IMG/VR virus record: IMGVR_UViG_3300031673_000164 | Location: 1-41,042 of that record | Reading direction: 5' to 3' (one strand) | Length of the DNA: 41,042 bases | Source of the DNA: a virus | In this document: one piece after another, positions 1 through 41,042 of the stretch | How the letters are laid out: the number at the start of each line of letters is the position of its first letter | Position numbering within the stretch: the stretch's first letter is position 1 | Program-made: the position numbers and the translations under genes | The notes under the pieces: model-generated | What the model was told of the DNA's origin: nothing | The model's database searches: none | What the model saw: the letters and a program-made list of their open reading frames with translations, nothing else

Positions 1-2
1 GC

Positions 3-1586
3 GTCAACGTCATCGTGCCCCGGCCCACGGGTAAGAGCCTGCGTGCGCTGGAAGCTTGGAGCGTGGACAACCGGGGCTCGCTCAGTGATCGGTTCCTGAC
101 CTACGTGGACGCCTCGCCGCTGACCGATATCCTCAGTCTCGGCCTCAAGGTCAATGAGAAGGACGGCTCGGCCCGGATCGCGGTGCGTGGAGACGCAGAG
201 GCCACCCACGTGCGCGTGGCCTGGCACGTTGGCCTGCCCTCCACGGTAGGGGCCGACTGGCCCACCACGGCGGACCTGGCCACGGCTACTGCGGGCAACG
301 GGCGATTCCGGGCGCTGGCGGGTGGGAGCACGCTGGCCTGGAGCTCCACCATCGGCACGGTCAAGATCGGCCAGGCCATGCGGCTGTTGGCCGCGGCCTA
401 TCCTAGCTCAAGCACGGACTCCACGTTGCACGGCAGGCTGGGCATGGCCGCAGATATGCGCGGCGAGCGGGTGCCCACCCTGCTGGAATCCGGCAGTACG
501 GAGGCCGGTGCGACGGCGGGCCACGCGGTTACGGTCATCGACCCGAGCACGTGGCAGGCCAAGGTGCTCCGGTACCGGACCAAGAGCGGCGTGGGCAGCC
601 CGAGCGCGTGGACCTTCGTGGACAATCGGAGCACGGGCGCACTGGCGAACGGCGTCCGCTACAGCCGCACGGTGACGCTGATCGAGAAGCACCAGAGCTT
701 CATCGAATGGCAGATGCTCTGGGACGGCAACGACAGCACGGGCCATGTGGCGCAGATGACCAGCCCCGGCTTCGACCGCGGCAAGATTCCCGACGTGGCC
801 GTGCTGGGCAGTTTCTCCACGGGCGGCAAACTTAGCGTGACGTGGCAGGGCGACTTCGACACACACAGCGTCAAGCTCGCGGTGGCCTCCAGCGGTAACC
901 CGACCATTGCGGCGATCCGCGCATCGACCGCCCCACTGGACGGGCGCGTGGGCACGAGCACGGGCATGAGCACCGCCTCGGACGGCCAGACGTGGTACAT
1001 CGGGCTGCTGGGCTACAGCAGCACGGGCGGTGGCGGCAACGAAAGCAGCACGGCGTTCTTCCTGCCGGTGACGTTCGGGGCCGAGCGCAACGCGCTCACG
1101 TCCGTATGGATAGAACTGGTGCCTGGTTTCATACCCCCCGATCAGGACTTCGTTGAGGCGTGGGTATACTGGAACCTAAAGAGTACCGCCGCCACAAAGA
1201 GTCTCAGGATTGTTTCAGATTGGGTTCCGACTGTCTTCGGCCCATCAACGATCAAGGTCAATGGTCCCGCTAAGGACGGCTCGACATTCTCCTCCTTTGA
1301 GATGGCCGAGAACCAGATCATTACCACGACGGTCACTCCGTATAGTGGGGCGGATTACACTGGCGCGGCAGGCCGCCCCGTGTCCTATACGCTCGGAGGG
1401 GGACCACCGCTTATTACTACAAGCAGCACGGGGTCCTACGTCGGCACGGCATTGGAGGTCGGGTGGGGCGTCACACACGATCAGAGCACAGCGGGCCGCC
1501 CTCGGGTGAAACTCCGCTTGACGTTGAATCCCAAGGATCCGTCCACCACCACCTTGGCGGATGGTGAGTTGTGGGGCACCTACTAG
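3..1586 (+). CDS. Tail/fibre structural protein, 5' partial
   Basis: The frame is open to the left edge of the window, so the true start lies outside; the first possible in-window start is a GTG at 15. About 528 codons are visible. The product has no signal peptide, membrane segment or catalytic motif that I recognise. It is rich in Gly, Ser and Thr, with many beta-strand-like stretches (alternating hydrophobic residues, frequent W and Y), as in phage tail-tip or fibre proteins. Ser-Thr dipeptides are very frequent (21 counted after residue 15). It ends with TAG three bases before the FN3 protein that follows, so the two are co-translated. The assignment to the tail rests on composition and on the FN3 and lysis genes next door; the exact function is unknown. 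Confidence 0.7.
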   Translation, partial: VNVIVPRPTGKSLRALEAWSVDNRGSLSDRFLTYVDASPLTDILSLGLKVNEKDGSARIAVRGDAEATHVRVAWHVGLPSTVGADWPTTADLATATAGNGRFRALAGGSTLAWSSTIGTVKIGQAMRLLAAAYPSSSTDSTLHGRLGMAADMRGERVPTLLESGSTEAGATAGHAVTVIDPSTWQAKVLRYRTKSGVGSPSAWTFVDNRSTGALANGVRYSRTVTLIEKHQSFIEWQMLWDGNDSTGHVAQMTSPGFDRGKIPDVAVLGSFSTGGKLSVTWQGDFDTHSVKLAVASSGNPTIAAIRASTAPLDGRVGTSTGMSTASDGQTWYIGLLGYSSTGGGGNESSTAFFLPVTFGAERNALTSVWIELVPGFIPPDQDFVEAWVYWNLKSTAATKSLRIVSDWVPTVFGPSTIKVNGPAKDGSTFSSFEMAENQIITTTVTPYSGADYTGAAGRPVSYTLGGGPPLITTSSTGSYVGTALEVGWGVTHDQSTAGRPRVKLRLTLNPKDPSTTTLADGELWGTY

Positions 1587-1589
1587 GCC

Positions 1590-3776
1590 ATGAGCCATGA
1601 TCTGTGGGTGGGCAGTACGGGCGGCAACCGACACGTCACGAAGCTCTGGGTCGGCACCACGGGCGGTAACGTCCAGATCAAGAAACTGTGGGTTGGCGAT
1701 TCAGGTACCAACCGGCTGATCCTCAGTTATGCGGTATCGCCGCCGGCAGTCGTGAACGTCGCCACGCTCGGCCACAACGAACTGCGCATCACGTGGAGCA
1801 CGGGCGAGGGTGCCACCGAGTATCTGATTCAGCGGTATGACGGCGGGTGGGTCACGGTCGAAACATCTACGGGCCTGCTCTGGGACAACTCCACCGGCCT
1901 GAACGATGGCGCCGAATACGAATATCGGGTCATATCGTCGGACGGCTCTACGCAGAGCGCCCCGTCTAGCGCGGCCTCGGGCATTACCACGCTGAAGGAG
2001 CCCGTGATGGTACGGGCCGAGCGCGGGCCCACGCCGTGGTCACAGGGCAGCATCTACTACAACGACGGCGGGTCGGTATCCGAGTCCGAGATTCGGATCT
2101 ATTCGGACGATGGCGGCGGCTACGTGCTCGCGGACACCGTCGCACCGAACAGCACGCAGCAGGACATCGGCGGGCTGGCCCCGGCCACGTCCTACACGAT
2201 CAAGCTCCGCAACTACAACGCGGTCGCGAACGAGAGCGCGGACAGCGGGACGGACAGTTTCGATACGGCGCCCGGCTCGCCCGATTGGGCGGCGACGTAT
2301 CCGCAGGACGCGAGCACGAGCGATGACGAGATCAAGCTCAAGCTGCTGCCTGAGCCCGGATCCACAGCCTACGACGTATACTACCGGATCAATGCCAGCA
2401 TGGGCGGCGATCCGCTGGGTACCGGCGTGAATCTCGGTACGCTCGCGCCCGCCCAGATCGTGACCGCCGCGTATGTCCACGACACCAGCCAGGCCCACGG
2501 TACCGTGATGTATTACCAGTGCCGCTCGCGAGACGTGGTGGGGCCGGGCAACTGGAGCGCGGAGGCGAGTGCCACGGTGGTGATGCGCATACCCGGGCCT
2601 CCGGCGAACGTCGTGGCATCCTACAGCACGGCGGCCATGCTAGGCTCCGTCAAGTGGACCATCGGCGTGCCTGCCAATGAGGCGGGGTTCCGACTCCAGC
2701 GCGCGGCCAAACCGTTCGGCGGCGCATATGGGGCCTGGGGCACGGAGGACATTCCGGGGGCAGGCAGCACGCACAGTACCGGGGACGTGGTTACGCCGGG
2801 CAACTTCTACAAGTACCAGATCCGGGCCGAGAACGCGGGCGGCAATAGCAGCTATGCGCCCTCGAATGAGATCACGGTCCACGATACGCCTGATATCGTA
2901 ACCAACGTCGTTCTCACACTGACGGGCAGCACGGACTACAGCAGCGAGCTTGTAGTGAAGTGGACGCCGGGCGGCGGCGCGGTCACCTATCAGGAAGTCG
3001 AGCACAAGGCAGCCGTGGACGGATGGACGGGCACGCCGCAGAGCACGGGCATCGCCCCGGCCTCTACGAGCTTCACGATCACCGCACTGGCCGACGATAC
3101 GCTGTTCCAGGCGCGTGTGCGTGGGTACAACCCCGTGGACGGCGCAGGCCCGTGGTCGAGCACGGCCGGGTCGGCCCACGCGCAATACACCTATCCGACA
3201 ATGCCGAACGCGCCTAGCTGGTTCGGGGCATACCCAGAGCCGAAGCAGGCGACGGACGACGTGCTCCTGATACGGTGGAGCCATACGGCCAGCGCGGACG
3301 AGTACGATGTCCATGGCAGCCTGAGCAGCGGGTTCTCGCCCTCTTCGACCAACCGGCTGACCACGGTGGTGGCTACGACGTACCCGGACAGCGGAATCGC
3401 GGCCGACACACGGAAATACTACCAACTCATTGCCCGCCACATCGCTACGGCGAGCACGCATGATGCGGTGAGCGCGGCCAGCACAGAGGGCTACGCCCGG
3501 ACGCACATCAATAAGCCGACCTACTTCAGCATTCACGCAATGAGCACGGCGACGGGCTACATCTTCATGCATTGGCGTAATCTGAATAGCACGGGCGATG
3601 CGCGGATCGAGACCATGACGATTGATCGCTATACGGGCGCGTGGGGCACGGTAGCGTCCACGGTGTTCGAGGGTTCCACCAGCTACACAGATATCGGTGC
3701 CAGCACGTCGGTAACGAAGTACCGCATCAAGTACAACTCGGAATCCAACTGGACCGAGAAGCCGGTTCCGATCTAA
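1590..3776 (+). CDS. Multi-fibronectin type III tail protein
   Basis: This 728-residue protein opens with three short repeats built on LWVG (residues about 5-46: LWVGSTGGN, LWVGTTGGN, LWVGDSGTN). About seven fibronectin type III-like beta-sandwich units follow, each roughly 85-105 residues, with the usual pattern of a Pro-rich linker, a V-x-W strand (ITW, VKW, IRW) and a Y-x-Y/Y-x-V strand near the end. FN3 arrays are common on phage tail tubes, tips and fibres, where they are thought to bind surface carbohydrate weakly. The ATG at 1590 lies three bases after the previous stop. Ser-Thr pairs are again strongly enriched (23 counted). No enzymatic domain is visible. The FN3 call is secure; the exact tail location is an inference. 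Confidence 0.82.
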   Translation: MSHDLWVGSTGGNRHVTKLWVGTTGGNVQIKKLWVGDSGTNRLILSYAVSPPAVVNVATLGHNELRITWSTGEGATEYLIQRYDGGWVTVETSTGLLWDNSTGLNDGAEYEYRVISSDGSTQSAPSSAASGITTLKEPVMVRAERGPTPWSQGSIYYNDGGSVSESEIRIYSDDGGGYVLADTVAPNSTQQDIGGLAPATSYTIKLRNYNAVANESADSGTDSFDTAPGSPDWAATYPQDASTSDDEIKLKLLPEPGSTAYDVYYRINASMGGDPLGTGVNLGTLAPAQIVTAAYVHDTSQAHGTVMYYQCRSRDVVGPGNWSAEASATVVMRIPGPPANVVASYSTAAMLGSVKWTIGVPANEAGFRLQRAAKPFGGAYGAWGTEDIPGAGSTHSTGDVVTPGNFYKYQIRAENAGGNSSYAPSNEITVHDTPDIVTNVVLTLTGSTDYSSELVVKWTPGGGAVTYQEVEHKAAVDGWTGTPQSTGIAPASTSFTITALADDTLFQARVRGYNPVDGAGPWSSTAGSAHAQYTYPTMPNAPSWFGAYPEPKQATDDVLLIRWSHTASADEYDVHGSLSSGFSPSSTNRLTTVVATTYPDSGIAADTRKYYQLIARHIATASTHDAVSAASTEGYARTHINKPTYFSIHAMSTATGYIFMHWRNLNSTGDARIETMTIDRYTGAWGTVASTVFEGSTSYTDIGASTSVTKYRIKYNSESNWTEKPVPI

Positions 3777-3790
3777 CAGGGAGGTAGGAA

Positions 3791-3973
3791 ATGTTCGCTA
3801 ACGTAGCAGATATGAGCGCGTTCCTGCTGGTGGCCGCAGGGGTCGTTGCCGTGCTGATCGTGGCACTGGTGTGGCGCTACAACCGGGCACGGGACGAGGG
3901 CAGGACGCACCCCGGGAGCGGCACGGCAGACCCGGGCTCGGGCGGGCACGGGCCAACGGAACACCAGCGGTGA
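3791..3973 (+). CDS. Small single-pass membrane protein
   Basis: This 60-residue protein has one hydrophobic helix (about residues 9-27, FLLVAAGVVAVLIVALVW). A positively charged stretch (WRYNRARDEGR) and a Gly/Pro/His-rich polar tail follow. The ribosome site GGGAGGT sits at good distance before the ATG. It lies between the tail genes and the lysis cassette, so it could be a small holin, a spanin-like or antiholin component, or a structural membrane peptide. Nothing in the sequence decides between these. Confidence 0.6.
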   Translation: MFANVADMSAFLLVAAGVVAVLIVALVWRYNRARDEGRTHPGSGTADPGSGGHGPTEHQR

Positions 3974-3988
3974 TTTAGCTACCTGCGG

Positions 3989-4017
3989 TTGCCCGAATCG
4001 GTAACAGACCGTAGACT
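3989..4017 (+). promoter_or_regulatory. Candidate sigma-70 promoter before lysis cassette
   Basis: TTGCCC (3989-3994) and TAGACT (4012-4017) are separated by 17 bases in the 119-bp gap before the holin-like gene. Spacing is ideal and each box matches consensus at four of six positions. This is one of few intergenic gaps in a tightly packed genome, which adds some support. No operator is evident. Confidence 0.4.
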
Positions 4018-4045
4018 AGAAGCCATCTGGCAACGGGGGGACGCC

Positions 4046-4096
4046 ATGCAGAGAGAACGGCGCACCACACGAGTACACGGCAGGCGCGGGCCATGA
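4046..4096 (+). CDS. Possible 16-codon leader peptide
   Basis: An ATG at 4046 follows a G-rich ribosome-site-like run (GGGGGG at about 4035-4040). The frame reads 16 codons of an Arg-rich peptide (MQRERRTTRVHGRRGP) and stops at 4094-4096, so its TGA overlaps the ATG of the holin-like gene at 4093 in the ATGA form used throughout this genome. The holin-like gene has only a weak ribosome site of its own, so translation may be coupled to this leader. The peptide itself may have no function. It could be chance. Confidence 0.35.
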   Translation: MQRERRTTRVHGRRGP

Positions 4097-4425
4097 CCGA
4101 GCGCCGCCAGAAGATGCGCTGGCCGTGGTGGTCCACGACGCGGTGGACCGTGGCGCTGTTCACGCTCGCCGAGGTGTGGCGACTCGCGCACTCCCCCATA
4201 GGTGCAGCGAATTGGGCCGAAGCCTTCATCGTCTTCTGCGTCCTGTTCGCGCTCCCGATTGACGGCGCGCTAAGCAAGGCCCCGGCCGAGGCGGTGGTCC
4301 GGGCCGTCACGGGGATGTTCGGCAAGCCCGGCGAGGCGGGGACGATCTTCGCGGATCGCATGATAAACACCCGCGCCGTGGACGATCCCGAGATTCCGAT
4401 GGGTTCTGCCCAGGTGGAACCATGA
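4093..4425 (+). CDS. Putative holin (two membrane segments)
   Basis: This 110-residue protein has a basic, Trp-rich N-terminus (residues 1-17). Two hydrophobic segments follow (about 18-32 and 41-57), then a soluble C-terminal part of about 50 residues. It is immediately upstream of, and overlaps by ATGA, the endolysin gene. Size, topology and position fit a holin, which would make pores in the inner membrane and release or activate the endolysin. No family signature is recognised, so the role rests on position. The membrane protein at 4952 is an alternative or second holin candidate. Confidence 0.55.
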   Translation: MTERRQKMRWPWWSTTRWTVALFTLAEVWRLAHSPIGAANWAEAFIVFCVLFALPIDGALSKAPAEAVVRAVTGMFGKPGEAGTIFADRMINTRAVDDPEIPMGSAQVEP

Positions 4426-4955
4426 GCGGCTTCTATCAGGCATTGCCCGTCACCCTGAGATTCGAGGGCGGCGGCGCAGATAACCCGGCCGATCCCGGCG
4501 GGCGCACCATGAAGGGCATCACCCAGGCCGTGTTCAACGCCTGGCTCGGGGCCAACGGGAAGCCCGCCCGCGACGTGTGGACCATCACGGACGCCGAGGT
4601 GGAGTTGATCTACCACCACAATTATTGGCTCCCGGCCAAATGCGAGGCCCTGCCGTGGCCCGTCAGTCTGTGCCACTTCGACGCCAGCGTGAACCACGGG
4701 CTCGCGGGTGCAGCGAAGATCCTACAGCGCGCCGTGGGCGTTCCTGCGGACGGCAATGTCGGGCCGCAGACGTTGGCCGCCGTCGCTGCCCTGCCATTGC
4801 CCACCTTAGTAGGGCGGATGTTGTGGGAACGCCTGGACTATTACGAGCGCATCTGTCTGGGGCGCCCCGCGTCCCGTGTCTTCCTCCTGGCCTGGGTGTC
4901 CCGTGTGAACGCGCTACGGGACCGCTGCCGGGTGGATCTGCCGGAGATCGCATGA
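4422..4955 (+). CDS. Endolysin, glycoside hydrolase family 108 type
   Basis: This 177-residue protein matches the GH108 muramidase pattern. The N-terminal motif FEGG (Glu15, the expected catalytic acid) is followed by NPADPGGRTMKGIT (residues 21-34), the typical D-P-G-G-x-T-x-x-G-I-T signature. Next come Y-x-x-x-YW (about 65-70) and a C-terminal peptidoglycan-binding-like half with GVPADGNVGPQTL (about 107-119). Family members cleave the MurNAc-GlcNAc bond of peptidoglycan at the end of infection. There is no signal peptide, so export would need the neighbouring holin. It overlaps the genes on both sides by ATGA. The length is normal for the family. Confidence 0.88.
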   Translation: MSGFYQALPVTLRFEGGGADNPADPGGRTMKGITQAVFNAWLGANGKPARDVWTITDAEVELIYHHNYWLPAKCEALPWPVSLCHFDASVNHGLAGAAKILQRAVGVPADGNVGPQTLAAVAALPLPTLVGRMLWERLDYYERICLGRPASRVFLLAWVSRVNALRDRCRVDLPEIA

Positions 4956-5380
4956 ACCCCGGCAGCTTCGATCCCGACAACTGGCCCGTGGAGTCCTATC
5001 CGTGGTGGCTCAAGTGGTTCCGCCGGGTGTGGGCCTACGCCTCGCCGCGCGTCACGGGCCATTCCGCGCACGCCCTGAATGCGCTCCTGGTGTGGGTGCT
5101 GATCGGCGGCCCGCTGTGGCTCCCGCTCGCCTGGTACTGGCCCCTGGCTGTCGCGTTCTATTCGCTCCGCGAACTGCCCGACCTATGCCGGGGGCGTGGT
5201 GATGCGCTCGACCACGTGGGCGACGTGATGTGGGTCTACGCCATGGGTGTGGCTCTGTGGTTGCCTCCCATGGTGCTGATGTGGTGGATAATCCCCGTAG
5301 CGGCGGTTCAGGTCGCCTTCTGGGCCGGTCCTGCGCCCGCATGGATGCCCCGTGAGTCTCTACTGTGGGGAGATAGATGA
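4952..5380 (+). CDS. Membrane protein, possible second holin or lysis regulator
   Basis: The ATG at 4952 overlaps the endolysin stop (ATGA) and gives 142 residues. The protein is Trp- and Pro-rich, with hydrophobic segments at about 46-73 (Leu/Trp-rich, may form one or two helices), and a strongly hydrophobic stretch at about 92-125. No conserved motif is recognised. Position directly after the endolysin suggests a lysis role such as antiholin or second holin, but this is only positional. An in-frame extension upstream lies inside the endolysin gene and is not supported. Confidence 0.55.
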   Translation: MNPGSFDPDNWPVESYPWWLKWFRRVWAYASPRVTGHSAHALNALLVWVLIGGPLWLPLAWYWPLAVAFYSLRELPDLCRGRGDALDHVGDVMWVYAMGVALWLPPMVLMWWIIPVAAVQVAFWAGPAPAWMPRESLLWGDR

Positions 5381-5571
5381 AGCACTGGACCTGTGAAGTC
5401 TGCGACCAGGAGAACAGTGGCGATTGGATGAATTGCGTTCATTGCAGCCGTATGCGTGGCACCTGGATCTGCCGGTGGTGCGGGCGCAAGCAATGCGAGA
5501 CATCCAAGGCGTGCCGAGCGTGCGGCCAGAAGAAGGGCACCGTGCCACCTGAGCCCCCACCGAAGACGTAG
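5377..5571 (+). CDS. Small zinc-finger protein with RanBP2-like and ribbon motifs
   Basis: This 64-residue protein carries eight cysteines as four CxxC-type pairs: CEVC (6-9), CVHC (20-23), CRWC (32-35) and CRAC (46-49). The first pair sits in a W-x-C-x-x-C context with a downstream N-x-x-x-C-x-x-C, like RanBP2 or rubredoxin-type zinc fingers. The protein ends in a Pro-rich tail. It probably binds two zinc ions and could contact RNA, DNA or protein. It overlaps the upstream membrane protein by ATGA. No specific role can be named. Confidence 0.7.
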   Translation: MKHWTCEVCDQENSGDWMNCVHCSRMRGTWICRWCGRKQCETSKACRACGQKKGTVPPEPPPKT

Positions 5572-5574
5572 CCC

Positions 5575-5820
5575 ATGGACCGCGAGCCGCACCTCCGGGT
5601 CGTGCGCGTCTCTGAAGACGCCGACGAGGATTGTGTGCTTGCTGTCCCTGACGGCATCGACCCGGGCGAGGCTCTCCAGGAGCAGGACGACCACCCGCTC
5701 CGCACCCTGCGGTACGAGGACCAGTCCCCATGGCGGTGCGGCGAGTGCAATCAGCCCGTGCTGCCAGGCTGGGCACGCTGTCCCGTGTGCGGCCGATTCC
5801 GGGAGGACTGTGAAACATGA
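5575..5820 (+). CDS. Small acidic protein with C-terminal zinc ribbon
   Basis: The protein has 81 residues. The first 50 are acidic and featureless. The last 30 hold CGEC (55-58) and CPVC (69-72) separated by ten residues, a classic zinc ribbon (W-x-C-x-x-C, then W-A-R-C-P-V-C-G). It follows another zinc-finger gene by three bases. Unknown function; the metal site is the only inferable property. Confidence 0.65.
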   Translation: MDREPHLRVVRVSEDADEDCVLAVPDGIDPGEALQEQDDHPLRTLRYEDQSPWRCGECNQPVLPGWARCPVCGRFREDCET

Positions 5821-6236
5821 GAGTGCGCTACCGTGAACTGCCCGACGCGCTGGACGCGGAGATCCGCAAGGTGGTAGCAGAGTGGCGCCCGTTCCTGCCC
5901 GGCTGGGTGGACACGCTCGTGATCTCCTATGACGACAAGGACCCTAACAGCTACGCATCCGCTACCGCCATGTGGGACCAGCGATCCGCCGAGATTGCAT
6001 TCCATCCGATGTTCTGGTCCATGGACGCGCGCGGGCGGGCGGTGACGATGCTTCACGAGATCGGCCACGTGCTCATGGCTCCACTGGACCAATGCGTAGA
6101 AACGATCATCACGCAGAAACCCAAGAGGGCCCTAGCCGAAAGGCTCTGGTCAGACGCATCCGAAGGGTACGTCAACGACTTCGCCGCGTTGGCGTGGCAC
6201 ACCCACAGGGGCGACCCCAACAGGGAGGGCGAGTGA
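5817..6236 (+). CDS. HExxH putative zinc metallopeptidase
   Basis: This 139-residue protein contains HEIGH at residues 80-84 in the context MLHEIGHVLMAPL, the zincin signature (two His ligands and catalytic Glu). A downstream Glu116 in SEGYVNDFA could be the third ligand. The N-terminal half predicts a substrate-cleft fold as in minimal gluzincin/SprT-like phage peptidases. There is no signal peptide, so it would act in the cytoplasm or inside the virion. It overlaps both neighbours by ATGA/GTGA. The substrate is unknown. The catalytic motif is clear, but no named family is certain. Confidence 0.65.
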   Translation: MRVRYRELPDALDAEIRKVVAEWRPFLPGWVDTLVISYDDKDPNSYASATAMWDQRSAEIAFHPMFWSMDARGRAVTMLHEIGHVLMAPLDQCVETIITQKPKRALAERLWSDASEGYVNDFAALAWHTHRGDPNREGE

Positions 6237-7099
6237 GCAAGAAGCGCAAGCACCTGATCGTCATGGTAGCCGACGTTCACGGGGGCTCCACGGTCGCGAT
6301 CTGCCAGCCTGAGGGGTTCCAACTGGACGACGGCGGGTGGTACAAGCCATCCAAGGCCCAATGCTGGATCTGGAACCACTACGTCAAGGCCATCGGTGAG
6401 GTCGCTGCGCTAGCGAAGGAGGAGGGCGCCGACGTGACGCTCGCCGTCAATGGCGACATGACGGATGGGCTCCACCACCTCAACACGAACGCGCAGTATA
6501 CCTCGGCCATGGACAGCCACCATGTCCGCACGGCAAACCGCGTCCTGGTCCACGCCTTCACCGAGCTCCGGCCCGTGGCCATCCACATGACCCGGGGCAC
6601 CGGGGCGCACGTGGGCAAGGGCGGCTCATTGGAAGAAGGGCTGGCAAGGGTGTTGCGCGATAAGGGGTTCCCGCTGGTGGAGGACCCCGACACCGGCCAA
6701 GTCACAAGCTACCGGCGGCGCTACGAAGTCGGTGGACTTCTCATTGACCAGGCCCACCACGGGCGCATGGGCCAGCGTGCGCACACGCGCAACCCGTACC
6801 TGCTGTACTACGCCCAGGACATCGAGTTCGAGGCGCGGGATGACAAGGAACGACCACCCGACATTGCCATCCGCTCCCACGCCCACCTGTACGGCGACTC
6901 CGGCCGGCCATACAAGCGCGTCACCCGCCTGATAGCCACGCCCTGCCTCCAGCTCGCCACCGAGTTCGTCCACCGGATCGCTGCCGAACGGCTGGCTGAC
7001 GTGGGGATCGCGGCCTGCATGATCCGTGACGGGCGCGACGAGGTGATTCCGTTCATCGCCGCGCCCCGGCGCCCCACCATCATTCGGAGCGCCGCATGA
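6233..7099 (+). CDS. Calcineurin-like metallophosphoesterase
   Basis: The GTG at 6233 overlaps the previous TGA and gives 288 residues. The metal-binding motifs occur in the expected order: D14-x-H16 in MVADVHGG, GD in NGDMTDG (73-79), a GTGAH variant in place of GNH(E/D) (122-126), AHH (174-176), and SHAH (215-218) in place of GHxH. The fold is a two-metal phosphoesterase acting on phosphomonoesters or diesters, including DNA ends or nucleotides. The residue changes in motifs III and V could alter specificity. It lies in the lysis/accessory operon, not beside DNA repair genes, so its substrate is open. Confidence 0.75.
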   Translation: MSKKRKHLIVMVADVHGGSTVAICQPEGFQLDDGGWYKPSKAQCWIWNHYVKAIGEVAALAKEEGADVTLAVNGDMTDGLHHLNTNAQYTSAMDSHHVRTANRVLVHAFTELRPVAIHMTRGTGAHVGKGGSLEEGLARVLRDKGFPLVEDPDTGQVTSYRRRYEVGGLLIDQAHHGRMGQRAHTRNPYLLYYAQDIEFEARDDKERPPDIAIRSHAHLYGDSGRPYKRVTRLIATPCLQLATEFVHRIAAERLADVGIAACMIRDGRDEVIPFIAAPRRPTIIRSAA

Positions 7100-7353
7100 G
7101 CCGCGACATGACCGAGGCCGAACTGATCCAGGCCATGCTCGAGGCCCAGCCAACGCCCGGGGCGTCGGCGCCTAACGCATTCACGTCTGCGGAGATTTGC
7201 GACATAACCGGCCTTCCCCTCACCACCGTGCAGCACCGGGTGAGGGCGCTGTGCCGTGAGGGCAAGATGGAAGGGTTCCGCGACTGGAGGCAGACGAGCG
7301 TGGGCCACCTTCAGCGGTACCCGGTGTTCCGGGTGGTGGAGCGCGCAGCATGA
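7096..7353 (+). CDS. Winged-helix/HTH DNA-binding protein
   Basis: This 85-residue protein has a helix-turn-helix at about residues 30-54 (TSAEICDITGLPLTTVQHRV), followed by R-A-L-C-R-E-G and a beta wing region (YPVFRVV). The layout resembles MarR/GntR-like small wHTH phage regulators. It starts by ATGA overlap with the phosphoesterase. The target is unknown; a role in switching the late operon is possible. Confidence 0.65.
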   Translation: MSRDMTEAELIQAMLEAQPTPGASAPNAFTSAEICDITGLPLTTVQHRVRALCREGKMEGFRDWRQTSVGHLQRYPVFRVVERAA

Positions 7354-7559
7354 AAGGCATCCTCGCGTTCAACCTGCCGGAAGACAGCGCCGAGTTCACG
7401 CGCGCATCCCGGGCCGGTGAAGCATTCGCGGCCATCGAGGCGTTCGGTGAATACTTGCGCGGCCAAGTGAAGCATTTGGGGCCCGCCGAGCGGGACGACA
7501 TGGTGGCCGTGCGCGAGGCGTGGTTCGAGGCGATGGGCGACCTGTTGGATATCCCATGA
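7350..7559 (+). CDS. Small conserved phage protein (GILAFNLPED type)
   Basis: This 69-residue protein begins MKGILAFNLPEDSAEF. That start, and the later LRGQVKHL segment, resemble a small conserved protein seen in many phages (M-K-A-x-L-x-F-x-L-P-E-x-x-x-E-F, then LRxxLK). No function is established to my knowledge. It is predicted helical and acidic at the end. ATGA overlaps on both sides make it part of the lysis/accessory operon. Confidence 0.6.
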   Translation: MKGILAFNLPEDSAEFTRASRAGEAFAAIEAFGEYLRGQVKHLGPAERDDMVAVREAWFEAMGDLLDIP

Positions 7560-8164
7560 ACGGCGCCAGGGTTGGCTTCTGGGTAATGGGCCGCATTGGG
7601 TGGGTGCTCGTGGGCGTTGCCCTGACGCTGGTGGCCTGCCTGTCGTGTTGGGAACGAGTATTCCCATATCGGGAAGTGGAGACCACGAGGGTTGCCATCA
7701 TCGTGCGCGAGGTGCCGTCGGGCCCGCCGGGGATACGCGACAGGATCGTGTACGTCTATCTACAACCCGACGTGCGCGCCATCGCCCCGGGAGCCGTCAT
7801 GGAGGACGTGGAGCGGTTCTGCCGTCCTATCCTGATAGCGCAGTCCGACCCGGAACGTCCTACTGAGCTAGGACAGGATAGCACAGAACGTGCGCTTCCG
7901 TCCCCCTCCGTGATCCGCTCCTTCACGGTTGGGCAGACTTGGCTCCCCTTCCAGCGGAACCCCCTGCTCGTGACGAGCATGAATGGCTACGGCGACTTGG
8001 TGGCCGAGGACTACCGGGTGCGCCTGCCACTTGGGGTCGCCGCCGGGCTCGAGGAGCCGTACCGCACGACGGTGCGCTATCCCCGGTGGGCCCCGCTCTA
8101 TGAGATCCCGAAGGCGCTGGGCTACTACGCCATCCTTCGTGCGCTTGAGGCCGTGGTGCGCTAG
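7556..8164 (+). CDS. Membrane-anchored protein of unknown function
   Basis: The ATG at 7556 overlaps the preceding TGA and gives 202 residues. A hydrophobic helix at about 11-29 (IGWVLVGVALTLVACLS) follows a short N-terminus and would anchor the protein, or act as a signal or lipoprotein-like sequence. The remaining 170 residues are polar and presumably periplasmic or extracytoplasmic, with several YPRW/YR motifs. No domain is recognised. It is the last gene of the first operon; a terminator-like hairpin and a new promoter follow. Confidence 0.6.
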   Translation: MNGARVGFWVMGRIGWVLVGVALTLVACLSCWERVFPYREVETTRVAIIVREVPSGPPGIRDRIVYVYLQPDVRAIAPGAVMEDVERFCRPILIAQSDPERPTELGQDSTERALPSPSVIRSFTVGQTWLPFQRNPLLVTSMNGYGDLVAEDYRVRLPLGVAAGLEEPYRTTVRYPRWAPLYEIPKALGYYAILRALEAVVR

Positions 8165-8215
8165 CGGCAGCTACCCTACCTGTTAGGGCGCGTGCTGACA
8201 ACTACGGCGTTTAAT

Positions 8216-8239
8216 GGCCGGGTCCTATGGGCTCCGGCC
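8216..8239 (+). terminator. Weak terminator-like hairpin
   Basis: GGCCGG (8216-8221) and CCGGCC (8234-8239) form a perfect six-base stem with a 12-base loop, followed by TCTGCTTATT rather than a clean T-run. A second small stem, CCCTA/TAGGG, lies just upstream at about 8174-8188. Placement between two operons favours a transcription end, but the tail is poor. Confidence 0.35.
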
Positions 8240-8271
8240 TCTGCTTATTGGTGGGTGCGGAAACAAGACCC

Positions 8272-8301
8272 TTGACATCCGGGCTGGCGTACACGTATCG
8301 T
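8272..8301 (+). promoter_or_regulatory. Sigma-70 type promoter for early/middle operon
   Basis: A perfect TTGACA (8272-8277) is followed after 18 bases by TATCGT (8296-8301). It is 41 bases upstream of the ribbon-helix-helix gene and inside a 177-base non-coding gap (8165-8341). It probably drives the long operon that starts at 8342. The rest of the gap holds only the hairpins described at 8216. Confidence 0.6.
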
Positions 8302-8341
8302 ATACCGCGCCAAGGATCCAACCCGGAAAGAGAGGAGCAAC

Positions 8342-8509
8342 GTGCCGACCAAGAGGCCCCCGACAAGGGAACCCGTGACGTTCAGACTTCGGACGGATAT
8401 CATCCGGCTGGTGGAGGCAATCGCCACCCGTGAAGGGCAGACGCGCGCCGAGTACGTGGAACGTGCCGTTACCCGCGCCGTGGCTGACGACGCAAAGCGG
8501 GCCGCATGA
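8342..8509 (+). CDS. Ribbon-helix-helix (Arc/CopG-like) regulator
   Basis: This short gene has 55 codons, a GTG start and a strong ribosome site (AGAGAGGAG). The protein shows the ribbon-helix-helix pattern: a beta strand VTFRL (residues 12-16), then helix A (DIIRLVEAIATREG), a turn and helix B (TRAEYVERAVTRAV). Arc/CopG/MetJ-like proteins bind DNA as dimers through the strand. As the first gene behind the promoter at 8272 it may autoregulate this operon. Its stop overlaps the next start (ATGA). Confidence 0.7.
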   Translation: MPTKRPPTREPVTFRLRTDIIRLVEAIATREGQTRAEYVERAVTRAVADDAKRAA

Positions 8510-9246
8510 CTACCGAAGCCGTGGCCACCGTCACCAAGCCCGAGCCGCTCACCGTAGTCGAGCGCCGGAAGTTCAACGACTTGGACGGGATCGTGGAGAA
8601 GGGGCTCCAGACCTTCGCGGAGGTCGGGGGCGCACTGTCCATCATTCGTGACCAACGGCTGTACAGGGAGGACTTCGGCACCTTCGAGGCGTACTGCCAG
8701 GCCCGTTGCGGGTGGACCGACCGCCGCGCCCGCCAGTTGATCGACGCCCACGAGGTCGTGGTCGGGCTGCTCGAAAGTGGAACAACTGTTCCGGTCAACG
8801 AGGGCCAGGCCCGCGAACTGGTCGCGGTTCCTGTGGACCAGCGGGCGGAAGTGCTGGAGGAGGCACGGGCCGACGCCGAAGCCAAGGGCAAGCCCGTGAC
8901 CGCGAAGCACGTTCGGACAGCCCGGGACCGCCGGATGCTTCCGAAGCCCCGCAAGCCGAAGGCCGAACCGAAGACGATGGCCGAGGAAGTGGCAGAGGCC
9001 ACCGCGCGGCGCCTTGCCGAAGCCAGCGAGCCCACACCCGTCGAGAACGCCGAGCCCGTGGTGGTGGAGGGCGAGACCGAGCCCGCCGAGGGCAAGGTGG
9101 TCGTCTTCATCCGCTCAATCGACATGCCTGACGAGGGCGACGTGGACGGGATGACGGACGCGGATCTGCACACGGTACGGCTGCTCCAGGGTTGGTGCGG
9201 GCGAGTGATTGCCCACTACGCGAAGCACAATGCGCTCGCCGCCTGA
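8506..9246 (+). CDS. ParB/KorB-like DNA-binding phage protein
   Basis: This protein has 246 residues. Residues about 22-110 are helical, with a FEAYCQARCGWTDRRARQLI segment (about 65-84) and a later PVNEGQARELVAVP segment (about 101-114). That combination is common in phage and plasmid proteins with DUF3102/ParB-like helix-turn-helix regions. A charged, Ala/Glu/Pro-rich linker and a 50-residue acidic C-terminus follow. It likely binds DNA, but no ParB nuclease/CTPase domain is visible, so partitioning is not implied. It overlaps the RHH gene by ATGA. Confidence 0.6.
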   Translation: MTTEAVATVTKPEPLTVVERRKFNDLDGIVEKGLQTFAEVGGALSIIRDQRLYREDFGTFEAYCQARCGWTDRRARQLIDAHEVVVGLLESGTTVPVNEGQARELVAVPVDQRAEVLEEARADAEAKGKPVTAKHVRTARDRRMLPKPRKPKAEPKTMAEEVAEATARRLAEASEPTPVENAEPVVVEGETEPAEGKVVVFIRSIDMPDEGDVDGMTDADLHTVRLLQGWCGRVIAHYAKHNALAA

Positions 9247-9295
9247 CATGGTGGACCGCAAGCAACCGCGCGAAGGACGCGCTGAAGGGGGACGC

Positions 9296-9691
9296 ATGAG
9301 CATCACGCACGAAGGCTTCAGGACGCTCACCGGCGCGCACTACCACTGCCACGAGCACGGCTACACCGACGGCCCCTGCGAATGCCTGCGCCGTGCGGTT
9401 GCGAGCCTGCCCGTGGAGCCCGAGGACATCGCCACACGCTTCCTGCACCTCGCCAGGGTCCATGCATATCCGATGTCGGACGAGCGCCGCCAGCGGGAGC
9501 GCGTGCCACCTGGAACGATGTTCTGCGGAACCCTGTGGGTCACTGCCGAGGGTGAGATGATCCTGACGGATGGCTCACCGAACGGCGACCTGGCTGACGA
9601 CCACCCCGACGTTCACAACTGCGACGAGATGGGGTGCTCAACCGCGTGCCACGTCATCGCCCGTGCCGCCCTTACCGGAGACGACAAATGA
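9296..9691 (+). CDS. Hypothetical Cys/His-rich protein
   Basis: The ATG at 9296 has the ribosome site AAGGGGG; an upstream in-frame ATG at 9248 is less well placed. The product has 131 residues with scattered Cys and His (HCHEHG, CECLRR, HNCDEMGCSTACH) that could bind metal. No known family is recognised. It ends by ATGA overlap with the repeat protein gene. Confidence 0.5.
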   Translation: MSITHEGFRTLTGAHYHCHEHGYTDGPCECLRRAVASLPVEPEDIATRFLHLARVHAYPMSDERRQRERVPPGTMFCGTLWVTAEGEMILTDGSPNGDLADDHPDVHNCDEMGCSTACHVIARAALTGDDK

Positions 9692-10368
9692 AGCGCATCA
9701 CCGCTAAGTACCTGCGTTCGCTAGGCGCATGCCCCGAACAGGTCGCCATCGTGGAGCACGAGTGGCCCAATGGGGCCCCGATCACGGTTGCGACGATCCG
9801 TAAAGCCCACCGGCTCGGCCTGGACGTGGGGTGGCTGGCGCACAAGGTACTCACGGCTCCGGCGTTGGCCGAGTACGACCGCGTCAGGGCTGCGGCGTTG
9901 GCCGAGTACGACCGCGTCACGGCTGCGGCGTGGGCCGAGTACGACCGCGTCAGGGCTGCGGCGTTGGCCGAGTACGACCGCGTCAGGGCTGCGGCGTCGG
10001 CCGAGTACGACCGCGTCACGGCTGCGGCGTTGGCCGAGTACGACCGCGTCAGGGCTCCGGCGTTGGCCGAGTACGACCGCGTCAGGGCTCCGGCGTTGGC
10101 CGAGTACGACCGCGTCAGGGCTGCGGCGTTGGCCGAGTACGACCGCGTCACGGCTGCGGCGTGGGCCGAGTACGACCGCGTCAGGGCTGCGGCGTTGGCC
10201 GAGTACGACCGCGTCACGGCTGCGGCGTGGGCCGAGTACGACCGCGTCAGGGCTCCGGCGTTGGCCGAGTACGACCGCGTCACGGCTGCGGCGTTGGCCG
10301 AGTACGACCGCGTCACGGCTGCGGCGTTGGCGCCACTACTCCGTGCCGCCCTCGGAGCCACCCCGTGA
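9688..10368 (+). CDS. EYDRV-repeat phage protein
   Basis: This 226-residue protein has an N-terminal domain of about 55 residues (MKRITAKYLRSLGACPEQ..., ending WLAHKVL). Fourteen tandem 11-residue units of the form A-A/P-A-L/W/S-A-E-Y-D-R-V-R/T follow, then a short C-terminus. Similar head domains followed by A-x-A-E-Y-x-x-V repeats occur in many uncharacterised phage proteins. The repeats should form a long amphipathic helix. It lies in the early operon by ATGA overlap. Function unknown. Confidence 0.65.
   Translation: MKRITAKYLRSLGACPEQVAIVEHEWPNGAPITVATIRKAHRLGLDVGWLAHKVLTAPALAEYDRVRAAALAEYDRVTAAAWAEYDRVRAAALAEYDRVRAAASAEYDRVTAAALAEYDRVRAPALAEYDRVRAPALAEYDRVRAAALAEYDRVTAAAWAEYDRVRAAALAEYDRVTAAAWAEYDRVRAPALAEYDRVTAAALAEYDRVTAAALAPLLRAALGATP
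9856..10317 (+). repeat. 14 tandem copies of a 33-bp coding repeat
   Basis: Fourteen contiguous, nearly identical 33-bp units start at 9856, each reading GCT-GCG/CCG-GCG-TTG/TGG-GCC-GAG-TAC-GAC-CGC-GTC-AGG/ACG. A partial 15th unit follows at 10318-10332. Differences are confined to a few codons (Ala/Pro at position 2, Leu/Trp/Ser at position 4, Arg/Thr at position 11), consistent with recent expansion by slippage or unequal recombination. Confidence 0.95.
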
Positions 10369-10571
10369 CTGCCGTGCGCTGGGTCGGCCTGAACGGCAAC
10401 GTCCGTGAACTGCTGGCCATGCGGTGCGTGTGGTGCACGCCGCACCACTGGCTGACGGACGCTGATCGGATCCGCCACGAGGCCGGTGCGCCGACCTCCG
10501 AGGGAATGTGTAAGGCCGCCGCCGACCGGATGCACGCCGACATCGAGGCGGGCACCAAGCCCGCCGCCTGA
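10365..10571 (+). CDS. Small Cys-motif hypothetical protein
   Basis: The GTG at 10365 overlaps the stop of the repeat protein (GTGA) and yields 68 residues. A CVWC motif at about residues 21-24 and a later MCKAAADRM segment suggest half of a zinc site, with the other ligands (HH, C) less clear. The frame is also open upstream through the 33-bp repeats, but that reflects the repeat composition and is not supported as coding. Confidence 0.5.
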   Translation: MTAVRWVGLNGNVRELLAMRCVWCTPHHWLTDADRIRHEAGAPTSEGMCKAAADRMHADIEAGTKPAA

Positions 10572-10586
10572 CAACGGAGAACGACG

Positions 10587-10784
10587 ATGAAAACGAGCAA
10601 GAGTGTTTCGACCCGCCCGGGGGAGCAGATCGGCGTCATCATGACCGGGGAGCGTGTCACGGCAGGGCACGGAATCACCCGGTGCAAGATCAACGCCCGC
10701 ACCTACGCCGACCAGGCGAAGCGCGAGGGCTACATCATCGTGTGGCGCGACAACCACGCGACGATTCACCGGCCCGCCGCCTGA
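10587..10784 (+). CDS. Hypothetical small protein
   Basis: The gene has 65 codons, an ATG start and a GGAGA ribosome site. The protein is basic, with a predicted helix around residues 37-47 (ARTYADQAKREG) and a strand YIIVWR. No family is recognised. It lies in a run of small early genes. Confidence 0.5.
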   Translation: MKTSKSVSTRPGEQIGVIMTGERVTAGHGITRCKINARTYADQAKREGYIIVWRDNHATIHRPAA

Positions 10785-10827
10785 CAACGAAAGCAACCGG
10801 AACCCGACCATGACAACCGGAGCCACC

Positions 10828-11046
10828 ATGAACATCAAGATCCTGCCCGGGCCCTGCCCGTTCCCCGTGGTCACGCTCGAGGACACCGTGACGTGCTGGG
10901 GATGCGGCAAGGAGATCCCGGAGGCGGAGGCCCGCCCCTACTGGCTCCGCACGAAGCGCAACGGGTGGGAGTGGGAGCGGCAGGAATACTGCGAACCCTG
11001 CACCCACAAGCTGCCCGCCGACGCGCAACCCGAACTGGACTTCTGA
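10828..11046 (+). CDS. Small zinc-binding protein
   Basis: The ATG at 10828 has GGAG upstream at suitable distance; an ATG at 10810 in the same frame is possible. The product has 72 residues with CWGC (about 22-25) and CEPC (about 54-57). A segment between them, RPYWLRTKRNGWEWERQEYC, is typical of one-zinc treble-clef or ribbon proteins in phages. Unknown function. Confidence 0.55.
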   Translation: MNIKILPGPCPFPVVTLEDTVTCWGCGKEIPEAEARPYWLRTKRNGWEWERQEYCEPCTHKLPADAQPELDF

Positions 11047-11048
11047 CC

Positions 11049-11222
11049 ATGACTACAAGAGAAAGGGGTATCTACTGCTCCGCGCTCATGCTCGGGGTTG
11101 CGGTCGCAACGGCGATCCTGACCGTGTATGACACCAGCCCATGGTGGCCCGTGGGACTGGCGCTCACGGGCTTGTCGTTCCTTTTGGCCCTGTTGATGCA
11201 CACGAATTGGGATGCCGAATGA
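11049..11222 (+). CDS. Small two-helix membrane protein
   Basis: The gene has 57 codons from ATG 11049. Two hydrophobic helices are visible (about 10-26, ALMLGVAVATAILTVY, and 33-50, VGLALTGLSFLLALLM) separated by DTSPWWP. It is presumably an inner-membrane peptide of early infection, for example for superinfection exclusion, but there is no direct evidence for a role. Its stop overlaps the next ATG. Confidence 0.55.
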   Translation: MTTRERGIYCSALMLGVAVATAILTVYDTSPWWPVGLALTGLSFLLALLMHTNWDAE

Positions 11223-11551
11223 ACGGCCGCTCCATGACCGAGTCGCTCAACGCCGAGCGCAACCGGATCGCCCTGACCGGCGACCTGGAGCCGAGCCCCA
11301 CGAATCCCGTGGACCGCCTGCCGGAAGCCGACGCTGACGCAATCTCGCCGCTCCACAACCTGTGCGCGTGCGTGGTGTGGCTGGAGGCGAACGGGCGGAA
11401 GGAACGGGAGCTCGGGTGGCGCCTAGCGCAACGGCTCGCCGCCCTGGAGGCCGAGGTGGACGCATTCCTGGACGAGGTGGGCTACGTGGCAGGGCCGCCG
11501 AAGGCAATCGAGTGGGACGACGAAACCGACTACAGGATGGGGAGGTGGTAG
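11219..11551 (+). CDS. Hypothetical acidic protein upstream of ERF
   Basis: The ATG at 11219 overlaps the preceding TGA and gives 110 residues. The protein is acidic and mostly helical (about 46-85), with a C-terminal DDETDYRMGRW tail. The stop is directly followed by the ERF start. No family is recognised. Confidence 0.5.
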   Translation: MNGRSMTESLNAERNRIALTGDLEPSPTNPVDRLPEADADAISPLHNLCACVVWLEANGRKERELGWRLAQRLAALEAEVDAFLDEVGYVAGPPKAIEWDDETDYRMGRW

Positions 11552-12343
11552 ATGCGTCACTCTGAGAGCATCGCGAAGCTGGCCCATGCGCTGGTGGAGG
11601 CGCAGGCCGAGGTGGAGAACGCAACCAAGAACGCGGCCAACCCGTTCTACCGGAGTCGGTACGCGGACCTGACCGAGATTCTGCGCGTGATGAAGCCAGT
11701 CTTTTCGGCCCACGGCCTCGCCGTTGTGCAATTCGTGGCGACGGGAGCGGACGGTACCGCATCGCTGGAAAACGTCATCCTTCACGAGTCGGGAGAGTGG
11801 ATGGCCGAGACGGCAAGTGCCCCCCTCGCGCCGAAAGAGACGAAGGAGGGGCCGAAGCCGTCCGACGCACAGAGCCTCGGAAGCGCCATTACCTATTTGC
11901 GCCGGTACTCGCTGGCCGCAATCGCCGGCATCACGCAGGAAGACGACGACGGCAATGCCGCCAGCCACCCGCCGAAGGGTGAGGCGCCCACACGCCAGGA
12001 CCCGCCTGCCCCGTCAAAGCCGACGCAGGGCCAGCCCGCCACCGTAGGCGACGAGGTGATCCTGTGCCCCAAGTGCGGCGGCACCATGTGGGACAACCGC
12101 ACCAACAAGAAGAACCCGAAGGGCCCCGACCTGAAGTGCAAGGCCAAGGGGTGCGAGCATCCGATCTGGCTCCCGACCTGGGAGAAGGATCTGCTCACAG
12201 AGATCAAGGCCGCCCACGACCTGGAGGCCATCGACGCCGAGGAGCGGAGCCGGGCCGAGGGTGCCGTGGCTACCCTGAGCCCCGCGAAGATGGCCGCCGT
12301 GCAGAAGTGGCTGTCCGCGCTCGCCGGCGGCGTTGAGGCATGA
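11552..12343 (+). CDS. ERF-family single-strand annealing protein with zinc ribbon
   Basis: This 263-residue protein has a clear ERF domain at residues 1-135: the KNAANPFYRSRYADLTEIL block (26-44), then LAVVQF, and a DAQSLGSAITYLRRYSLAAI block (105-124) followed by GITQEDDDGN. ERF proteins bind single-stranded DNA and anneal complementary strands in phage recombination and genome circularisation. A Pro-rich linker (138-165) leads to a zinc ribbon with Cys172, Cys175, Cys196 and Cys201, then a helical tail. The zinc ribbon is an addition to the usual ERF architecture and may bind DNA or a partner. It is followed by an ATPase and an HNH-like nuclease. Confidence 0.88.
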   Translation: MRHSESIAKLAHALVEAQAEVENATKNAANPFYRSRYADLTEILRVMKPVFSAHGLAVVQFVATGADGTASLENVILHESGEWMAETASAPLAPKETKEGPKPSDAQSLGSAITYLRRYSLAAIAGITQEDDDGNAASHPPKGEAPTRQDPPAPSKPTQGQPATVGDEVILCPKCGGTMWDNRTNKKNPKGPDLKCKAKGCEHPIWLPTWEKDLLTEIKAAHDLEAIDAEERSRAEGAVATLSPAKMAAVQKWLSALAGGVEA

Positions 12344-12771
12344 TGCCGACGTTCCGCGAGATGGCCGCCCGCAGGCAGCACCCCGACGGTAGCGCGCGGG
12401 AAACCCTTGTGGCGTCGCTGGGGAGCGATCCATACGACCGGCTCGCGGAACTCGGCGCGCTCGGAGAGCGCAAGGCGAAGGCGGCGGGCGTGGCATACCA
12501 CATGGACCACATGCGGAAAGTCGTGCTTGCCCACATCGCCGGCGAACTCGCGCAGGTCCATGCGAAGGAAGGGCTGTCCGAGGCCAAGCTAGAGCGAATG
12601 GCGCGGGCCGATGACCGCTACCGCCAGCACATCGAAGGCGCCGCCGCCGCGCTTGAGGAAAGCGAACAGGCCCAGGCCGAATACTGGCGGCTCCGCGCAG
12701 AACTTACGTGGGACGAGAAGGCAATCGCACACTACAACGCCATGGCGAAACTAGGAGATCCAGCCCCATGA
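12340..12771 (+). CDS. Helical phage protein between ERF and ATPase
   Basis: This 143-residue protein is almost entirely alpha-helical and Ala/Glu/Arg-rich, with a likely coiled coil around residues 65-125 (LERMARADDRYRQHI, ALEESEQAQAEYWRLRAELTW). ATGA overlaps link it to the ERF gene and the SbcC/RecF-like ATPase, so it may be an accessory factor of that recombination module. No domain is recognised. Confidence 0.55.
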   Translation: MMPTFREMAARRQHPDGSARETLVASLGSDPYDRLAELGALGERKAKAAGVAYHMDHMRKVVLAHIAGELAQVHAKEGLSEAKLERMARADDRYRQHIEGAAAALEESEQAQAEYWRLRAELTWDEKAIAHYNAMAKLGDPAP

Positions 12772-14102
12772 ACGCCGCCAAGAAGCAGGGTCCCAAGCTG
12801 GTCCGGATCGAGGTTCACATGGTCCAGGGCCTACGGGCCGCGCTGGTGGAGCACATCCCGGATCGGGGGCTAATCCCCATCACGGGCAAGAACGGATCCG
12901 GGAAGACCTCGCTGCTCCGTGCGGTCAATGGAGCGATGGGCGGGGCGGCCCACGTCAGCGAGCGCCCGGTCAACGACGCATCCGAGGACGGCACCGGGTA
13001 CACCGACATCCTCCTCGACGAAGGATGGCGGGTCAAGCGCAATCACACGCCAGCCAATCCGAAGGGCTCGCTCTACGTGAAGGGCCCGGACGGTGGGAAG
13101 TACGGCCAGGCGAAGCTGGACGAACTGAATCACGGCGCGGACCCCGACCTCCAAAGTTTCTTTGGCCTCCCGCTGGCGCGGAAGACCGAGATCCTGTTGG
13201 GGTTAGGCAACGACCCGGAGCTTCCGAAGAAACTGGCCGAGAAGAAGGCCACATGGAAGGCGCTCTACGATGAGCGCACGCCCGCGATCTCTGACCAGCG
13301 GAAGGCCCACGCCGTGCCCCGGCCCGAAGGCGAGAAGCCCGAGCCCGTGGACACGGAGGCCGCCATTGCCGAGGTCCGCAAGCTCCGGGAACAGGACCGC
13401 GCGCGGCAGGACGCGGCCAGTGCTGTCCTGGCGGAGCGCTCGAAGATCGAGCGGATTGACCGAGACATCGGCGCCCAGGGGGCAATGGTTGTTGCCCTAC
13501 GCGCCGAGTTGAACGGCGCAGAAGCGGACCTGGAGGAGATGAAGAAGGACCGGCGCAGGCTTGAGGCTGGGCTGAAGGTGGCCCAGGCGTCCGCCGAAGC
13601 CATGCCCGACCCGACCGAGGCCATCGAGGCGTACATGGCCCACATCGCCAGCGCGGAAGCCGTGGCCCGCTCCATGCGCCCGTGGGAGGCATACGAGGCG
13701 GCCCAGGTGGAGGCCGAGCGCGCAACGGCGGAGTACGACCGAATCACCGCCGCCATGAAGGCCGTGGAGGCCGAGCGCCTGGCACTGATCGAAGCGGCCG
13801 CAATCCCCGTAGACGGCCTGTCCTTCGACCCGGAGGGCGTGCCGATCTACAACGCGCGCCCGCTTGAGGTCGCATCCGGTGGGGAGCGCGTGCGGATCGC
13901 GCTGGCGGTGGCGGAGGCCGCCGGGCTCGGCTTCACGCTGATCGACGAGGGCGACGTGCTCGACGACGACATGCTGGCGGAGATCGACGCCGAGGCGCGC
14001 GAGGAACCCGGGGTGCAAGTCCTGATCTGCTCCGTGGGCCGCTCGGGCCCCGGACTGGTCCAGGTCGTTGACGGTGAGGCCCGTTCGATGGAGGCCGCAT
14101 GA
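12768..14102 (+). CDS. SbcC/RecF/SMC-like AAA ATPase
   Basis: The ATG at 12768 overlaps the upstream TGA and gives 444 residues. Walker A GKNGSGKT is at 40-47 after a short beta-rich start (VRIEVHMVQG). The ABC signature SGGE is at 370-373 and Walker B FTLIDEGD at 389-396, with DE as the catalytic pair. Between them lies a charged helical region (about 170-340) long enough for a short coiled coil. This is the layout of RecF/RecN/SbcC-like phage ATPases that act with nucleases in DNA end processing or recombination. A separate SbcD-like nuclease is not adjacent; the phosphoesterase at 6233 is in another operon. Confidence 0.8.
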   Translation: MNAAKKQGPKLVRIEVHMVQGLRAALVEHIPDRGLIPITGKNGSGKTSLLRAVNGAMGGAAHVSERPVNDASEDGTGYTDILLDEGWRVKRNHTPANPKGSLYVKGPDGGKYGQAKLDELNHGADPDLQSFFGLPLARKTEILLGLGNDPELPKKLAEKKATWKALYDERTPAISDQRKAHAVPRPEGEKPEPVDTEAAIAEVRKLREQDRARQDAASAVLAERSKIERIDRDIGAQGAMVVALRAELNGAEADLEEMKKDRRRLEAGLKVAQASAEAMPDPTEAIEAYMAHIASAEAVARSMRPWEAYEAAQVEAERATAEYDRITAAMKAVEAERLALIEAAAIPVDGLSFDPEGVPIYNARPLEVASGGERVRIALAVAEAAGLGFTLIDEGDVLDDDMLAEIDAEAREEPGVQVLICSVGRSGPGLVQVVDGEARSMEAA

Positions 14103-14533
14103 GCCCCGACGTGCAGAAGGCGAGACAGAAGCACGCCGCGTCCGTGCGCGCCTGGCAGGAGCGGTTGCGGCGCGAGGTGCTGGCCGGCGAGCGGCCACGC
14201 AACAGCATCCCACGCACGAACCCGAAGCGCCGCGCCAAGCTGTACGCCCGGAACTTCGGGGAGAAGCGGGACTGGGTCGTGGTCCAGCCGTGCGAGGTGA
14301 CCGGACTGACGGCCACCAGGGGTTACCAGATCGACCCGGCCCACATGAAGTCGCGCGGGAGTGGTGGCGACCTGACGGTGCTGGTCCCGCTCTGGAGGCC
14401 CGTGCATCAGGACTATGACAACGCCAGCGAGGCGCAGTTCCTGGCCACCTGGGGCCGCACCAAGGAATCCGTGCGAGCCACCGCCCCGATGTACCACGAC
14501 GCATGGCTGATGGCGTCGGTGGAGGCCGCATGA
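14099..14533 (+). CDS. HNH-like nuclease (Ref/NinG-type) candidate
   Basis: This 144-residue protein is basic in its first half. A core at about residues 63-100 reads CEVTG, then IDPAHMKSRGSGGDL, then VPLWRPVHQDYD. The D-P-A-H followed by a small-residue loop and a second P-L-x-x-x-x-H fits the beta-beta-alpha-metal HNH fold found in phage recombination nucleases. Zinc-binding cysteines are mostly missing (one Cys), so it may be a divergent member. The neighbours (ERF, ATPase) support a role in recombination. Confidence 0.6.
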   Translation: MSPDVQKARQKHAASVRAWQERLRREVLAGERPRNSIPRTNPKRRAKLYARNFGEKRDWVVVQPCEVTGLTATRGYQIDPAHMKSRGSGGDLTVLVPLWRPVHQDYDNASEAQFLATWGRTKESVRATAPMYHDAWLMASVEAA

Positions 14534-14796
14534 CCGTCATGTGGAAGTTTCCGCTGGCCCTGGGCGACGTGGTGACCCTGGAAATGCCCATGGGGGCAGA
14601 ACCCCTTTACGTGGCCATGCAGGGCGGCGTGCCCTGCCTGTGGGCGCGGGTGAACCCTATGCTGCCCAAGGAAATGCGCCGCTTCCGCTTCGCCGGCACG
14701 GGCCACACGCTTCACGACGACGTGGGGCGGTATATCGGATCGTGGCAGATGGCCGACGGCGCGCTCGTCTTCCACCTCTTTGAGATGGGCCGGTGA
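14530..14796 (+). CDS. DUF7352-like small phage protein
   Basis: This 88-residue protein begins MTVMWKFPLALGDVVTLEMP and contains PCLWARVNP and GTGHTLHDD, with YIGSWQMADGALVFHLFE at the end. This pattern is shared by a widespread family of uncharacterised phage proteins (W-K-Y-P-L..., PxLWxxVDP, GTGHxI, VFHVFE). It is likely a compact beta protein. No biochemical role is known to me. ATGA overlap with the HNH-like gene. Confidence 0.65.
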   Translation: MTVMWKFPLALGDVVTLEMPMGAEPLYVAMQGGVPCLWARVNPMLPKEMRRFRFAGTGHTLHDDVGRYIGSWQMADGALVFHLFEMGR

Positions 14797-15179
14797 GCAC
14801 CGTTCGCACGTATCCACCCGACCTGTTCGAGCCACGCCCACCCGAGCGCGAGCGTGCCGTCTCCGTGCTGGACAAGATGGCCGACGAGCGGCGGGCGTGG
14901 CTGGAGCGGATGCGCGACCGGCTCGCCGTGCTCTGTCTGCTCCGGGTGGACATGCTGGGTGAGGCCCAGGCGTGCGTGACGGCCGATGACGCGGAAGTGC
15001 TCCGCAAGACGCAGGCAAGTCTCGCGCTCCCCGCGGACTGTTCCCCGAACATCATGGGCACCGTGTTCCGCACCCGGGACTGGGTCCGCTCAGAGCATCC
15101 CGACCACGTGAGCACGACCCCGGGCTCGAACGGCAACCTGATCTATCGCTGGCGATACGTCGGCAGGAGAGCTGCATGA
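14793..15179 (+). CDS. Hypothetical phage protein
   Basis: This gene has 128 codons with a GTG start overlapping the preceding TGA. The first 75 residues are helical and charged (RERAVSVLDKMADERRAWLER), followed by FRTRDWVRSEHPD and a terminal YRWRYVG. The C-terminal half could be a small winged helix-type fold. No confident family. Confidence 0.5.
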   Translation: MSTVRTYPPDLFEPRPPERERAVSVLDKMADERRAWLERMRDRLAVLCLLRVDMLGEAQACVTADDAEVLRKTQASLALPADCSPNIMGTVFRTRDWVRSEHPDHVSTTPGSNGNLIYRWRYVGRRAA

Positions 15180-15406
15180 CCACGAGAACGAGACGGGCGC
15201 TGGTATCGGTACGGCAGGCCGCGCGTCGGCTGGTCCGTGCCGTGGATGCGCTCCGGCCGCAGGACTGGAAGGCCATCCCACTGGTGACCCGTGGGTGGGT
15301 CTGGCTGGTCGGCTGGTGCGCGTTTGCTCTCAAACTCGGCCTGACGGCCCTGCTCGGCCCCGACGTGCCTGACACCCAGGAAGCGCCGCCGGAGGCCACA
15401 CCGTGA
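15176..15406 (+). CDS. Small single-pass membrane protein
   Basis: This 76-residue protein is basic at the N-terminus (six Arg in the first 22 residues), with one hydrophobic helix at about 38-61 (GWVWLVGWCAFALKLGLTALL) and a short acidic tail. It precedes the transglycosylase by GTGA overlap, so it may help in a cell-envelope function. Unknown. Confidence 0.5.
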   Translation: MTTRTRRALVSVRQAARRLVRAVDALRPQDWKAIPLVTRGWVWLVGWCAFALKLGLTALLGPDVPDTQEAPPEATP

Positions 15407-15993
15407 GGTCCGCCCTGGTCGTGCTTGCCGCCCTCATCGCCGCGCCGTTCCTGCCCCATACCACGCGGACGCGCATCGAGCACGCCGTTTACGACGTTGA
15501 GGCGGAGGTTGCCCGCATGGAGCGTCAGGCCGCCCTCCTGTCCGCGAGCCTGGACGGGGATGTCACCCGGTACGTCCGCCACGTGTTCCCCATCGAGCGG
15601 GCGCTACTACGGCGGGCGCGGGACCCGTGGCTGGCGCGCCAAGCCGCGTGGGCCATCGTCGCCGAGGCCGAGACGCGGGAGCTATCGCCTGCGCTCGTGG
15701 CCGCCGTGCTGATGGTGGAGAACCCCTGGCTAGTTCCCGACACCACGAGCTTCGCCGGCGCGGTGGGTTGGATGCAGATCATGCCGGTGCACGTGAGAGC
15801 GGACCACCCGTGCGGCACCGACCTGACTGACGGGATCACGAGCGTGTGCTACGGCTCAACCATCCTGCGGGACTACCTGGGCCGGGCGCTGGACAAGGCG
15901 ATCCGGGAAAGCCTGAACGCCTACAACGGCTGCGTGCGTACCCCCGGGTGCGAAACCTACGCGACGAAAGTCGTCAACCTGACGGAGGACTGA
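15403..15993 (+). CDS. Lytic transglycosylase (SLT-like), exported
   Basis: This 196-residue protein has a GTG start. Residues 1-17 form a signal peptide (MRSALVVLAALIAAPFL). The SLT-type catalytic region runs from about 95: catalytic Glu106 in AVLMVENPW, then FAGAVGWMQIMP (117-128), matching the G-x-x-G-x-x-Q-x-x-P pattern, and later LNAYNGC, matching A-Y-N-x-G. It cleaves peptidoglycan with 1,6-anhydro product formation. It lies in the early operon, far from the lysis genes, so local wall remodelling or superinfection control is more likely than final lysis. Four Cys in the C-terminal part could form disulphides. Confidence 0.75.
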   Translation: MRSALVVLAALIAAPFLPHTTRTRIEHAVYDVEAEVARMERQAALLSASLDGDVTRYVRHVFPIERALLRRARDPWLARQAAWAIVAEAETRELSPALVAAVLMVENPWLVPDTTSFAGAVGWMQIMPVHVRADHPCGTDLTDGITSVCYGSTILRDYLGRALDKAIRESLNAYNGCVRTPGCETYATKVVNLTED

Positions 15994-16217
15994 TGAACCC
16001 GACCACCCTCGCCTTCCTCGTCGGCGTGCTCCTGGGCGTATCCGCCGGCATGATGCTGGCCGCCCCGCTCGCCGCCGCGCACCTCAAGGCCGCGTGTCAG
16101 CACGCCCACACCGAGGGGCTGACGAAGGGCATCGAGCTTGGGCGCCGTGACGCCATCCACTCCGTCATGGCCTCAGACATCGCCGCCGCCAACTTCGGCC
16201 GCGAGGAGGTCGCATGA
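15993..16217 (+). CDS. Small membrane-anchored protein
   Basis: The ATG at 15993 overlaps the transglycosylase stop (TGATG). The product has 74 residues with one N-terminal hydrophobic helix (about 6-29, LAFLVGVLLGVSAGMMLAAP) and a soluble helical tail. It may act with the transglycosylase at the envelope. No family recognised. Confidence 0.5.
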   Translation: MNPTTLAFLVGVLLGVSAGMMLAAPLAAAHLKAACQHAHTEGLTKGIELGRRDAIHSVMASDIAAANFGREEVA

Positions 16218-16837
16218 AGTGCCGCCACCCCCACAACCTAGCCTCCCTGCGCCGCCAGGTTGCGCTCATGGCCCACGTCCGGGACACGGTGGCCCAAGAG
16301 CCCGAGGAGTACGCGCTCCAGTGGATGCACACCCTCGTGGACCTGACCGACAAGCTCCTGAAGGAGTTGGGCGAGGCCGAGCGCGAAGCATGCACGGAAG
16401 CGCGGACGGTATGGCCCACCACCGAGCCAGCGGAGCACGACGGACCCGGGGACTGCGCGATTGTTCATGGGCCTAGGGGCCCTACTAGTCCTCGGAATCG
16501 TGTCGAGGACGGTCGGGAAAGGCATGGACCGCGATCCGTACTATGCCACGATATTCGGGGCATTCGCGGTGGTCGCAGCGATCATCCTCCTTGTGATCGC
16601 CTACGCCATCGGAATAGCGGTGTTCCCATGAACGCCGCAGAGTACCGGGATTTAGCGTGGAGGCTGAAGGTCGCGGAGATGCACTGCACCGAAGACGGTC
16701 GCCGCGTGTTCGCCACAGACAGAGTCGCCTCTGCCCTACGCTCTGCCGCTGAGATGAGGGAGGCGCTGGACGCAGCGACAGAAACGATTGCGATTCAGGA
16801 CAAAATGATCGCGGCTCGAATGGCGGAGGAGCTATGA
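16214..16837 (+). CDS. Continuous 207-codon frame, probably two genes joined by a missing stop
   Basis: The ATG at 16214 overlaps the preceding TGA. Residues 1-80 look genuine: MKCRHPHNLASLRRQVALM then a helical EEYALQWMHTLVDLTDKLLKELG-like region. Residues about 80-138 turn Arg/Pro/Gly-rich and lose coding character; this stretch lies over a well-formed membrane protein gene in another frame (16467-16631). From Met at 16628 the frame again looks genuine and has its own ATGA-coupled start. A stop for the first gene near 16470 seems to be missing, either a real fusion or an indel. Treat residues 1-85 as a separate hypothetical protein. Confidence 0.45.
   Translation: MKCRHPHNLASLRRQVALMAHVRDTVAQEPEEYALQWMHTLVDLTDKLLKELGEAEREACTEARTVWPTTEPAEHDGPGDCAIVHGPRGPTSPRNRVEDGRERHGPRSVLCHDIRGIRGGRSDHPPCDRLRHRNSGVPMNAAEYRDLAWRLKVAEMHCTEDGRRVFATDRVASALRSAAEMREALDAATETIAIQDKMIAARMAEEL
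16467..16631 (+). CDS. Two-helix membrane peptide nested in another frame
   Basis: An ATG at 16467 opens 54 codons in a frame different from the surrounding long frame. The product has a clean hydrophobic helix at about 3-13 (LGALLVLGIV), a polar loop (SRTVGKGMDRDPYY), and a second helix at about 29-52 (FGAFAVVAAIILLVIAYAIG). Its TGA overlaps the ATG at 16628 as ATGA, the coupling used by nearly all genes here. This makes it more likely to be the real product of this stretch than the overlapping frame. Function unknown. Confidence 0.6.
   Translation: MGLGALLVLGIVSRTVGKGMDRDPYYATIFGAFAVVAAIILLVIAYAIGIAVFP
16628..16837 (+). CDS. Small helical hypothetical protein
   Basis: The gene has 69 codons from ATG 16628, coupled by ATGA to the membrane peptide before it and to the gene after it. 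The sequence (NAAEYRDLAWRLKVAEMH, later EMREALDAATETIAIQDKMI) predicts helices. It shares frame with the 16214 gene but has an independent start. No family recognised. Confidence 0.55.
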   Translation: MNAAEYRDLAWRLKVAEMHCTEDGRRVFATDRVASALRSAAEMREALDAATETIAIQDKMIAARMAEEL

Positions 16838-17133
16838 ACGAGATCGTGAAGGGCTGGATCGCACCGGGAACGATGGGCCAGAACCCAGGCGAGGTCGTCC
16901 GCGTGTGGAACAGCGACGAGTACTACGCCGACATGGTCCACGTCGTGGTCGTCCCGGTGGAGGAGTGGGAGCGGATCTTGGGAGCATTAAGGGATTGCGA
17001 ACACGCAGGGCAGGCCCCGTATGATCCGCCCCGCCCTGAATGCCCGCTGTGCGGTGAGTCAAAGGCGAGGGGCCATGCACCCGACTGTACCCTGGCTTCC
17101 ATCCTCCGTGCCTACGGAGGGGACCATGACTGA
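16834..17133 (+). CDS. Small hypothetical protein with Cys/His motif
   Basis: This 99-residue protein has an N-terminal beta-rich half (VVRVWNSDEYYADMVHVVVV). The C-terminal part contains CPLCGE (about 71-76) and HAPDC (81-85), a likely single zinc site (C-x-x-C...H...C). It belongs to the run of early phage proteins with small zinc motifs. Function unknown. Confidence 0.55.
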   Translation: MNEIVKGWIAPGTMGQNPGEVVRVWNSDEYYADMVHVVVVPVEEWERILGALRDCEHAGQAPYDPPRPECPLCGESKARGHAPDCTLASILRAYGGDHD

Positions 17134-17644
17134 GACGTTGAAGCCGTGCCCGTTCTGCGGGGAAGACAATGCGTGGCACGATAGCGATGGCGAAGTGATA
17201 TGCGCCGACTGTGGGGCGATGGGACCGGAAATTGCGAGCATCCACAGGGACGACAACGCAGCCGCCTGGAACCGTCGCGCTTCGCCCCCATCACCCAGCG
17301 AGACGCTCGTGTCTCGTGAGTCGGGTACGCCTGAGCGTGCCCCGGGTGATGGGGGCGAGCCCTCTGCCGCCCGAGGACTGGCGCAGACGCTGCGCTCCTA
17401 CGCTGGGAGCCCGTGCCTGTCGTTGGACCTGTCGCACACGTTGGACTGCGCCGCCGAGGTAATCGAAGCGAGCGAGCCCACCCCGGAAGCCCTGGAGGCG
17501 TGGGCCGAGTGGTTCGACCGACACCCAGAAATCGGGGTCGTCATTGTGATTGCGGGCGACGCCTACTCACATGGCACCCCCGGCTACCTCCTGCGCGAGA
17601 TCGCACGGAGGATGCGGGCTGTTAACCCCACAGGCCCCCGGTAG
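17126..17644 (+). CDS. Lar-like zinc-finger phage protein
   Basis: The ATG at 17126, with GGAGGGG upstream, gives 172 residues. The first 45 match the Lar-type restriction alleviation zinc finger: LKPCPFCGE (5-13), then CADCGAMGPE (about 26-35) and a terminal A-A-A-W-N-R-R. The remaining 125 residues add a Pro/Ser linker and a helical domain (ALEAWAEWFDRHPEIGVVIV). Classic Lar modulates type I restriction, but this zinc finger also occurs in many phage proteins of unknown role, so anti-restriction is only a possibility. It overlaps the upstream stop by 8 bases. Confidence 0.6.
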   Translation: MTETLKPCPFCGEDNAWHDSDGEVICADCGAMGPEIASIHRDDNAAAWNRRASPPSPSETLVSRESGTPERAPGDGGEPSAARGLAQTLRSYAGSPCLSLDLSHTLDCAAEVIEASEPTPEALEAWAEWFDRHPEIGVVIVIAGDAYSHGTPGYLLREIARRMRAVNPTGPR

Positions 17645-17660
17645 GGGGAGGAGAACGACG

Positions 17661-17852
17661 ATGAGTAGATGGCACATTGATCGCGCGGCAGAGCGCGAAC
17701 ATGAGCGCCTTGAGGCGGACCTCGATGCTGGCCGTATCACCCGCGAGGAATACAACCGCGAGGCGCGCGAGATCGACAGGGACGCCGCTGCTGCGATGGC
17801 GCAAGAATTGTCTGACCGCCAACAGGACCTCGAAGCGGAGTATTACGGATGA
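17661..17852 (+). CDS. Small charged helical protein
   Basis: The gene has 63 codons from ATG 17661, with a strong ribosome site GGGGGAGGAG. The sequence is one long charged helix (RAAEREHERLEADLDAGRI), with a T-R-E-E-Y-N turn typical of short SHOCT-like helices, and could oligomerise. No function known. Confidence 0.55.
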   Translation: MSRWHIDRAAEREHERLEADLDAGRITREEYNREAREIDRDAAAAMAQELSDRQQDLEAEYYG

Positions 17853-18292
17853 CCACCCCCAGCGGGCTCCCCGAGGAAGGGCTCGTTATCGAGTGGCTTG
17901 GCGGCAACTGCCCCGTGCAGGCCGAAGGGACTTTCGACGGACAGCCATTCTACTTTCGCTCCCGTGGATCTGCGGTGACATGTGAGGTGGGCGAGTGGGA
18001 ATGGCTCGGGCCGGTCTATGAGTGGCCGGACGCTGGGTGGATCTCCGAAGACGTGGCTCGTGCCTACATCCTGACGGCCCTCATTGACTGGCGCGGGCGG
18101 GACTCGAAGTACGCCAAGGACCAAGCGCGCAGGATCGCAAGGAACCGCCTGCGCGATGCGATGATGGAGCACATCACATGGGCAGCGCGGCTCGACAAAG
18201 TAGACGGCGCGGCACCCGTGATAGCATGGCATATGGCCGAAGCCGCGAAGATCAATCAGCAAGTCACGGAGATGGACCATGAGCACTCCTGA
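17849..18292 (+). CDS. Hypothetical phage protein
   Basis: This 147-residue protein has an N-terminal beta-rich part (LVIEWLGGNCPVQAEG, FYFRSRG, W-rich) and a helical C-terminal half with KDQARRIARNRLRDAMMEHI. The N-terminal half resembles phage proteins that begin by describing a F-D-G-x-x-F-Y-F-R-x-R-G strand pair, with no known role. It overlaps the next gene by 14 bases. Confidence 0.5.
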   Translation: MTTPSGLPEEGLVIEWLGGNCPVQAEGTFDGQPFYFRSRGSAVTCEVGEWEWLGPVYEWPDAGWISEDVARAYILTALIDWRGRDSKYAKDQARRIARNRLRDAMMEHITWAARLDKVDGAAPVIAWHMAEAAKINQQVTEMDHEHS

Positions 18293-18782
18293 CGGGCTCC
18301 CCACGGGGAGCGAGGAGGCGGATGTCGTGAGCGAAGCCAAGGAAGCCGCATACGTGCTTGAGGCAAATCCACACCCGACCGCGGACGACGCGGAACGGGC
18401 TGTTCGCGCACTCGACGCTGCCGTGGCCGAGATCATCCGCCTCCGCACCGACTTGATGCACACGGAGCAGGACGCTGAAGCACTGCGCTCTCAGGTGGGA
18501 TCGCTTCGTGCCGCCCTCGCCGGGAGCGGGGAGAGGGAGGCGAAGATCTGCGTCAACTGTGGTCGCCCCGAGTGGCAGGGCGGAATCTGCCCGATGTCGT
18601 CCGGCACGGCAGCGTCACACGTCTACGGCTATCGCCTCGCCTCGGCTCCCCCGGAAGCCAGCGAGGAGCCGACGGTGGATTTCGACCTTGACCTCGTGCG
18701 GAAGCCTGATGGGAGCCTTGAGTGGGAGGACGAAACGACCCGCCCCGTGCCTCCCGTGGAGCCCGAAGGAGGGGAGAGATGA
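18279..18782 (+). CDS. Mosaic hypothetical protein with zinc motif and shared C-terminal module
   Basis: This 167-residue protein consists of a helical stretch (about 15-85), a Cys motif CVNCGRPEWQGGICP (about 91-105), and a C-terminal acidic module (about 124-163; PEASEEPTVDFDLDLV...). That module is repeated almost unchanged inside the 527-residue protein at 19878. The shared DNA is listed separately. The module probably spread by recombination within the operon. Function unknown. Confidence 0.5.
   Translation: MSTPDGLPTGSEEADVVSEAKEAAYVLEANPHPTADDAERAVRALDAAVAEIIRLRTDLMHTEQDAEALRSQVGSLRAALAGSGEREAKICVNCGRPEWQGGICPMSSGTAASHVYGYRLASAPPEASEEPTVDFDLDLVRKPDGSLEWEDETTRPVPPVEPEGGER
18647..18764 (+). 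repeat. 118-bp coding module, copy 1
   Basis: This segment matches 20570-20687 without gaps; I count about 15 mismatches. Both copies are read in the same protein frame (PEASEEPTVDFDLDLV to RPVPPVEP) but sit in different genes. The ends are more conserved than the middle. Confidence 0.9.
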
Positions 18783-19168
18783 GCGGCGGAGGAAGGGACC
18801 CAGACACCTACCCATGTGCGGCTGGTGCGCCGCATCGGTGGGAGACGACCAGCCCCGCCAGCGAGCATTTCGGGGAAACGCAGATGTGCGCCGAGTGTGG
18901 TACGCTGCGGATTATCCCTCGGGGCGCCAAGCATCCGAGCGACATCACATTGCGAGACCTGGTACGTGCCCCCGAGCCCCACAGGGAGGATGTGGAGGCG
19001 CTGAGAAACGGTGAAGCCACCGACCCTGAACTGGTGGCAACAGAGAGCGAGGTGGGGAATGGTCAAGACGGCACGGTGCAAGTTCACGGTGCAGAAGGTG
19101 GAGGGCGATCCGGCCAGCGAGAACGGGGCGGTGATCGAGATGACCAACGCAGTACGACGAGGCGCTGA
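18779..19168 (+). CDS. Small zinc-motif protein, 3' end uncertain
   Basis: The ATG at 18779 overlaps the preceding TGA. The first 80 residues look genuine: GAPHRWETT, then CAECGTLRIIP (about 37-47) and a DVEALRNGEA segment. After about 19059 the same DNA is also the start of a well-recognised gene in another frame, and this frame becomes Gly/Arg/Gln-rich without coding character up to its stop at 19168. The real end may be altered by the same disturbance that shifted the next gene. Confidence 0.45.
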   Translation: MSGGGRDPDTYPCAAGAPHRWETTSPASEHFGETQMCAECGTLRIIPRGAKHPSDITLRDLVRAPEPHREDVEALRNGEATDPELVATESEVGNGQDGTVQVHGAEGGGRSGQRERGGDRDDQRSTTRR

Positions 19169-19299
19169 CGAAGGAGGATCGGGCGTTCTCGATCTACACG
19201 CCGTGGGGCGAGATGAAGTTCAACGTGGCCAACAAGGCCCTGGCGGGCTTCTTCGAGGCGGGGAAGGCGTACTACGTGGACATCACGCCGACGGAGTAG
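19059..19299 (+). pseudogene. Frameshifted small conserved phage protein (YTPxGE...YYVDITP type)
   Basis: ATG 19059 has the ribosome site AGGTGGGG. The first 30 residues read MVKTARCKFTVQKVEGDP... in one frame. From 19150 the family continues one base later: QYDEALTKEDRAFSIYTPWG then MKFNVANKALAGFF and YYVDITPTE, stop TAG at 19297. This C-terminal pattern (K/Y-x-P-x-G-x-x, V-x-N, F-x-x-G-x-x-Y-Y-V-D-x-T-P) is typical of a widespread small phage protein. An in-frame TGA at 19141 closes the second frame upstream, so the halves join only by a +1 shift near 19146-19149. One extra A in ACCAACGCAG would explain it. Confidence 0.7.
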
Positions 19300-19676
19300 A
19301 CCTCCACGCCCTCTACGGGAACATCGGGGCCTTCTTTTGCCGCGACTGCGAGCGGTTCCACGTTGTTGACAGCACAGAGGAAACGTACCGCTGTCCAATG
19401 TGTGAATCCGAAAACGTTGGCATTGAAGGCCCCGAGCGGGTTGTGTGGCTTGAAAAGGCGATCCTTGCTGCCCTCCCCACCGTGGCTGAGCCTGGGGACG
19501 TGGAGTGGTGGCCAGACTCGCAACTCGTCGCGCGCTTGGTGACGCACGCCGACCTGCTCAAGATTTCGCAGGACGCGGGGGTTCGCGTGGAGGTGTTCGA
19601 TGGGCTTCTGCGTGACCTGCGAAAGGCGGCAAACGTGCTCGCCGCTCTCCGCACCCGTGAGAGGGCCCGATCATGA
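19059..19676 (+). CDS. Continuous 205-codon frame; C-terminal 126 codons a zinc-ribbon protein
   Basis: Without a frameshift, ATG 19059 runs to 19676. Codons for 19150-19295 have no coding character here because they belong to the shifted gene. From about 19300 the frame is clearly genuine: YGNIGAFFCRDCERFHVV, then CPMCESENVG (a four-Cys zinc ribbon), followed by a helical domain (HADLLKISQDAGVRV, LLRDLRKAANVLAALR). No ATG, GTG or TTG start is present just before 19300; the nearest upstream in-frame GTG is at 19203 and the next Met lies inside the zinc ribbon. The downstream protein therefore lacks an obvious start of its own. It overlaps the next gene by ATGA. Confidence 0.5.
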   Translation: MVKTARCKFTVQKVEGDPASENGAVIEMTNAVRRGADEGGSGVLDLHAVGRDEVQRGQQGPGGLLRGGEGVLRGHHADGVDLHALYGNIGAFFCRDCERFHVVDSTEETYRCPMCESENVGIEGPERVVWLEKAILAALPTVAEPGDVEWWPDSQLVARLVTHADLLKISQDAGVRVEVFDGLLRDLRKAANVLAALRTRERARS

Positions 19677-19885
19677 CAAGGACTGAGTGGAACTGGGTCG
19701 TGTGGATGCGTAACGGCAGCGAATGGGTGTCGCTGCCGTTCACGGCCCGCCCGTCGCTAGTAGGAAGCATCGGGGCGTGGAAGGAGCATATGGGCAAACC
19801 CGGCGAGTGGGACAAGCAGCATCGTGCCGGTGACGTGCGCTGCATCCGTACCATGTTCACGGCGGAGGTACCGGACCATGACTGA
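19673..19885 (+). CDS. Small Trp-rich hypothetical protein
   Basis: The gene has 70 codons, ATGA-coupled. The sequence (TRTEWNWVVWMRNGSEWVSL) has five Trp in the first 20 residues and predicts a small beta-rich fold. Its last eight bases overlap the start of the next gene. No family recognised. Confidence 0.5.
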   Translation: MTRTEWNWVVWMRNGSEWVSLPFTARPSLVGSIGAWKEHMGKPGEWDKQHRAGDVRCIRTMFTAEVPDHD

Positions 19886-21461
19886 GCGCGAGAGGATCGC
19901 GAGGGCACTGGAGCGCGTTGATGCGTCGATGGGCATGAGGGACAGATACGTGACCCGGGAGGAACTGGACAAGCACAGGGCCACCGTCCGCGAGGCCACT
20001 GCTCTGCTCCGTGCCGAGCCCGTGGGGGAGCCGGTGGCGGTGGCGTGGATCACGCCGAAGAACCTCGCGGCGCTACAGGGAGGCGAGTGGGCGCAGGTCT
20101 CACCCTTCATGCCATACGTGGAGGATGGTGAGGCGATGGCCCTCTATGCCACTCCCGTGCCCCCCGATGCGGAGTTTCCCACGATGGCGAGTTTTTACGG
20201 TGCGGCCCCAGACATAACGGGAGGGCTGTCGTCTACGGAGTTCGTTCGCGCTCGCCGTGATGCTGGGGACGTGGAGGCGCTGGTGGAACGGATACAGGAC
20301 GAGTTGGAGCGCGCCTATCTGGCTGGTGCGGATATGCCTGGGTCCGAGCCTCCTAGGAGTTTCGCTGCGGTGTCGCACTTCCGGGAGCGCATCCTCGCCC
20401 TCGCCCGCCAAGGTGGGGAGCGGGAGCCGAACTACTGTGGCCGCGCATTCGGCCTTGGCGGTGGCCTCGGAGATCCGGTCTACATCTGTGACAGGCCGAG
20501 GGGGCATGCAGGAAGGCACTTCGGCCATCCGGTGGAATCCGGAGAGGTGCTTGTGTCGCTCACCGCCTCTCCCCCGGAAGCCAGCGAGGAGCCGACGGTG
20601 GACTTCGACCTTGACCTCGTGTGGAAGCTGGATGGAACGCTGGCATGGGAAGATGAGACGTCGCGCCCCGTGCCTCCCGTGGAGCCCCATGAGGACGTGG
20701 AGCGCGAGTGGGAGTTTCGGCGTCCGAGGGGATGGACCGAGGCAGTGCCCGGGGAGCCGGAGCGCCCGAACGAGGAGACCGTGGAGGCCAATATCCGATG
20801 CGCGCTCGTATCGCTCCAAGAGTACGACATCGGGGCGGATGAGATAGCTGACGAGGTGATGCACCACCTGTGGCAAGCCCTGGCAGCGATGGGTGCCCAC
20901 GACGCCCACGCACACCTGGCCGCAGAACGTCCCGAGCCCCACGAGGACGTGGAGGCGCTGGCTCGGGTGCTTTTGGAGCAGGAGTGCTTCGGGCCGTTTC
21001 ATGGGCACAAATTCGTGGACGTAAGAGACAGGGTAGACGCGCGACGGGCTGCTGCCATCGGGCTCGCTGCCGCTCTCCGCTCCCGCACGGTTGGGGAGCC
21101 ATTGTGTGCCGCGTGCTGCACCGAGGACGCAACGCAGGTTCGGTGCGCCGACTGCGGCGAGCCGCTGGGCTCCGTCTACCGTGAGCCCGTTGAGCAGGAG
21201 CCGGATGAGTTCGCTGAACGTTTCTTGGCGAAGCACAAGGACTCGATCCGCCGAACGTGCGAAAAATTGGTCCGACGCGACGCCGAGCAGGACGTGGGGG
21301 CGCTGGACCAGATGGTGCGCGACTTCCACGCCGAGGCCATCACCCACGCCATGCAGCCGCTCAAGCCACACGACGTGCAATTCTGGGCCGCCGAGTGGCC
21401 GCGCGCGATCCGTGCTGGTTTGCTCGCTGCGCTCCGCTCCCACCCGGAGGTGAAGAGATGA
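19878..21461 (+). CDS. Large mosaic protein of repeated small phage modules
   Basis: ATG 19878 gives 527 residues. The protein looks like a string of units found singly in other small early proteins. These are a helical start; a P-V-A-V-A-W...ALYATP strand module (about 53-95, DUF551-like); three helical units introduced by DVEAL or DVGAL (about 133, 360 and 471); the acidic PEASEEPTVDFDLDLV module (about 232-271); and Cys sites CGRAFG...C and CAACC...CADC (about 417-435). No catalytic motif is seen. It may have grown by recombination between neighbouring genes, or be several former genes fused. Function unknown. Confidence 0.5.
   Translation: MTERERIARALERVDASMGMRDRYVTREELDKHRATVREATALLRAEPVGEPVAVAWITPKNLAALQGGEWAQVSPFMPYVEDGEAMALYATPVPPDAEFPTMASFYGAAPDITGGLSSTEFVRARRDAGDVEALVERIQDELERAYLAGADMPGSEPPRSFAAVSHFRERILALARQGGEREPNYCGRAFGLGGGLGDPVYICDRPRGHAGRHFGHPVESGEVLVSLTASPPEASEEPTVDFDLDLVWKLDGTLAWEDETSRPVPPVEPHEDVEREWEFRRPRGWTEAVPGEPERPNEETVEANIRCALVSLQEYDIGADEIADEVMHHLWQALAAMGAHDAHAHLAAERPEPHEDVEALARVLLEQECFGPFHGHKFVDVRDRVDARRAAAIGLAAALRSRTVGEPLCAACCTEDATQVRCADCGEPLGSVYREPVEQEPDEFAERFLAKHKDSIRRTCEKLVRRDAEQDVGALDQMVRDFHAEAITHAMQPLKPHDVQFWAAEWPRAIRAGLLAALRSHPEVKR
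20570..20687 (+). repeat. 118-bp coding module, copy 2
   Basis: This is the gap-free partner of 18647-18764, inside the 527-residue gene. The offset is 1923 bases. Confidence 0.9.
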
Positions 21462-21832
21462 ATGACGCCAGAAGCAGCGCGCGCCTATGGGACGGGGAGA
21501 CGCACCATCCAGGCGGTTGCCCGAGGGGGCGCAACGACTGCGCGGGCATGGCCCGGCTCTCGTCCGAGGGCCACGCCTCGTTCATGTGCTGCGGCCATAC
21601 GAACACCGCGCCGGTCCCGTCCGACACGCATCGCCTATGCATCTACTCCAGCCACGAAAACGGGCCGGTCGATGTGATGGTGAACCTCGACACACGCGAC
21701 GTAATCGACACGATCTCCGTCCTGAGTGCGAAGCTGTCCACGGAGGCTTCGAGCGGGTTGTTCGCGCCGATCATCGACTACGACGGGCACGCCCCCGCCT
21801 CACCCGTGGCCCCCAGGGAGGGGAAGCCGTGA
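21458..21832 (+). CDS. Hypothetical Cys-containing phage protein
   Basis: ATG 21458 (AGAG upstream) gives 124 residues. The first half holds GGCPRGRNDCAG and FMCCGHTNT with several Cys and His, the second half a helical VNLDTRDVIDTISVLSAKLS. No family recognised. Confidence 0.5.
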   Translation: MNDARSSARLWDGETHHPGGCPRGRNDCAGMARLSSEGHASFMCCGHTNTAPVPSDTHRLCIYSSHENGPVDVMVNLDTRDVIDTISVLSAKLSTEASSGLFAPIIDYDGHAPASPVAPREGKP

Positions 21833-22035
21833 AGAACACCGAGCGCGAAGAAATCAGAACGGCTATCAGGGAGTTGATGGATGATGAATGCCAATTCGAG
21901 ATCGCGGTAGGAAGGCTCTGCCGTCTCGTTGGGTGGCGCTACCCAGCGAGTGAGATATGCGGACGTGCGGTTACGACTCGTGAATTGATGGCGGAGTGGG
22001 ACCGCTGCGTGGCCCTCGGGGAGGAGGCGACATGA
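21829..22035 (+). CDS. Small helical hypothetical protein
   Basis: The GTG at 21829 overlaps the preceding TGA (GTGA) and has GGGAGGGG before it. It encodes 68 residues, helical and acidic (TEREEIRTAIRELMDDE), ending by ATGA. No family recognised. Confidence 0.5.
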   Translation: MKNTEREEIRTAIRELMDDECQFEIAVGRLCRLVGWRYPASEICGRAVTTRELMAEWDRCVALGEEAT

Positions 22036-22427
22036 GCCTGACGGAGCGTAGAGCCTACTTCGTGTACGAGGCGGCTCGCATTGCCGCTACCGCTGCTGGC
22101 GCACCGATCATCCCTGCGTGGTGGGACCACCGCGAAGACGCCTTTCGGGCGCAGTTCTGCAAGGTGATCGAACGTCAGTGTGGCTCCCATAGATCCATGT
22201 CGCCGGAGGAGCTTCATGGGTCATGGATGCAAGCCTATCTGGCGATGGGATGGGCCCACGGCGAAGCCTACGACAGCGAGCGCAAGATCCATCCTGACCT
22301 CGTGCCCTACGCGGACCTGGGACAACTGGAACGCGACAAGGACGCAGTGTTCATCGCCCTCTGTGAGATCGCCCGGCAGTGGATCTATGACCAGGGCACC
22401 GAGCCCAAGGAGGACGACCGTGGGTAG
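22032..22427 (+). CDS. RyR-domain protein
   Basis: This 131-residue protein has a C-terminal RyR (ryanodine receptor repeat-type) domain at about residues 60-120: SWMQAYLAMGWAHGEAYD, then KIHPDLVPYADL and QLERDKDAV. This W-x-x-x-K/A...GW-x-x-G...K-x-H-P-x-L-x-P-Y-x-x-L...E-K-x-K/R-D pattern is typical. The N-terminal half (ARIAATAAGAPIIPAWWD) is helical. RyR domains occur in bacterial and phage proteins; in some defence-linked proteins they have been proposed to sense nucleotides or ligands. Its role in phages is not established. Confidence 0.65.
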   Translation: MSLTERRAYFVYEAARIAATAAGAPIIPAWWDHREDAFRAQFCKVIERQCGSHRSMSPEELHGSWMQAYLAMGWAHGEAYDSERKIHPDLVPYADLGQLERDKDAVFIALCEIARQWIYDQGTEPKEDDRG

Positions 22428-22623
22428 ACCGAGGTGGCCTACGGGGATGGTCATGCCAGTGGAGTTCATTCGCCGCATGAATGAGGAGATGGCTGCCTAT
22501 GACCGCGACCCGGAAGGATACGAGCGCCGCGAACGCGAGCACGAAGAACGTCGCCGTCAGGAAGAACAAGAGGAGCGCGATTTCTACAGGCAGCAATGTG
22601 AAGAGGGCCACGATGGCCGCTGA
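22420..22623 (+). CDS. Small charged coiled-coil protein
   Basis: The GTG at 22420 has a strong AAGGAGG site eight bases upstream and encodes 67 residues. After a short hydrophobic start (MVMPVEFIRRMNEEM) the chain is an Arg/Glu-rich single helix (ERREREHEERRRQEEQEERD). It overlaps both neighbours by about 8-11 bases. Function unknown. Confidence 0.5.
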   Translation: MGRPRWPTGMVMPVEFIRRMNEEMAAYDRDPEGYERREREHEERRRQEEQEERDFYRQQCEEGHDGR

Positions 22624-22864
22624 CAAGATGCAGCCGGTGGGGTTCTACCACGTAGACCACGGGTTTTCGGATTGGAAGGAACCTGGCGAAACAGAGTGGA
22701 TTCCTCTCTACACCGCCGACCAGATCCGCTCAGAGATCGAGGCGGTGAGGGCCAAGTACCCCATCGCACGCGACGGCGAACTGGCGGCAATCGTCCATCA
22801 CGCCCTTGACGCCCTGCGGGCCCGCATGGGGATAGACACCCCGACCGAGAAGATACGTGGCTGA
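22613..22864 (+). CDS. Small phage protein of the PV-x-Y...PLYT type
   Basis: ATG 22613 gives 83 residues. The first 35 (PVGFYHV...W-I-P-L-Y-T) follow the short strand pattern P-V-A-F/Y...W-x-P-L-Y-T common in phage hypothetical proteins, and a similar module is in the 527-residue protein. The rest is helical. It overlaps the replication gene by 8 bases. Confidence 0.5.
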   Translation: MAADKMQPVGFYHVDHGFSDWKEPGETEWIPLYTADQIRSEIEAVRAKYPIARDGELAAIVHHALDALRARMGIDTPTEKIRG

Positions 22865-23786
22865 CAAGCGCCCCGCGTTCCAGTTCTACCCAAAGGACTA
22901 CCTAGCTGACGAGCTCGTGGCGCTGATGACGCTAGAGCAGGAGGGGGCCTACGTCCACCTCCTGTCCTATTGCTGGCTTGAGGGATCGATCCCCGCCGAC
23001 TCGAGTCTACTTGCCCGCCTCTGTCGGGTGCCCGAAGCCGACATGGAACGCATCTGGGTGGGTGTGGAAAAGTGCTTCCGCAGGAGCGGTGAACGGTACA
23101 CCCACCCGAGGCTCGATCTGGAGCGTCAAAAGCAGGACGCTTACTGCAAGGCGAAATCGGACGCGGGGAAGGCCGGCGCAAAGGCCAAGCACGAGAAGGA
23201 CAATTCTGGCAGTGCCACAGTTTTGCCAGTGGCAGAATCTAGCTTTGCAGTTTGCTGTTTGCAGTCTTCTTCTGCTTCTGCTACTGAAACTACCCCCCCC
23301 GTAGCCCCCCAGCGGCCACCGAATGTGGAAAACTCCCGGCACGCCGAACTAGCCCCCTGGCTAGGCACCCACGCGGACTGCCTGACGAGTGTGGACTTGA
23401 TGGCGCAACGCTCGATCTGGGGCATCTGGGGTCCACACGGAACCGAGCAGGGCGCATGGAAGGGCATGGCGACCGACCGACAGCCACCAATCCTCGCCAC
23501 GGCGATCCTGTCTTGGACCGCCGCCAAGCCGGAGCGATTCTACCGGCCGTACTTCGCCTCCATCCTCGAGCGCGCCATAGACGACGCCATCGCATCCGAC
23601 CGGCAGGAGGACCAGCGCCGCACCGAGGGCACCACGGCCAACGAATCGAGGGAGCAGGCCCGTCGGCTCGAGGAAGCCGAGATAGCACGGCTCAACGCGG
23701 AGGCCCTGAAGACCGCGGCACCCGCCTACAGGGAGCCACCCACCAAGCACACCCGTATCTCTGGCCTGGAGAAGATCAGCGCATAG
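22857..23786 (+). CDS. DUF1376 replication protein
   Basis: The gene has 309 codons with a GTG start. Residues 1-90 match DUF1376: RPAFQFYPKDYLADELV (5-21), then LTLEQEGAYVHLLSYCWLEGSIP (a winged-helix-like domain), and R-L-C-R-V-P. A basic segment (KSDAGKAGAKAKHEKDN), a low-complexity Ser/Cys/Pro linker (about 118-157) and a helical C-terminal domain follow. DUF1376 proteins occur where phages encode their replication initiator or replisome organiser, often next to helicase loaders; none is seen here. The linker DNA is locally AT-rich with short repeats and could contain an origin. It is the last gene of the early operon. Confidence 0.7.
   Translation: MADKRPAFQFYPKDYLADELVALMTLEQEGAYVHLLSYCWLEGSIPADSSLLARLCRVPEADMERIWVGVEKCFRRSGERYTHPRLDLERQKQDAYCKAKSDAGKAGAKAKHEKDNSGSATVLPVAESSFAVCCLQSSSASATETTPPVAPQRPPNVENSRHAELAPWLGTHADCLTSVDLMAQRSIWGIWGPHGTEQGAWKGMATDRQPPILATAILSWTAAKPERFYRPYFASILERAIDDAIASDRQEDQRRTEGTTANESREQARRLEEAEIARLNAEALKTAAPAYREPPTKHTRISGLEKISA
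23205..23300 (+). other. Candidate replication origin inside the DUF1376 gene
   Basis: This stretch has lower GC than its surroundings. It contains interleaved inverted repeats (TGGCA...TGCCA and GCCAC...GTGGC at about 23206-23232), repeated TTTGCAG/TTTGCTG words (23243-23262), a pyrimidine-rich CTTCTTCTGCTTCTG tract and a run of eight C. Phage initiator genes of the lambda O type carry their origin in the linker of the initiator gene. That analogy is the only functional argument. Confidence 0.3.
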
Positions 23787-23800
23787 CGCGGCGGGTGGGG

Positions 23801-23829
23801 TTTGCAATTTGCCCGAAACGCTATATCTT
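23801..23829 (+). promoter_or_regulatory. Candidate promoter for sugar/modification operon
   Basis: TTTGCA (23801-23806), 17 bases, then TATCTT (23824-23829) lies in the 80-base gap before the gene at 23867. The octamer TATATCTT (23822-23829) recurs exactly in the third promoter at 36018-36025, in the same spacing to a -35 box. This supports both. Confidence 0.5.
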
Positions 23830-23866
23830 TGGGGCAGCGCACCCTTGACCTAGACACGGAGATGCG

Positions 23867-24145
23867 GTGCCCGACAGCCGGAAACGCACACCGAGTGGCC
23901 ACGATTTCAGGGGGTACCGCAGGCTGGCCCAATCCCTGTTGGCGGATTCGGTGAAGGTGTTGCGGGTGCCACGACCGGCTGGCAAGCAGGCGGGTGTGGC
24001 GTGGGACGCGCACCACGCGGGCGAGCTCCGCTTCTGGTGTGAGCCCCGGCGTTCCGTCGCCTGGTGCGAGACAGCGGGATTCGACCGCGATGTGGTTGTC
24101 TCATGGCTTACCCATTCGGGCATATTGCCACGGGACCCAGCGTGA
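23867..24145 (+). CDS. Small phage protein (FWCE...AWCETAGF type)
   Basis: The gene has 92 codons, a GTG start, and GGAG eight bases upstream. The sequence contains FRGYRRLAQSLLADSVKVLR, then LRFWCEPRRSVAWCETAGFD and VVVSWLTH. The A-x-x-W-C-E-x-A-G-x-D-x-x-x-V pattern occurs in small phage proteins encoded near terminase or replication genes. No function is known. It is the first gene of the second operon. Confidence 0.55.
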   Translation: MPDSRKRTPSGHDFRGYRRLAQSLLADSVKVLRVPRPAGKQAGVAWDAHHAGELRFWCEPRRSVAWCETAGFDRDVVVSWLTHSGILPRDPA

Positions 24146-25203
24146 AGCGGCTTCTGCACATCGGCGCGTGGGGCAGGAACTACGGCGACCGGGCCATCCA
24201 GTGGGCTGTGCGCGAGGCCACCGGAGCCGATTGGGGCATTACGTCGTCCGACTGCCAGAGCACGCAATGGACCACCCGTGAGCAGGCCGAATGGGCCAAC
24301 GCGAAACTGGACGCCGTACTAGTGGGTGGTGGTGGCCTGCTCTGGGACAAGCCGGAACTCAACAGCGTGAGCGGCTGGCAATGGCAGGTGACGCCCGCAT
24401 TCCTCGAGGCGCTGCGCATCCCGGTAGTCGTCTGGGGCATCGGCTGGACTGCGTTTCCCACCCTGAAAGACCTGACCGGCACGCACCCCATGTTTGCGCC
24501 CACCCTGTGCTGGCTGACGGAACACGCCGCCGCATTCACGGTGCGGAACCCGGAGACATGCGACCATCTGGGCGCGCTCGGCATTGCGACTGATCGTGTG
24601 CAGGTCGTGGCCGATCCTGCGTTGGGTGCGCCGTGGGAGCCATGGCGTGGCGGCTCGGACGTGCTGGCCCTGTGCTGGGCAAGCGATAAGGCGGACTGGC
24701 GCTGGGCGGGTGGCCGCTACGGTGAGGCGCTGGCGCTCTACCATGTCGCGTGGGCCGCCTCTGCGTTGGGCCTACGGGTTCGCATCGTGCCGCATATCGA
24801 GAAGCTGGACGAGCGAGCGCGGACGTTGCTCGGCTCATGGGGTGTGCTGCACGACAAGTTGGACGACACCCGGCCCGACCTGTACCCGCCCACATGCGAG
24901 TGCGTGCGGGAGTGGGCGAGTGCCGCATACGGGGACGTGCGCGTGGTCGTATCCATGCGCAAGCACGGAATGCTGATCCCCGCCAGCATGGGTGCGCCTG
25001 TCGTGGGACTCGGGCAACTCGCCGAGGTCGGCTATCTCGCCCGGCAGATCGGCGTGCCAATGCTCCACGAGGGCGATGAGCAGGACACGGTAACGCGGCT
25101 GATCCGTGAGGCGCAGCCCGTGGACACGGACAACGTGACGTGGGCGAGACAATGCAACGCCCTGCTGGCAGAAACGCTGGCGGGCCTAACAGGGGGGACC
25201 TGA
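24142..25203 (+). CDS. Polysaccharide pyruvyl transferase family protein
   Basis: The GTG at 24142 overlaps the previous TGA and gives 353 residues. Family marks are NYGDRAI (13-19), LVGGGGLLW (60-68), VVVWGIGWTAFP (about 100-111), a mid-protein RNPETCDHL, and the C-terminal SMRKHGMLIPASMGAPVVGL (about 270-289), equivalent to the R-x-H-x-x-I-x-A-x-x-x-G-x-P core. Enzymes of this GT-B-like family (CsaB, WcaK) add pyruvate ketals from phosphoenolpyruvate to surface glycans. In a phage it could modify a host or virion glycan. It is near NeuB and a methyltransferase, which suggests a glycan-modification block. The acceptor cannot be predicted. Confidence 0.78.
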   Translation: MKRLLHIGAWGRNYGDRAIQWAVREATGADWGITSSDCQSTQWTTREQAEWANAKLDAVLVGGGGLLWDKPELNSVSGWQWQVTPAFLEALRIPVVVWGIGWTAFPTLKDLTGTHPMFAPTLCWLTEHAAAFTVRNPETCDHLGALGIATDRVQVVADPALGAPWEPWRGGSDVLALCWASDKADWRWAGGRYGEALALYHVAWAASALGLRVRIVPHIEKLDERARTLLGSWGVLHDKLDDTRPDLYPPTCECVREWASAAYGDVRVVVSMRKHGMLIPASMGAPVVGLGQLAEVGYLARQIGVPMLHEGDEQDTVTRLIREAQPVDTDNVTWARQCNALLAETLAGLTGGT

Positions 25204-25511
25204 TGGCTGAAGGCAACGGGGACGGCGTGTTGATTCTCGGGCAGGAGCGGCCCGCGGTGACGGCGAAGGTCAGCATCCGCATCGGTGAGGTGTTGGCGGT
25301 GGAGGATCTGGTTGAGGACAACCCTGACTACACCGTCGCCAACATGGAGCCACGCAAGCGGGTGAGTGGGTGCATGGCCGCGCTGCGCGGCGCACCGAGG
25401 CCCGTGCGTATGAATCAGACGCGCGACGAGGTTCTGGCCAAGGTAGACCCGGACGGCACGCTGTTCGGTGAGTTCGACTGGCAGGATGTGGACGGACGGA
25501 AGGCGGGCTGA
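25203..25511 (+). CDS. Hypothetical phage protein
   Basis: ATG 25203 overlaps the pyruvyl transferase stop (TGATG) and gives 102 residues. It contains a beta-rich region (VLILGQERPAVTAKVSIRIG) and a FDWQDVDG end. No family recognised; position suggests co-expression with the glycan genes. Confidence 0.5.
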   Translation: MAEGNGDGVLILGQERPAVTAKVSIRIGEVLAVEDLVEDNPDYTVANMEPRKRVSGCMAALRGAPRPVRMNQTRDEVLAKVDPDGTLFGEFDWQDVDGRKAG

Positions 25512-25696
25512 TGAGCCGCACACGCAAGCGCAACGGCACGGAAGAACTCCGCACCCCATACGGCTGGAAGACGCGCAAGCAGGCGCCCATCCGGTGGGAC
25601 GCATACGACGCGGAGCAGGAGCGCGCGACCCGTGGGCGGAAGGACCGCGACCGCGCGGCGATGGTCCGTAGCCAGGACCAGACGGAGCAGCCATGA
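25511..25696 (+). CDS. Small basic hypothetical protein
   Basis: The gene has 61 codons, with an ATG overlapping the preceding TGA. It is rich in Arg, Lys and Asp with no hydrophobic core, so probably disordered or nucleic-acid binding. No family recognised. Confidence 0.5.
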   Translation: MSRTRKRNGTEELRTPYGWKTRKQAPIRWDAYDAEQERATRGRKDRDRAAMVRSQDQTEQP

Positions 25697-25782
25697 GCTG
25701 GCGCCGGGCGATTGCGGCCGTGCTCCTCGGCATGTTCTGCGGCTGGGTGCTCTACTCGCTGGGGGCGTGGATGCTGGCATGA
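25693..25782 (+). CDS. 29-residue membrane peptide
   Basis: This very short gene is coupled at both ends by ATGA (25693 and 25779). The peptide starts MSWRRAIAAVLLGMFCGWVL and is a single membrane-spanning helix with a basic N-terminus. Perfect spacing between two certain genes argues that it is real. Unknown function; it could anchor or regulate a partner enzyme. Confidence 0.55.
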   Translation: MSWRRAIAAVLLGMFCGWVLYSLGAWMLA

Positions 25783-26681
25783 GCACGTACATCTGCGCGG
25801 AAGTCGGGATCAATTGGGATGGCGAGTTCAGCAAGGCCGTCCGTCTGATCCATGCTGCCGCAGAGGCGGGTGTTGACGCGGTGAAGTTCCAGCTACGCAC
25901 GCCCGAGCTTGCCGTACCCGAAGCCGAATGGAACGAACTGCGCGACACACCATGGGGCGAGCGTATGTCCAAGTTGGCATACCGCAAGCGCATGGAGTTC
26001 AGCGCCGAGCAGTTGGCCGAACTCCAGCGTGAGGCCCGGATGGCGGGTGTGGCCATGGGCGTGAGCGTGTTCGACGTGCCGAGCCTGGAACGGGAGAACG
26101 CACTGGCCTGCCCATGGATCAAGATCCCCTCGGCCCGGGTCACCGACCTGGAGCTCGTGGTCGCTGCCGCCAATCAGGCCGCACGCCGCGGAGCCCAGGC
26201 GCTAGTCCTGAGCACGGGTGGCATAGCCGAGGAACAGACGCGCACGGCGGTGGTGGTGGCCTATGCCCGACTCACCGCGTCCACACCGCTACACCTCGAA
26301 TGCCCGGAGCTCTGGGTACTGCACTGTCACATGGCCTACCCGGCCCCGACCACGGAACTCAACCTGATGTGCGTGCCCAGGCTGGCTGCATGGATGCACG
26401 AGACGTTCGGGGACGAGGGCTGGCGGGTGGGCTACAGTGGACATGAATACGGACGCAGCCCCACCGAATGGGCCGTGGCACTTGGTGCCGAGGTCGTGGA
26501 GCGCCATATCACGCTGGACCGCAACGCGAAGGGCAGCGACCATGCGGCCAGCCTGGAGCCGTGGGCGTTCAAGCGACTGGTGGAGCATATCAGGGCGATG
26601 GACGGTGGCGCATTGGGCGACGGCGTGAAACGCATCTGGGACTCCGAACTGCCGGCGATTGCCCGGCTAAGGACAGCATGA
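25779..26681 (+). CDS. neuB: NeuB-type nonulosonic acid (sialic/legionaminic/pseudaminic) synthase
   Basis: ATG 25779 gives 300 residues. The TIM-barrel synthase motifs are complete: AEVGIN (7-12), AGVDAVKFQ (30-38), SVFDVPS (about 94-100), KIPSARVTDLEL, LSTGGIAEE, CHMAYPAP, then YSGHEYG (219-225), EVVERHITLDR (238-248), GSDHAASLEP (252-261) and ALGDG. The family condenses an N-acylated hexosamine (ManNAc or bacillosamine-type derivative) with phosphoenolpyruvate. The usual C-terminal antifreeze-like (SAF) domain is absent, which shortens it by about 45 residues. A matching CMP-transferase is at 34345. Which nonulosonic acid is made cannot be told from sequence alone. Confidence 0.85.
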   Translation: MSTYICAEVGINWDGEFSKAVRLIHAAAEAGVDAVKFQLRTPELAVPEAEWNELRDTPWGERMSKLAYRKRMEFSAEQLAELQREARMAGVAMGVSVFDVPSLERENALACPWIKIPSARVTDLELVVAAANQAARRGAQALVLSTGGIAEEQTRTAVVVAYARLTASTPLHLECPELWVLHCHMAYPAPTTELNLMCVPRLAAWMHETFGDEGWRVGYSGHEYGRSPTEWAVALGAEVVERHITLDRNAKGSDHAASLEPWAFKRLVEHIRAMDGGALGDGVKRIWDSELPAIARLRTA

Positions 26682-27163
26682 TGCGCGACGAAGAAATGGT
26701 TGCGGCCTATGAGGGCGGCATGACGTTCGCCGCCATCGGCGCGAAATATGGTATAACCCGGCAGCGGGTTGCTCAAATCGTTCGTCGCGCCGGTTGCGAC
26801 AAAGTTAGGAACATGAGGGTGCCCGTCCGCTGCGTTGGGTGCGGTAGGGGGTTCATGGTTACCCCGTTCGGGGCACGTCGACGGAAGTACTGTTCCCGAC
26901 CGTGTTCTAATGCCCACCGTGCGGGCCGCGCCAAGACATGGATTGGGCCAGAAACCTCTATCCACGCACTCCGCACCCTAGCGGAACAGCTTGGGCACAC
27001 GCCGAGCTGTTCGGAAATCACTGCGGCTCCAGAAGTGCCCTCTCATACGTTATACGTGCGCTACTTTGGTTCCATTCGCGCAGCACAGATCGCCGCGGGC
27101 CTAACACCCAACAGGGTAGGTACTTTGGGGCACCTCACCGTAAGGTCCGCCTCGTATGAGTAG
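26678..27163 (+). CDS. HTH and homing-endonuclease-associated repeat protein
   Basis: ATG 26678 overlaps the neuB stop and gives 161 residues. Three parts are visible: a helix-turn-helix (about 14-38, MTFAAIGAKYGITRQRVAQI); a Cys4 zinc site (CVGCGRGF and YCSRPCSNAHR, about 52-85); and a C-terminal unit (about 94-150) of the homing-endonuclease-associated repeat type (LRTLAEQLGHTPSCSEI, then YFGSIRAAQIAAGL). These domains accompany free-standing HNH homing endonucleases. A full HNH catalytic core is not evident, so it may be a DNA-binding remnant or regulator. It sits between two unrelated enzymes, as expected for a mobile gene. Local base use is less GC-rich. Confidence 0.6.
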   Translation: MMRDEEMVAAYEGGMTFAAIGAKYGITRQRVAQIVRRAGCDKVRNMRVPVRCVGCGRGFMVTPFGARRRKYCSRPCSNAHRAGRAKTWIGPETSIHALRTLAEQLGHTPSCSEITAAPEVPSHTLYVRYFGSIRAAQIAAGLTPNRVGTLGHLTVRSASYE

Positions 27164-27824
27164 CCGTTCCATCATCATCCCGATGCGCGAACGGAAGCCG
27201 GTCGCACCACGCCCTGCTGAGTACCACGACCCGAAGCACTCGAGCAGCAAGGAAAGCACCGCCCGCCATGCACGCCGCTACCGTGAGGCCGTCCGGCTGC
27301 TTCGTGCCGCGCACTTACCGGATGGGGCAATCCTCGACTGCGCATGTGGAACCGGGTACGGCACGGCGATGTTGGCCAAGGCGTTCAGGGACAGGGCAAT
27401 CGTGGGCGTAGACCGGAACCAGGAGGCCCTGGACGTGGCGAGGGGACGGTACCGGCTGGACAACGTGGCGTTCTACGGGTTGTCCATTTGCCAGGCAGGC
27501 GCATGGCTACAGGGATTCGAGCCGCTGGCTGCGGTAGTCTGCATTGAGACGCTGGAGCACCTAGCCGGGCATCAGCAGCCCGTATGGCTACAGCGGGCCT
27601 ACGACGCACTGGAGCCCGGTGGCGCGCTGGTAGTCATGTGCCCGGTACGCCACGGGAAGCACAAGCCGCTAAACCCCTGGCACCTGCATGAGCCTACCGT
27701 GGGCGAGTTGGGCGAGATGCTGCTGACGTTGGGCGGAGAACTGACGATGGGGCCACCGGACGGATACCTGAGCACAGCGGGAGCGAAGGCATGGCAAGCG
27801 ACGGCAACGGTACGACGGACCTGA
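27156..27824 (+). CDS. Class I SAM-dependent methyltransferase
   Basis: ATG 27156 overlaps the preceding stop and gives 222 residues. Motif I ILDCACGTGYGT (59-70), the acidic residue Asp86 ending beta-2 (IVGVDRN), a motif IV-like VVCIETLEHL, and ALEPGGALVVMCP (motif VI region) make a standard Rossmann methyltransferase of the type 11/UbiG-like group. The N-terminus (RPAEYHDPKHSSSKESTARH) resembles phage and glycan-cluster methyltransferases. The substrate could be a sugar or a small molecule. It overlaps the next gene by 34 bases. No DNA-methylase motif (DPPY, PC) is present. Confidence 0.75.
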   Translation: MSSRSIIIPMRERKPVAPRPAEYHDPKHSSSKESTARHARRYREAVRLLRAAHLPDGAILDCACGTGYGTAMLAKAFRDRAIVGVDRNQEALDVARGRYRLDNVAFYGLSICQAGAWLQGFEPLAAVVCIETLEHLAGHQQPVWLQRAYDALEPGGALVVMCPVRHGKHKPLNPWHLHEPTVGELGEMLLTLGGELTMGPPDGYLSTAGAKAWQATATVRRT

Positions 27825-28036
27825 CGGCGAGCAGCACGGGACACGTCGGCGTCTCGCTGACCTACCGCCTGACGCCCGATGGTATGCCGCTGCCCATCAG
27901 GGGGCTATCGGTCGGCGTGGATACCGTGCGCTCGCTCCTGGCCGGGCGGGTCAACCCCGACCTACCGCTGTTCCAGGTCCGCCTGAACGGGGCCACCGTT
28001 ATGCTCACCCTGCGCGACCTGAAGCTGGCACCATGA
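27791..28036 (+). CDS. Small hypothetical protein before terminase
   Basis: The gene has 81 codons. The protein is beta-rich (HVGVSLTYRLTPDG, LFQVRLNGATVMLTL). It overlaps the methyltransferase by 34 bases and the terminase small subunit by ATGA. No family recognised. Confidence 0.5.
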   Translation: MASDGNGTTDLTASSTGHVGVSLTYRLTPDGMPLPIRGLSVGVDTVRSLLAGRVNPDLPLFQVRLNGATVMLTLRDLKLAP

Positions 28037-28530
28037 GCGGAACCAACGGCAAGAAGCCGAGCAAGAACGGGAAGGCGGACAGCAAGCCCAAGAACGGCAG
28101 CAAGCCGGGCCCGAAGCCGTGGACGCCCACGGAGAAGCAAGTGAAGGAGATCGGGGTGCTTGCCGGGGTGCTCAACATGGAGCAGATGGCGGACTACTTC
28201 GGGATCAGCCACGACACGTTTGAGGCAGCCAAGAAACGGGACGAGCAGATTGCGCGTGCCTATAAAGAAGGCAGGGCGAGTGCGGTGCGGGATGTCGGGA
28301 ACTCACTACTGGCACAGGCCCGGAAGGGCAACATCGGTGCGATCTGCTTTTACCTGAAGACGCAGGCCGGATACCGCGAGACGCAGCGAGTAGAGCACAC
28401 GGGGGCGGATGGAGATGCCATCGAAATTGCAGAGGTTGCAGCCGAGGCCCGACGGGCTGTCGTGGGCCGTTTGGCTGGCATCGCTGCCCGAATCACAGAG
28501 AACCGCCTGGCTCAAAAGCCTCAGCGATGA
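28033..28530 (+). CDS. terS: Terminase small subunit (TerS)
   Basis: This 165-residue protein begins with a Lys/Gly/Ser-rich tail (1-33). A helix-turn-helix DNA-binding domain follows (about 36-75, TEKQVKEIGVLAGV, then MADYFGISHDTFEAAKKRD), and a helical oligomerisation region with LLAQARKGNIGAICFYLK (about 93-110). TerS binds the packaging site and stimulates the large subunit. Its stop is 122 bases inside the large subunit gene, an unusually long overlap. Identification is strong from position and domain pattern. Confidence 0.78.
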   Translation: MSGTNGKKPSKNGKADSKPKNGSKPGPKPWTPTEKQVKEIGVLAGVLNMEQMADYFGISHDTFEAAKKRDEQIARAYKEGRASAVRDVGNSLLAQARKGNIGAICFYLKTQAGYRETQRVEHTGADGDAIEIAEVAAEARRAVVGRLAGIAARITENRLAQKPQR

Positions 28531-29818
28531 AGACTGGATCGGGCTGGAATGGAATTGGGACTTCTGGGGCAGGCCCGACCAATTCCCACCCGAAGGCGTA
28601 TGGTTCATGTGGCTGCTACTGGCAGGGCGAGGCGCAGGCAAAACGAGGACGGGCGCCGAATGGATGCACACTGAGGCAATGGCCGGGGACGAGCGCAGGC
28701 ACATGGCGATCATAGGCAAGACACCCGGCGATGTGCGCGACGTCATGGTAGAGGGCCTGAGCGGCATTATGACCGTGGCCCCACCATGGGAGCGCCCCGA
28801 GTACGTGCCGAGCAAGCGCCGCCTGACCTGGCCCACGGGTGCAACGGCTACCGTGTTCTCCGGCGCCAACCCTGAGCAGACGCGCGGGTTCGGCGGGGAC
28901 AGGGCATGGTGCGATGAGTTGGCCGCCTGGCGCTACCCGCAAGAGACGTGGGACAACCTGATGTTCGGGATGCGCGAGGCCAAACTGGACGCGCCGAAGG
29001 TGTGCGTCACAACCACGCCCAAGCCCATGAAGCTGGTCAAGGACGTGCTGGCCCGGTGCAGTACCGATCCGGCGTGGCGCATGGTCACGTCGTCCAGCTA
29101 CGTCAACCGCTACAACCTGAGCCCGCTGTTCTACGATACGGTCATCGCCCCGCTCGAGGGCACCACGCTCGGCCAGCAGGAAATCTATGCCAAGATCCTG
29201 AGCGACGATCCCCGGGCGCTATGGCACCGGAAGACGATTGACGACAACCGCGTGCTCCAGGAGCCGCACCTGGCGCGCATCGTGGTCGGTGTGGACCCCG
29301 CCATTACGGCCACGTCGAAGTCCGACGAGACGGGCATCGTGGTGGCTGGCGTGGACGGCCCGGTATCGCTCAAGCAGCATGGCTATGTGCTCGAGGACGC
29401 GAGCGGGCGCTACTCCCCCCAGGAATGGGGCGAGACGGCCGTGCGCCTGTACCACCGATTCAAGGCGGACGCCGTGGTGGCCGAGGCGAACCAGGGCGGT
29501 GACATGGTAGCGCACACGATCCGCACCATTGACCCGACCGTGAACGTGCAGAAGGTCCACGCAAGTCAGGGCAAGCACAAGCGATTCGAGCCTGTGGCCG
29601 CCTTGGACGAGCAGGGCAGGGTCCACCACGTCGGGACGTTCGGTGACCTGGAAGACCAGATGTGTACGTGGATCGAAGGCGAGCGGATGCCCAGCCCCGA
29701 CCGAGCCGATGCCCGGGCCTGGGCGCTGTGGGAACTGATGCTGGCGCATGAGGCCGAGGCGCCCGTGGTGGGCCTAAGACTAGATGGGCTCGTGCAGGTA
29801 CCAGCATGGAGACTGTAG
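28409..29818 (+). CDS. terL: Terminase large subunit (TerL)
   Basis: This 469-residue protein has an ATPase domain with Walker A LAGRGAGKTRTG (71-82) and Walker B with catalytic Glu in RAWCDELAAW. A C-terminal RNase H-like nuclease follows with IVVGVDPAITA (first Asp), VVAEANQGGDM (Glu) and a late RADARAWALWEL (Asp). The order matches Terminase_6/GpA-like packaging motors. The N-terminal lead (SLPESQRTAWLKSLSDEDW, then FWGRPDQFPPEG) is typical and argues that the start is really near 28409, inside terS. It packages DNA into the prohead. Confidence 0.92.
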   Translation: MEMPSKLQRLQPRPDGLSWAVWLASLPESQRTAWLKSLSDEDWIGLEWNWDFWGRPDQFPPEGVWFMWLLLAGRGAGKTRTGAEWMHTEAMAGDERRHMAIIGKTPGDVRDVMVEGLSGIMTVAPPWERPEYVPSKRRLTWPTGATATVFSGANPEQTRGFGGDRAWCDELAAWRYPQETWDNLMFGMREAKLDAPKVCVTTTPKPMKLVKDVLARCSTDPAWRMVTSSSYVNRYNLSPLFYDTVIAPLEGTTLGQQEIYAKILSDDPRALWHRKTIDDNRVLQEPHLARIVVGVDPAITATSKSDETGIVVAGVDGPVSLKQHGYVLEDASGRYSPQEWGETAVRLYHRFKADAVVAEANQGGDMVAHTIRTIDPTVNVQKVHASQGKHKRFEPVAALDEQGRVHHVGTFGDLEDQMCTWIEGERMPSPDRADARAWALWELMLAHEAEAPVVGLRLDGLVQVPAWRL

Positions 29819-29867
29819 CGAACCGGGGACGTTGACCCAGACCGAGGACTAGGGGAGCTAGGGGCCG

Positions 29868-31241
29868 ATGGCAGAAGACACGAAGGTTGACCTGATGGGT
29901 GAGGCTGGCGTCAGCGGACTACAGGTGTCCGGCGGCCTGCCTAGCGACCAGCCAATGAGGCAGCTCAAGGGCACCCTGGCTGTGAAGGTCTGGACGGAGA
30001 TGAGCCGCTATGACCCCGTGGTGGGCGCTGGCCTGTTCGCCATCGAGATGCTCGCCCGTCAGGTGCCGTGGCGCGTGGAGGCGGGAGGTGACGGCCCCCA
30101 GGCCGCGGAGCAGGTCGAGTTCGTGGAGGGCTGCATGGAGGACATGAGCCATTCGTGGACGGACATGCTCGGTGAGATCCTGACCTTCCTCGTCTACGGC
30201 TGGGAGTGGTCCGAACTCGTCTACAAGAAGCGCGCGGGTCCGGTCAAGGACTCGCCCGGCTCCTCGAGCAAGTACACGGACGGCCGGATTGGCTGGCGCA
30301 AGATCACGGGCCGCTCCCAGGAGACACGCGACCACTTCGTGTTTGACGACTCGAACGGCGTCACGGCCATGGTCCAGCGCGACCCGAACCGGGGGCTGGT
30401 CTACACGATCCCGATTGAGAAGAGTCTGCTATTCCGCACGACGGCGGCCAAGGGCAATCCCGAGGGGCGCAGCCTGCTGGAGCGGGCGTTCACGTCCTGG
30501 TACATGAAGAAGCGCATCCAGGACATTGAGGCCATCAGCATCGAGCGGGGGCCGGGGCTGCCGGTGATGTGGGTTCCGCCGCAGATCACGGCATCGAGCG
30601 CATCGTCGGATGACAGGGCGCGTTATGAGACGTTCCTGCTAACCGCAACGCGCATACGCAACGATGAGATGAAGGGCCTCGTCATGCCGCTGGCCTACGA
30701 CGCGCTCGGCAACAAGCTCTATGACTTCGAGTTGAAGTCCGCCACCGGGGAACAGCGGGTGGACACCGACCCGGTGGTCAAGCGGTATGACCAGCGCATC
30801 GCCGCCACGCTGCTGGCCGATTTCATTCTGCTAGGTACCGATTCGGGCAACCGCGCGCTGAGCACCGACAAGAGCGAGTTGTTCACCATCGCCATGAACA
30901 GCGTGCTGGACGAGGTGGCCGAAACATTCAACCGCCACGCCATCCCACGGCTCATGGCCCTGAACGGGTGGGGCACAGAGGAATGCCCGACCCTGGCCCA
31001 CGGTGGCGTGGAGCGGGTGGACCTGGACGTGCTCGGTACGTTCATCGAGCGGCTGTCCCGGGCCGGTGCCCCGCTGTTCCCTGACGACGTGCTGGAGGAC
31101 CACCTGCGCGAAGCCGCACGGCTGCCTGCGGTACCGGAGGGCGAGCGTGCGCTCCGGCCGCCGCCGCCCATGCCAGAGGCCCCGGCGCCCGTGGTCGTGC
31201 CGGGTGAGCCCGACGTGCCGGGTGAGGAAGCGCCCGCGTGA
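29868..31241 (+). CDS. Portal protein (DUF935/Mu gp29-like)
   Basis: This 457-residue protein follows the terminase after a 49-base gap without clear promoter. Typical segments are MSRYDPVVGAGLFAIEML (about 45-62), WSELVYKKR, a central IPIEKSLLFRTTAAKGNPEG, then LLERAF, SWYMKKRIQDIEAISIER, and a C-terminal FILLGTDSGNRALSTDKSELF. Portals form the dodecameric DNA channel at one vertex. The C-terminus is Pro/Ala-rich. Position between TerL and the gpF-like protein is standard for Mu-like and related head modules. Confidence 0.82.
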   Translation: MAEDTKVDLMGEAGVSGLQVSGGLPSDQPMRQLKGTLAVKVWTEMSRYDPVVGAGLFAIEMLARQVPWRVEAGGDGPQAAEQVEFVEGCMEDMSHSWTDMLGEILTFLVYGWEWSELVYKKRAGPVKDSPGSSSKYTDGRIGWRKITGRSQETRDHFVFDDSNGVTAMVQRDPNRGLVYTIPIEKSLLFRTTAAKGNPEGRSLLERAFTSWYMKKRIQDIEAISIERGPGLPVMWVPPQITASSASSDDRARYETFLLTATRIRNDEMKGLVMPLAYDALGNKLYDFELKSATGEQRVDTDPVVKRYDQRIAATLLADFILLGTDSGNRALSTDKSELFTIAMNSVLDEVAETFNRHAIPRLMALNGWGTEECPTLAHGGVERVDLDVLGTFIERLSRAGAPLFPDDVLEDHLREAARLPAVPEGERALRPPPPMPEAPAPVVVPGEPDVPGEEAPA

Positions 31242-33568
31242 CTTGGCTCGTGAAGGCACGGAAGACGCCGCCACGCATGGACGCGCTCTGGCGCGAAACG
31301 CTCGCCGCCTACGAGCGCATGGGCATAAAGCTGTATCCGGGCATTGAGCAGGCGCTGTTGCAGGCCATGAAGTCCACGAGCATGGCGCGGATCGCCGCCG
31401 CCTTCGAGGCGGGTAACTGGGCGCTGGTCGAGGGCGCGGTGGACTGGCAGACGCTGGCCGCCGCGTTGGGCCAGGAGATGGGCCCCGGGCTGCGCTCGGC
31501 CATGGAGGAGGGCGGCCGCCTCGCCCTGACCCGGATGCCTGGCACGGTCAGCATGGGCTGGCAGGTCATCGACCCGCTCGTGGTCAACTACCTGAACAGC
31601 CACCTCCCGACGCTGATCCGCGAGGTGACGGACGAAACACGGGCAGCGGTGCGACTCGCCACTCGACTGGCCTACGAGAACGGACTCGGTACCCAGGCAG
31701 CAGCTCGGGCCATCCGGTCCAGCATCGGGCTGACGCAGATGCAGGCCCGGGCCGTCACGTCGTTTCGGCAAGGCGTCATTGAGGCGGCCGACCGGGACCT
31801 GGGCGTGGACTACCTGCACGAGCGGTGGGCCATGAGCCGGGACGTGGTGCGGCGCAATGCCCAGGTGACGCTGGCGAACGCCAACCGGCTGGCCGACGCC
31901 TACCAACAGCGGGCCATCACGCAGCGCGCCCTGACCATAGCCAGGACCGAGGCGACCCGAGCCGTGACAGCCGGCCGTTCGGCGTTCTGGACCCAGGCCA
32001 TGCGCGAGGGTGCGCTCAACCCCGAATACCACGAGATCATGTGGCTGGCGTCGCCTTCGGAACGGACATGCGATATCTGTATGCGGCTCCACAAAACGAC
32101 CGTGCCGGTAGGGCAATCGTTCCCCGAGGGCGACCCGCCGATTCATCCGTCGTGTCTACCCGGCGAGGCGGTAGTAGCGCCCCGTGGTCGGATCGTGGGC
32201 GCCACGAAACGGTGGTTTCACGGCGATCTCATCATCCTCCGCTGTGCCGACGCGCTCCCACTCTCCTGCACGCCAAACCACCCGGTACTCACGCGGCACG
32301 GGTGGGTGCCGGCGGGCAGCGTGAATGTAGGTGACGAGATCGCGCACCCTGGTTTCAGTCAGGGGGTCGGGGACGGTGATGGGCAGGACGTAGATGCACC
32401 AGCCCGCATTGAGGATATAGCGGAAGCGTTCCTCCACGCGGGCGAAGTGTCTGCCGAAAAAGTGAAAGTTGCCGCCCCAGATTTCCACGGCGACGGGATC
32501 GAGGGCCAGGTCGCAATTGTAGGGACCTATCGCGAGTTGCTGGACGGGATCGAGCCCGTGGGCCTGGAGCATGCGCATAGCGTCGAGTTCCAGGGGCGAA
32601 ACGTTCGGGAGGGTGCGCTGCTTCCCGAGGGCGATGCTGCACTTATGCAAGAATCCCTGGGGTTGGCCTCGGACAGCATCGTGGGCGGCGGACACCTGGA
32701 AGTGGCGCTGGGTGGGGGTCCGGTGGCTCCACTTCAGCAACTCAGCCTCACTACGCCCCCGGGGTTGAATGCCGAGGGCGAGCAGGCGCTTGCGGATGGT
32801 CCTCCGGTCGACGTGGAGGTGCTTGGCGACCTGCAACTCGGACCACTCCATGTCGCGGTAGAGTTGCGCGATTACCGTTTCGGGCAAGTCCTTCTTCAAA
32901 GCCATCGCCACTTCTCCGGTTGGGTGTATAACCTCGAAACCACTTCAAGTTACTACATCGCAGACGGTTACGCTACCCACAACTGCCGTTGTGACACACG
33001 CATCGTGGACACGCGCAAGACGCGGAGCGCGGCAGGCCAGCGCACGGACGCGCGGATCCGCCAGATCGAGGAAGAACGGGCAGCCCGCGAGAACGCACGA
33101 CGGGGGGCGGCGGCCCGAGGCACAACCGCCCCGGCTGGACTCCGAGAAGCTTTGGCATCGCTTCCCGATGAGCCCGCGACGTTCCGGGCCTTTCATGCCA
33201 CGGCCGGGGAGGAGTTTGATGTCTTCGACCCCGCACGTTTTGGGACGGGAACGGATCCCGGTTACTTGGGACGCGGAGCATATCTATCAACCGACCCGAA
33301 CATCGCCGGAAAGGGTCAGAAGACGCTCGCCTTCGATGTAACCCTGAAGAATCCACTCCGCCTGGCGGCGGACAAGTGGGGCATGGACAAAGAGGCCCTC
33401 GTGAGGGGTGCACTTGATCTGACGCCAACAGCAACCGCGCGTGATGTTACCGCCGCCCTGCACCGCGCCGGGTACGATAGCGTGATGTTGGACTATTCGC
33501 GGCTGGGGTACCACCACCAGGAGATCATGGTGCCGAACCCGGAGGCTGCGCGGCGCGTCAAGCCGTGA
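31238..33568 (+). CDS. Mu gpF-like minor head protein with intein and C-terminal ART domain
   Basis: GTG 31238 gives 776 codons. Residues 1-305 are a gpF/SPP1 gp7-type head morphogenesis domain, with ALTIARTEATRAVTAGR (about 230-246) and TCDICMRLH before PIHPS. The conserved HP-x-C-R-C motif is interrupted at Ser305/Cys306 by a 277-residue intein (306-582) and resumes with CRC at 583. After splicing the protein would be 499 residues. Residues about 645-770 form an ADP-ribosyltransferase-like (ART-PolyVal) domain: FHAT with His653, GRGAYLST with Tyr682, and a final HQEIMV with Glu762, an H-Y-E triad. Minor head proteins can be injected, so the ART may act on host targets. It overlaps the portal by GTGA. 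Confidence 0.88.
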   Translation: MTWLVKARKTPPRMDALWRETLAAYERMGIKLYPGIEQALLQAMKSTSMARIAAAFEAGNWALVEGAVDWQTLAAALGQEMGPGLRSAMEEGGRLALTRMPGTVSMGWQVIDPLVVNYLNSHLPTLIREVTDETRAAVRLATRLAYENGLGTQAAARAIRSSIGLTQMQARAVTSFRQGVIEAADRDLGVDYLHERWAMSRDVVRRNAQVTLANANRLADAYQQRAITQRALTIARTEATRAVTAGRSAFWTQAMREGALNPEYHEIMWLASPSERTCDICMRLHKTTVPVGQSFPEGDPPIHPSCLPGEAVVAPRGRIVGATKRWFHGDLIILRCADALPLSCTPNHPVLTRHGWVPAGSVNVGDEIAHPGFSQGVGDGDGQDVDAPARIEDIAEAFLHAGEVSAEKVKVAAPDFHGDGIEGQVAIVGTYRELLDGIEPVGLEHAHSVEFQGRNVREGALLPEGDAALMQESLGLASDSIVGGGHLEVALGGGPVAPLQQLSLTTPPGLNAEGEQALADGPPVDVEVLGDLQLGPLHVAVELRDYRFGQVLLQSHRHFSGWVYNLETTSSYYIADGYATHNCRCDTRIVDTRKTRSAAGQRTDARIRQIEEERAARENARRGAAARGTTAPAGLREALASLPDEPATFRAFHATAGEEFDVFDPARFGTGTDPGYLGRGAYLSTDPNIAGKGQKTLAFDVTLKNPLRLAADKWGMDKEALVRGALDLTPTATARDVTAALHRAGYDSVMLDYSRLGYHHQEIMVPNPEAARRVKP
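32153..32983 (+). mobile_element. Intein in the minor head protein
   Basis: The intein spans Cys306 to Asn582 of the precursor. Block A is CLPGEAVV with Cys1. Block B contains TPNH (345-348), the T-x-x-H site, followed by VLTRHGWVPAGSVNVGDEI. Blocks F/G read VYNLETTSSYYIADGYATHN, with the penultimate His581, Asn582 and Cys583 as the +1 nucleophile. All class 1 splicing residues are thus present. Splicing would join HPS to CRC at the conserved motif of the host domain. Between blocks B and F (about 180 residues) there is no LAGLIDADG, HNH or other sense-strand endonuclease; that stretch is the antisense shadow of the gene at 32156-32905. Confidence 0.93.
32156..32905 (-). CDS. Antisense EDxHD/Vsr-like homing endonuclease within the intein
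   Basis: The minus-strand ATG at 32905 has GGAG eight bases upstream; a GTG at 32911 is also possible. It encodes 249 residues. An N-terminal helix-turn-helix (LPETVIAQLYRDM, then LQVAKHLHVDRRTIRKRLL) is followed by a nuclease core: SPLELDAMRML with a Glu, QQLAIGPYNCDLAL with an Asp, VAVEIWGGNFHFFGRH with a Glu and two His, and RFRYILNAGW. This order matches the Vsr-related EDxHD homing endonucleases found in phage introns and split-intein loci. A C-terminal region (YRVVWRAGEW) follows. The stop (CTA on +) is the reverse complement of intein codon 2, so the gene lies wholly inside the intein. Confidence 0.85.
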   Translation of the reverse strand: MALKKDLPETVIAQLYRDMEWSELQVAKHLHVDRRTIRKRLLALGIQPRGRSEAELLKWSHRTPTQRHFQVSAAHDAVRGQPQGFLHKCSIALGKQRTLPNVSPLELDAMRMLQAHGLDPVQQLAIGPYNCDLALDPVAVEIWGGNFHFFGRHFARVEERFRYILNAGWCIYVLPITVPDPLTETRVRDLVTYIHAARRHPPVPREYRVVWRAGEWERVGTAEDDEIAVKPPFRGAHDPTTGRYYRLAG

Positions 33569-33650
33569 TGCCCGGGAGCCCGCTACTGGATAATTGCCGG
33601 GCGGCGTTGTAGGTTAGGCTTACCGAATAGGGCAACCGGAGGGGACCCGG

Positions 33651-34082
33651 ATGACCGCACGTCGTTGTGGCAGTTGTTCCATGTGCTGCACCTGGCTTGC
33701 CGTGGAGGCGCTTCAGAAGGGGGCCGGGACGCCGTGCGAGCACCTGAGCCCGCACGGCTGCGCCATCTACGACACCCGCCCCGATGAATGCCGGATCTTC
33801 GAGTGCCTATGGCTACAGGGGCTTGGTGACTTGAGCGTGCGGCCTGACCGGATGGGTGGCGTAGTGACGGCGGCACCGGAGAAGCGGCTGCTGGTGATCT
33901 TCACGCCCGACCTGGAGCTGGATCAGCATTCGGCCCACGTCCGCGGGCTATTGCAGAAGCAGATGGCGCGAGGCCACGGAATCGCGCTGGTGAAGGCCGC
34001 CGAACCCCGGCGCATCCTGGCAGCGGAACACGACCTGGCCGGTATCATAGGCGATATGTCGGCCCTGGAAGACGTAGCCTGA
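33651..34082 (+). CDS. YkgJ-like cysteine cluster protein
   Basis: The gene has 143 codons, with ribosome site GGAGGGG. The cysteine cluster CGSCSMCC (6-13), then PCEHL, GCAIYDTRPDECRIFEC, is the zinc/iron-chelating YkgJ/UPF0153 pattern. These proteins bind a metal cluster and are seen near modification genes. The last 60 residues are helical. The 82-base gap before it contains TTGCCG (33594) and TAGGCT (33615) but with only 15 bases between, so no promoter is claimed. Confidence 0.7.
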   Translation: MTARRCGSCSMCCTWLAVEALQKGAGTPCEHLSPHGCAIYDTRPDECRIFECLWLQGLGDLSVRPDRMGGVVTAAPEKRLLVIFTPDLELDQHSAHVRGLLQKQMARGHGIALVKAAEPRRILAAEHDLAGIIGDMSALEDVA

Positions 34083-34106
34083 GTTACTTCAACCAAGGGG
34101 GATATT

Positions 34107-34352
34107 ATGGACAGTGGGGCGCATGGAGTAAAGAAGCCCGGACGACCACGGAAGCGGCCCCTACCGTCGCCGCTTGGTGGCAACGTAGAGCGCATCGGCG
34201 TCAACCTCAGCCCCGAGAGCGCTTGTATGCTGCGCGAAGTCTCGGAGCGCGAGGGCAAGCCGATGGCGGCCGTCGTGCGAGAACTGCTTTGTCCTCCACT
34301 GAGGGCACGCTGGGCTGATATGCAGGCCGAGGACGCGGCCCACGGTGGCTGA
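34107..34352 (+). CDS. RHH-like small DNA-binding protein
   Basis: The gene has 81 codons, with ribosome site AAGGGGG. A basic, Pro/Arg/Lys-rich tail (GVKKPGRPRKRPLPSP, AT-hook-like GRPRKRP) is followed by a ribbon-helix-helix-like segment (IGVNLSPESACMLREVSERE, then PMAAVVRELL). It likely binds DNA and may regulate the accessory cassette that starts here. It overlaps the neuA start by eight bases. Confidence 0.6.
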   Translation: MDSGAHGVKKPGRPRKRPLPSPLGGNVERIGVNLSPESACMLREVSEREGKPMAAVVRELLCPPLRARWADMQAEDAAHGG

Positions 34353-35046
34353 GTACCTGTGGGTCATCCCCGTGAAGGGCGAGAGCGAGCGGTGTCCGGG
34401 CAAGAACACGAGGCCCACGGGACCGGACGACCTGCCCATGTTCCTGCACACGGTACGCGAGGCGCTGCTCCTCAGCGGGCACGTCGTTGTGGCGACCGAT
34501 GAGACGGAGGTGGGCGAGACGTCGTGGCGCACCAACGTGGCCGAGGTGCTGTTCCGCCCGCCCCACCTGTCCGAGTCGAGCGTCAGCGCCGTGGACGTGG
34601 TGCTCTGGGTCATGGACAAGCTGGACACCCCCGAGGACGATGAGCACGCCGTAGGGATGCTGCTGCCCACCAGCCCGCTACGCACCGCTGAGACGATCCG
34701 GCGCTGCATGGAGCTCTGGGAGCGCGATCCCTGCGCCTCGGTCGCCACGGTACGCGGGGCCCACCGGGAGGCGCTGCGCTACGCCAATTCATCCAACTGG
34801 CTGGCCCCGCTCAGGCCACCGGGCGGTGCCGCCGACCCGTATTTGATCGGCTGGCCCCGACCCCCGAAGTGCTACGTGAGCACGGGCGGCTGTCAGATCG
34901 CCTCTGCCCGCACGCTCAGGGCACAGGGCCGGTATTGGGTGCCGAAGACGCGGCCGGTGGTCGTGGACGCCCTGGAGGGGCTGGACGTGGACACGGAGGC
35001 CGACTGGCAGTTGGCCGATGCGTGGCTGAGGAGGCGGGCGGCATGA
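34345..35046 (+). CDS. neuA: NeuA-type CMP-nonulosonic acid cytidylyltransferase
   Basis: The GTG at 34345 gives 233 residues, a normal length. The nucleotide-binding motif VIPVKGESERCPGKN (7-21) corresponds to the I-P-A-R-G-G-S-K-R-x-P-x-K-N signature. Later motifs are VVVATDE (47-53), RPPHLSESSVSAVDVV (71-86), MLLPTSPLR (105-113), a SVATV-like ASVATVRGAHRE, and a final VDTEADWQLADAW (about 215-227) matching the I-D-x-x-x-D-W-x-x-A-E end. It transfers CMP from CTP to a nonulosonic acid such as sialic, legionaminic or pseudaminic acid. It pairs with NeuB (25779). It ends by ATGA in the next gene. Confidence 0.82.
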   Translation: MAEYLWVIPVKGESERCPGKNTRPTGPDDLPMFLHTVREALLLSGHVVVATDETEVGETSWRTNVAEVLFRPPHLSESSVSAVDVVLWVMDKLDTPEDDEHAVGMLLPTSPLRTAETIRRCMELWERDPCASVATVRGAHREALRYANSSNWLAPLRPPGGAADPYLIGWPRPPKCYVSTGGCQIASARTLRAQGRYWVPKTRPVVVDALEGLDVDTEADWQLADAWLRRRAA

Positions 35047-35393
35047 GGGTGGCGTTGCTGGCTGTCATGCTGATGGCCGGGTGCAGCGGCACGCTAGACG
35101 TGGTGGATCCGGTGCCGATGGAGCCTGGCACGGTGCAGGACGCAGCGGCGGCACTCATCAGCGCGTGTACGGGGCGGGACGTATCGGCGCGCGATGCGCG
35201 GTGGTTCGTGGTGGAGGAGATCGCTGGCCACCCAGATGCGCTGGGCGGCTGGGAGAAGCCGAACAGCATCTACCTCCTGCGCCCCGTCGTGGACGACCTG
35301 AAGGTGGGCGCGCACGAACTGCTCCACAACGTGCTCCGGGGGAATCCAAGCCACTCAAATCCGCTTTGGGATGACTGCGGGGTGATGCCGTGA
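35043..35393 (+). CDS. Lipoprotein with HExxH motif
   Basis: ATG 35043 gives 116 residues. The N-terminus is a lipoprotein signal: MRVALLAVMLMAGC with lipobox Cys14. A later HELLH (91-95) in VGAHELLHNVLRGN is a zincin-type motif, and the third ligand could be within SHSNPLWDDC. Phage lipoproteins are often placed in the host envelope for superinfection exclusion or lysis control. Whether this one is a real peptidase is uncertain. It follows neuA by ATGA. Confidence 0.65.
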   Translation: MRVALLAVMLMAGCSGTLDVVDPVPMEPGTVQDAAAALISACTGRDVSARDARWFVVEEIAGHPDALGGWEKPNSIYLLRPVVDDLKVGAHELLHNVLRGNPSHSNPLWDDCGVMP

Positions 35394-35485
35394 GCCTGCA
35401 CCTGTCCCGGGAGCCATGGCATACGCTGACCGGGTACTGGCGAGGGTGCAATAGGCTGGACATATTGGCGATAAGGAGGGGACCT

Positions 35486-35761
35486 ATGAGCAAGCCAATG
35501 GAGTTTGACGCCACCACTATCGGCAAGCTGGTCGAGGACATGGTAGGTGGCCCCCTACCTATTGGCTCTCGGGTGGAGGTGCGAATCGCCATCACGGCAC
35601 CGGAGGACATCGACCCGCCGTGGCTCCACGCGACACCGGCGAACGCCGACACGATAGCGATCAAGGTTCGGTGCGGTGAATACAGGACCATGCGGGAGAT
35701 GCGAGACCTGGCCCCCGTGGATTGCGATGTGTACTACCGCGCCCCGGAGGCGGTACCATGA
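35486..35761 (+). CDS. Hypothetical small protein
   Basis: ATG 35486 has a very strong ribosome site AAGGAGGGG. The frame is open upstream to a GTG at 35390 that overlaps the previous stop, so a 123-residue form is possible, but the first 32 residues look less coding. The 91-residue form has VEDMVGGPLPIGSRVEVRIA and a DVYYRAPE tail. No family recognised. Confidence 0.55.
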   Translation: MSKPMEFDATTIGKLVEDMVGGPLPIGSRVEVRIAITAPEDIDPPWLHATPANADTIAIKVRCGEYRTMREMRDLAPVDCDVYYRAPEAVP

Positions 35762-36000
35762 AACGCACGGACTTCCTGAAGGCGCTGGTGGTTGTGCCGT
35801 TCGCGCCGGCGATCCTAGCCAAGCTGAAGCCGGAGCCGCCCACATGGGTGGATACCGGAAGCATCGGCGTAGTCCGAGTCCGGGATGCGCTGAGCCAATA
35901 CGGCATGATGGATAAGCGCCTGACAGACATCACCCTGGCCTACTTCCGCGACGATGCGTGGCGCTTCACCGGGTCCGCATGGCCCAAGATGCCCGGTTGA
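35758..36000 (+). CDS. Small exported or membrane-associated hypothetical protein
   Basis: ATG 35758 overlaps the preceding TGA and gives 80 residues. The start MKRTDFLKALVVVPFAPAIL resembles a Tat/Sec-like signal with an R-T-D-F-L-K motif, seen in small phage proteins. The remainder holds DALSQYGMMDKRLTDI. It is the last gene of the accessory cassette; its stop codon overlaps the next promoter. Confidence 0.55.
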   Translation: MKRTDFLKALVVVPFAPAILAKLKPEPPTWVDTGSIGVVRVRDALSQYGMMDKRLTDITLAYFRDDAWRFTGSAWPKMPG

Positions 36001-36025
36001 CGACTTACCGATAAGGTTATATCTT
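35997..36025 (+). promoter_or_regulatory. Promoter at the head-gene leader
   Basis: TTGACG (35997-36002) overlaps the TGA of the upstream gene. After 17 bases TATCTT (36020-36025) follows, within the octamer TATATCTT (36018-36025) that also occurs in the promoter at 23801. It sits at the start of a 346-base non-coding region, so a transcript starting near 36032 is expected. Confidence 0.6.
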
Positions 36026-36031
36026 AGCACC

Positions 36032-36172
36032 TTGAAGGAATGACATAGCGGAGCCGAGCGCGACGGCCCGCCGACGGGGCAGAGAACCGTAGCATTTCGG
36101 GCCGCCCGTCCTGAGCAGCGAGTACCGGACACACGAGATCCGGGAAACCTCCTTGGGACGGGCGGCCTTTTT
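36032..36172 (+). ncRNA. Candidate structured leader RNA or small RNA
   Basis: The region between the promoter at 35997 and the terminator at 36172 has no ORF of note but can fold. It has a GACGGC/GCCGAC-rich part (36060-36080), and a long-range stem 36100-36111 with 36156-36167 that encloses a smaller stem, CCGGA (36125-36129) with TCCGG (36139-36143). It would give a transcript of about 140 bases ending in a T-run. It may be an independent RNA, or a leader that controls read-through to the capsid genes. No known RNA family is recognised. Confidence 0.45.
36100..36172 (+). terminator. Strong intrinsic terminator
   Basis: A perfect 12-bp stem (GGCCGCCCGTCC at 36100-36111, GGACGGGCGGCC at 36156-36167) is followed directly by TTTTT (36168-36172) and CGTTT. 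The 44-base loop contains its own small hairpin. It is the clearest factor-independent terminator in the window, and it lies just before the head genes. The rest of the gap, 36173-36346, holds a small CCGC-TTCG-GCGG hairpin at 36239-36250 and nothing else recognisable. Confidence 0.75.
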
Positions 36173-36346
36173 CGTTTCAGGGAGACGACTTCGTGCAGGG
36201 TTGGAGCAAGGAAAGACGGGTATGGGCGTGAACGGCCCCCGCTTCGGCGGTTAATTGACCCGACCCCACCGGACAGGGGACATCCTCGCCGCGGCGTCCA
36301 CGTGGCCCCACGTCCGGCCAACCCTGCCAAGCATAGGAGTTCACTA

Positions 36347-36904
36347 GTGCCATACCGGCTGAAAGCCAACTGCGTGCAAGTACGGCGGAACGGGGATTGG
36401 GAAGACCTGAAGTGCCACGGCTCGCACGCAGGGGCCATGGCACACCTGGGGGCCCTGATGACGAACGTGGATGAGGCCGAGAAAGCGGCCGAAGACCTGG
36501 AGCTCGCGCCCTTCGCCATCGAGAAGCTAGACGAGGACCGGCGGCTGGTATTCGGCTGGGCCTACGTGGCCGAGGCTGATGGCGTGGACGTGGTGGACAA
36601 CAGCGGCGACGTGGTGGGCCAGGCGGCGCTCGAGGACCTGGAACTCGCCTTCTACGACTACGTGCTGAACAGCCGCGAGGCGGACGACATGCACACGCAG
36701 CTAGAGGGCGTGGGCAAGCTCGTTGAATGCTTGGTACTGACCCCGGCCAAGGCCGAGGCGATGGGCATCACGACCAAGCGGTTCGGCGCCTGGGTGGGCT
36801 TCAAGATCGAAGACGAGGAAGCCTGGCAGAAGGTAAAGCGTGGCGAGCGCCGGATGTTCAGCATCAGGGGCGCGGGAACGCGCGAGGAGATGGCGGATGC
36901 CTGA
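36347..36904 (+). CDS. XkdF-like prohead protease/structural protein
   Basis: GTG 36347, with AGGAG upstream, gives 185 residues. After a short N-terminal part (VQVRRNGDWEDLKCHGSHAG), residues about 55-180 match the XkdF family: RLVFGWAYVAE (67-77), VDNSGDVV, LELAFYDYVLNSR (about 95-107), MHTQLEGVGKLVECLVLTP, and WVGFKI...WQKVKRGERRMFSIRG. XkdF-like proteins are proposed serine proteases for capsid maturation, placed just before the scaffold, as here. It overlaps the scaffold gene by eight bases. Confidence 0.78.
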   Translation: MPYRLKANCVQVRRNGDWEDLKCHGSHAGAMAHLGALMTNVDEAEKAAEDLELAPFAIEKLDEDRRLVFGWAYVAEADGVDVVDNSGDVVGQAALEDLELAFYDYVLNSREADDMHTQLEGVGKLVECLVLTPAKAEAMGITTKRFGAWVGFKIEDEEAWQKVKRGERRMFSIRGAGTREEMADA

Positions 36905-37643
36905 GCCGAAGAAGCGGAATCTACTGCGCGTCAAGCGCATTGACACGATTGGCCTGGTTGACCGGGGCGACAACCCCGAGGCCGACATCCTGATCTGGAA
37001 GCGGGACCCCGGCGCGGTGGTCGTGCCGGCCAACGACCCGGAAGCCACGCGCGTCGTGGATCCGGGCACAACGCAGGAAGGTGACATGGAGAAGCTGGAA
37101 CAGGCCCAGGCCGACCTCGAGGCGGCGCGCGCCGAGGCGGACACGGCCAAGGCAGAGGCACTGGCGAAGACGGACGCGGAAGCGGCCGCGCTGGCCAAGG
37201 TTGCCGAGCGTGACGAGGAGATCGCCAAGCGTGACGAGCGCATCGCGGAGCTTGAGAAGGCCGAGCGTGAGGCGGTCGAGAAGGCGGAGCGTGACGGGCT
37301 GGCCATCCGGTTCGCCAAGGGTGGCGACCTGGAGAACGTCAGCGGCGACAAGCATACTGACGTGCTGCTCACCGTGAAGCGTGCGGTGGACGAGGACACG
37401 TGGACGGCGCTGGAAACCATGCTCAAGGCCGCGAGCGAGCAGATCGCCAACGGCGGGCTGTTCAAGGAGCTCGGCACGGGTGCGCAGGGCGAGGTCAAGA
37501 CGGCGTGGGACGAGATCCAGGCCAAGGCCGCCGAGCTGGTGACCAAGGGCGAGGCGCCCACGCTGGAGCAGGCGGTGGATCTGGTGGTCAGGGCCGACAA
37601 GGCGCTGGTGAAGCGGTACCAGGACGAGCAGAAGGCCCGCTAG
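36897..37643 (+). CDS. Capsid scaffolding protein
   Basis: ATG 36897 gives 248 residues. A basic N-terminus (PKKRNLLRVKRIDTIGLVDR) with GDNPEADILIWKR is followed by a long Glu/Ala/Lys coiled coil (about 62-140, MEKLEQAQADLEAARAEADT). A helical C-terminal domain with DVLLTVKRAVDEDTW follows. Size, coiled coil and position between the prohead protease and the decoration/capsid genes are those of scaffolding proteins, which guide prohead assembly and leave or are cleaved. Confidence 0.75.
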   Translation: MPEPKKRNLLRVKRIDTIGLVDRGDNPEADILIWKRDPGAVVVPANDPEATRVVDPGTTQEGDMEKLEQAQADLEAARAEADTAKAEALAKTDAEAAALAKVAERDEEIAKRDERIAELEKAEREAVEKAERDGLAIRFAKGGDLENVSGDKHTDVLLTVKRAVDEDTWTALETMLKAASEQIANGGLFKELGTGAQGEVKTAWDEIQAKAAELVTKGEAPTLEQAVDLVVRADKALVKRYQDEQKAR

Positions 37644-37657
37644 GGCGCGCGGGCCCG

Positions 37658-37695
37658 GACCCGGCTGGGAGCCCTGCGGGGCTGCTGGTCGGGTC
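37658..37695 (+). promoter_or_regulatory. Intergenic imperfect hairpin before capsid genes
   Basis: In the 101-base gap 37644-37744, GACCCG (37658-37663) pairs with CGGGTC (37690-37695) and AGCCC with GGGCT inside it, giving a GC-rich stem-loop without a T-run. It may be a processing or stability site that raises expression of the downstream capsid genes. Not a clear terminator. Confidence 0.35.
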
Positions 37696-37744
37696 ACGGA
37701 CACGGACAAGGTGGGGACGCCCCCGCCGCTGACGGAGAAGGAAC

Positions 37745-38152
37745 ATGAGCTACGAGATGAATCTTGTGACGGTCACGGGTGGGGCGATGGCCGACCTGAG
37801 CACCAAGCAGTTCAGTGCGGTGGCTCTGAACTCCAGCGGGCTGTACAACGTCACCGCAACGCGCGGCGCCCGGGTGGACGGCATCCTCCAGAACACCCCG
37901 GCGGCCAAGGCCCGCGGTGCGCTAGTGGCTGTCGGCGGAGTGTGCAAGGCCACCGTGCAGACGAACATCACGGGGCGGAGCATCGCCTACGGCGACTCGC
38001 TCATCAACTCGACCAAGGGCTACCTGCTCAAGTCCAGCACGGGCGGGACGGCCTATCGGTTCGCGCGGGCTGAGGAAGCCCTGAGCACCGGCACGGCGCG
38101 CGGCATCATCGCCGTTCGCATCACCAACGAGGGGCCGACTTCTACGGCTTGA
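37745..38152 (+). CDS. Head decoration protein 1 (DUF2190-like)
   Basis: This 135-residue, beta-rich protein has the pattern L-S-x-x-Q-F-x-A-V, V-D-G-I-L-Q-N-x-P, A-x-G-A-L-V-A-V-G-G, and a C-terminal G-I-I-A-V-R-I-T-x-E-G-P. It fits DUF2190/structural-cement proteins that decorate capsids. It shares the ILQN, ALVAVGG, AYGDSLI, KSSTGGTAYRFARA and IIAVRIT segments with the next gene. It has a strong position just before the major capsid protein. Confidence 0.75.
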   Translation: MSYEMNLVTVTGGAMADLSTKQFSAVALNSSGLYNVTATRGARVDGILQNTPAAKARGALVAVGGVCKATVQTNITGRSIAYGDSLINSTKGYLLKSSTGGTAYRFARAEEALSTGTARGIIAVRITNEGPTSTA

Positions 38153-38165
38153 GGAGGATAACCAC

Positions 38166-38579
38166 ATGTCGTATGAGCTTGGCTTGAAGTGCAAGACCTA
38201 CGAGGCGGGCGCTGATCTGTCGTCCTACCAGTATTACCCGGTGACGCAGAACAGCACGACGGGCCGCGTGAACGTGACCACGACCAAGGGGTCCGTGGTT
38301 GTCGGCATCCTCCAGAATGCACCCACGGCCGCTGGCCATGGCGCGCTGGTGGCTGTCGGTGGGATCAGCAAGGCGGTTGTCTGGTGCGGGTCTTCCGTGA
38401 AAGAGATCGCCTACGGGGACAGCCTGATTATCGGCAGCACCCGGAAGAAGCTGGAGAAGTCGAGCACGGGTGGCACGGCCTACAGGTTCGCGAGAGCCAT
38501 GGAGGCGTGCAGTTCTGGCGTGACGGCTGGCATCATCGCCGTCCGCATCACGCATGAGGGACCGACCTCCACGGCGTGA
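38166..38579 (+). CDS. Head decoration protein 2, tandem paralogue
   Basis: This 137-residue protein is a paralogue of the one at 37745, after a 13-base gap with GAGGA. It keeps ILQNAPTAA, GALVAVGGISKAVV, AYGDSLI, KSSTGGTAYRFARA and AGIIAVRITHEGPTSTA but differs at its N-terminus (LKCKTYEAGADLSSYQYYP) and middle. Both may coat the capsid or occupy different sites. It is followed by a 114-base gap containing only short frames; a GGAGG site sits before the capsid gene. Confidence 0.75.
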   Translation: MSYELGLKCKTYEAGADLSSYQYYPVTQNSTTGRVNVTTTKGSVVVGILQNAPTAAGHGALVAVGGISKAVVWCGSSVKEIAYGDSLIIGSTRKKLEKSSTGGTAYRFARAMEACSSGVTAGIIAVRITHEGPTSTA

Positions 38580-38693
38580 CCGTGAGGCCGGAAGCGGTAT
38601 GACACGACGCGGTGGGCTGGGATGGCGGGCTGGGGACCAGAGCCGGAACGCACCGCGCGCATGATGACACCAACCGATGGAGGTTAGGCACAA

Positions 38694-39638
38694 ATGCCTC
38701 AGCCCACCCAGAGTCAGGTACACGTCGACGCTCTGTTGACCAACATCTCGACGGCGTACATCCAGAGCAGGACCAACTTCATCGCGGACGTTGTTTTCCC
38801 TGCGGTGAACGTGGACAAGCGTTCCAACAAGTACGCGACCTACACCAAGGCCGATTGGTTCCGTGACGAGGCCGAGAAGCGCGAGAGCGGAGCGGAGTCG
38901 GCGGGTGGTGGCTACAACCTGTCGAGCGATTCGTACTTCTGCGACGTCTACGCCTTCCACAAGGACGTGGGCGACCGGGAGCGTGACAACGCGGACGCCG
39001 GGATCGACATGGACCGGGACGCGACCGAGTTCGTGACCCAGCGCCTGCTGCTCCAGCGTGAGATCCAGTGGGCGAGCGAGTTCTTCGTGGACGCCATCTG
39101 GGGAACGAGCATCACGCCCGGCAACCTGTGGTCCAGCTACACGACCTCGGATCCCGTCGGTGACGTGGAGACGGGCAAGACCACCATCCTGAAGAATACC
39201 GGGCTGGAGGCCAACACCTTCGCGCTCGGTTACGAGGTGTGGACGAAGTTGCGCCATCACCCGGACGTGGTGGACCACTTCAAGTACACCAGCGCCGCGA
39301 GCATCACGCAGGACATGGTGGCCGCGCTCCTCGAGATCGGCAAGATCGTGATCGCCAAGGCCATCAAGAACACCGGAGCTGAGGGCGGCACCGCTGCCTA
39401 CGACTTCACGCACGGCAAGCACGGGCTTCTGTGCCACGTGCCGCCTACCCCTGGGCTGCTGACGCCCGCCGCGGGCTACACGTTCCAGTGGTCCGGGACG
39501 GGCCTGGCCGCGCCGGTGGTCATCAAGAACTTCCGCATGGAGCACCTGGAGAGCGACCGGATCGAGGGCGAGACGGCCTACGACTTCAAGCTCGTGGCCA
39601 CCGACCTCGGCTACTTCTTCCACAGCGTCGTGGCGTAG
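38694..39638 (+). CDS. Major capsid protein
   Basis: This 314-residue protein has an N-terminal arm (QSQVHVDALLTNISTAYIQS), FIADVVFPAVNVDKRSNKY (about 30-48), KADWFRDEA, and a core with RDATEFVTQRLLLQREIQWA (about 109-128). Later come EVWTKLRHHPDVVDHFKYTS and a C-terminal ESDRIEGETAYDFKLVATD. This pattern is that of HK97-fold major capsid proteins of the gpE-like/P22-type families. Position after scaffold and decoration genes is decisive. No N-terminal cleavage site is predicted. Confidence 0.88.
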   Translation: MPQPTQSQVHVDALLTNISTAYIQSRTNFIADVVFPAVNVDKRSNKYATYTKADWFRDEAEKRESGAESAGGGYNLSSDSYFCDVYAFHKDVGDRERDNADAGIDMDRDATEFVTQRLLLQREIQWASEFFVDAIWGTSITPGNLWSSYTTSDPVGDVETGKTTILKNTGLEANTFALGYEVWTKLRHHPDVVDHFKYTSAASITQDMVAALLEIGKIVIAKAIKNTGAEGGTAAYDFTHGKHGLLCHVPPTPGLLTPAAGYTFQWSGTGLAAPVVIKNFRMEHLESDRIEGETAYDFKLVATDLGYFFHSVVA

Positions 39639-39663
39639 GACTGACGACGAGGGGACCAAACCG

Positions 39664-40035
39664 ATGAGCAAGATCCTGACGCATCATGTGACGAAGCAGT
39701 TTGAGGACGACGGCGTGGAGCGGTTGCCGGGGGAGTGCGTCAATGCGCTCCCCTGGCGTACCGCCACCTCGCTGGAGGCACAGCGGTACATCCAGCCGCT
39801 GCCCGAGGGTGCGGAGCCTGTGGGTGACAGCGAAGGGCGGTGGTGGCTCAGCGCAGGATGGCTGACGAAGCATGACCGTATGCCGCTGGACTTGGGCGTG
39901 CAGGAGCAGGAACCGGACACCGTGTCGGGCGTGGAGAAGCTGCCAGGGGTGGGCCTCTGGAAGCTGGCGAACGGCAAGGTATTCCGCGGATCAAGGCAGA
40001 AGGCCGAGGCGGCCAACCTCGGCTTTGCAGGATAG
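39664..40035 (+). CDS. Hypothetical head-region protein
   Basis: This 123-residue protein has an AGGGGAC ribosome site. The sequence contains THHVTKQFEDDGVERLPG and a C-terminal VGLWKLANGKVFRGSRQKAEA. It is possibly a head-completion or connector-associated protein by position. No family recognised. Confidence 0.5.
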   Translation: MSKILTHHVTKQFEDDGVERLPGECVNALPWRTATSLEAQRYIQPLPEGAEPVGDSEGRWWLSAGWLTKHDRMPLDLGVQEQEPDTVSGVEKLPGVGLWKLANGKVFRGSRQKAEAANLGFAG

Positions 40036-40038
40036 GCG

Positions 40039-40227
40039 GTGGGACCGGCACTCTGCGTGAAGTGCGGCGGGCCGATCAGGAAAGGCCAGTTCGTTTCCGT
40101 AGACACAAGCTCGGCCACATGGAGCCACGAGGTGGAGCGCGACTGCGCTCGGGAGAAGATGCAGAATGCAGAGAGTCACGAGGGGTTCGGCGCTAGTCGG
40201 GAAGCTCTACGGAACGATTGTAGCTGA
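40039..40227 (+). CDS. Small zinc-motif protein
   Basis: GTG 40039 gives 62 residues with CVKCGGPIRKGQ at the start, then HEVERDC, so a possible C-x-x-C...H...C metal site. It overlaps the start of the next gene by 62 bases, more than usual here, so the 3' half may not be functional. Moderate support. Confidence 0.45.
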   Translation: MGPALCVKCGGPIRKGQFVSVDTSSATWSHEVERDCAREKMQNAESHEGFGASREALRNDCS

Positions 40228-40903
40228 CGCCGGTTCGATCACCAGCACGGAGATCGCGGCCAAGGGCGTGTCTGCCGCGAACCTGGCGCTGGCCAATACG
40301 AAGATCGCAATCGGCTCGACGGCAGGTGGGGGCGTTGCCTATGCCCTGACCGGCGACGTCACCATGTCGAACGGGGGCGTTACGGCCATCGGCGCGAAGA
40401 AGGTGCTCGCGACCATGACGGCCATCGCCAACACGAAGGTGCTGGTCGGCTCGACGGGTGGCGTGGGTGTGGCCTACGCCCTCAGTGGCGATGTCACCAT
40501 GAGCAACGCGGGCGCCGTGACTATCGGGGCGAAGAAGGTCGTGAGCACGATGGTCAGCGAGTCGTGGAGTGCGCTGACGAATACCACCAAGAGCACGGTG
40601 ACGAAGGCGCTGCCGGCCGCGCTCGGTGGGTACCTGTTCACCAAGGTCGGGAGCTCGAAGGGGTGCGTCATTGCGAGCGCCAAGCTGAGCAAGCCGCTGG
40701 TCGGGGACCACTACAAGGTGTTCCTGGCCAACGCGCCCTCGACCATGCCAATCCACATCAAGAGCACGGCGGCGACGTTCGACGGCACGAACAAATTCGT
40801 GCTGCTGAATGCCGTAGGTGATGGAGTGAGTATCGAGGCCGCGACCACCACGCGGTGGGTTGTGTCCGGTGGGGTTGGGTACGTACTGGCCGCCACCACC
40901 TAA
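40166..40903 (+). CDS. Head/tail fibre-like repeat protein
   Basis: This 245-residue protein has two tandem repeats of about 39 residues (about 42-80 and 87-125) based on NTK-x-x-x-GST-x-G-x-GVAYAL, then GDVTMSN and IGAKKV. They form short beta hairpins like those in phage fibre shafts. A C-terminal beta-rich domain follows (SSKGCVIASAKLSKPL, FVLLNAVGDGVSIEA). It is likely a head fibre or surface appendage. The following gap, 40904-40981, holds a short GGCGC/GCGCC hairpin and a ribosome site. Confidence 0.62.
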   Translation: MQRVTRGSALVGKLYGTIVADAGSITSTEIAAKGVSAANLALANTKIAIGSTAGGGVAYALTGDVTMSNGGVTAIGAKKVLATMTAIANTKVLVGSTGGVGVAYALSGDVTMSNAGAVTIGAKKVVSTMVSESWSALTNTTKSTVTKALPAALGGYLFTKVGSSKGCVIASAKLSKPLVGDHYKVFLANAPSTMPIHIKSTAATFDGTNKFVLLNAVGDGVSIEAATTTRWVVSGGVGYVLAATT

Positions 40904-40981
40904 GCGGCGAGGGCAGATGTAGTGGGGCGCATGGCGCCGGGGAGTAGGCGACAATCTGACAACCTGACGGGGGACCACCCG

Positions 40982-41042
40982 ATGACCAAGAAGGATCAGG
41001 AGACGAGGACCGAGGGGGCCGGGACGCAACAGAAGCCGGAAA
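40982..41042 (+). CDS. Start of a further gene, 3' partial
   Basis: ATG 40982, with GGGGGAC upstream, opens a charged frame (MTKKDQETRTEGAGTQQKPE) that runs off the window. It cannot be identified. Confidence 0.4.
   Translation, partial: MTKKDQETRTEGAGTQQKPE

Follow-up and report, generated by a model that had tools for sequence, protein, structure and literature searches.

An intein in a phage head gene, with an open reading frame for a putative nuclease on its complementary strand, raises the question of whether a single mobile element can have its two halves encoded in one piece of DNA, one on each strand. The locus lies in a stretch of viral DNA of 41,042 nucleotides (IMG/VR record IMGVR_UViG_3300031673_000164, positions 1 to 41,042), which was analysed as a whole and is called the window here. 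Inteins are understood to carry an endonuclease in frame, to have none, or to be split around one. An earlier note on this DNA had proposed another arrangement, an intact intein with its endonuclease antisense inside it. The computational analysis described below makes it very probable that a phage head gene in the window harbours a mobile intein with its own homing endonuclease encoded antisense, in complementary codon register, and this intein most likely represents a class of mobile inteins whose splicing protein and homing endonuclease are encoded on opposite strands.

An Intein in a gpF/MuF-like Head Gene

The plus-strand reading frame at 31238-33568 is preceded by genes for the terminase large subunit and the portal, and it matched Phage_Mu_F at 1.4e-7 and phrog_3517 at 1.3e-32. 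The parts of this gene and the evidence for each are as follows.

31238..33568, plus strand: head morphogenesis gene of the gpF/MuF type with a GTG start, split by the intein (Phage_Mu_F, phrog_3517)
31238..32152, plus strand: N-extein, residues 1-305, ending in HPS (sequence)
32153..32983, plus strand: intein, 277 codons, Cys1 to Asn277 (motifs, intein profile matches, AlphaFold2 Hint halves with pLDDT above 90)
32270..32281, plus strand: intein block B, TPNH, residues 40-43 (sequence; no variation at T40 or H43 among 72 aligned inteins)
32924..32938, plus strand: intein block F, VYNLE, residues 258-262 (sequence; V258 and L261 near-invariant in the 72 aligned inteins)
32978..32986, plus strand: splice end, His276-Asn277 and the +1 Cys (sequence)
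32984..33565, plus strand: C-extein, first residues CRC (relatives uninterrupted across the junction)

The HPS/CRC motif of gpF had been read as split after Ser305 by a 277-codon intein, and this reading holds, with Cys1, TPNH, VYNLE, His276-Asn277 and the +1 Cys all present in the sequence. The inteins of relatives end as HN/C in 112 of 157 loci and as SN/C in 37 of 157, and Cys1, T40, H43 and Asn277 were invariant or near-invariant among the aligned inteins (n = 72). A profile of the intein family matched solved inteins, among them PI-MtuI/RecA at 1.8e-11 and many others. In the AlphaFold2 model the termini of the intein form a Hint domain, with pLDDT above 90 at residues 1-60 and 241-277, and the fold matches of the model were RecA inteins with a probability of 1.00. 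The features of a class 1 (Cys1) intein are therefore present, namely Cys1, TxxH in block B, block F, an HN or SN end and a Cys, Ser or Thr at +1, together with the Hint fold, homology to known inteins and an exact position in a host gene of which copies without the insert exist as well. Judging from motifs, fold and constraint, the plus strand would give a gpF precursor, from which the intein would leave by Cys1/Asn277-Cys+1 splicing. The middle of the intein had been noted to hold no nuclease motif on the plus strand, and in the model most of residues 130-240 have pLDDT below 50, a prediction of disorder.

The intein of the window also matched phrog_15127, which is probably another intein-bearing head protein. 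Further along the same gene, the C-terminal part of gpF (33150-33568, FRAFHATAG...GYLGRGAYLSTDPNIAG) has, to judge by its residues, the look of a domain of the ADP-ribosyltransferase type fused to the head protein; its sole match was phrog_4700, of unknown function.

The Endonuclease Gene on the Complementary Strand

The features assigned to the minus strand of the intein, and the stretch that is coded on both strands, are these.

32156..32905, minus strand: predicted antisense homing endonuclease gene, 249 aa (reading frame, homologues, constraint, fold model)
32914..32917, minus strand: GGAG Shine-Dalgarno, with its distance of 8 nt to the ATG of the endonuclease (sequence; Shine-Dalgarno statistics in relatives)
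32777..32881, minus strand: helix-turn-helix (HTH) region (AlphaFold2 helices 11-20, 25-32 and 36-45; HTH_7 in 14 of 19 homologues)
32366..32599, minus strand: nuclease core with E108, Y131-N132-x-D134, E143, the H150 region and R162 (invariant columns, 3r3p and 3hrl alignments, 3r3p at Foldseek rank 1)
32159..32362, both strands: dual-coded stretch, N-terminal Hint half on the plus strand and C-terminal beta-rich endonuclease part on the minus strand

The endonuclease gene begins with an ATG at 32905-32903, a GTG two codons earlier being an alternative start, and ends with a TAG at 32158-32156 that pairs with CTA, the codon for Leu2 of the intein. Its codons pair exactly, one with one, with sense codons, in register with intein codons 2-251. 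The GC-rich window has other long antisense reading frames, of up to 509 aa, so the length of this one is by itself no evidence of a gene.

When Pfam, NCBIfam, PHROG and PDB were searched with the single antisense sequence of the window the matches were weak (HTH_23 at 0.0029, MTES_1575 at 0.097), and profiles were needed. A profile of 19 antisense homologues matched the catalytic domain of I-Bth0305I (3r3p) at 8.8e-6 and 3hrl at 1.7e-4, and a profile from a larger alignment matched the same two at 1.9e-4 and 2.9e-6; many HTH proteins were also matched by the family profiles. Pfam MTES_1575 was found in 12 of the 19 homologues (best 6.6e-6) and HTH_7 in 14, and the endonucleases of the family are predicted, from sequence and model, to have one or two N-terminal HTH units as an accessory DNA-binding domain. 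Residues R51, Y131, N132, D134, E143, R162 and G170 are invariant and E108 and H150 near-invariant; catalytic roles for them are putative, as the H and the D134 column fall out of line with the residues of 3r3p in the alignment.

The AlphaFold2 model of the endonuclease has a mean pLDDT of 93.8; in it, an HTH region at the N-terminus is followed by the nuclease core in the centre and by a C-terminus rich in beta structure. With this model, Foldseek placed 3r3p (I-Bth0305I) first in the PDB at a probability of 1.00, with a modest fold score (E 5.9e-3, TM-score by target 0.60), and the viral fold matches included DNA mismatch and DUF559 endonucleases. The similarity to the I-Bth0305I catalytic domain in both sequence and fold, through family profiles and the structure model, supports the assignment of the antisense protein as an EDxHD/Vsr-like nuclease. 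This is how the earlier note had described the 249-residue product, an HTH joined to an EDxHD/Vsr-like endonuclease, and a product without similarity to endonucleases, the outcome that it had named as adverse, was contradicted by the 3r3p and 3hrl matches and by the first-ranked fold.

Intein residues 110-116 (32480-32500, plus strand) hold a strongly conserved (D/E)FHGD whose codons are exactly complementary to those of the nuclease motif VAVE, and the active site encoded on the minus strand is probably what keeps this sense motif conserved. Family-wide, the inteins have two main length classes; those of about 270 residues appear to correspond to one HTH unit in the antisense endonuclease, and those of about 320 residues to two.

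A Large Family in Phage Head Genes

In a tblastn search of 50,697 phage records, the antisense protein matched 120 records, 81 of them with at least 80% coverage, and the sense intein matched 122. The antisense matches came from Jerseyvirus and Kagunavirus, from phages of Gordonia, Mycobacterium, Pseudomonas, Klebsiella, Vibrio, Edwardsiella and Idiomarinaceae, and from others. Among the matches listed, nearly all lay under a head or minor capsid gene or a gene unnamed there, and the feature annotated at that position was usually a single head or hypothetical protein. The addition of IMG/VR scans gave 276 loci with a match, 208 of them non-redundant. Genome contigs gave 2 loci only, and little was therefore learned about prophages.

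Both intein ends were recognized by strict patterns in 154 of the 208 loci. N-exteins were MuF-like in the 81 loci tested, with Phage_Mu_F in 53 and, in most, matches to PHROGs for head morphogenesis, minor head or head maturation proteins, and 107 of 157 C-exteins began with C[RKQ]C. The intein with an antisense endonuclease that had been described from the window is thus confirmed, but not as a lone case: it belongs to a large family that sits mostly at the Cys-Arg-Cys motif of MuF/gpF. Across the endonuclease, the sense frame in codon register was open in 206 of the 208 loci, over a range of 36-71% G+C, and one open sense frame across the intein in so many loci means that these are not split inteins or fractured genes. 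The antisense frame, for which stops in all related inteins had been considered in the earlier note, was open in essentially all of them.

Empty Sites and Probable Homing

Of 486 phage records that matched the joined site of coliphage Snoke, 404 had at least 80% of it at a single location, so that close relatives hold empty sites by the hundred. Those listed are single uninterrupted pieces with identities of up to 91%, for example K1ind2 (90%) and XY2 (91%), and other members of Jerseyvirus and Kagunavirus carry the interruption. The joined site of the window gpF is likewise uninterrupted in Arthrobacter phages, such as Salgado. A second insertion site was found in Escherichia phage fEg-Eco06, where the intein lies 22 residues upstream, before CRARDG, while that of Snoke lies at HPN/CRS; the exteins of the two phages are nearly identical, and each is the empty site of the other. 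The intein of Mycobacterium phage Sejanus is a probable further occupant of this second site, which precedes the CRC position usual for these inteins by about 22 residues.

Two loci carry the endonuclease outside an intein. In Acinetobacter phage P1068 (L014, 2330-3223, plus strand; annotated as hypothetical WHB31326.1) and in L030 (3285-4151, plus strand), a free-standing convergent endonuclease gene lies just after an intein-free MuF gene that keeps a CKC or HPGCRC motif. These two are the exceptions among the 208 loci, their register sense frames being interrupted by stops. An open sense frame is therefore no inherent property of the endonuclease gene and accompanies its residence inside an intein. 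The free-standing copies may be an ancestral state of the antisense-endonuclease inteins, or possibly a decayed one.

Endonucleases that are 60% identical occur with exteins that share 24%, and this mismatch, the empty and occupied sites and the patchy distribution all fit homing without proving it. In such a cycle, the nuclease would most likely cut intein-free head genes at HPx/CRC, and recombination repair from the intein copy would insert the whole element in the cut gene. It is also conceivable, with a probability that we regard as low, that the nuclease works not in homing but in regulation of the head gene, in competition with co-infecting phages or in repair. Vsr-like and DUF559-like nucleases have varied roles, the HTH is regulator-like, and exclusion of intein-free competitors would give patterns similar to those seen; however, the gene is found inside an intein with a patchy presence among closely related head genes, the identity of the endonucleases reaches its 60% where the exteins have so little, and the nearest fold relative, I-Bth0305I, is itself a homing endonuclease.

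Selection on the Two Strands

For the proposed mobile intein with an antisense homing endonuclease, the coincidence of codons means that each single-base change can be scored as synonymous or not on each strand. Values of dN/dS were obtained per strand from 40 independent pairs (fewer for the exteins), with kappa 2 and 95% bootstrap ranges, which are given in brackets.

N-extein: sense 0.11 (0.09-0.13), antisense 1.01 (0.84-1.23)
Intein codons 1-30: sense 0.17 (0.11-0.24), antisense 0.23 (0.15-0.33)
Block B zone: sense 0.20, antisense 0.22
Intein middle, first part: sense 0.34, antisense 0.13
Intein middle, second part: sense 0.83, antisense 0.14
Intein middle, last part: sense 0.81, antisense 0.17
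Block F-G: sense 0.10, antisense 0.52 (0.27-1.17)
C-extein: sense 0.11, antisense 0.97

The exteins are therefore constrained on the sense strand only, the middle of the intein mainly on the antisense strand, and the N-terminal splicing block on both. A sense-guided alignment gave much the same picture, with sense values of 0.62-0.65 in the later middle zones, and alignment bias toward the antisense strand was rejected on this ground. A GC-rich artefact was rejected by low-GC homologues (36-45% GC) and codon-position tests. The same base pairs encode residues 1-66 of the intein and roughly the last 60 residues of the endonuclease, and AlphaFold2 predicts both segments to be well folded. The N-terminal splicing block is under selection on both strands, and the middle of the sense intein would be a disordered linker that mainly needs to stay open. 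Conservation that fits plus-strand coding alone, which would have spoken against the original proposal, was not the pattern in these related inteins.

The choice of codons gave a similar view. On the sense strand, TTA, CTA and TCA are the codons that put a stop in the antisense frame; in the middle zone of 155 loci, 549 of them were expected from extein usage and 0 were seen. In loci below 47% G+C, none of 773 Leu and Ser codons of the endonuclease was TTA, CTA or TCA, compared with 301 of 974 in the exteins, and the sense frame is therefore kept open by selection.

An open frame might be kept for a lesser reason, if the endonuclease gene is real and the sense insert is a non-splicing one, tolerated as an open linker as has been proposed for the insertion in the ShiLan methylase. 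Maintenance of an open frame alone would explain the avoidance of stops, and the sense middle is nearly unconstrained and predicted to be disordered, but sense dN/dS is 0.10-0.20 in all splicing blocks, Cys1, T40, H43 and Asn277 hardly vary, the termini fold as a Hint domain in the model, and the insert is located in the conserved CRC motif, all of which make this explanation very improbable. Still harder to credit, and close to dismissal, is that only the plus strand codes, the antisense frame being a by-product of GC-rich codon usage and its homologues a shadow of intein conservation: long antisense frames are indeed common in the window and the sense intein matches as many as 122 phage records, but antisense dN/dS is 0.13-0.17 in the intein middle against 0.34-0.83 on the sense strand, the frame is open in phages of 36-45% GC, identity is higher for the antisense protein than for the sense middle in 655 of 656 pairs, the antisense profile matches real nucleases, and a pLDDT of 93.8 stands against a disordered sense middle.

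Start and Stop Signals within the Splicing Codons

The antisense endonuclease of the proposed mobile intein shares more than its interior with the splicing protein. Most relatives form the antisense start codon and its Shine-Dalgarno out of the codons of the intein motif HVYNL[E/Q], and in 114 loci the start is complementary to the codon that immediately precedes VYNL, which usually encodes His. This His is encoded by CAT and CAC in a ratio of 119 to 15, compared with 294 to 497 in the extein background. For the Leu of VYNL, the codon is CTC in 125 of 169 cases, against a background of 929 in 4254, because the complement supplies the GAG of the Shine-Dalgarno. A Shine-Dalgarno was present at 126 of 159 antisense starts and at 137 of 1249 (11%) internal in-frame ATG/GTG controls, a contrast that is somewhat flattering since the start was chosen partly by its Shine-Dalgarno. 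At the other end, the antisense stop lies opposite intein codon 2 in 77 of 157 loci, and in 79 of 87 inteins with Leu2 the codon is TTA or CTA, whose complement is the antisense stop.

Block F of the intein in the window is without the His/ATG typical of most relatives, and another ATG further in serves. A scan of the window found no sigma-70 promoter-like site near the antisense start. The endonuclease would be translated separately, from an antisense message, with its start and Shine-Dalgarno inside the block F region.

Relation to Known Elements

Classical inteins with an in-frame endonuclease domain, such as PI-MtuI, have the same splicing motifs and Hint fold, but here the endonuclease is outside the spliced-out protein, and the sense middle is without a nuclease and predicted to be disordered. 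Split phage inteins with free-standing genes for EDxHD/Vsr-like endonucleases between their halves were reportedly described by Dassa and colleagues in 2009 (cited in PMC12350094). They share with the present family the nuclease fold and the association with phage inteins and differ in that the intein here is one intact reading frame, with the endonuclease on its complementary strand and overlapping a splicing block. I-Bth0305I, the EDxHD homing endonuclease of PDB 3r3p, gave the best PDB fold match and a significant profile match to the antisense nuclease domain; it was deposited as a protein of a mobile intron, not an intein, and has about 13% identity to the antisense nuclease in a comparison of the catalytic domain only.

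The nearest report found in the open-access literature is that of the ShiLan and Pacc40 insertions in phage methylases, in which a hidden, out-of-frame HNH endonuclease overlaps an in-frame insertion (PMC11855218, 2025). Those insertions are without a splicing domain, no Shine-Dalgarno was found for them, and the antisense strand is unmentioned (PMC11855218). A concealed endonuclease that overlaps an in-frame insertion in a phage gene is common to both systems, but the insert in the window has a splicing domain, and its endonuclease is antisense and is not an HNH enzyme. No description of an antisense endonuclease inside an intein was found in the open-access full texts that were searched. Inteins and EDxHD-like nucleases are each known; the antisense arrangement is strikingly different from those found described, although priority is not certain.

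It is probable, if a little less so than the reading of the window itself, that these loci form a widespread, previously undescribed class of mobile element, in which one strand encodes the splicing domain and its complement, matched exactly in codon register, the homing endonuclease, a stretch of about 200 bp codes for two folded domains that are both under selection, and block F codons double as the ribosome binding site and start of the endonuclease. As the two strands of one segment encode the two halves of the selfish element, expression of the cutter is separate from that of the head protein. The family offers a clean natural example, and an abundant one, of dual coding on opposite strands in which both products are predicted to fold. 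Coding of this kind has been debated in connection with early genes under the Rodin-Ohno hypothesis, and the set of 206 loci makes it quantitatively testable. With cultured phages among the carriers, a test of homing is practical.

The same largely unannotated two-in-one design occurs in more than 200 phages and phage fragments, and more than 100 deposited phage genomes (Jerseyvirus, Kagunavirus, and Gordonia, Pseudomonas and Vibrio phages) hold a gene that annotation has largely missed. The antisense endonuclease is unannotated in most of the Jerseyvirus, Kagunavirus and Gordonia phage genomes listed, for example MN393078, NC_031239 and MK931441.

Follow-up and report, generated by a model that had tools for sequence, protein, structure and literature searches.

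The head gene of the phage analysed here very probably harbours a two-faced mobile element, with an intein encoded on the + strand and a separate homing endonuclease, composed of a helix-turn-helix (HTH) and a Vsr-fold domain, encoded on the minus strand of the same DNA. The window, i.e. the whole analysed stretch of 41,042 nucleotides, corresponds to positions 1 to 41,042 of the IMG/VR record IMGVR_UViG_3300031673_000164. Judged from sequence comparison, the antisense gene is real, under selection, in register with the intein and tied to its splicing motifs. The following features were located on the + strand:

31238-33568, + strand: host gene for a MuF / SPP1 gp7-like head morphogenesis (minor capsid) protein, interrupted by the intein (Pfam PF04233, E 1.4e-7; PHROG head morphogenesis, 1.7e-32)
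32153-32983, + strand: intein of 277 codons, Cys1 to His276-Asn277, followed by Cys+1
32270-32293, + strand: block B, TPNHPVLT (T40, N42, H43, P44, L46 and T47 invariant in 40 inteins)
32921-32938, + strand: block F, W-V-Y-N-L-E, whose antisense in most relatives is a Shine-Dalgarno-like sequence plus start codon

The + ORF 31238-33568 is continuous across the intein, which agrees with the original prediction of an intein that stays open over another gene. A fractured gene or split intein, in which host gene and intein are split into separate ORFs by an endonuclease gene, is ruled out for the window by this unbroken ORF. From its motifs the intein is of the class 1 type with all usual splicing motifs, and it would be expected to splice. 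C1, T40, H43 and N277 are invariant and H276 is at least 90% conserved in 40 inteins, and Cys+1 is present in the window. The AF2 model of the intein, well predicted for residues 1-70 and 240-277 and also for 80-105, revealed a Hint fold with the Mtu RecA intein as best match (Z 12.7, 109 residues, rmsd 2.0). Residues 145-233 showed a sense pLDDT mostly below 50. A Pfam search of the intein's own frame (E up to 1), where a canonical bifunctional intein has its endonuclease domain, yielded no endonuclease family. The residues D110, F111, H112, G113 and D114 (DFHGD) are at least 90% conserved in the 40 inteins and sit opposite the endonuclease strand VAVE[VI], which contains the invariant E141.

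The antisense gene comprises the following features:

32156-32905, minus strand: gene for the 249-aa HTH + Vsr-fold putative homing endonuclease (ATG 32903-32905, stop 32156-32158)
32156-32158, minus strand: stop codon TAG, complement of CTA (Leu), intein codon 2
32914-32917, minus strand: GGAG, Shine-Dalgarno-like, 8 nt before ATG 32905
32909-32911, minus strand: alternative GTG start, as originally predicted
32777-32881, minus strand: helix-turn-helix, residues 9-43 (HTH_23, E 0.0028, under Pfam's own cut-off; three model helices)
32243-32608, minus strand: Vsr-fold nuclease domain, residues 100-221 (residue conservation, model and fold matches)

The overlap had been placed at 32153-32911. 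The stop of the antisense gene, the exact complement of intein codon 2, was confirmed; its GTG start, from which the minus ORF 32911-32156 would encode 251 aa, was replaced by the ATG at 32903-32905, which appears more likely because GGAG lies 8 nt upstream. A promoter scan gave no convincing hit, with a single 9-of-12 minus-strand match at 34132-34104. The protein looks like a homing endonuclease, which would cut DNA. Its model (pLDDT 92.7) resembled Vsr (1cw0; Z 11.5, 113 residues, rmsd 2.3) and I-Bth0305I (3r3p; Z 10.2, 93 residues, rmsd 2.6). Foldseek returned 3r3p with an E of 3.9e-3 and no match in the PDB at E 0.001 or better. The family profile matched 3r3p (E 0.008) and 3hrl (E 0.0062) weakly. 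The match of the window protein to Pfam MTES_1575 was also weak (E 0.097); 21 of 41 relatives matched this family at 0.01 or better (best 9.8e-8). Across 41 sequences of the Vsr-fold domain Y129, D132 and E141 are invariant, and E106 and H148 reach at least 90% conservation. The exact residue set E-D-x-H-D marks the Vsr-like / EDxHD homing endonucleases; E106, D132, E141 and H148 are conserved here and may correspond to that pattern. The C-terminal part, whose dispensability would have spoken against the original prediction, is conserved and predicted as folded; in some lineages truncations affect the final 15-25 residues, which face block A.

All codons of the intein and the antisense gene lie in register (register 0) in the window, an observation that had been made correctly before and was understated. 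In this register the opposite frame is closed only by the Leu codons TTA and CTA and the Ser codon TCA, as proposed. By enumeration, register 0 is the only antisense register in which opposite stops can be kept away from any amino-acid sequence; of the 400 dipeptides, 5 and 6 force an opposite stop in the two remaining registers. The suggested codon-usage check gave 0 TTA, 0 CTA and 0 TCA among the 25 Leu and 6 Ser codons of the window endonuclease. Based on extein usage ~0.9 closing codons are expected there (P ~0.4 for an open in-register antisense frame), and such a frame in a GC-rich window taken alone is unremarkable. In-register antisense runs of at least 230 codons were also carried by 36 of 113 long-enough exteins. 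A longer antisense ORF of 475 aa (30719-32146), without a match in the phage collection, adjoins the endonuclease gene.

The evidence beyond chance is the comparison across relatives, not the window alone. In 77 loci the endonucleases contained 0 TTA/CTA/TCA codons versus 334.1 expected, a zero that is partly built in because the loci were scored as open ORFs. The intein frame was open over the enzyme in 129 of 131 loci versus 21.5 expected by chance. Among loci with less than 50% GC, 28 of 30 were open versus 0.01 expected, and the two that were not (L087 and L117) encode shortened enzymes. Since 10-12 closing codons are expected in each of these low-GC loci, closing codons must be actively avoided. 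Consequently, the earlier explanation that a GC-rich gene avoids them easily holds for the window, where GC-richness eases the overlap, and fails as a general cause; it is only partial.

The strand under selection was determined from the sense codon-position differences, with p1 (the antisense third position) compared to p3. For the extein the p1:p3 counts were 685:1294, for blocks A/B 275:247 and for the intein middle 935:545; in the middle p1 exceeded p3 in 17 of 17 pairs (pairs that have members in common and represent ~9 clades). Identities in the middle were 0.607 in sense and 0.760 in antisense; in blocks A/B they were 0.755 and 0.769, which bears out the earlier claim that this part is constrained on both strands. 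Two stretches can be delimited:

32159-32338, both strands: dual-constrained stretch, intein codons 3-62 (blocks A/B) against the endonuclease C-terminus (p1/p3 0.60-1.04; both proteins conserved)
32339-32878, both strands: antisense-driven stretch, intein codons 63-242, in sense a largely disordered linker (p1/p3 1.00-2.51 by bin)

The intein middle evolves as antisense coding sequence and the flanking gene as sense; in blocks A/B the two modes are combined.

Relatives from many phages and bacterial groups share the two-sided arrangement. The antisense protein matched 120 phage records. With E up to 10 the search added 7 records, among them the true cases Rctr197k and Keitabear; a match to a Rhizobium phage homing endonuclease (E 9) is at chance level. 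Intein and antisense gene were paired in register 0 in 20 of 21 annotated phage/plasmid loci, the remaining one being a free-standing copy, in 80 of 80 intein-found loci (best matches, one of them the window's own sequence) and in 98 of 100 endonuclease-found loci (best matches). In these overlapping best-match samples no other register occurred among the 20, 80 and 98 intein-paired loci, in line with the register originally predicted. Intein profiles also matched the strand opposite two intein-free endonuclease genes (E 4e-8 and 1.7e-18), and this mirror similarity inflates intein-side matches opposite the enzyme. The intein matches of L110 and L134, free-standing beside intein-free head genes, are of this kind and were rejected, therefore the count is 98 and not 100. 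Among the 98, contig ends truncate L128 and L196; in 16 further loci the host ORF runs into a contig end but blocks B, F and G are present, and L117 is paired with its shortened enzyme. A search with only the first 71 intein residues gave an antisense endonuclease match in 80 of 80 loci, some of them broken. The window's own sequence is present once per set (L023, L123, L209). Left out of the counts were L001 (window copy), L015 (no intein match) and L086 (open at a contig edge); for block F and codon avoidance 10 near-identical loci were also removed and 89 kept, of which a narrow block F pattern found 75 and a widened pattern all 89.

Both ends of the antisense gene fall inside splicing motifs. 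After removal of near copies 147 of 197 loci remained, with Cys1 placed in 145 and block F in 144. The stop lies opposite intein codon 2 in 94 of the 145 non-redundant loci. Where codon 2 encodes Leu, CTA/TTA was used in 91 of 97 testable loci versus 15.4 expected (sd 3.3). The start codon is mostly opposite a block F histidine; the first ATG/GTG was found at F-0 in 93 and at F-2 in 25 of 144 loci. The block F Leu is CTC in 80 of 126 cases versus ~27 expected, a slightly low expectation since loci with fewer than 10 extein Leu were excluded. A Shine-Dalgarno-like match at block F was absent in 42 of 144 loci, and matches as short as these may also arise by chance. It is quite likely that these phage inteins form a widespread class in which the mobility gene is wholly antisense, block F (His-Val-Tyr-Asn-Leu) reads backwards as Shine-Dalgarno plus ATG/GTG, codon 2 reads backwards as the stop and the splicing motifs thereby double as translation signals.

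By sequence, the element is demonstrably present in or absent from otherwise similar phages. Comparison of nctD30 with the intein-free Jerseyvirus allele S106, the only such allele checked base by base, revealed an exact in-frame insertion of 816 nt. Of 407 records that match the intein-bearing gene, 58 do so over at least 80% of it. In 4 of 6 pairs there is a steep increase of identity inside the intein; the increase is only weak in the pair L007/L009 and absent in L047/L068, where the flanks are also similar. Double constraint instead of transfer could account for part of any such increase. Decayed endonucleases were found under intact inteins, and inteins of 172-188 residues keep the splicing blocks with much of the middle missing. 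Three free-standing endonuclease copies lie beside intein-free head genes with closed opposite frames; they occupy three separate positions in a quick, unrooted tree that leaves 53 of its 131 inner branches open, and the REY..VW motif is retained in two of them with no intein opposite. At the Acinetobacter phage locus (L015/L203) a split intein was rejected because the head gene is uninterrupted and the enzyme gene follows convergently. The intein-free allele, identity jumps, decayed endonucleases and free-standing copies would fit a homing cycle.

Could the antisense ORF be spurious and simply mirror conserved sense codons, given that GC-rich genes commonly have long antisense ORFs? The P of ~0.4 for the window alone, the long antisense runs in exteins and the real mirror similarity are compatible with this explanation. 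The free position, however, switches to the antisense third position in the intein middle, which contradicts it, and the open low-GC loci, the closing-codon avoidance in relatives, the well-folded endonuclease model, the free-standing copies and the neighbouring 475-aa ORF without phage matches also count against it, so that we consider it scarcely credible. An equally remote explanation is that the sense middle is a functional intein domain carrying DFHGD and that the antisense similarity is secondary. Here the conservation of DFHGD and the well-predicted sense residues 80-105 are opposed by the position of the motif opposite the strand with E141, the lower sense than antisense identity of the middle, the mostly predicted disorder of residues 145-233 and the short inteins that dispense with much of the middle.

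It is less far-fetched, and still unlikely, that the antisense gene is real and serves another role, such as attack on competing phage genomes or repair, with the pairing as compact packing. Cutting was deduced and repair enzymes occur among Vsr-fold proteins; moreover, three copies reside outside inteins. Such a role is at odds with the 98 of 100 endonuclease-found loci (best matches) paired with inteins, the presence or absence with exact ends, the homing enzyme I-Bth0305I among the nearest fold relatives and the decay of the endonuclease while inteins persist.

For the two-faced mobile element we propose the following mechanism. By splicing, the intein would excise itself from the head protein of the phage. 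Translation of the endonuclease most likely uses a separate antisense transcript, with its start near block F and its end at intein codon 2. The predicted target of the enzyme is the HPN|C site of head genes that lack the intein; once such a cut is repaired with an intein-bearing copy as template, splicing and mobility would be passed on together. Register 0 permits any amino-acid sequence of the endonuclease without closing the intein frame, and the cost is a complete avoidance of TTA, CTA and TCA.

Canonical inteins with an in-frame homing endonuclease, such as PI-PfuI (a fold match), have the Hint domain, the insertion at a conserved host residue and the DNA common to insert and enzyme, as here; in contrast, the enzyme described here has a gene of its own on the other strand, with start and stop inside splicing motifs. 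The I-Bth0305I or EDxHD/Vsr-like homing endonucleases are reportedly the subject of Dassa 2009. That family is named in PMC12350094 and likewise has a Vsr-like nuclease fold (here predicted) serving homing in phages, whereas the N-terminal HTH domain and the antisense coding over an intein are different. For ShiLan an out-of-frame HNH in a phage methylase insertion is described, in which its authors detected no splicing domain (PMC11855218). A homing enzyme is similarly concealed in another frame of an in-frame-open insert; in ShiLan it is a same-strand HNH without a splicing domain, and here an antisense Vsr-fold enzyme on the opposite strand inside a proper intein. Antisense homing genes expressed in vivo are known from myxomycete rDNA group I introns (PMC9548176). 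These also lie opposite the strand of their host element; the partner there is RNA and the gene sits in a peripheral insertion, whereas here both strands code for protein over ~750 bp. Head genes of Jerseyvirus/Kagunavirus carry inteins of the same group, relatives of the window intein, for which the intein passages of PMC8425127 and PMC11162368 mention no antisense endonuclease. In PV360690.1 an antisense ORF is annotated only as a hypothetical protein. Among the papers covered by our literature searches, to which the possibly relevant preprint of Gosselin et al. 2025 on non-canonical intein architecture does not belong, none was listed that describes a phage intein whose endonuclease is encoded antisense.

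Long antisense pairs of protein genes are often dismissed as artefacts. The element provides natural controls in its free-standing copies, decayed copies, intein-free allele and clean switch of codon-position constraint, and it is a compact model for two genes sharing one DNA stretch. Conserved motifs of these inteins, DFHGD for example, may be taken for sense features when they in fact reflect an active site encoded in antisense, and intein catalogues may miss endonucleases because only the host frame is inspected. If the proposed class is true, one strand splices and the other spreads, and opposite transcription could separate both in time during infection.

Relative to the head gene, the open reading frame opposite the intein is located as follows:

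31238-33568, plus strand: MuF/SPP1 gp7-like head morphogenesis gene (Pfam PF04233, E 1.4e-7; PHROG, 1.7e-32)
32153-32983, plus strand: intein inside the head gene, with Cys1, TPNHPVLT, block F WVYNLE, and HN followed by Cys
Opposite the intein, minus strand: antisense open reading frame of 251 codons, its stop TAG being the complement of CTA at 32156-32158

The CTA is intein codon 2, exactly where the original prediction had placed the complement of the endonuclease stop. For this frame, ATG 32903-32905 is the better start; GGAG lies 8 nt upstream on the minus strand, and the resulting enzyme has 249 residues. C-terminal extein residues 652-713 (33191-33376) matched PHROG 4700, of unknown function (E 5e-4), which suggests an extra domain beyond the MuF part of the head protein.

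The antisense protein was modelled by AlphaFold2 with a mean pLDDT of 92.7. Following an N-terminal helix-turn-helix, the modelled domain 100-221 resembled Vsr (Z 11.5, rmsd 2.3, 113 residues), and residues 103-199 resembled the homing enzyme I-Bth0305I (Z 10.2, rmsd 2.6, 93 residues). Next, at Z 9.6, came RAP-type mitoribosome proteins, which share this broad fold. Y129, D132 and E141 were invariant among 41 enzyme sequences. The intein model, which resembled the Mtu RecA intein (Z 12.7), was confident at residues 1-70 and 240-277 and scored mostly below 50 at 145-233.

From the window by itself it cannot be told whether the antisense frame is a gene. Extein codon usage predicts only about 0.9 frame-closing codons (TTA, CTA or TCA) in the window enzyme. 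A second antisense open reading frame of 475 amino acids (30719-32146, minus strand), lying over the portal and head genes and adjoining the enzyme frame, served as a control. A search of 50,697 phage records returned nothing for it, and it is therefore probably spurious. In the same records the pre-intein part of the head gene had 128 matches; the enzyme frame matched 120 phage records at E 0.001. At locus L205 (1132-1941) an antisense frame is annotated in GenBank PV360690.1 as hypothetical protein XRA40086.1.

Among 21 phage or plasmid loci fetched, the codons of both strands were in register (register 0) with both frames open in 20, at 42-68% GC. The strand facing the enzyme carried a long gene annotated as head protein or hypothetical in 20 of the 21; the remaining enzyme was free-standing. 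A scan with the intein alignment, comprising the best 80 of 557 relatives and the window's own sequence among them, revealed an antisense enzyme in register 0 in all 80, that of L087 being shortened. The enzyme alignment yielded 20 loci from bacterial genomes and 80 from virus contigs; of these 100 enzymes, 98 faced an intein in register 0, and the other two were free-standing. With the first 71 intein residues only, 80/80 loci showed an antisense enzyme match, some as fragments or broken. These scans overlap and hold best matches only, and therefore give no measure of the arrangement's frequency among all inteins. The register is kept in the intein-paired loci of the first three sets, with free-standing genes as the exceptions. 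Register 0 is the sole antisense register that lets every amino-acid sequence be encoded without a stop on the other strand. A design study (PMC5696523) rated it less favourable for encoding two proteins at once, a verdict which fits a sense side needing only openness over most of its length.

It had been proposed that a GC-rich gene easily avoids the frame-closing codons. This stands for GC-rich loci, which make up most of the 21.5 of 131 expected to be open by chance; long open antisense runs were also frequent in GC-rich exteins (36/113), and openness alone is therefore weak proof there. It is not a general explanation: 129 of 131 loci were observed open, and 28 of 30 below 50% GC, where 0.01 was expected. 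Both exceptions (L087 and L117) have shortened enzymes. The presumed avoidance of TTA, CTA and TCA was confirmed over 77 loci, with none in the enzymes versus 334.1 predicted from extein usage, part of this zero count arising because open frames were what was scored; as a counterweight, the intein-alignment loci (best 80 of 557) were chosen by sense match alone. On the intein side, 2 closing codons were found versus 473.9 predicted. In Acinetobacter phage P1068, whose enzyme gene is free-standing, 12 of that gene's 39 Leu/Ser codons are of this kind.

To determine the strand on which selection acts, we sorted the differences within 17 close pairs by sense codon position; the pairs represent about nine clades, with some members reused. 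At positions 1, 2 and 3 we counted 685, 490 and 1294 differences in the extein, 275, 86 and 247 in blocks A/B, and 935, 336 and 545 in the intein middle. Position 3 exceeded position 1 in the extein of 17/17 pairs, and position 1 exceeded position 3 in the intein middle of 17/17. Position 1 of a sense codon faces position 3 of the antisense codon; the free position therefore shifts from the sense third to the antisense third. Amino-acid identities (sense and antisense) were 0.651 and 0.416 in the extein and 0.607 and 0.760 in the intein middle. For blocks A/B they were 0.755 and 0.769, in agreement with the predicted constraint on both strands. Mapped in 15-codon bins (14 pairs), constraint switches at about codon 63 and returns at about codon 243. 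Within the middle, the bin of the conserved sense motif DFHGD had an even ratio of 1.00 and strong conservation on either strand; this motif is the reverse of the enzyme strand VAVE[VI] with E141. At the level of sequence comparison, these patterns show the antisense gene to be real and under selection.

Both gene ends lie within splicing motifs. In 94 of 145 non-redundant loci the enzyme stop faces intein codon 2. This codon is Leu in 101 loci, and CTA or TTA in 91 of 97 testable ones versus 15.4 (sd 3.3) expected. The remaining stops face another Leu or a Ser TCA, mostly within or close to block A. For the first ATG or GTG, the opposite residue is the one preceding V-Y-N-L in 93 of 144 loci; in 25 it stands two positions earlier. 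The residue before V-Y-N-L is His in 93 loci; of the other 51, 25 have His two residues earlier and 26 neither. An earlier locus set had CAT for the block F His in 51/63 (28.3 expected). The block F Leu is CTC in 80/126 (about 27 expected), and the typical antisense reading is therefore GAGGTT-RTA-NAC-ATG. A Shine-Dalgarno-like match occurred at block F in 102/144 loci, a raw count that may include chance matches. In the window Trp replaces the block F His, and the enzyme start is displaced by six codons.

The nctD30 gene (Jerseyvirus and relatives) matched 407 records, only 58 with at least 80% coverage; many of the records listed matched in two pieces. The single allele checked, from phage S106, is shorter by exactly 816 nt at HPN|CRS; its flanks share 92-94% identity across 300 nt and 82-88% across the closest 60. 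Escherichia phage Snoke and nctD30 belong to different genera; per 100-nt bin, their inteins were 94-100% identical and their flanks 34-86%. Such a rise within the intein was clear in four of six pairs, weak in one and absent in one. Three loci retain intact splicing blocks with a broken enzyme: L254 (172 aa; 12 antisense stops including the usual one at codon 2), L272 (two) and L223 (five). Free-standing enzymes (P1068 (L203), L110 and L134) are convergent, directly after intein-free head genes, and occupy three distinct branches of the unrooted enzyme tree. In virus Rctr197k (L022, 619-2025), an intein of this kind with its antisense enzyme interrupts a dCMP deaminase gene at the PCxxC motif; the record annotates that gene as a head protein. 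Two further proteins were observed: a Scytonema head-type protein (L120, 1573-4362) with a pretoxin HINT domain (72-195) and an intein (230-554), and a 1321-aa frame (L109, 2725-6687) combining phage portal, NUDIX and MuF domains with an intein.

Known neighbours of this arrangement are inteins with in-frame endonucleases, the out-of-frame HNH of the ShiLan insert (PMC11855218), antisense homing genes in group I introns (PMC9548176) and EDxHD/Vsr homing enzymes (PMC12350094). The accessible part of a study of mycobacteriophage inteins (PMC5050341) yielded no antisense intein endonuclease. Head-gene inteins of Jerseyvirus and Kagunavirus were noted before, with no antisense enzyme mentioned in the passages on inteins (PMC8425127, PMC11162368). 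The literature covered by our search described no antisense endonuclease of an intein; one could be reported in a preprint that PMC11855218 cites, which deals with non-canonical inteins of actinophages.

For transcription, cutting, splicing and timing we infer the following as most likely. The intein would splice itself from the head protein, and the enzyme, produced from the opposite strand, would cut intein-free head genes, whose repair would copy the element. The two products would come from opposite transcripts and could be separated in time.
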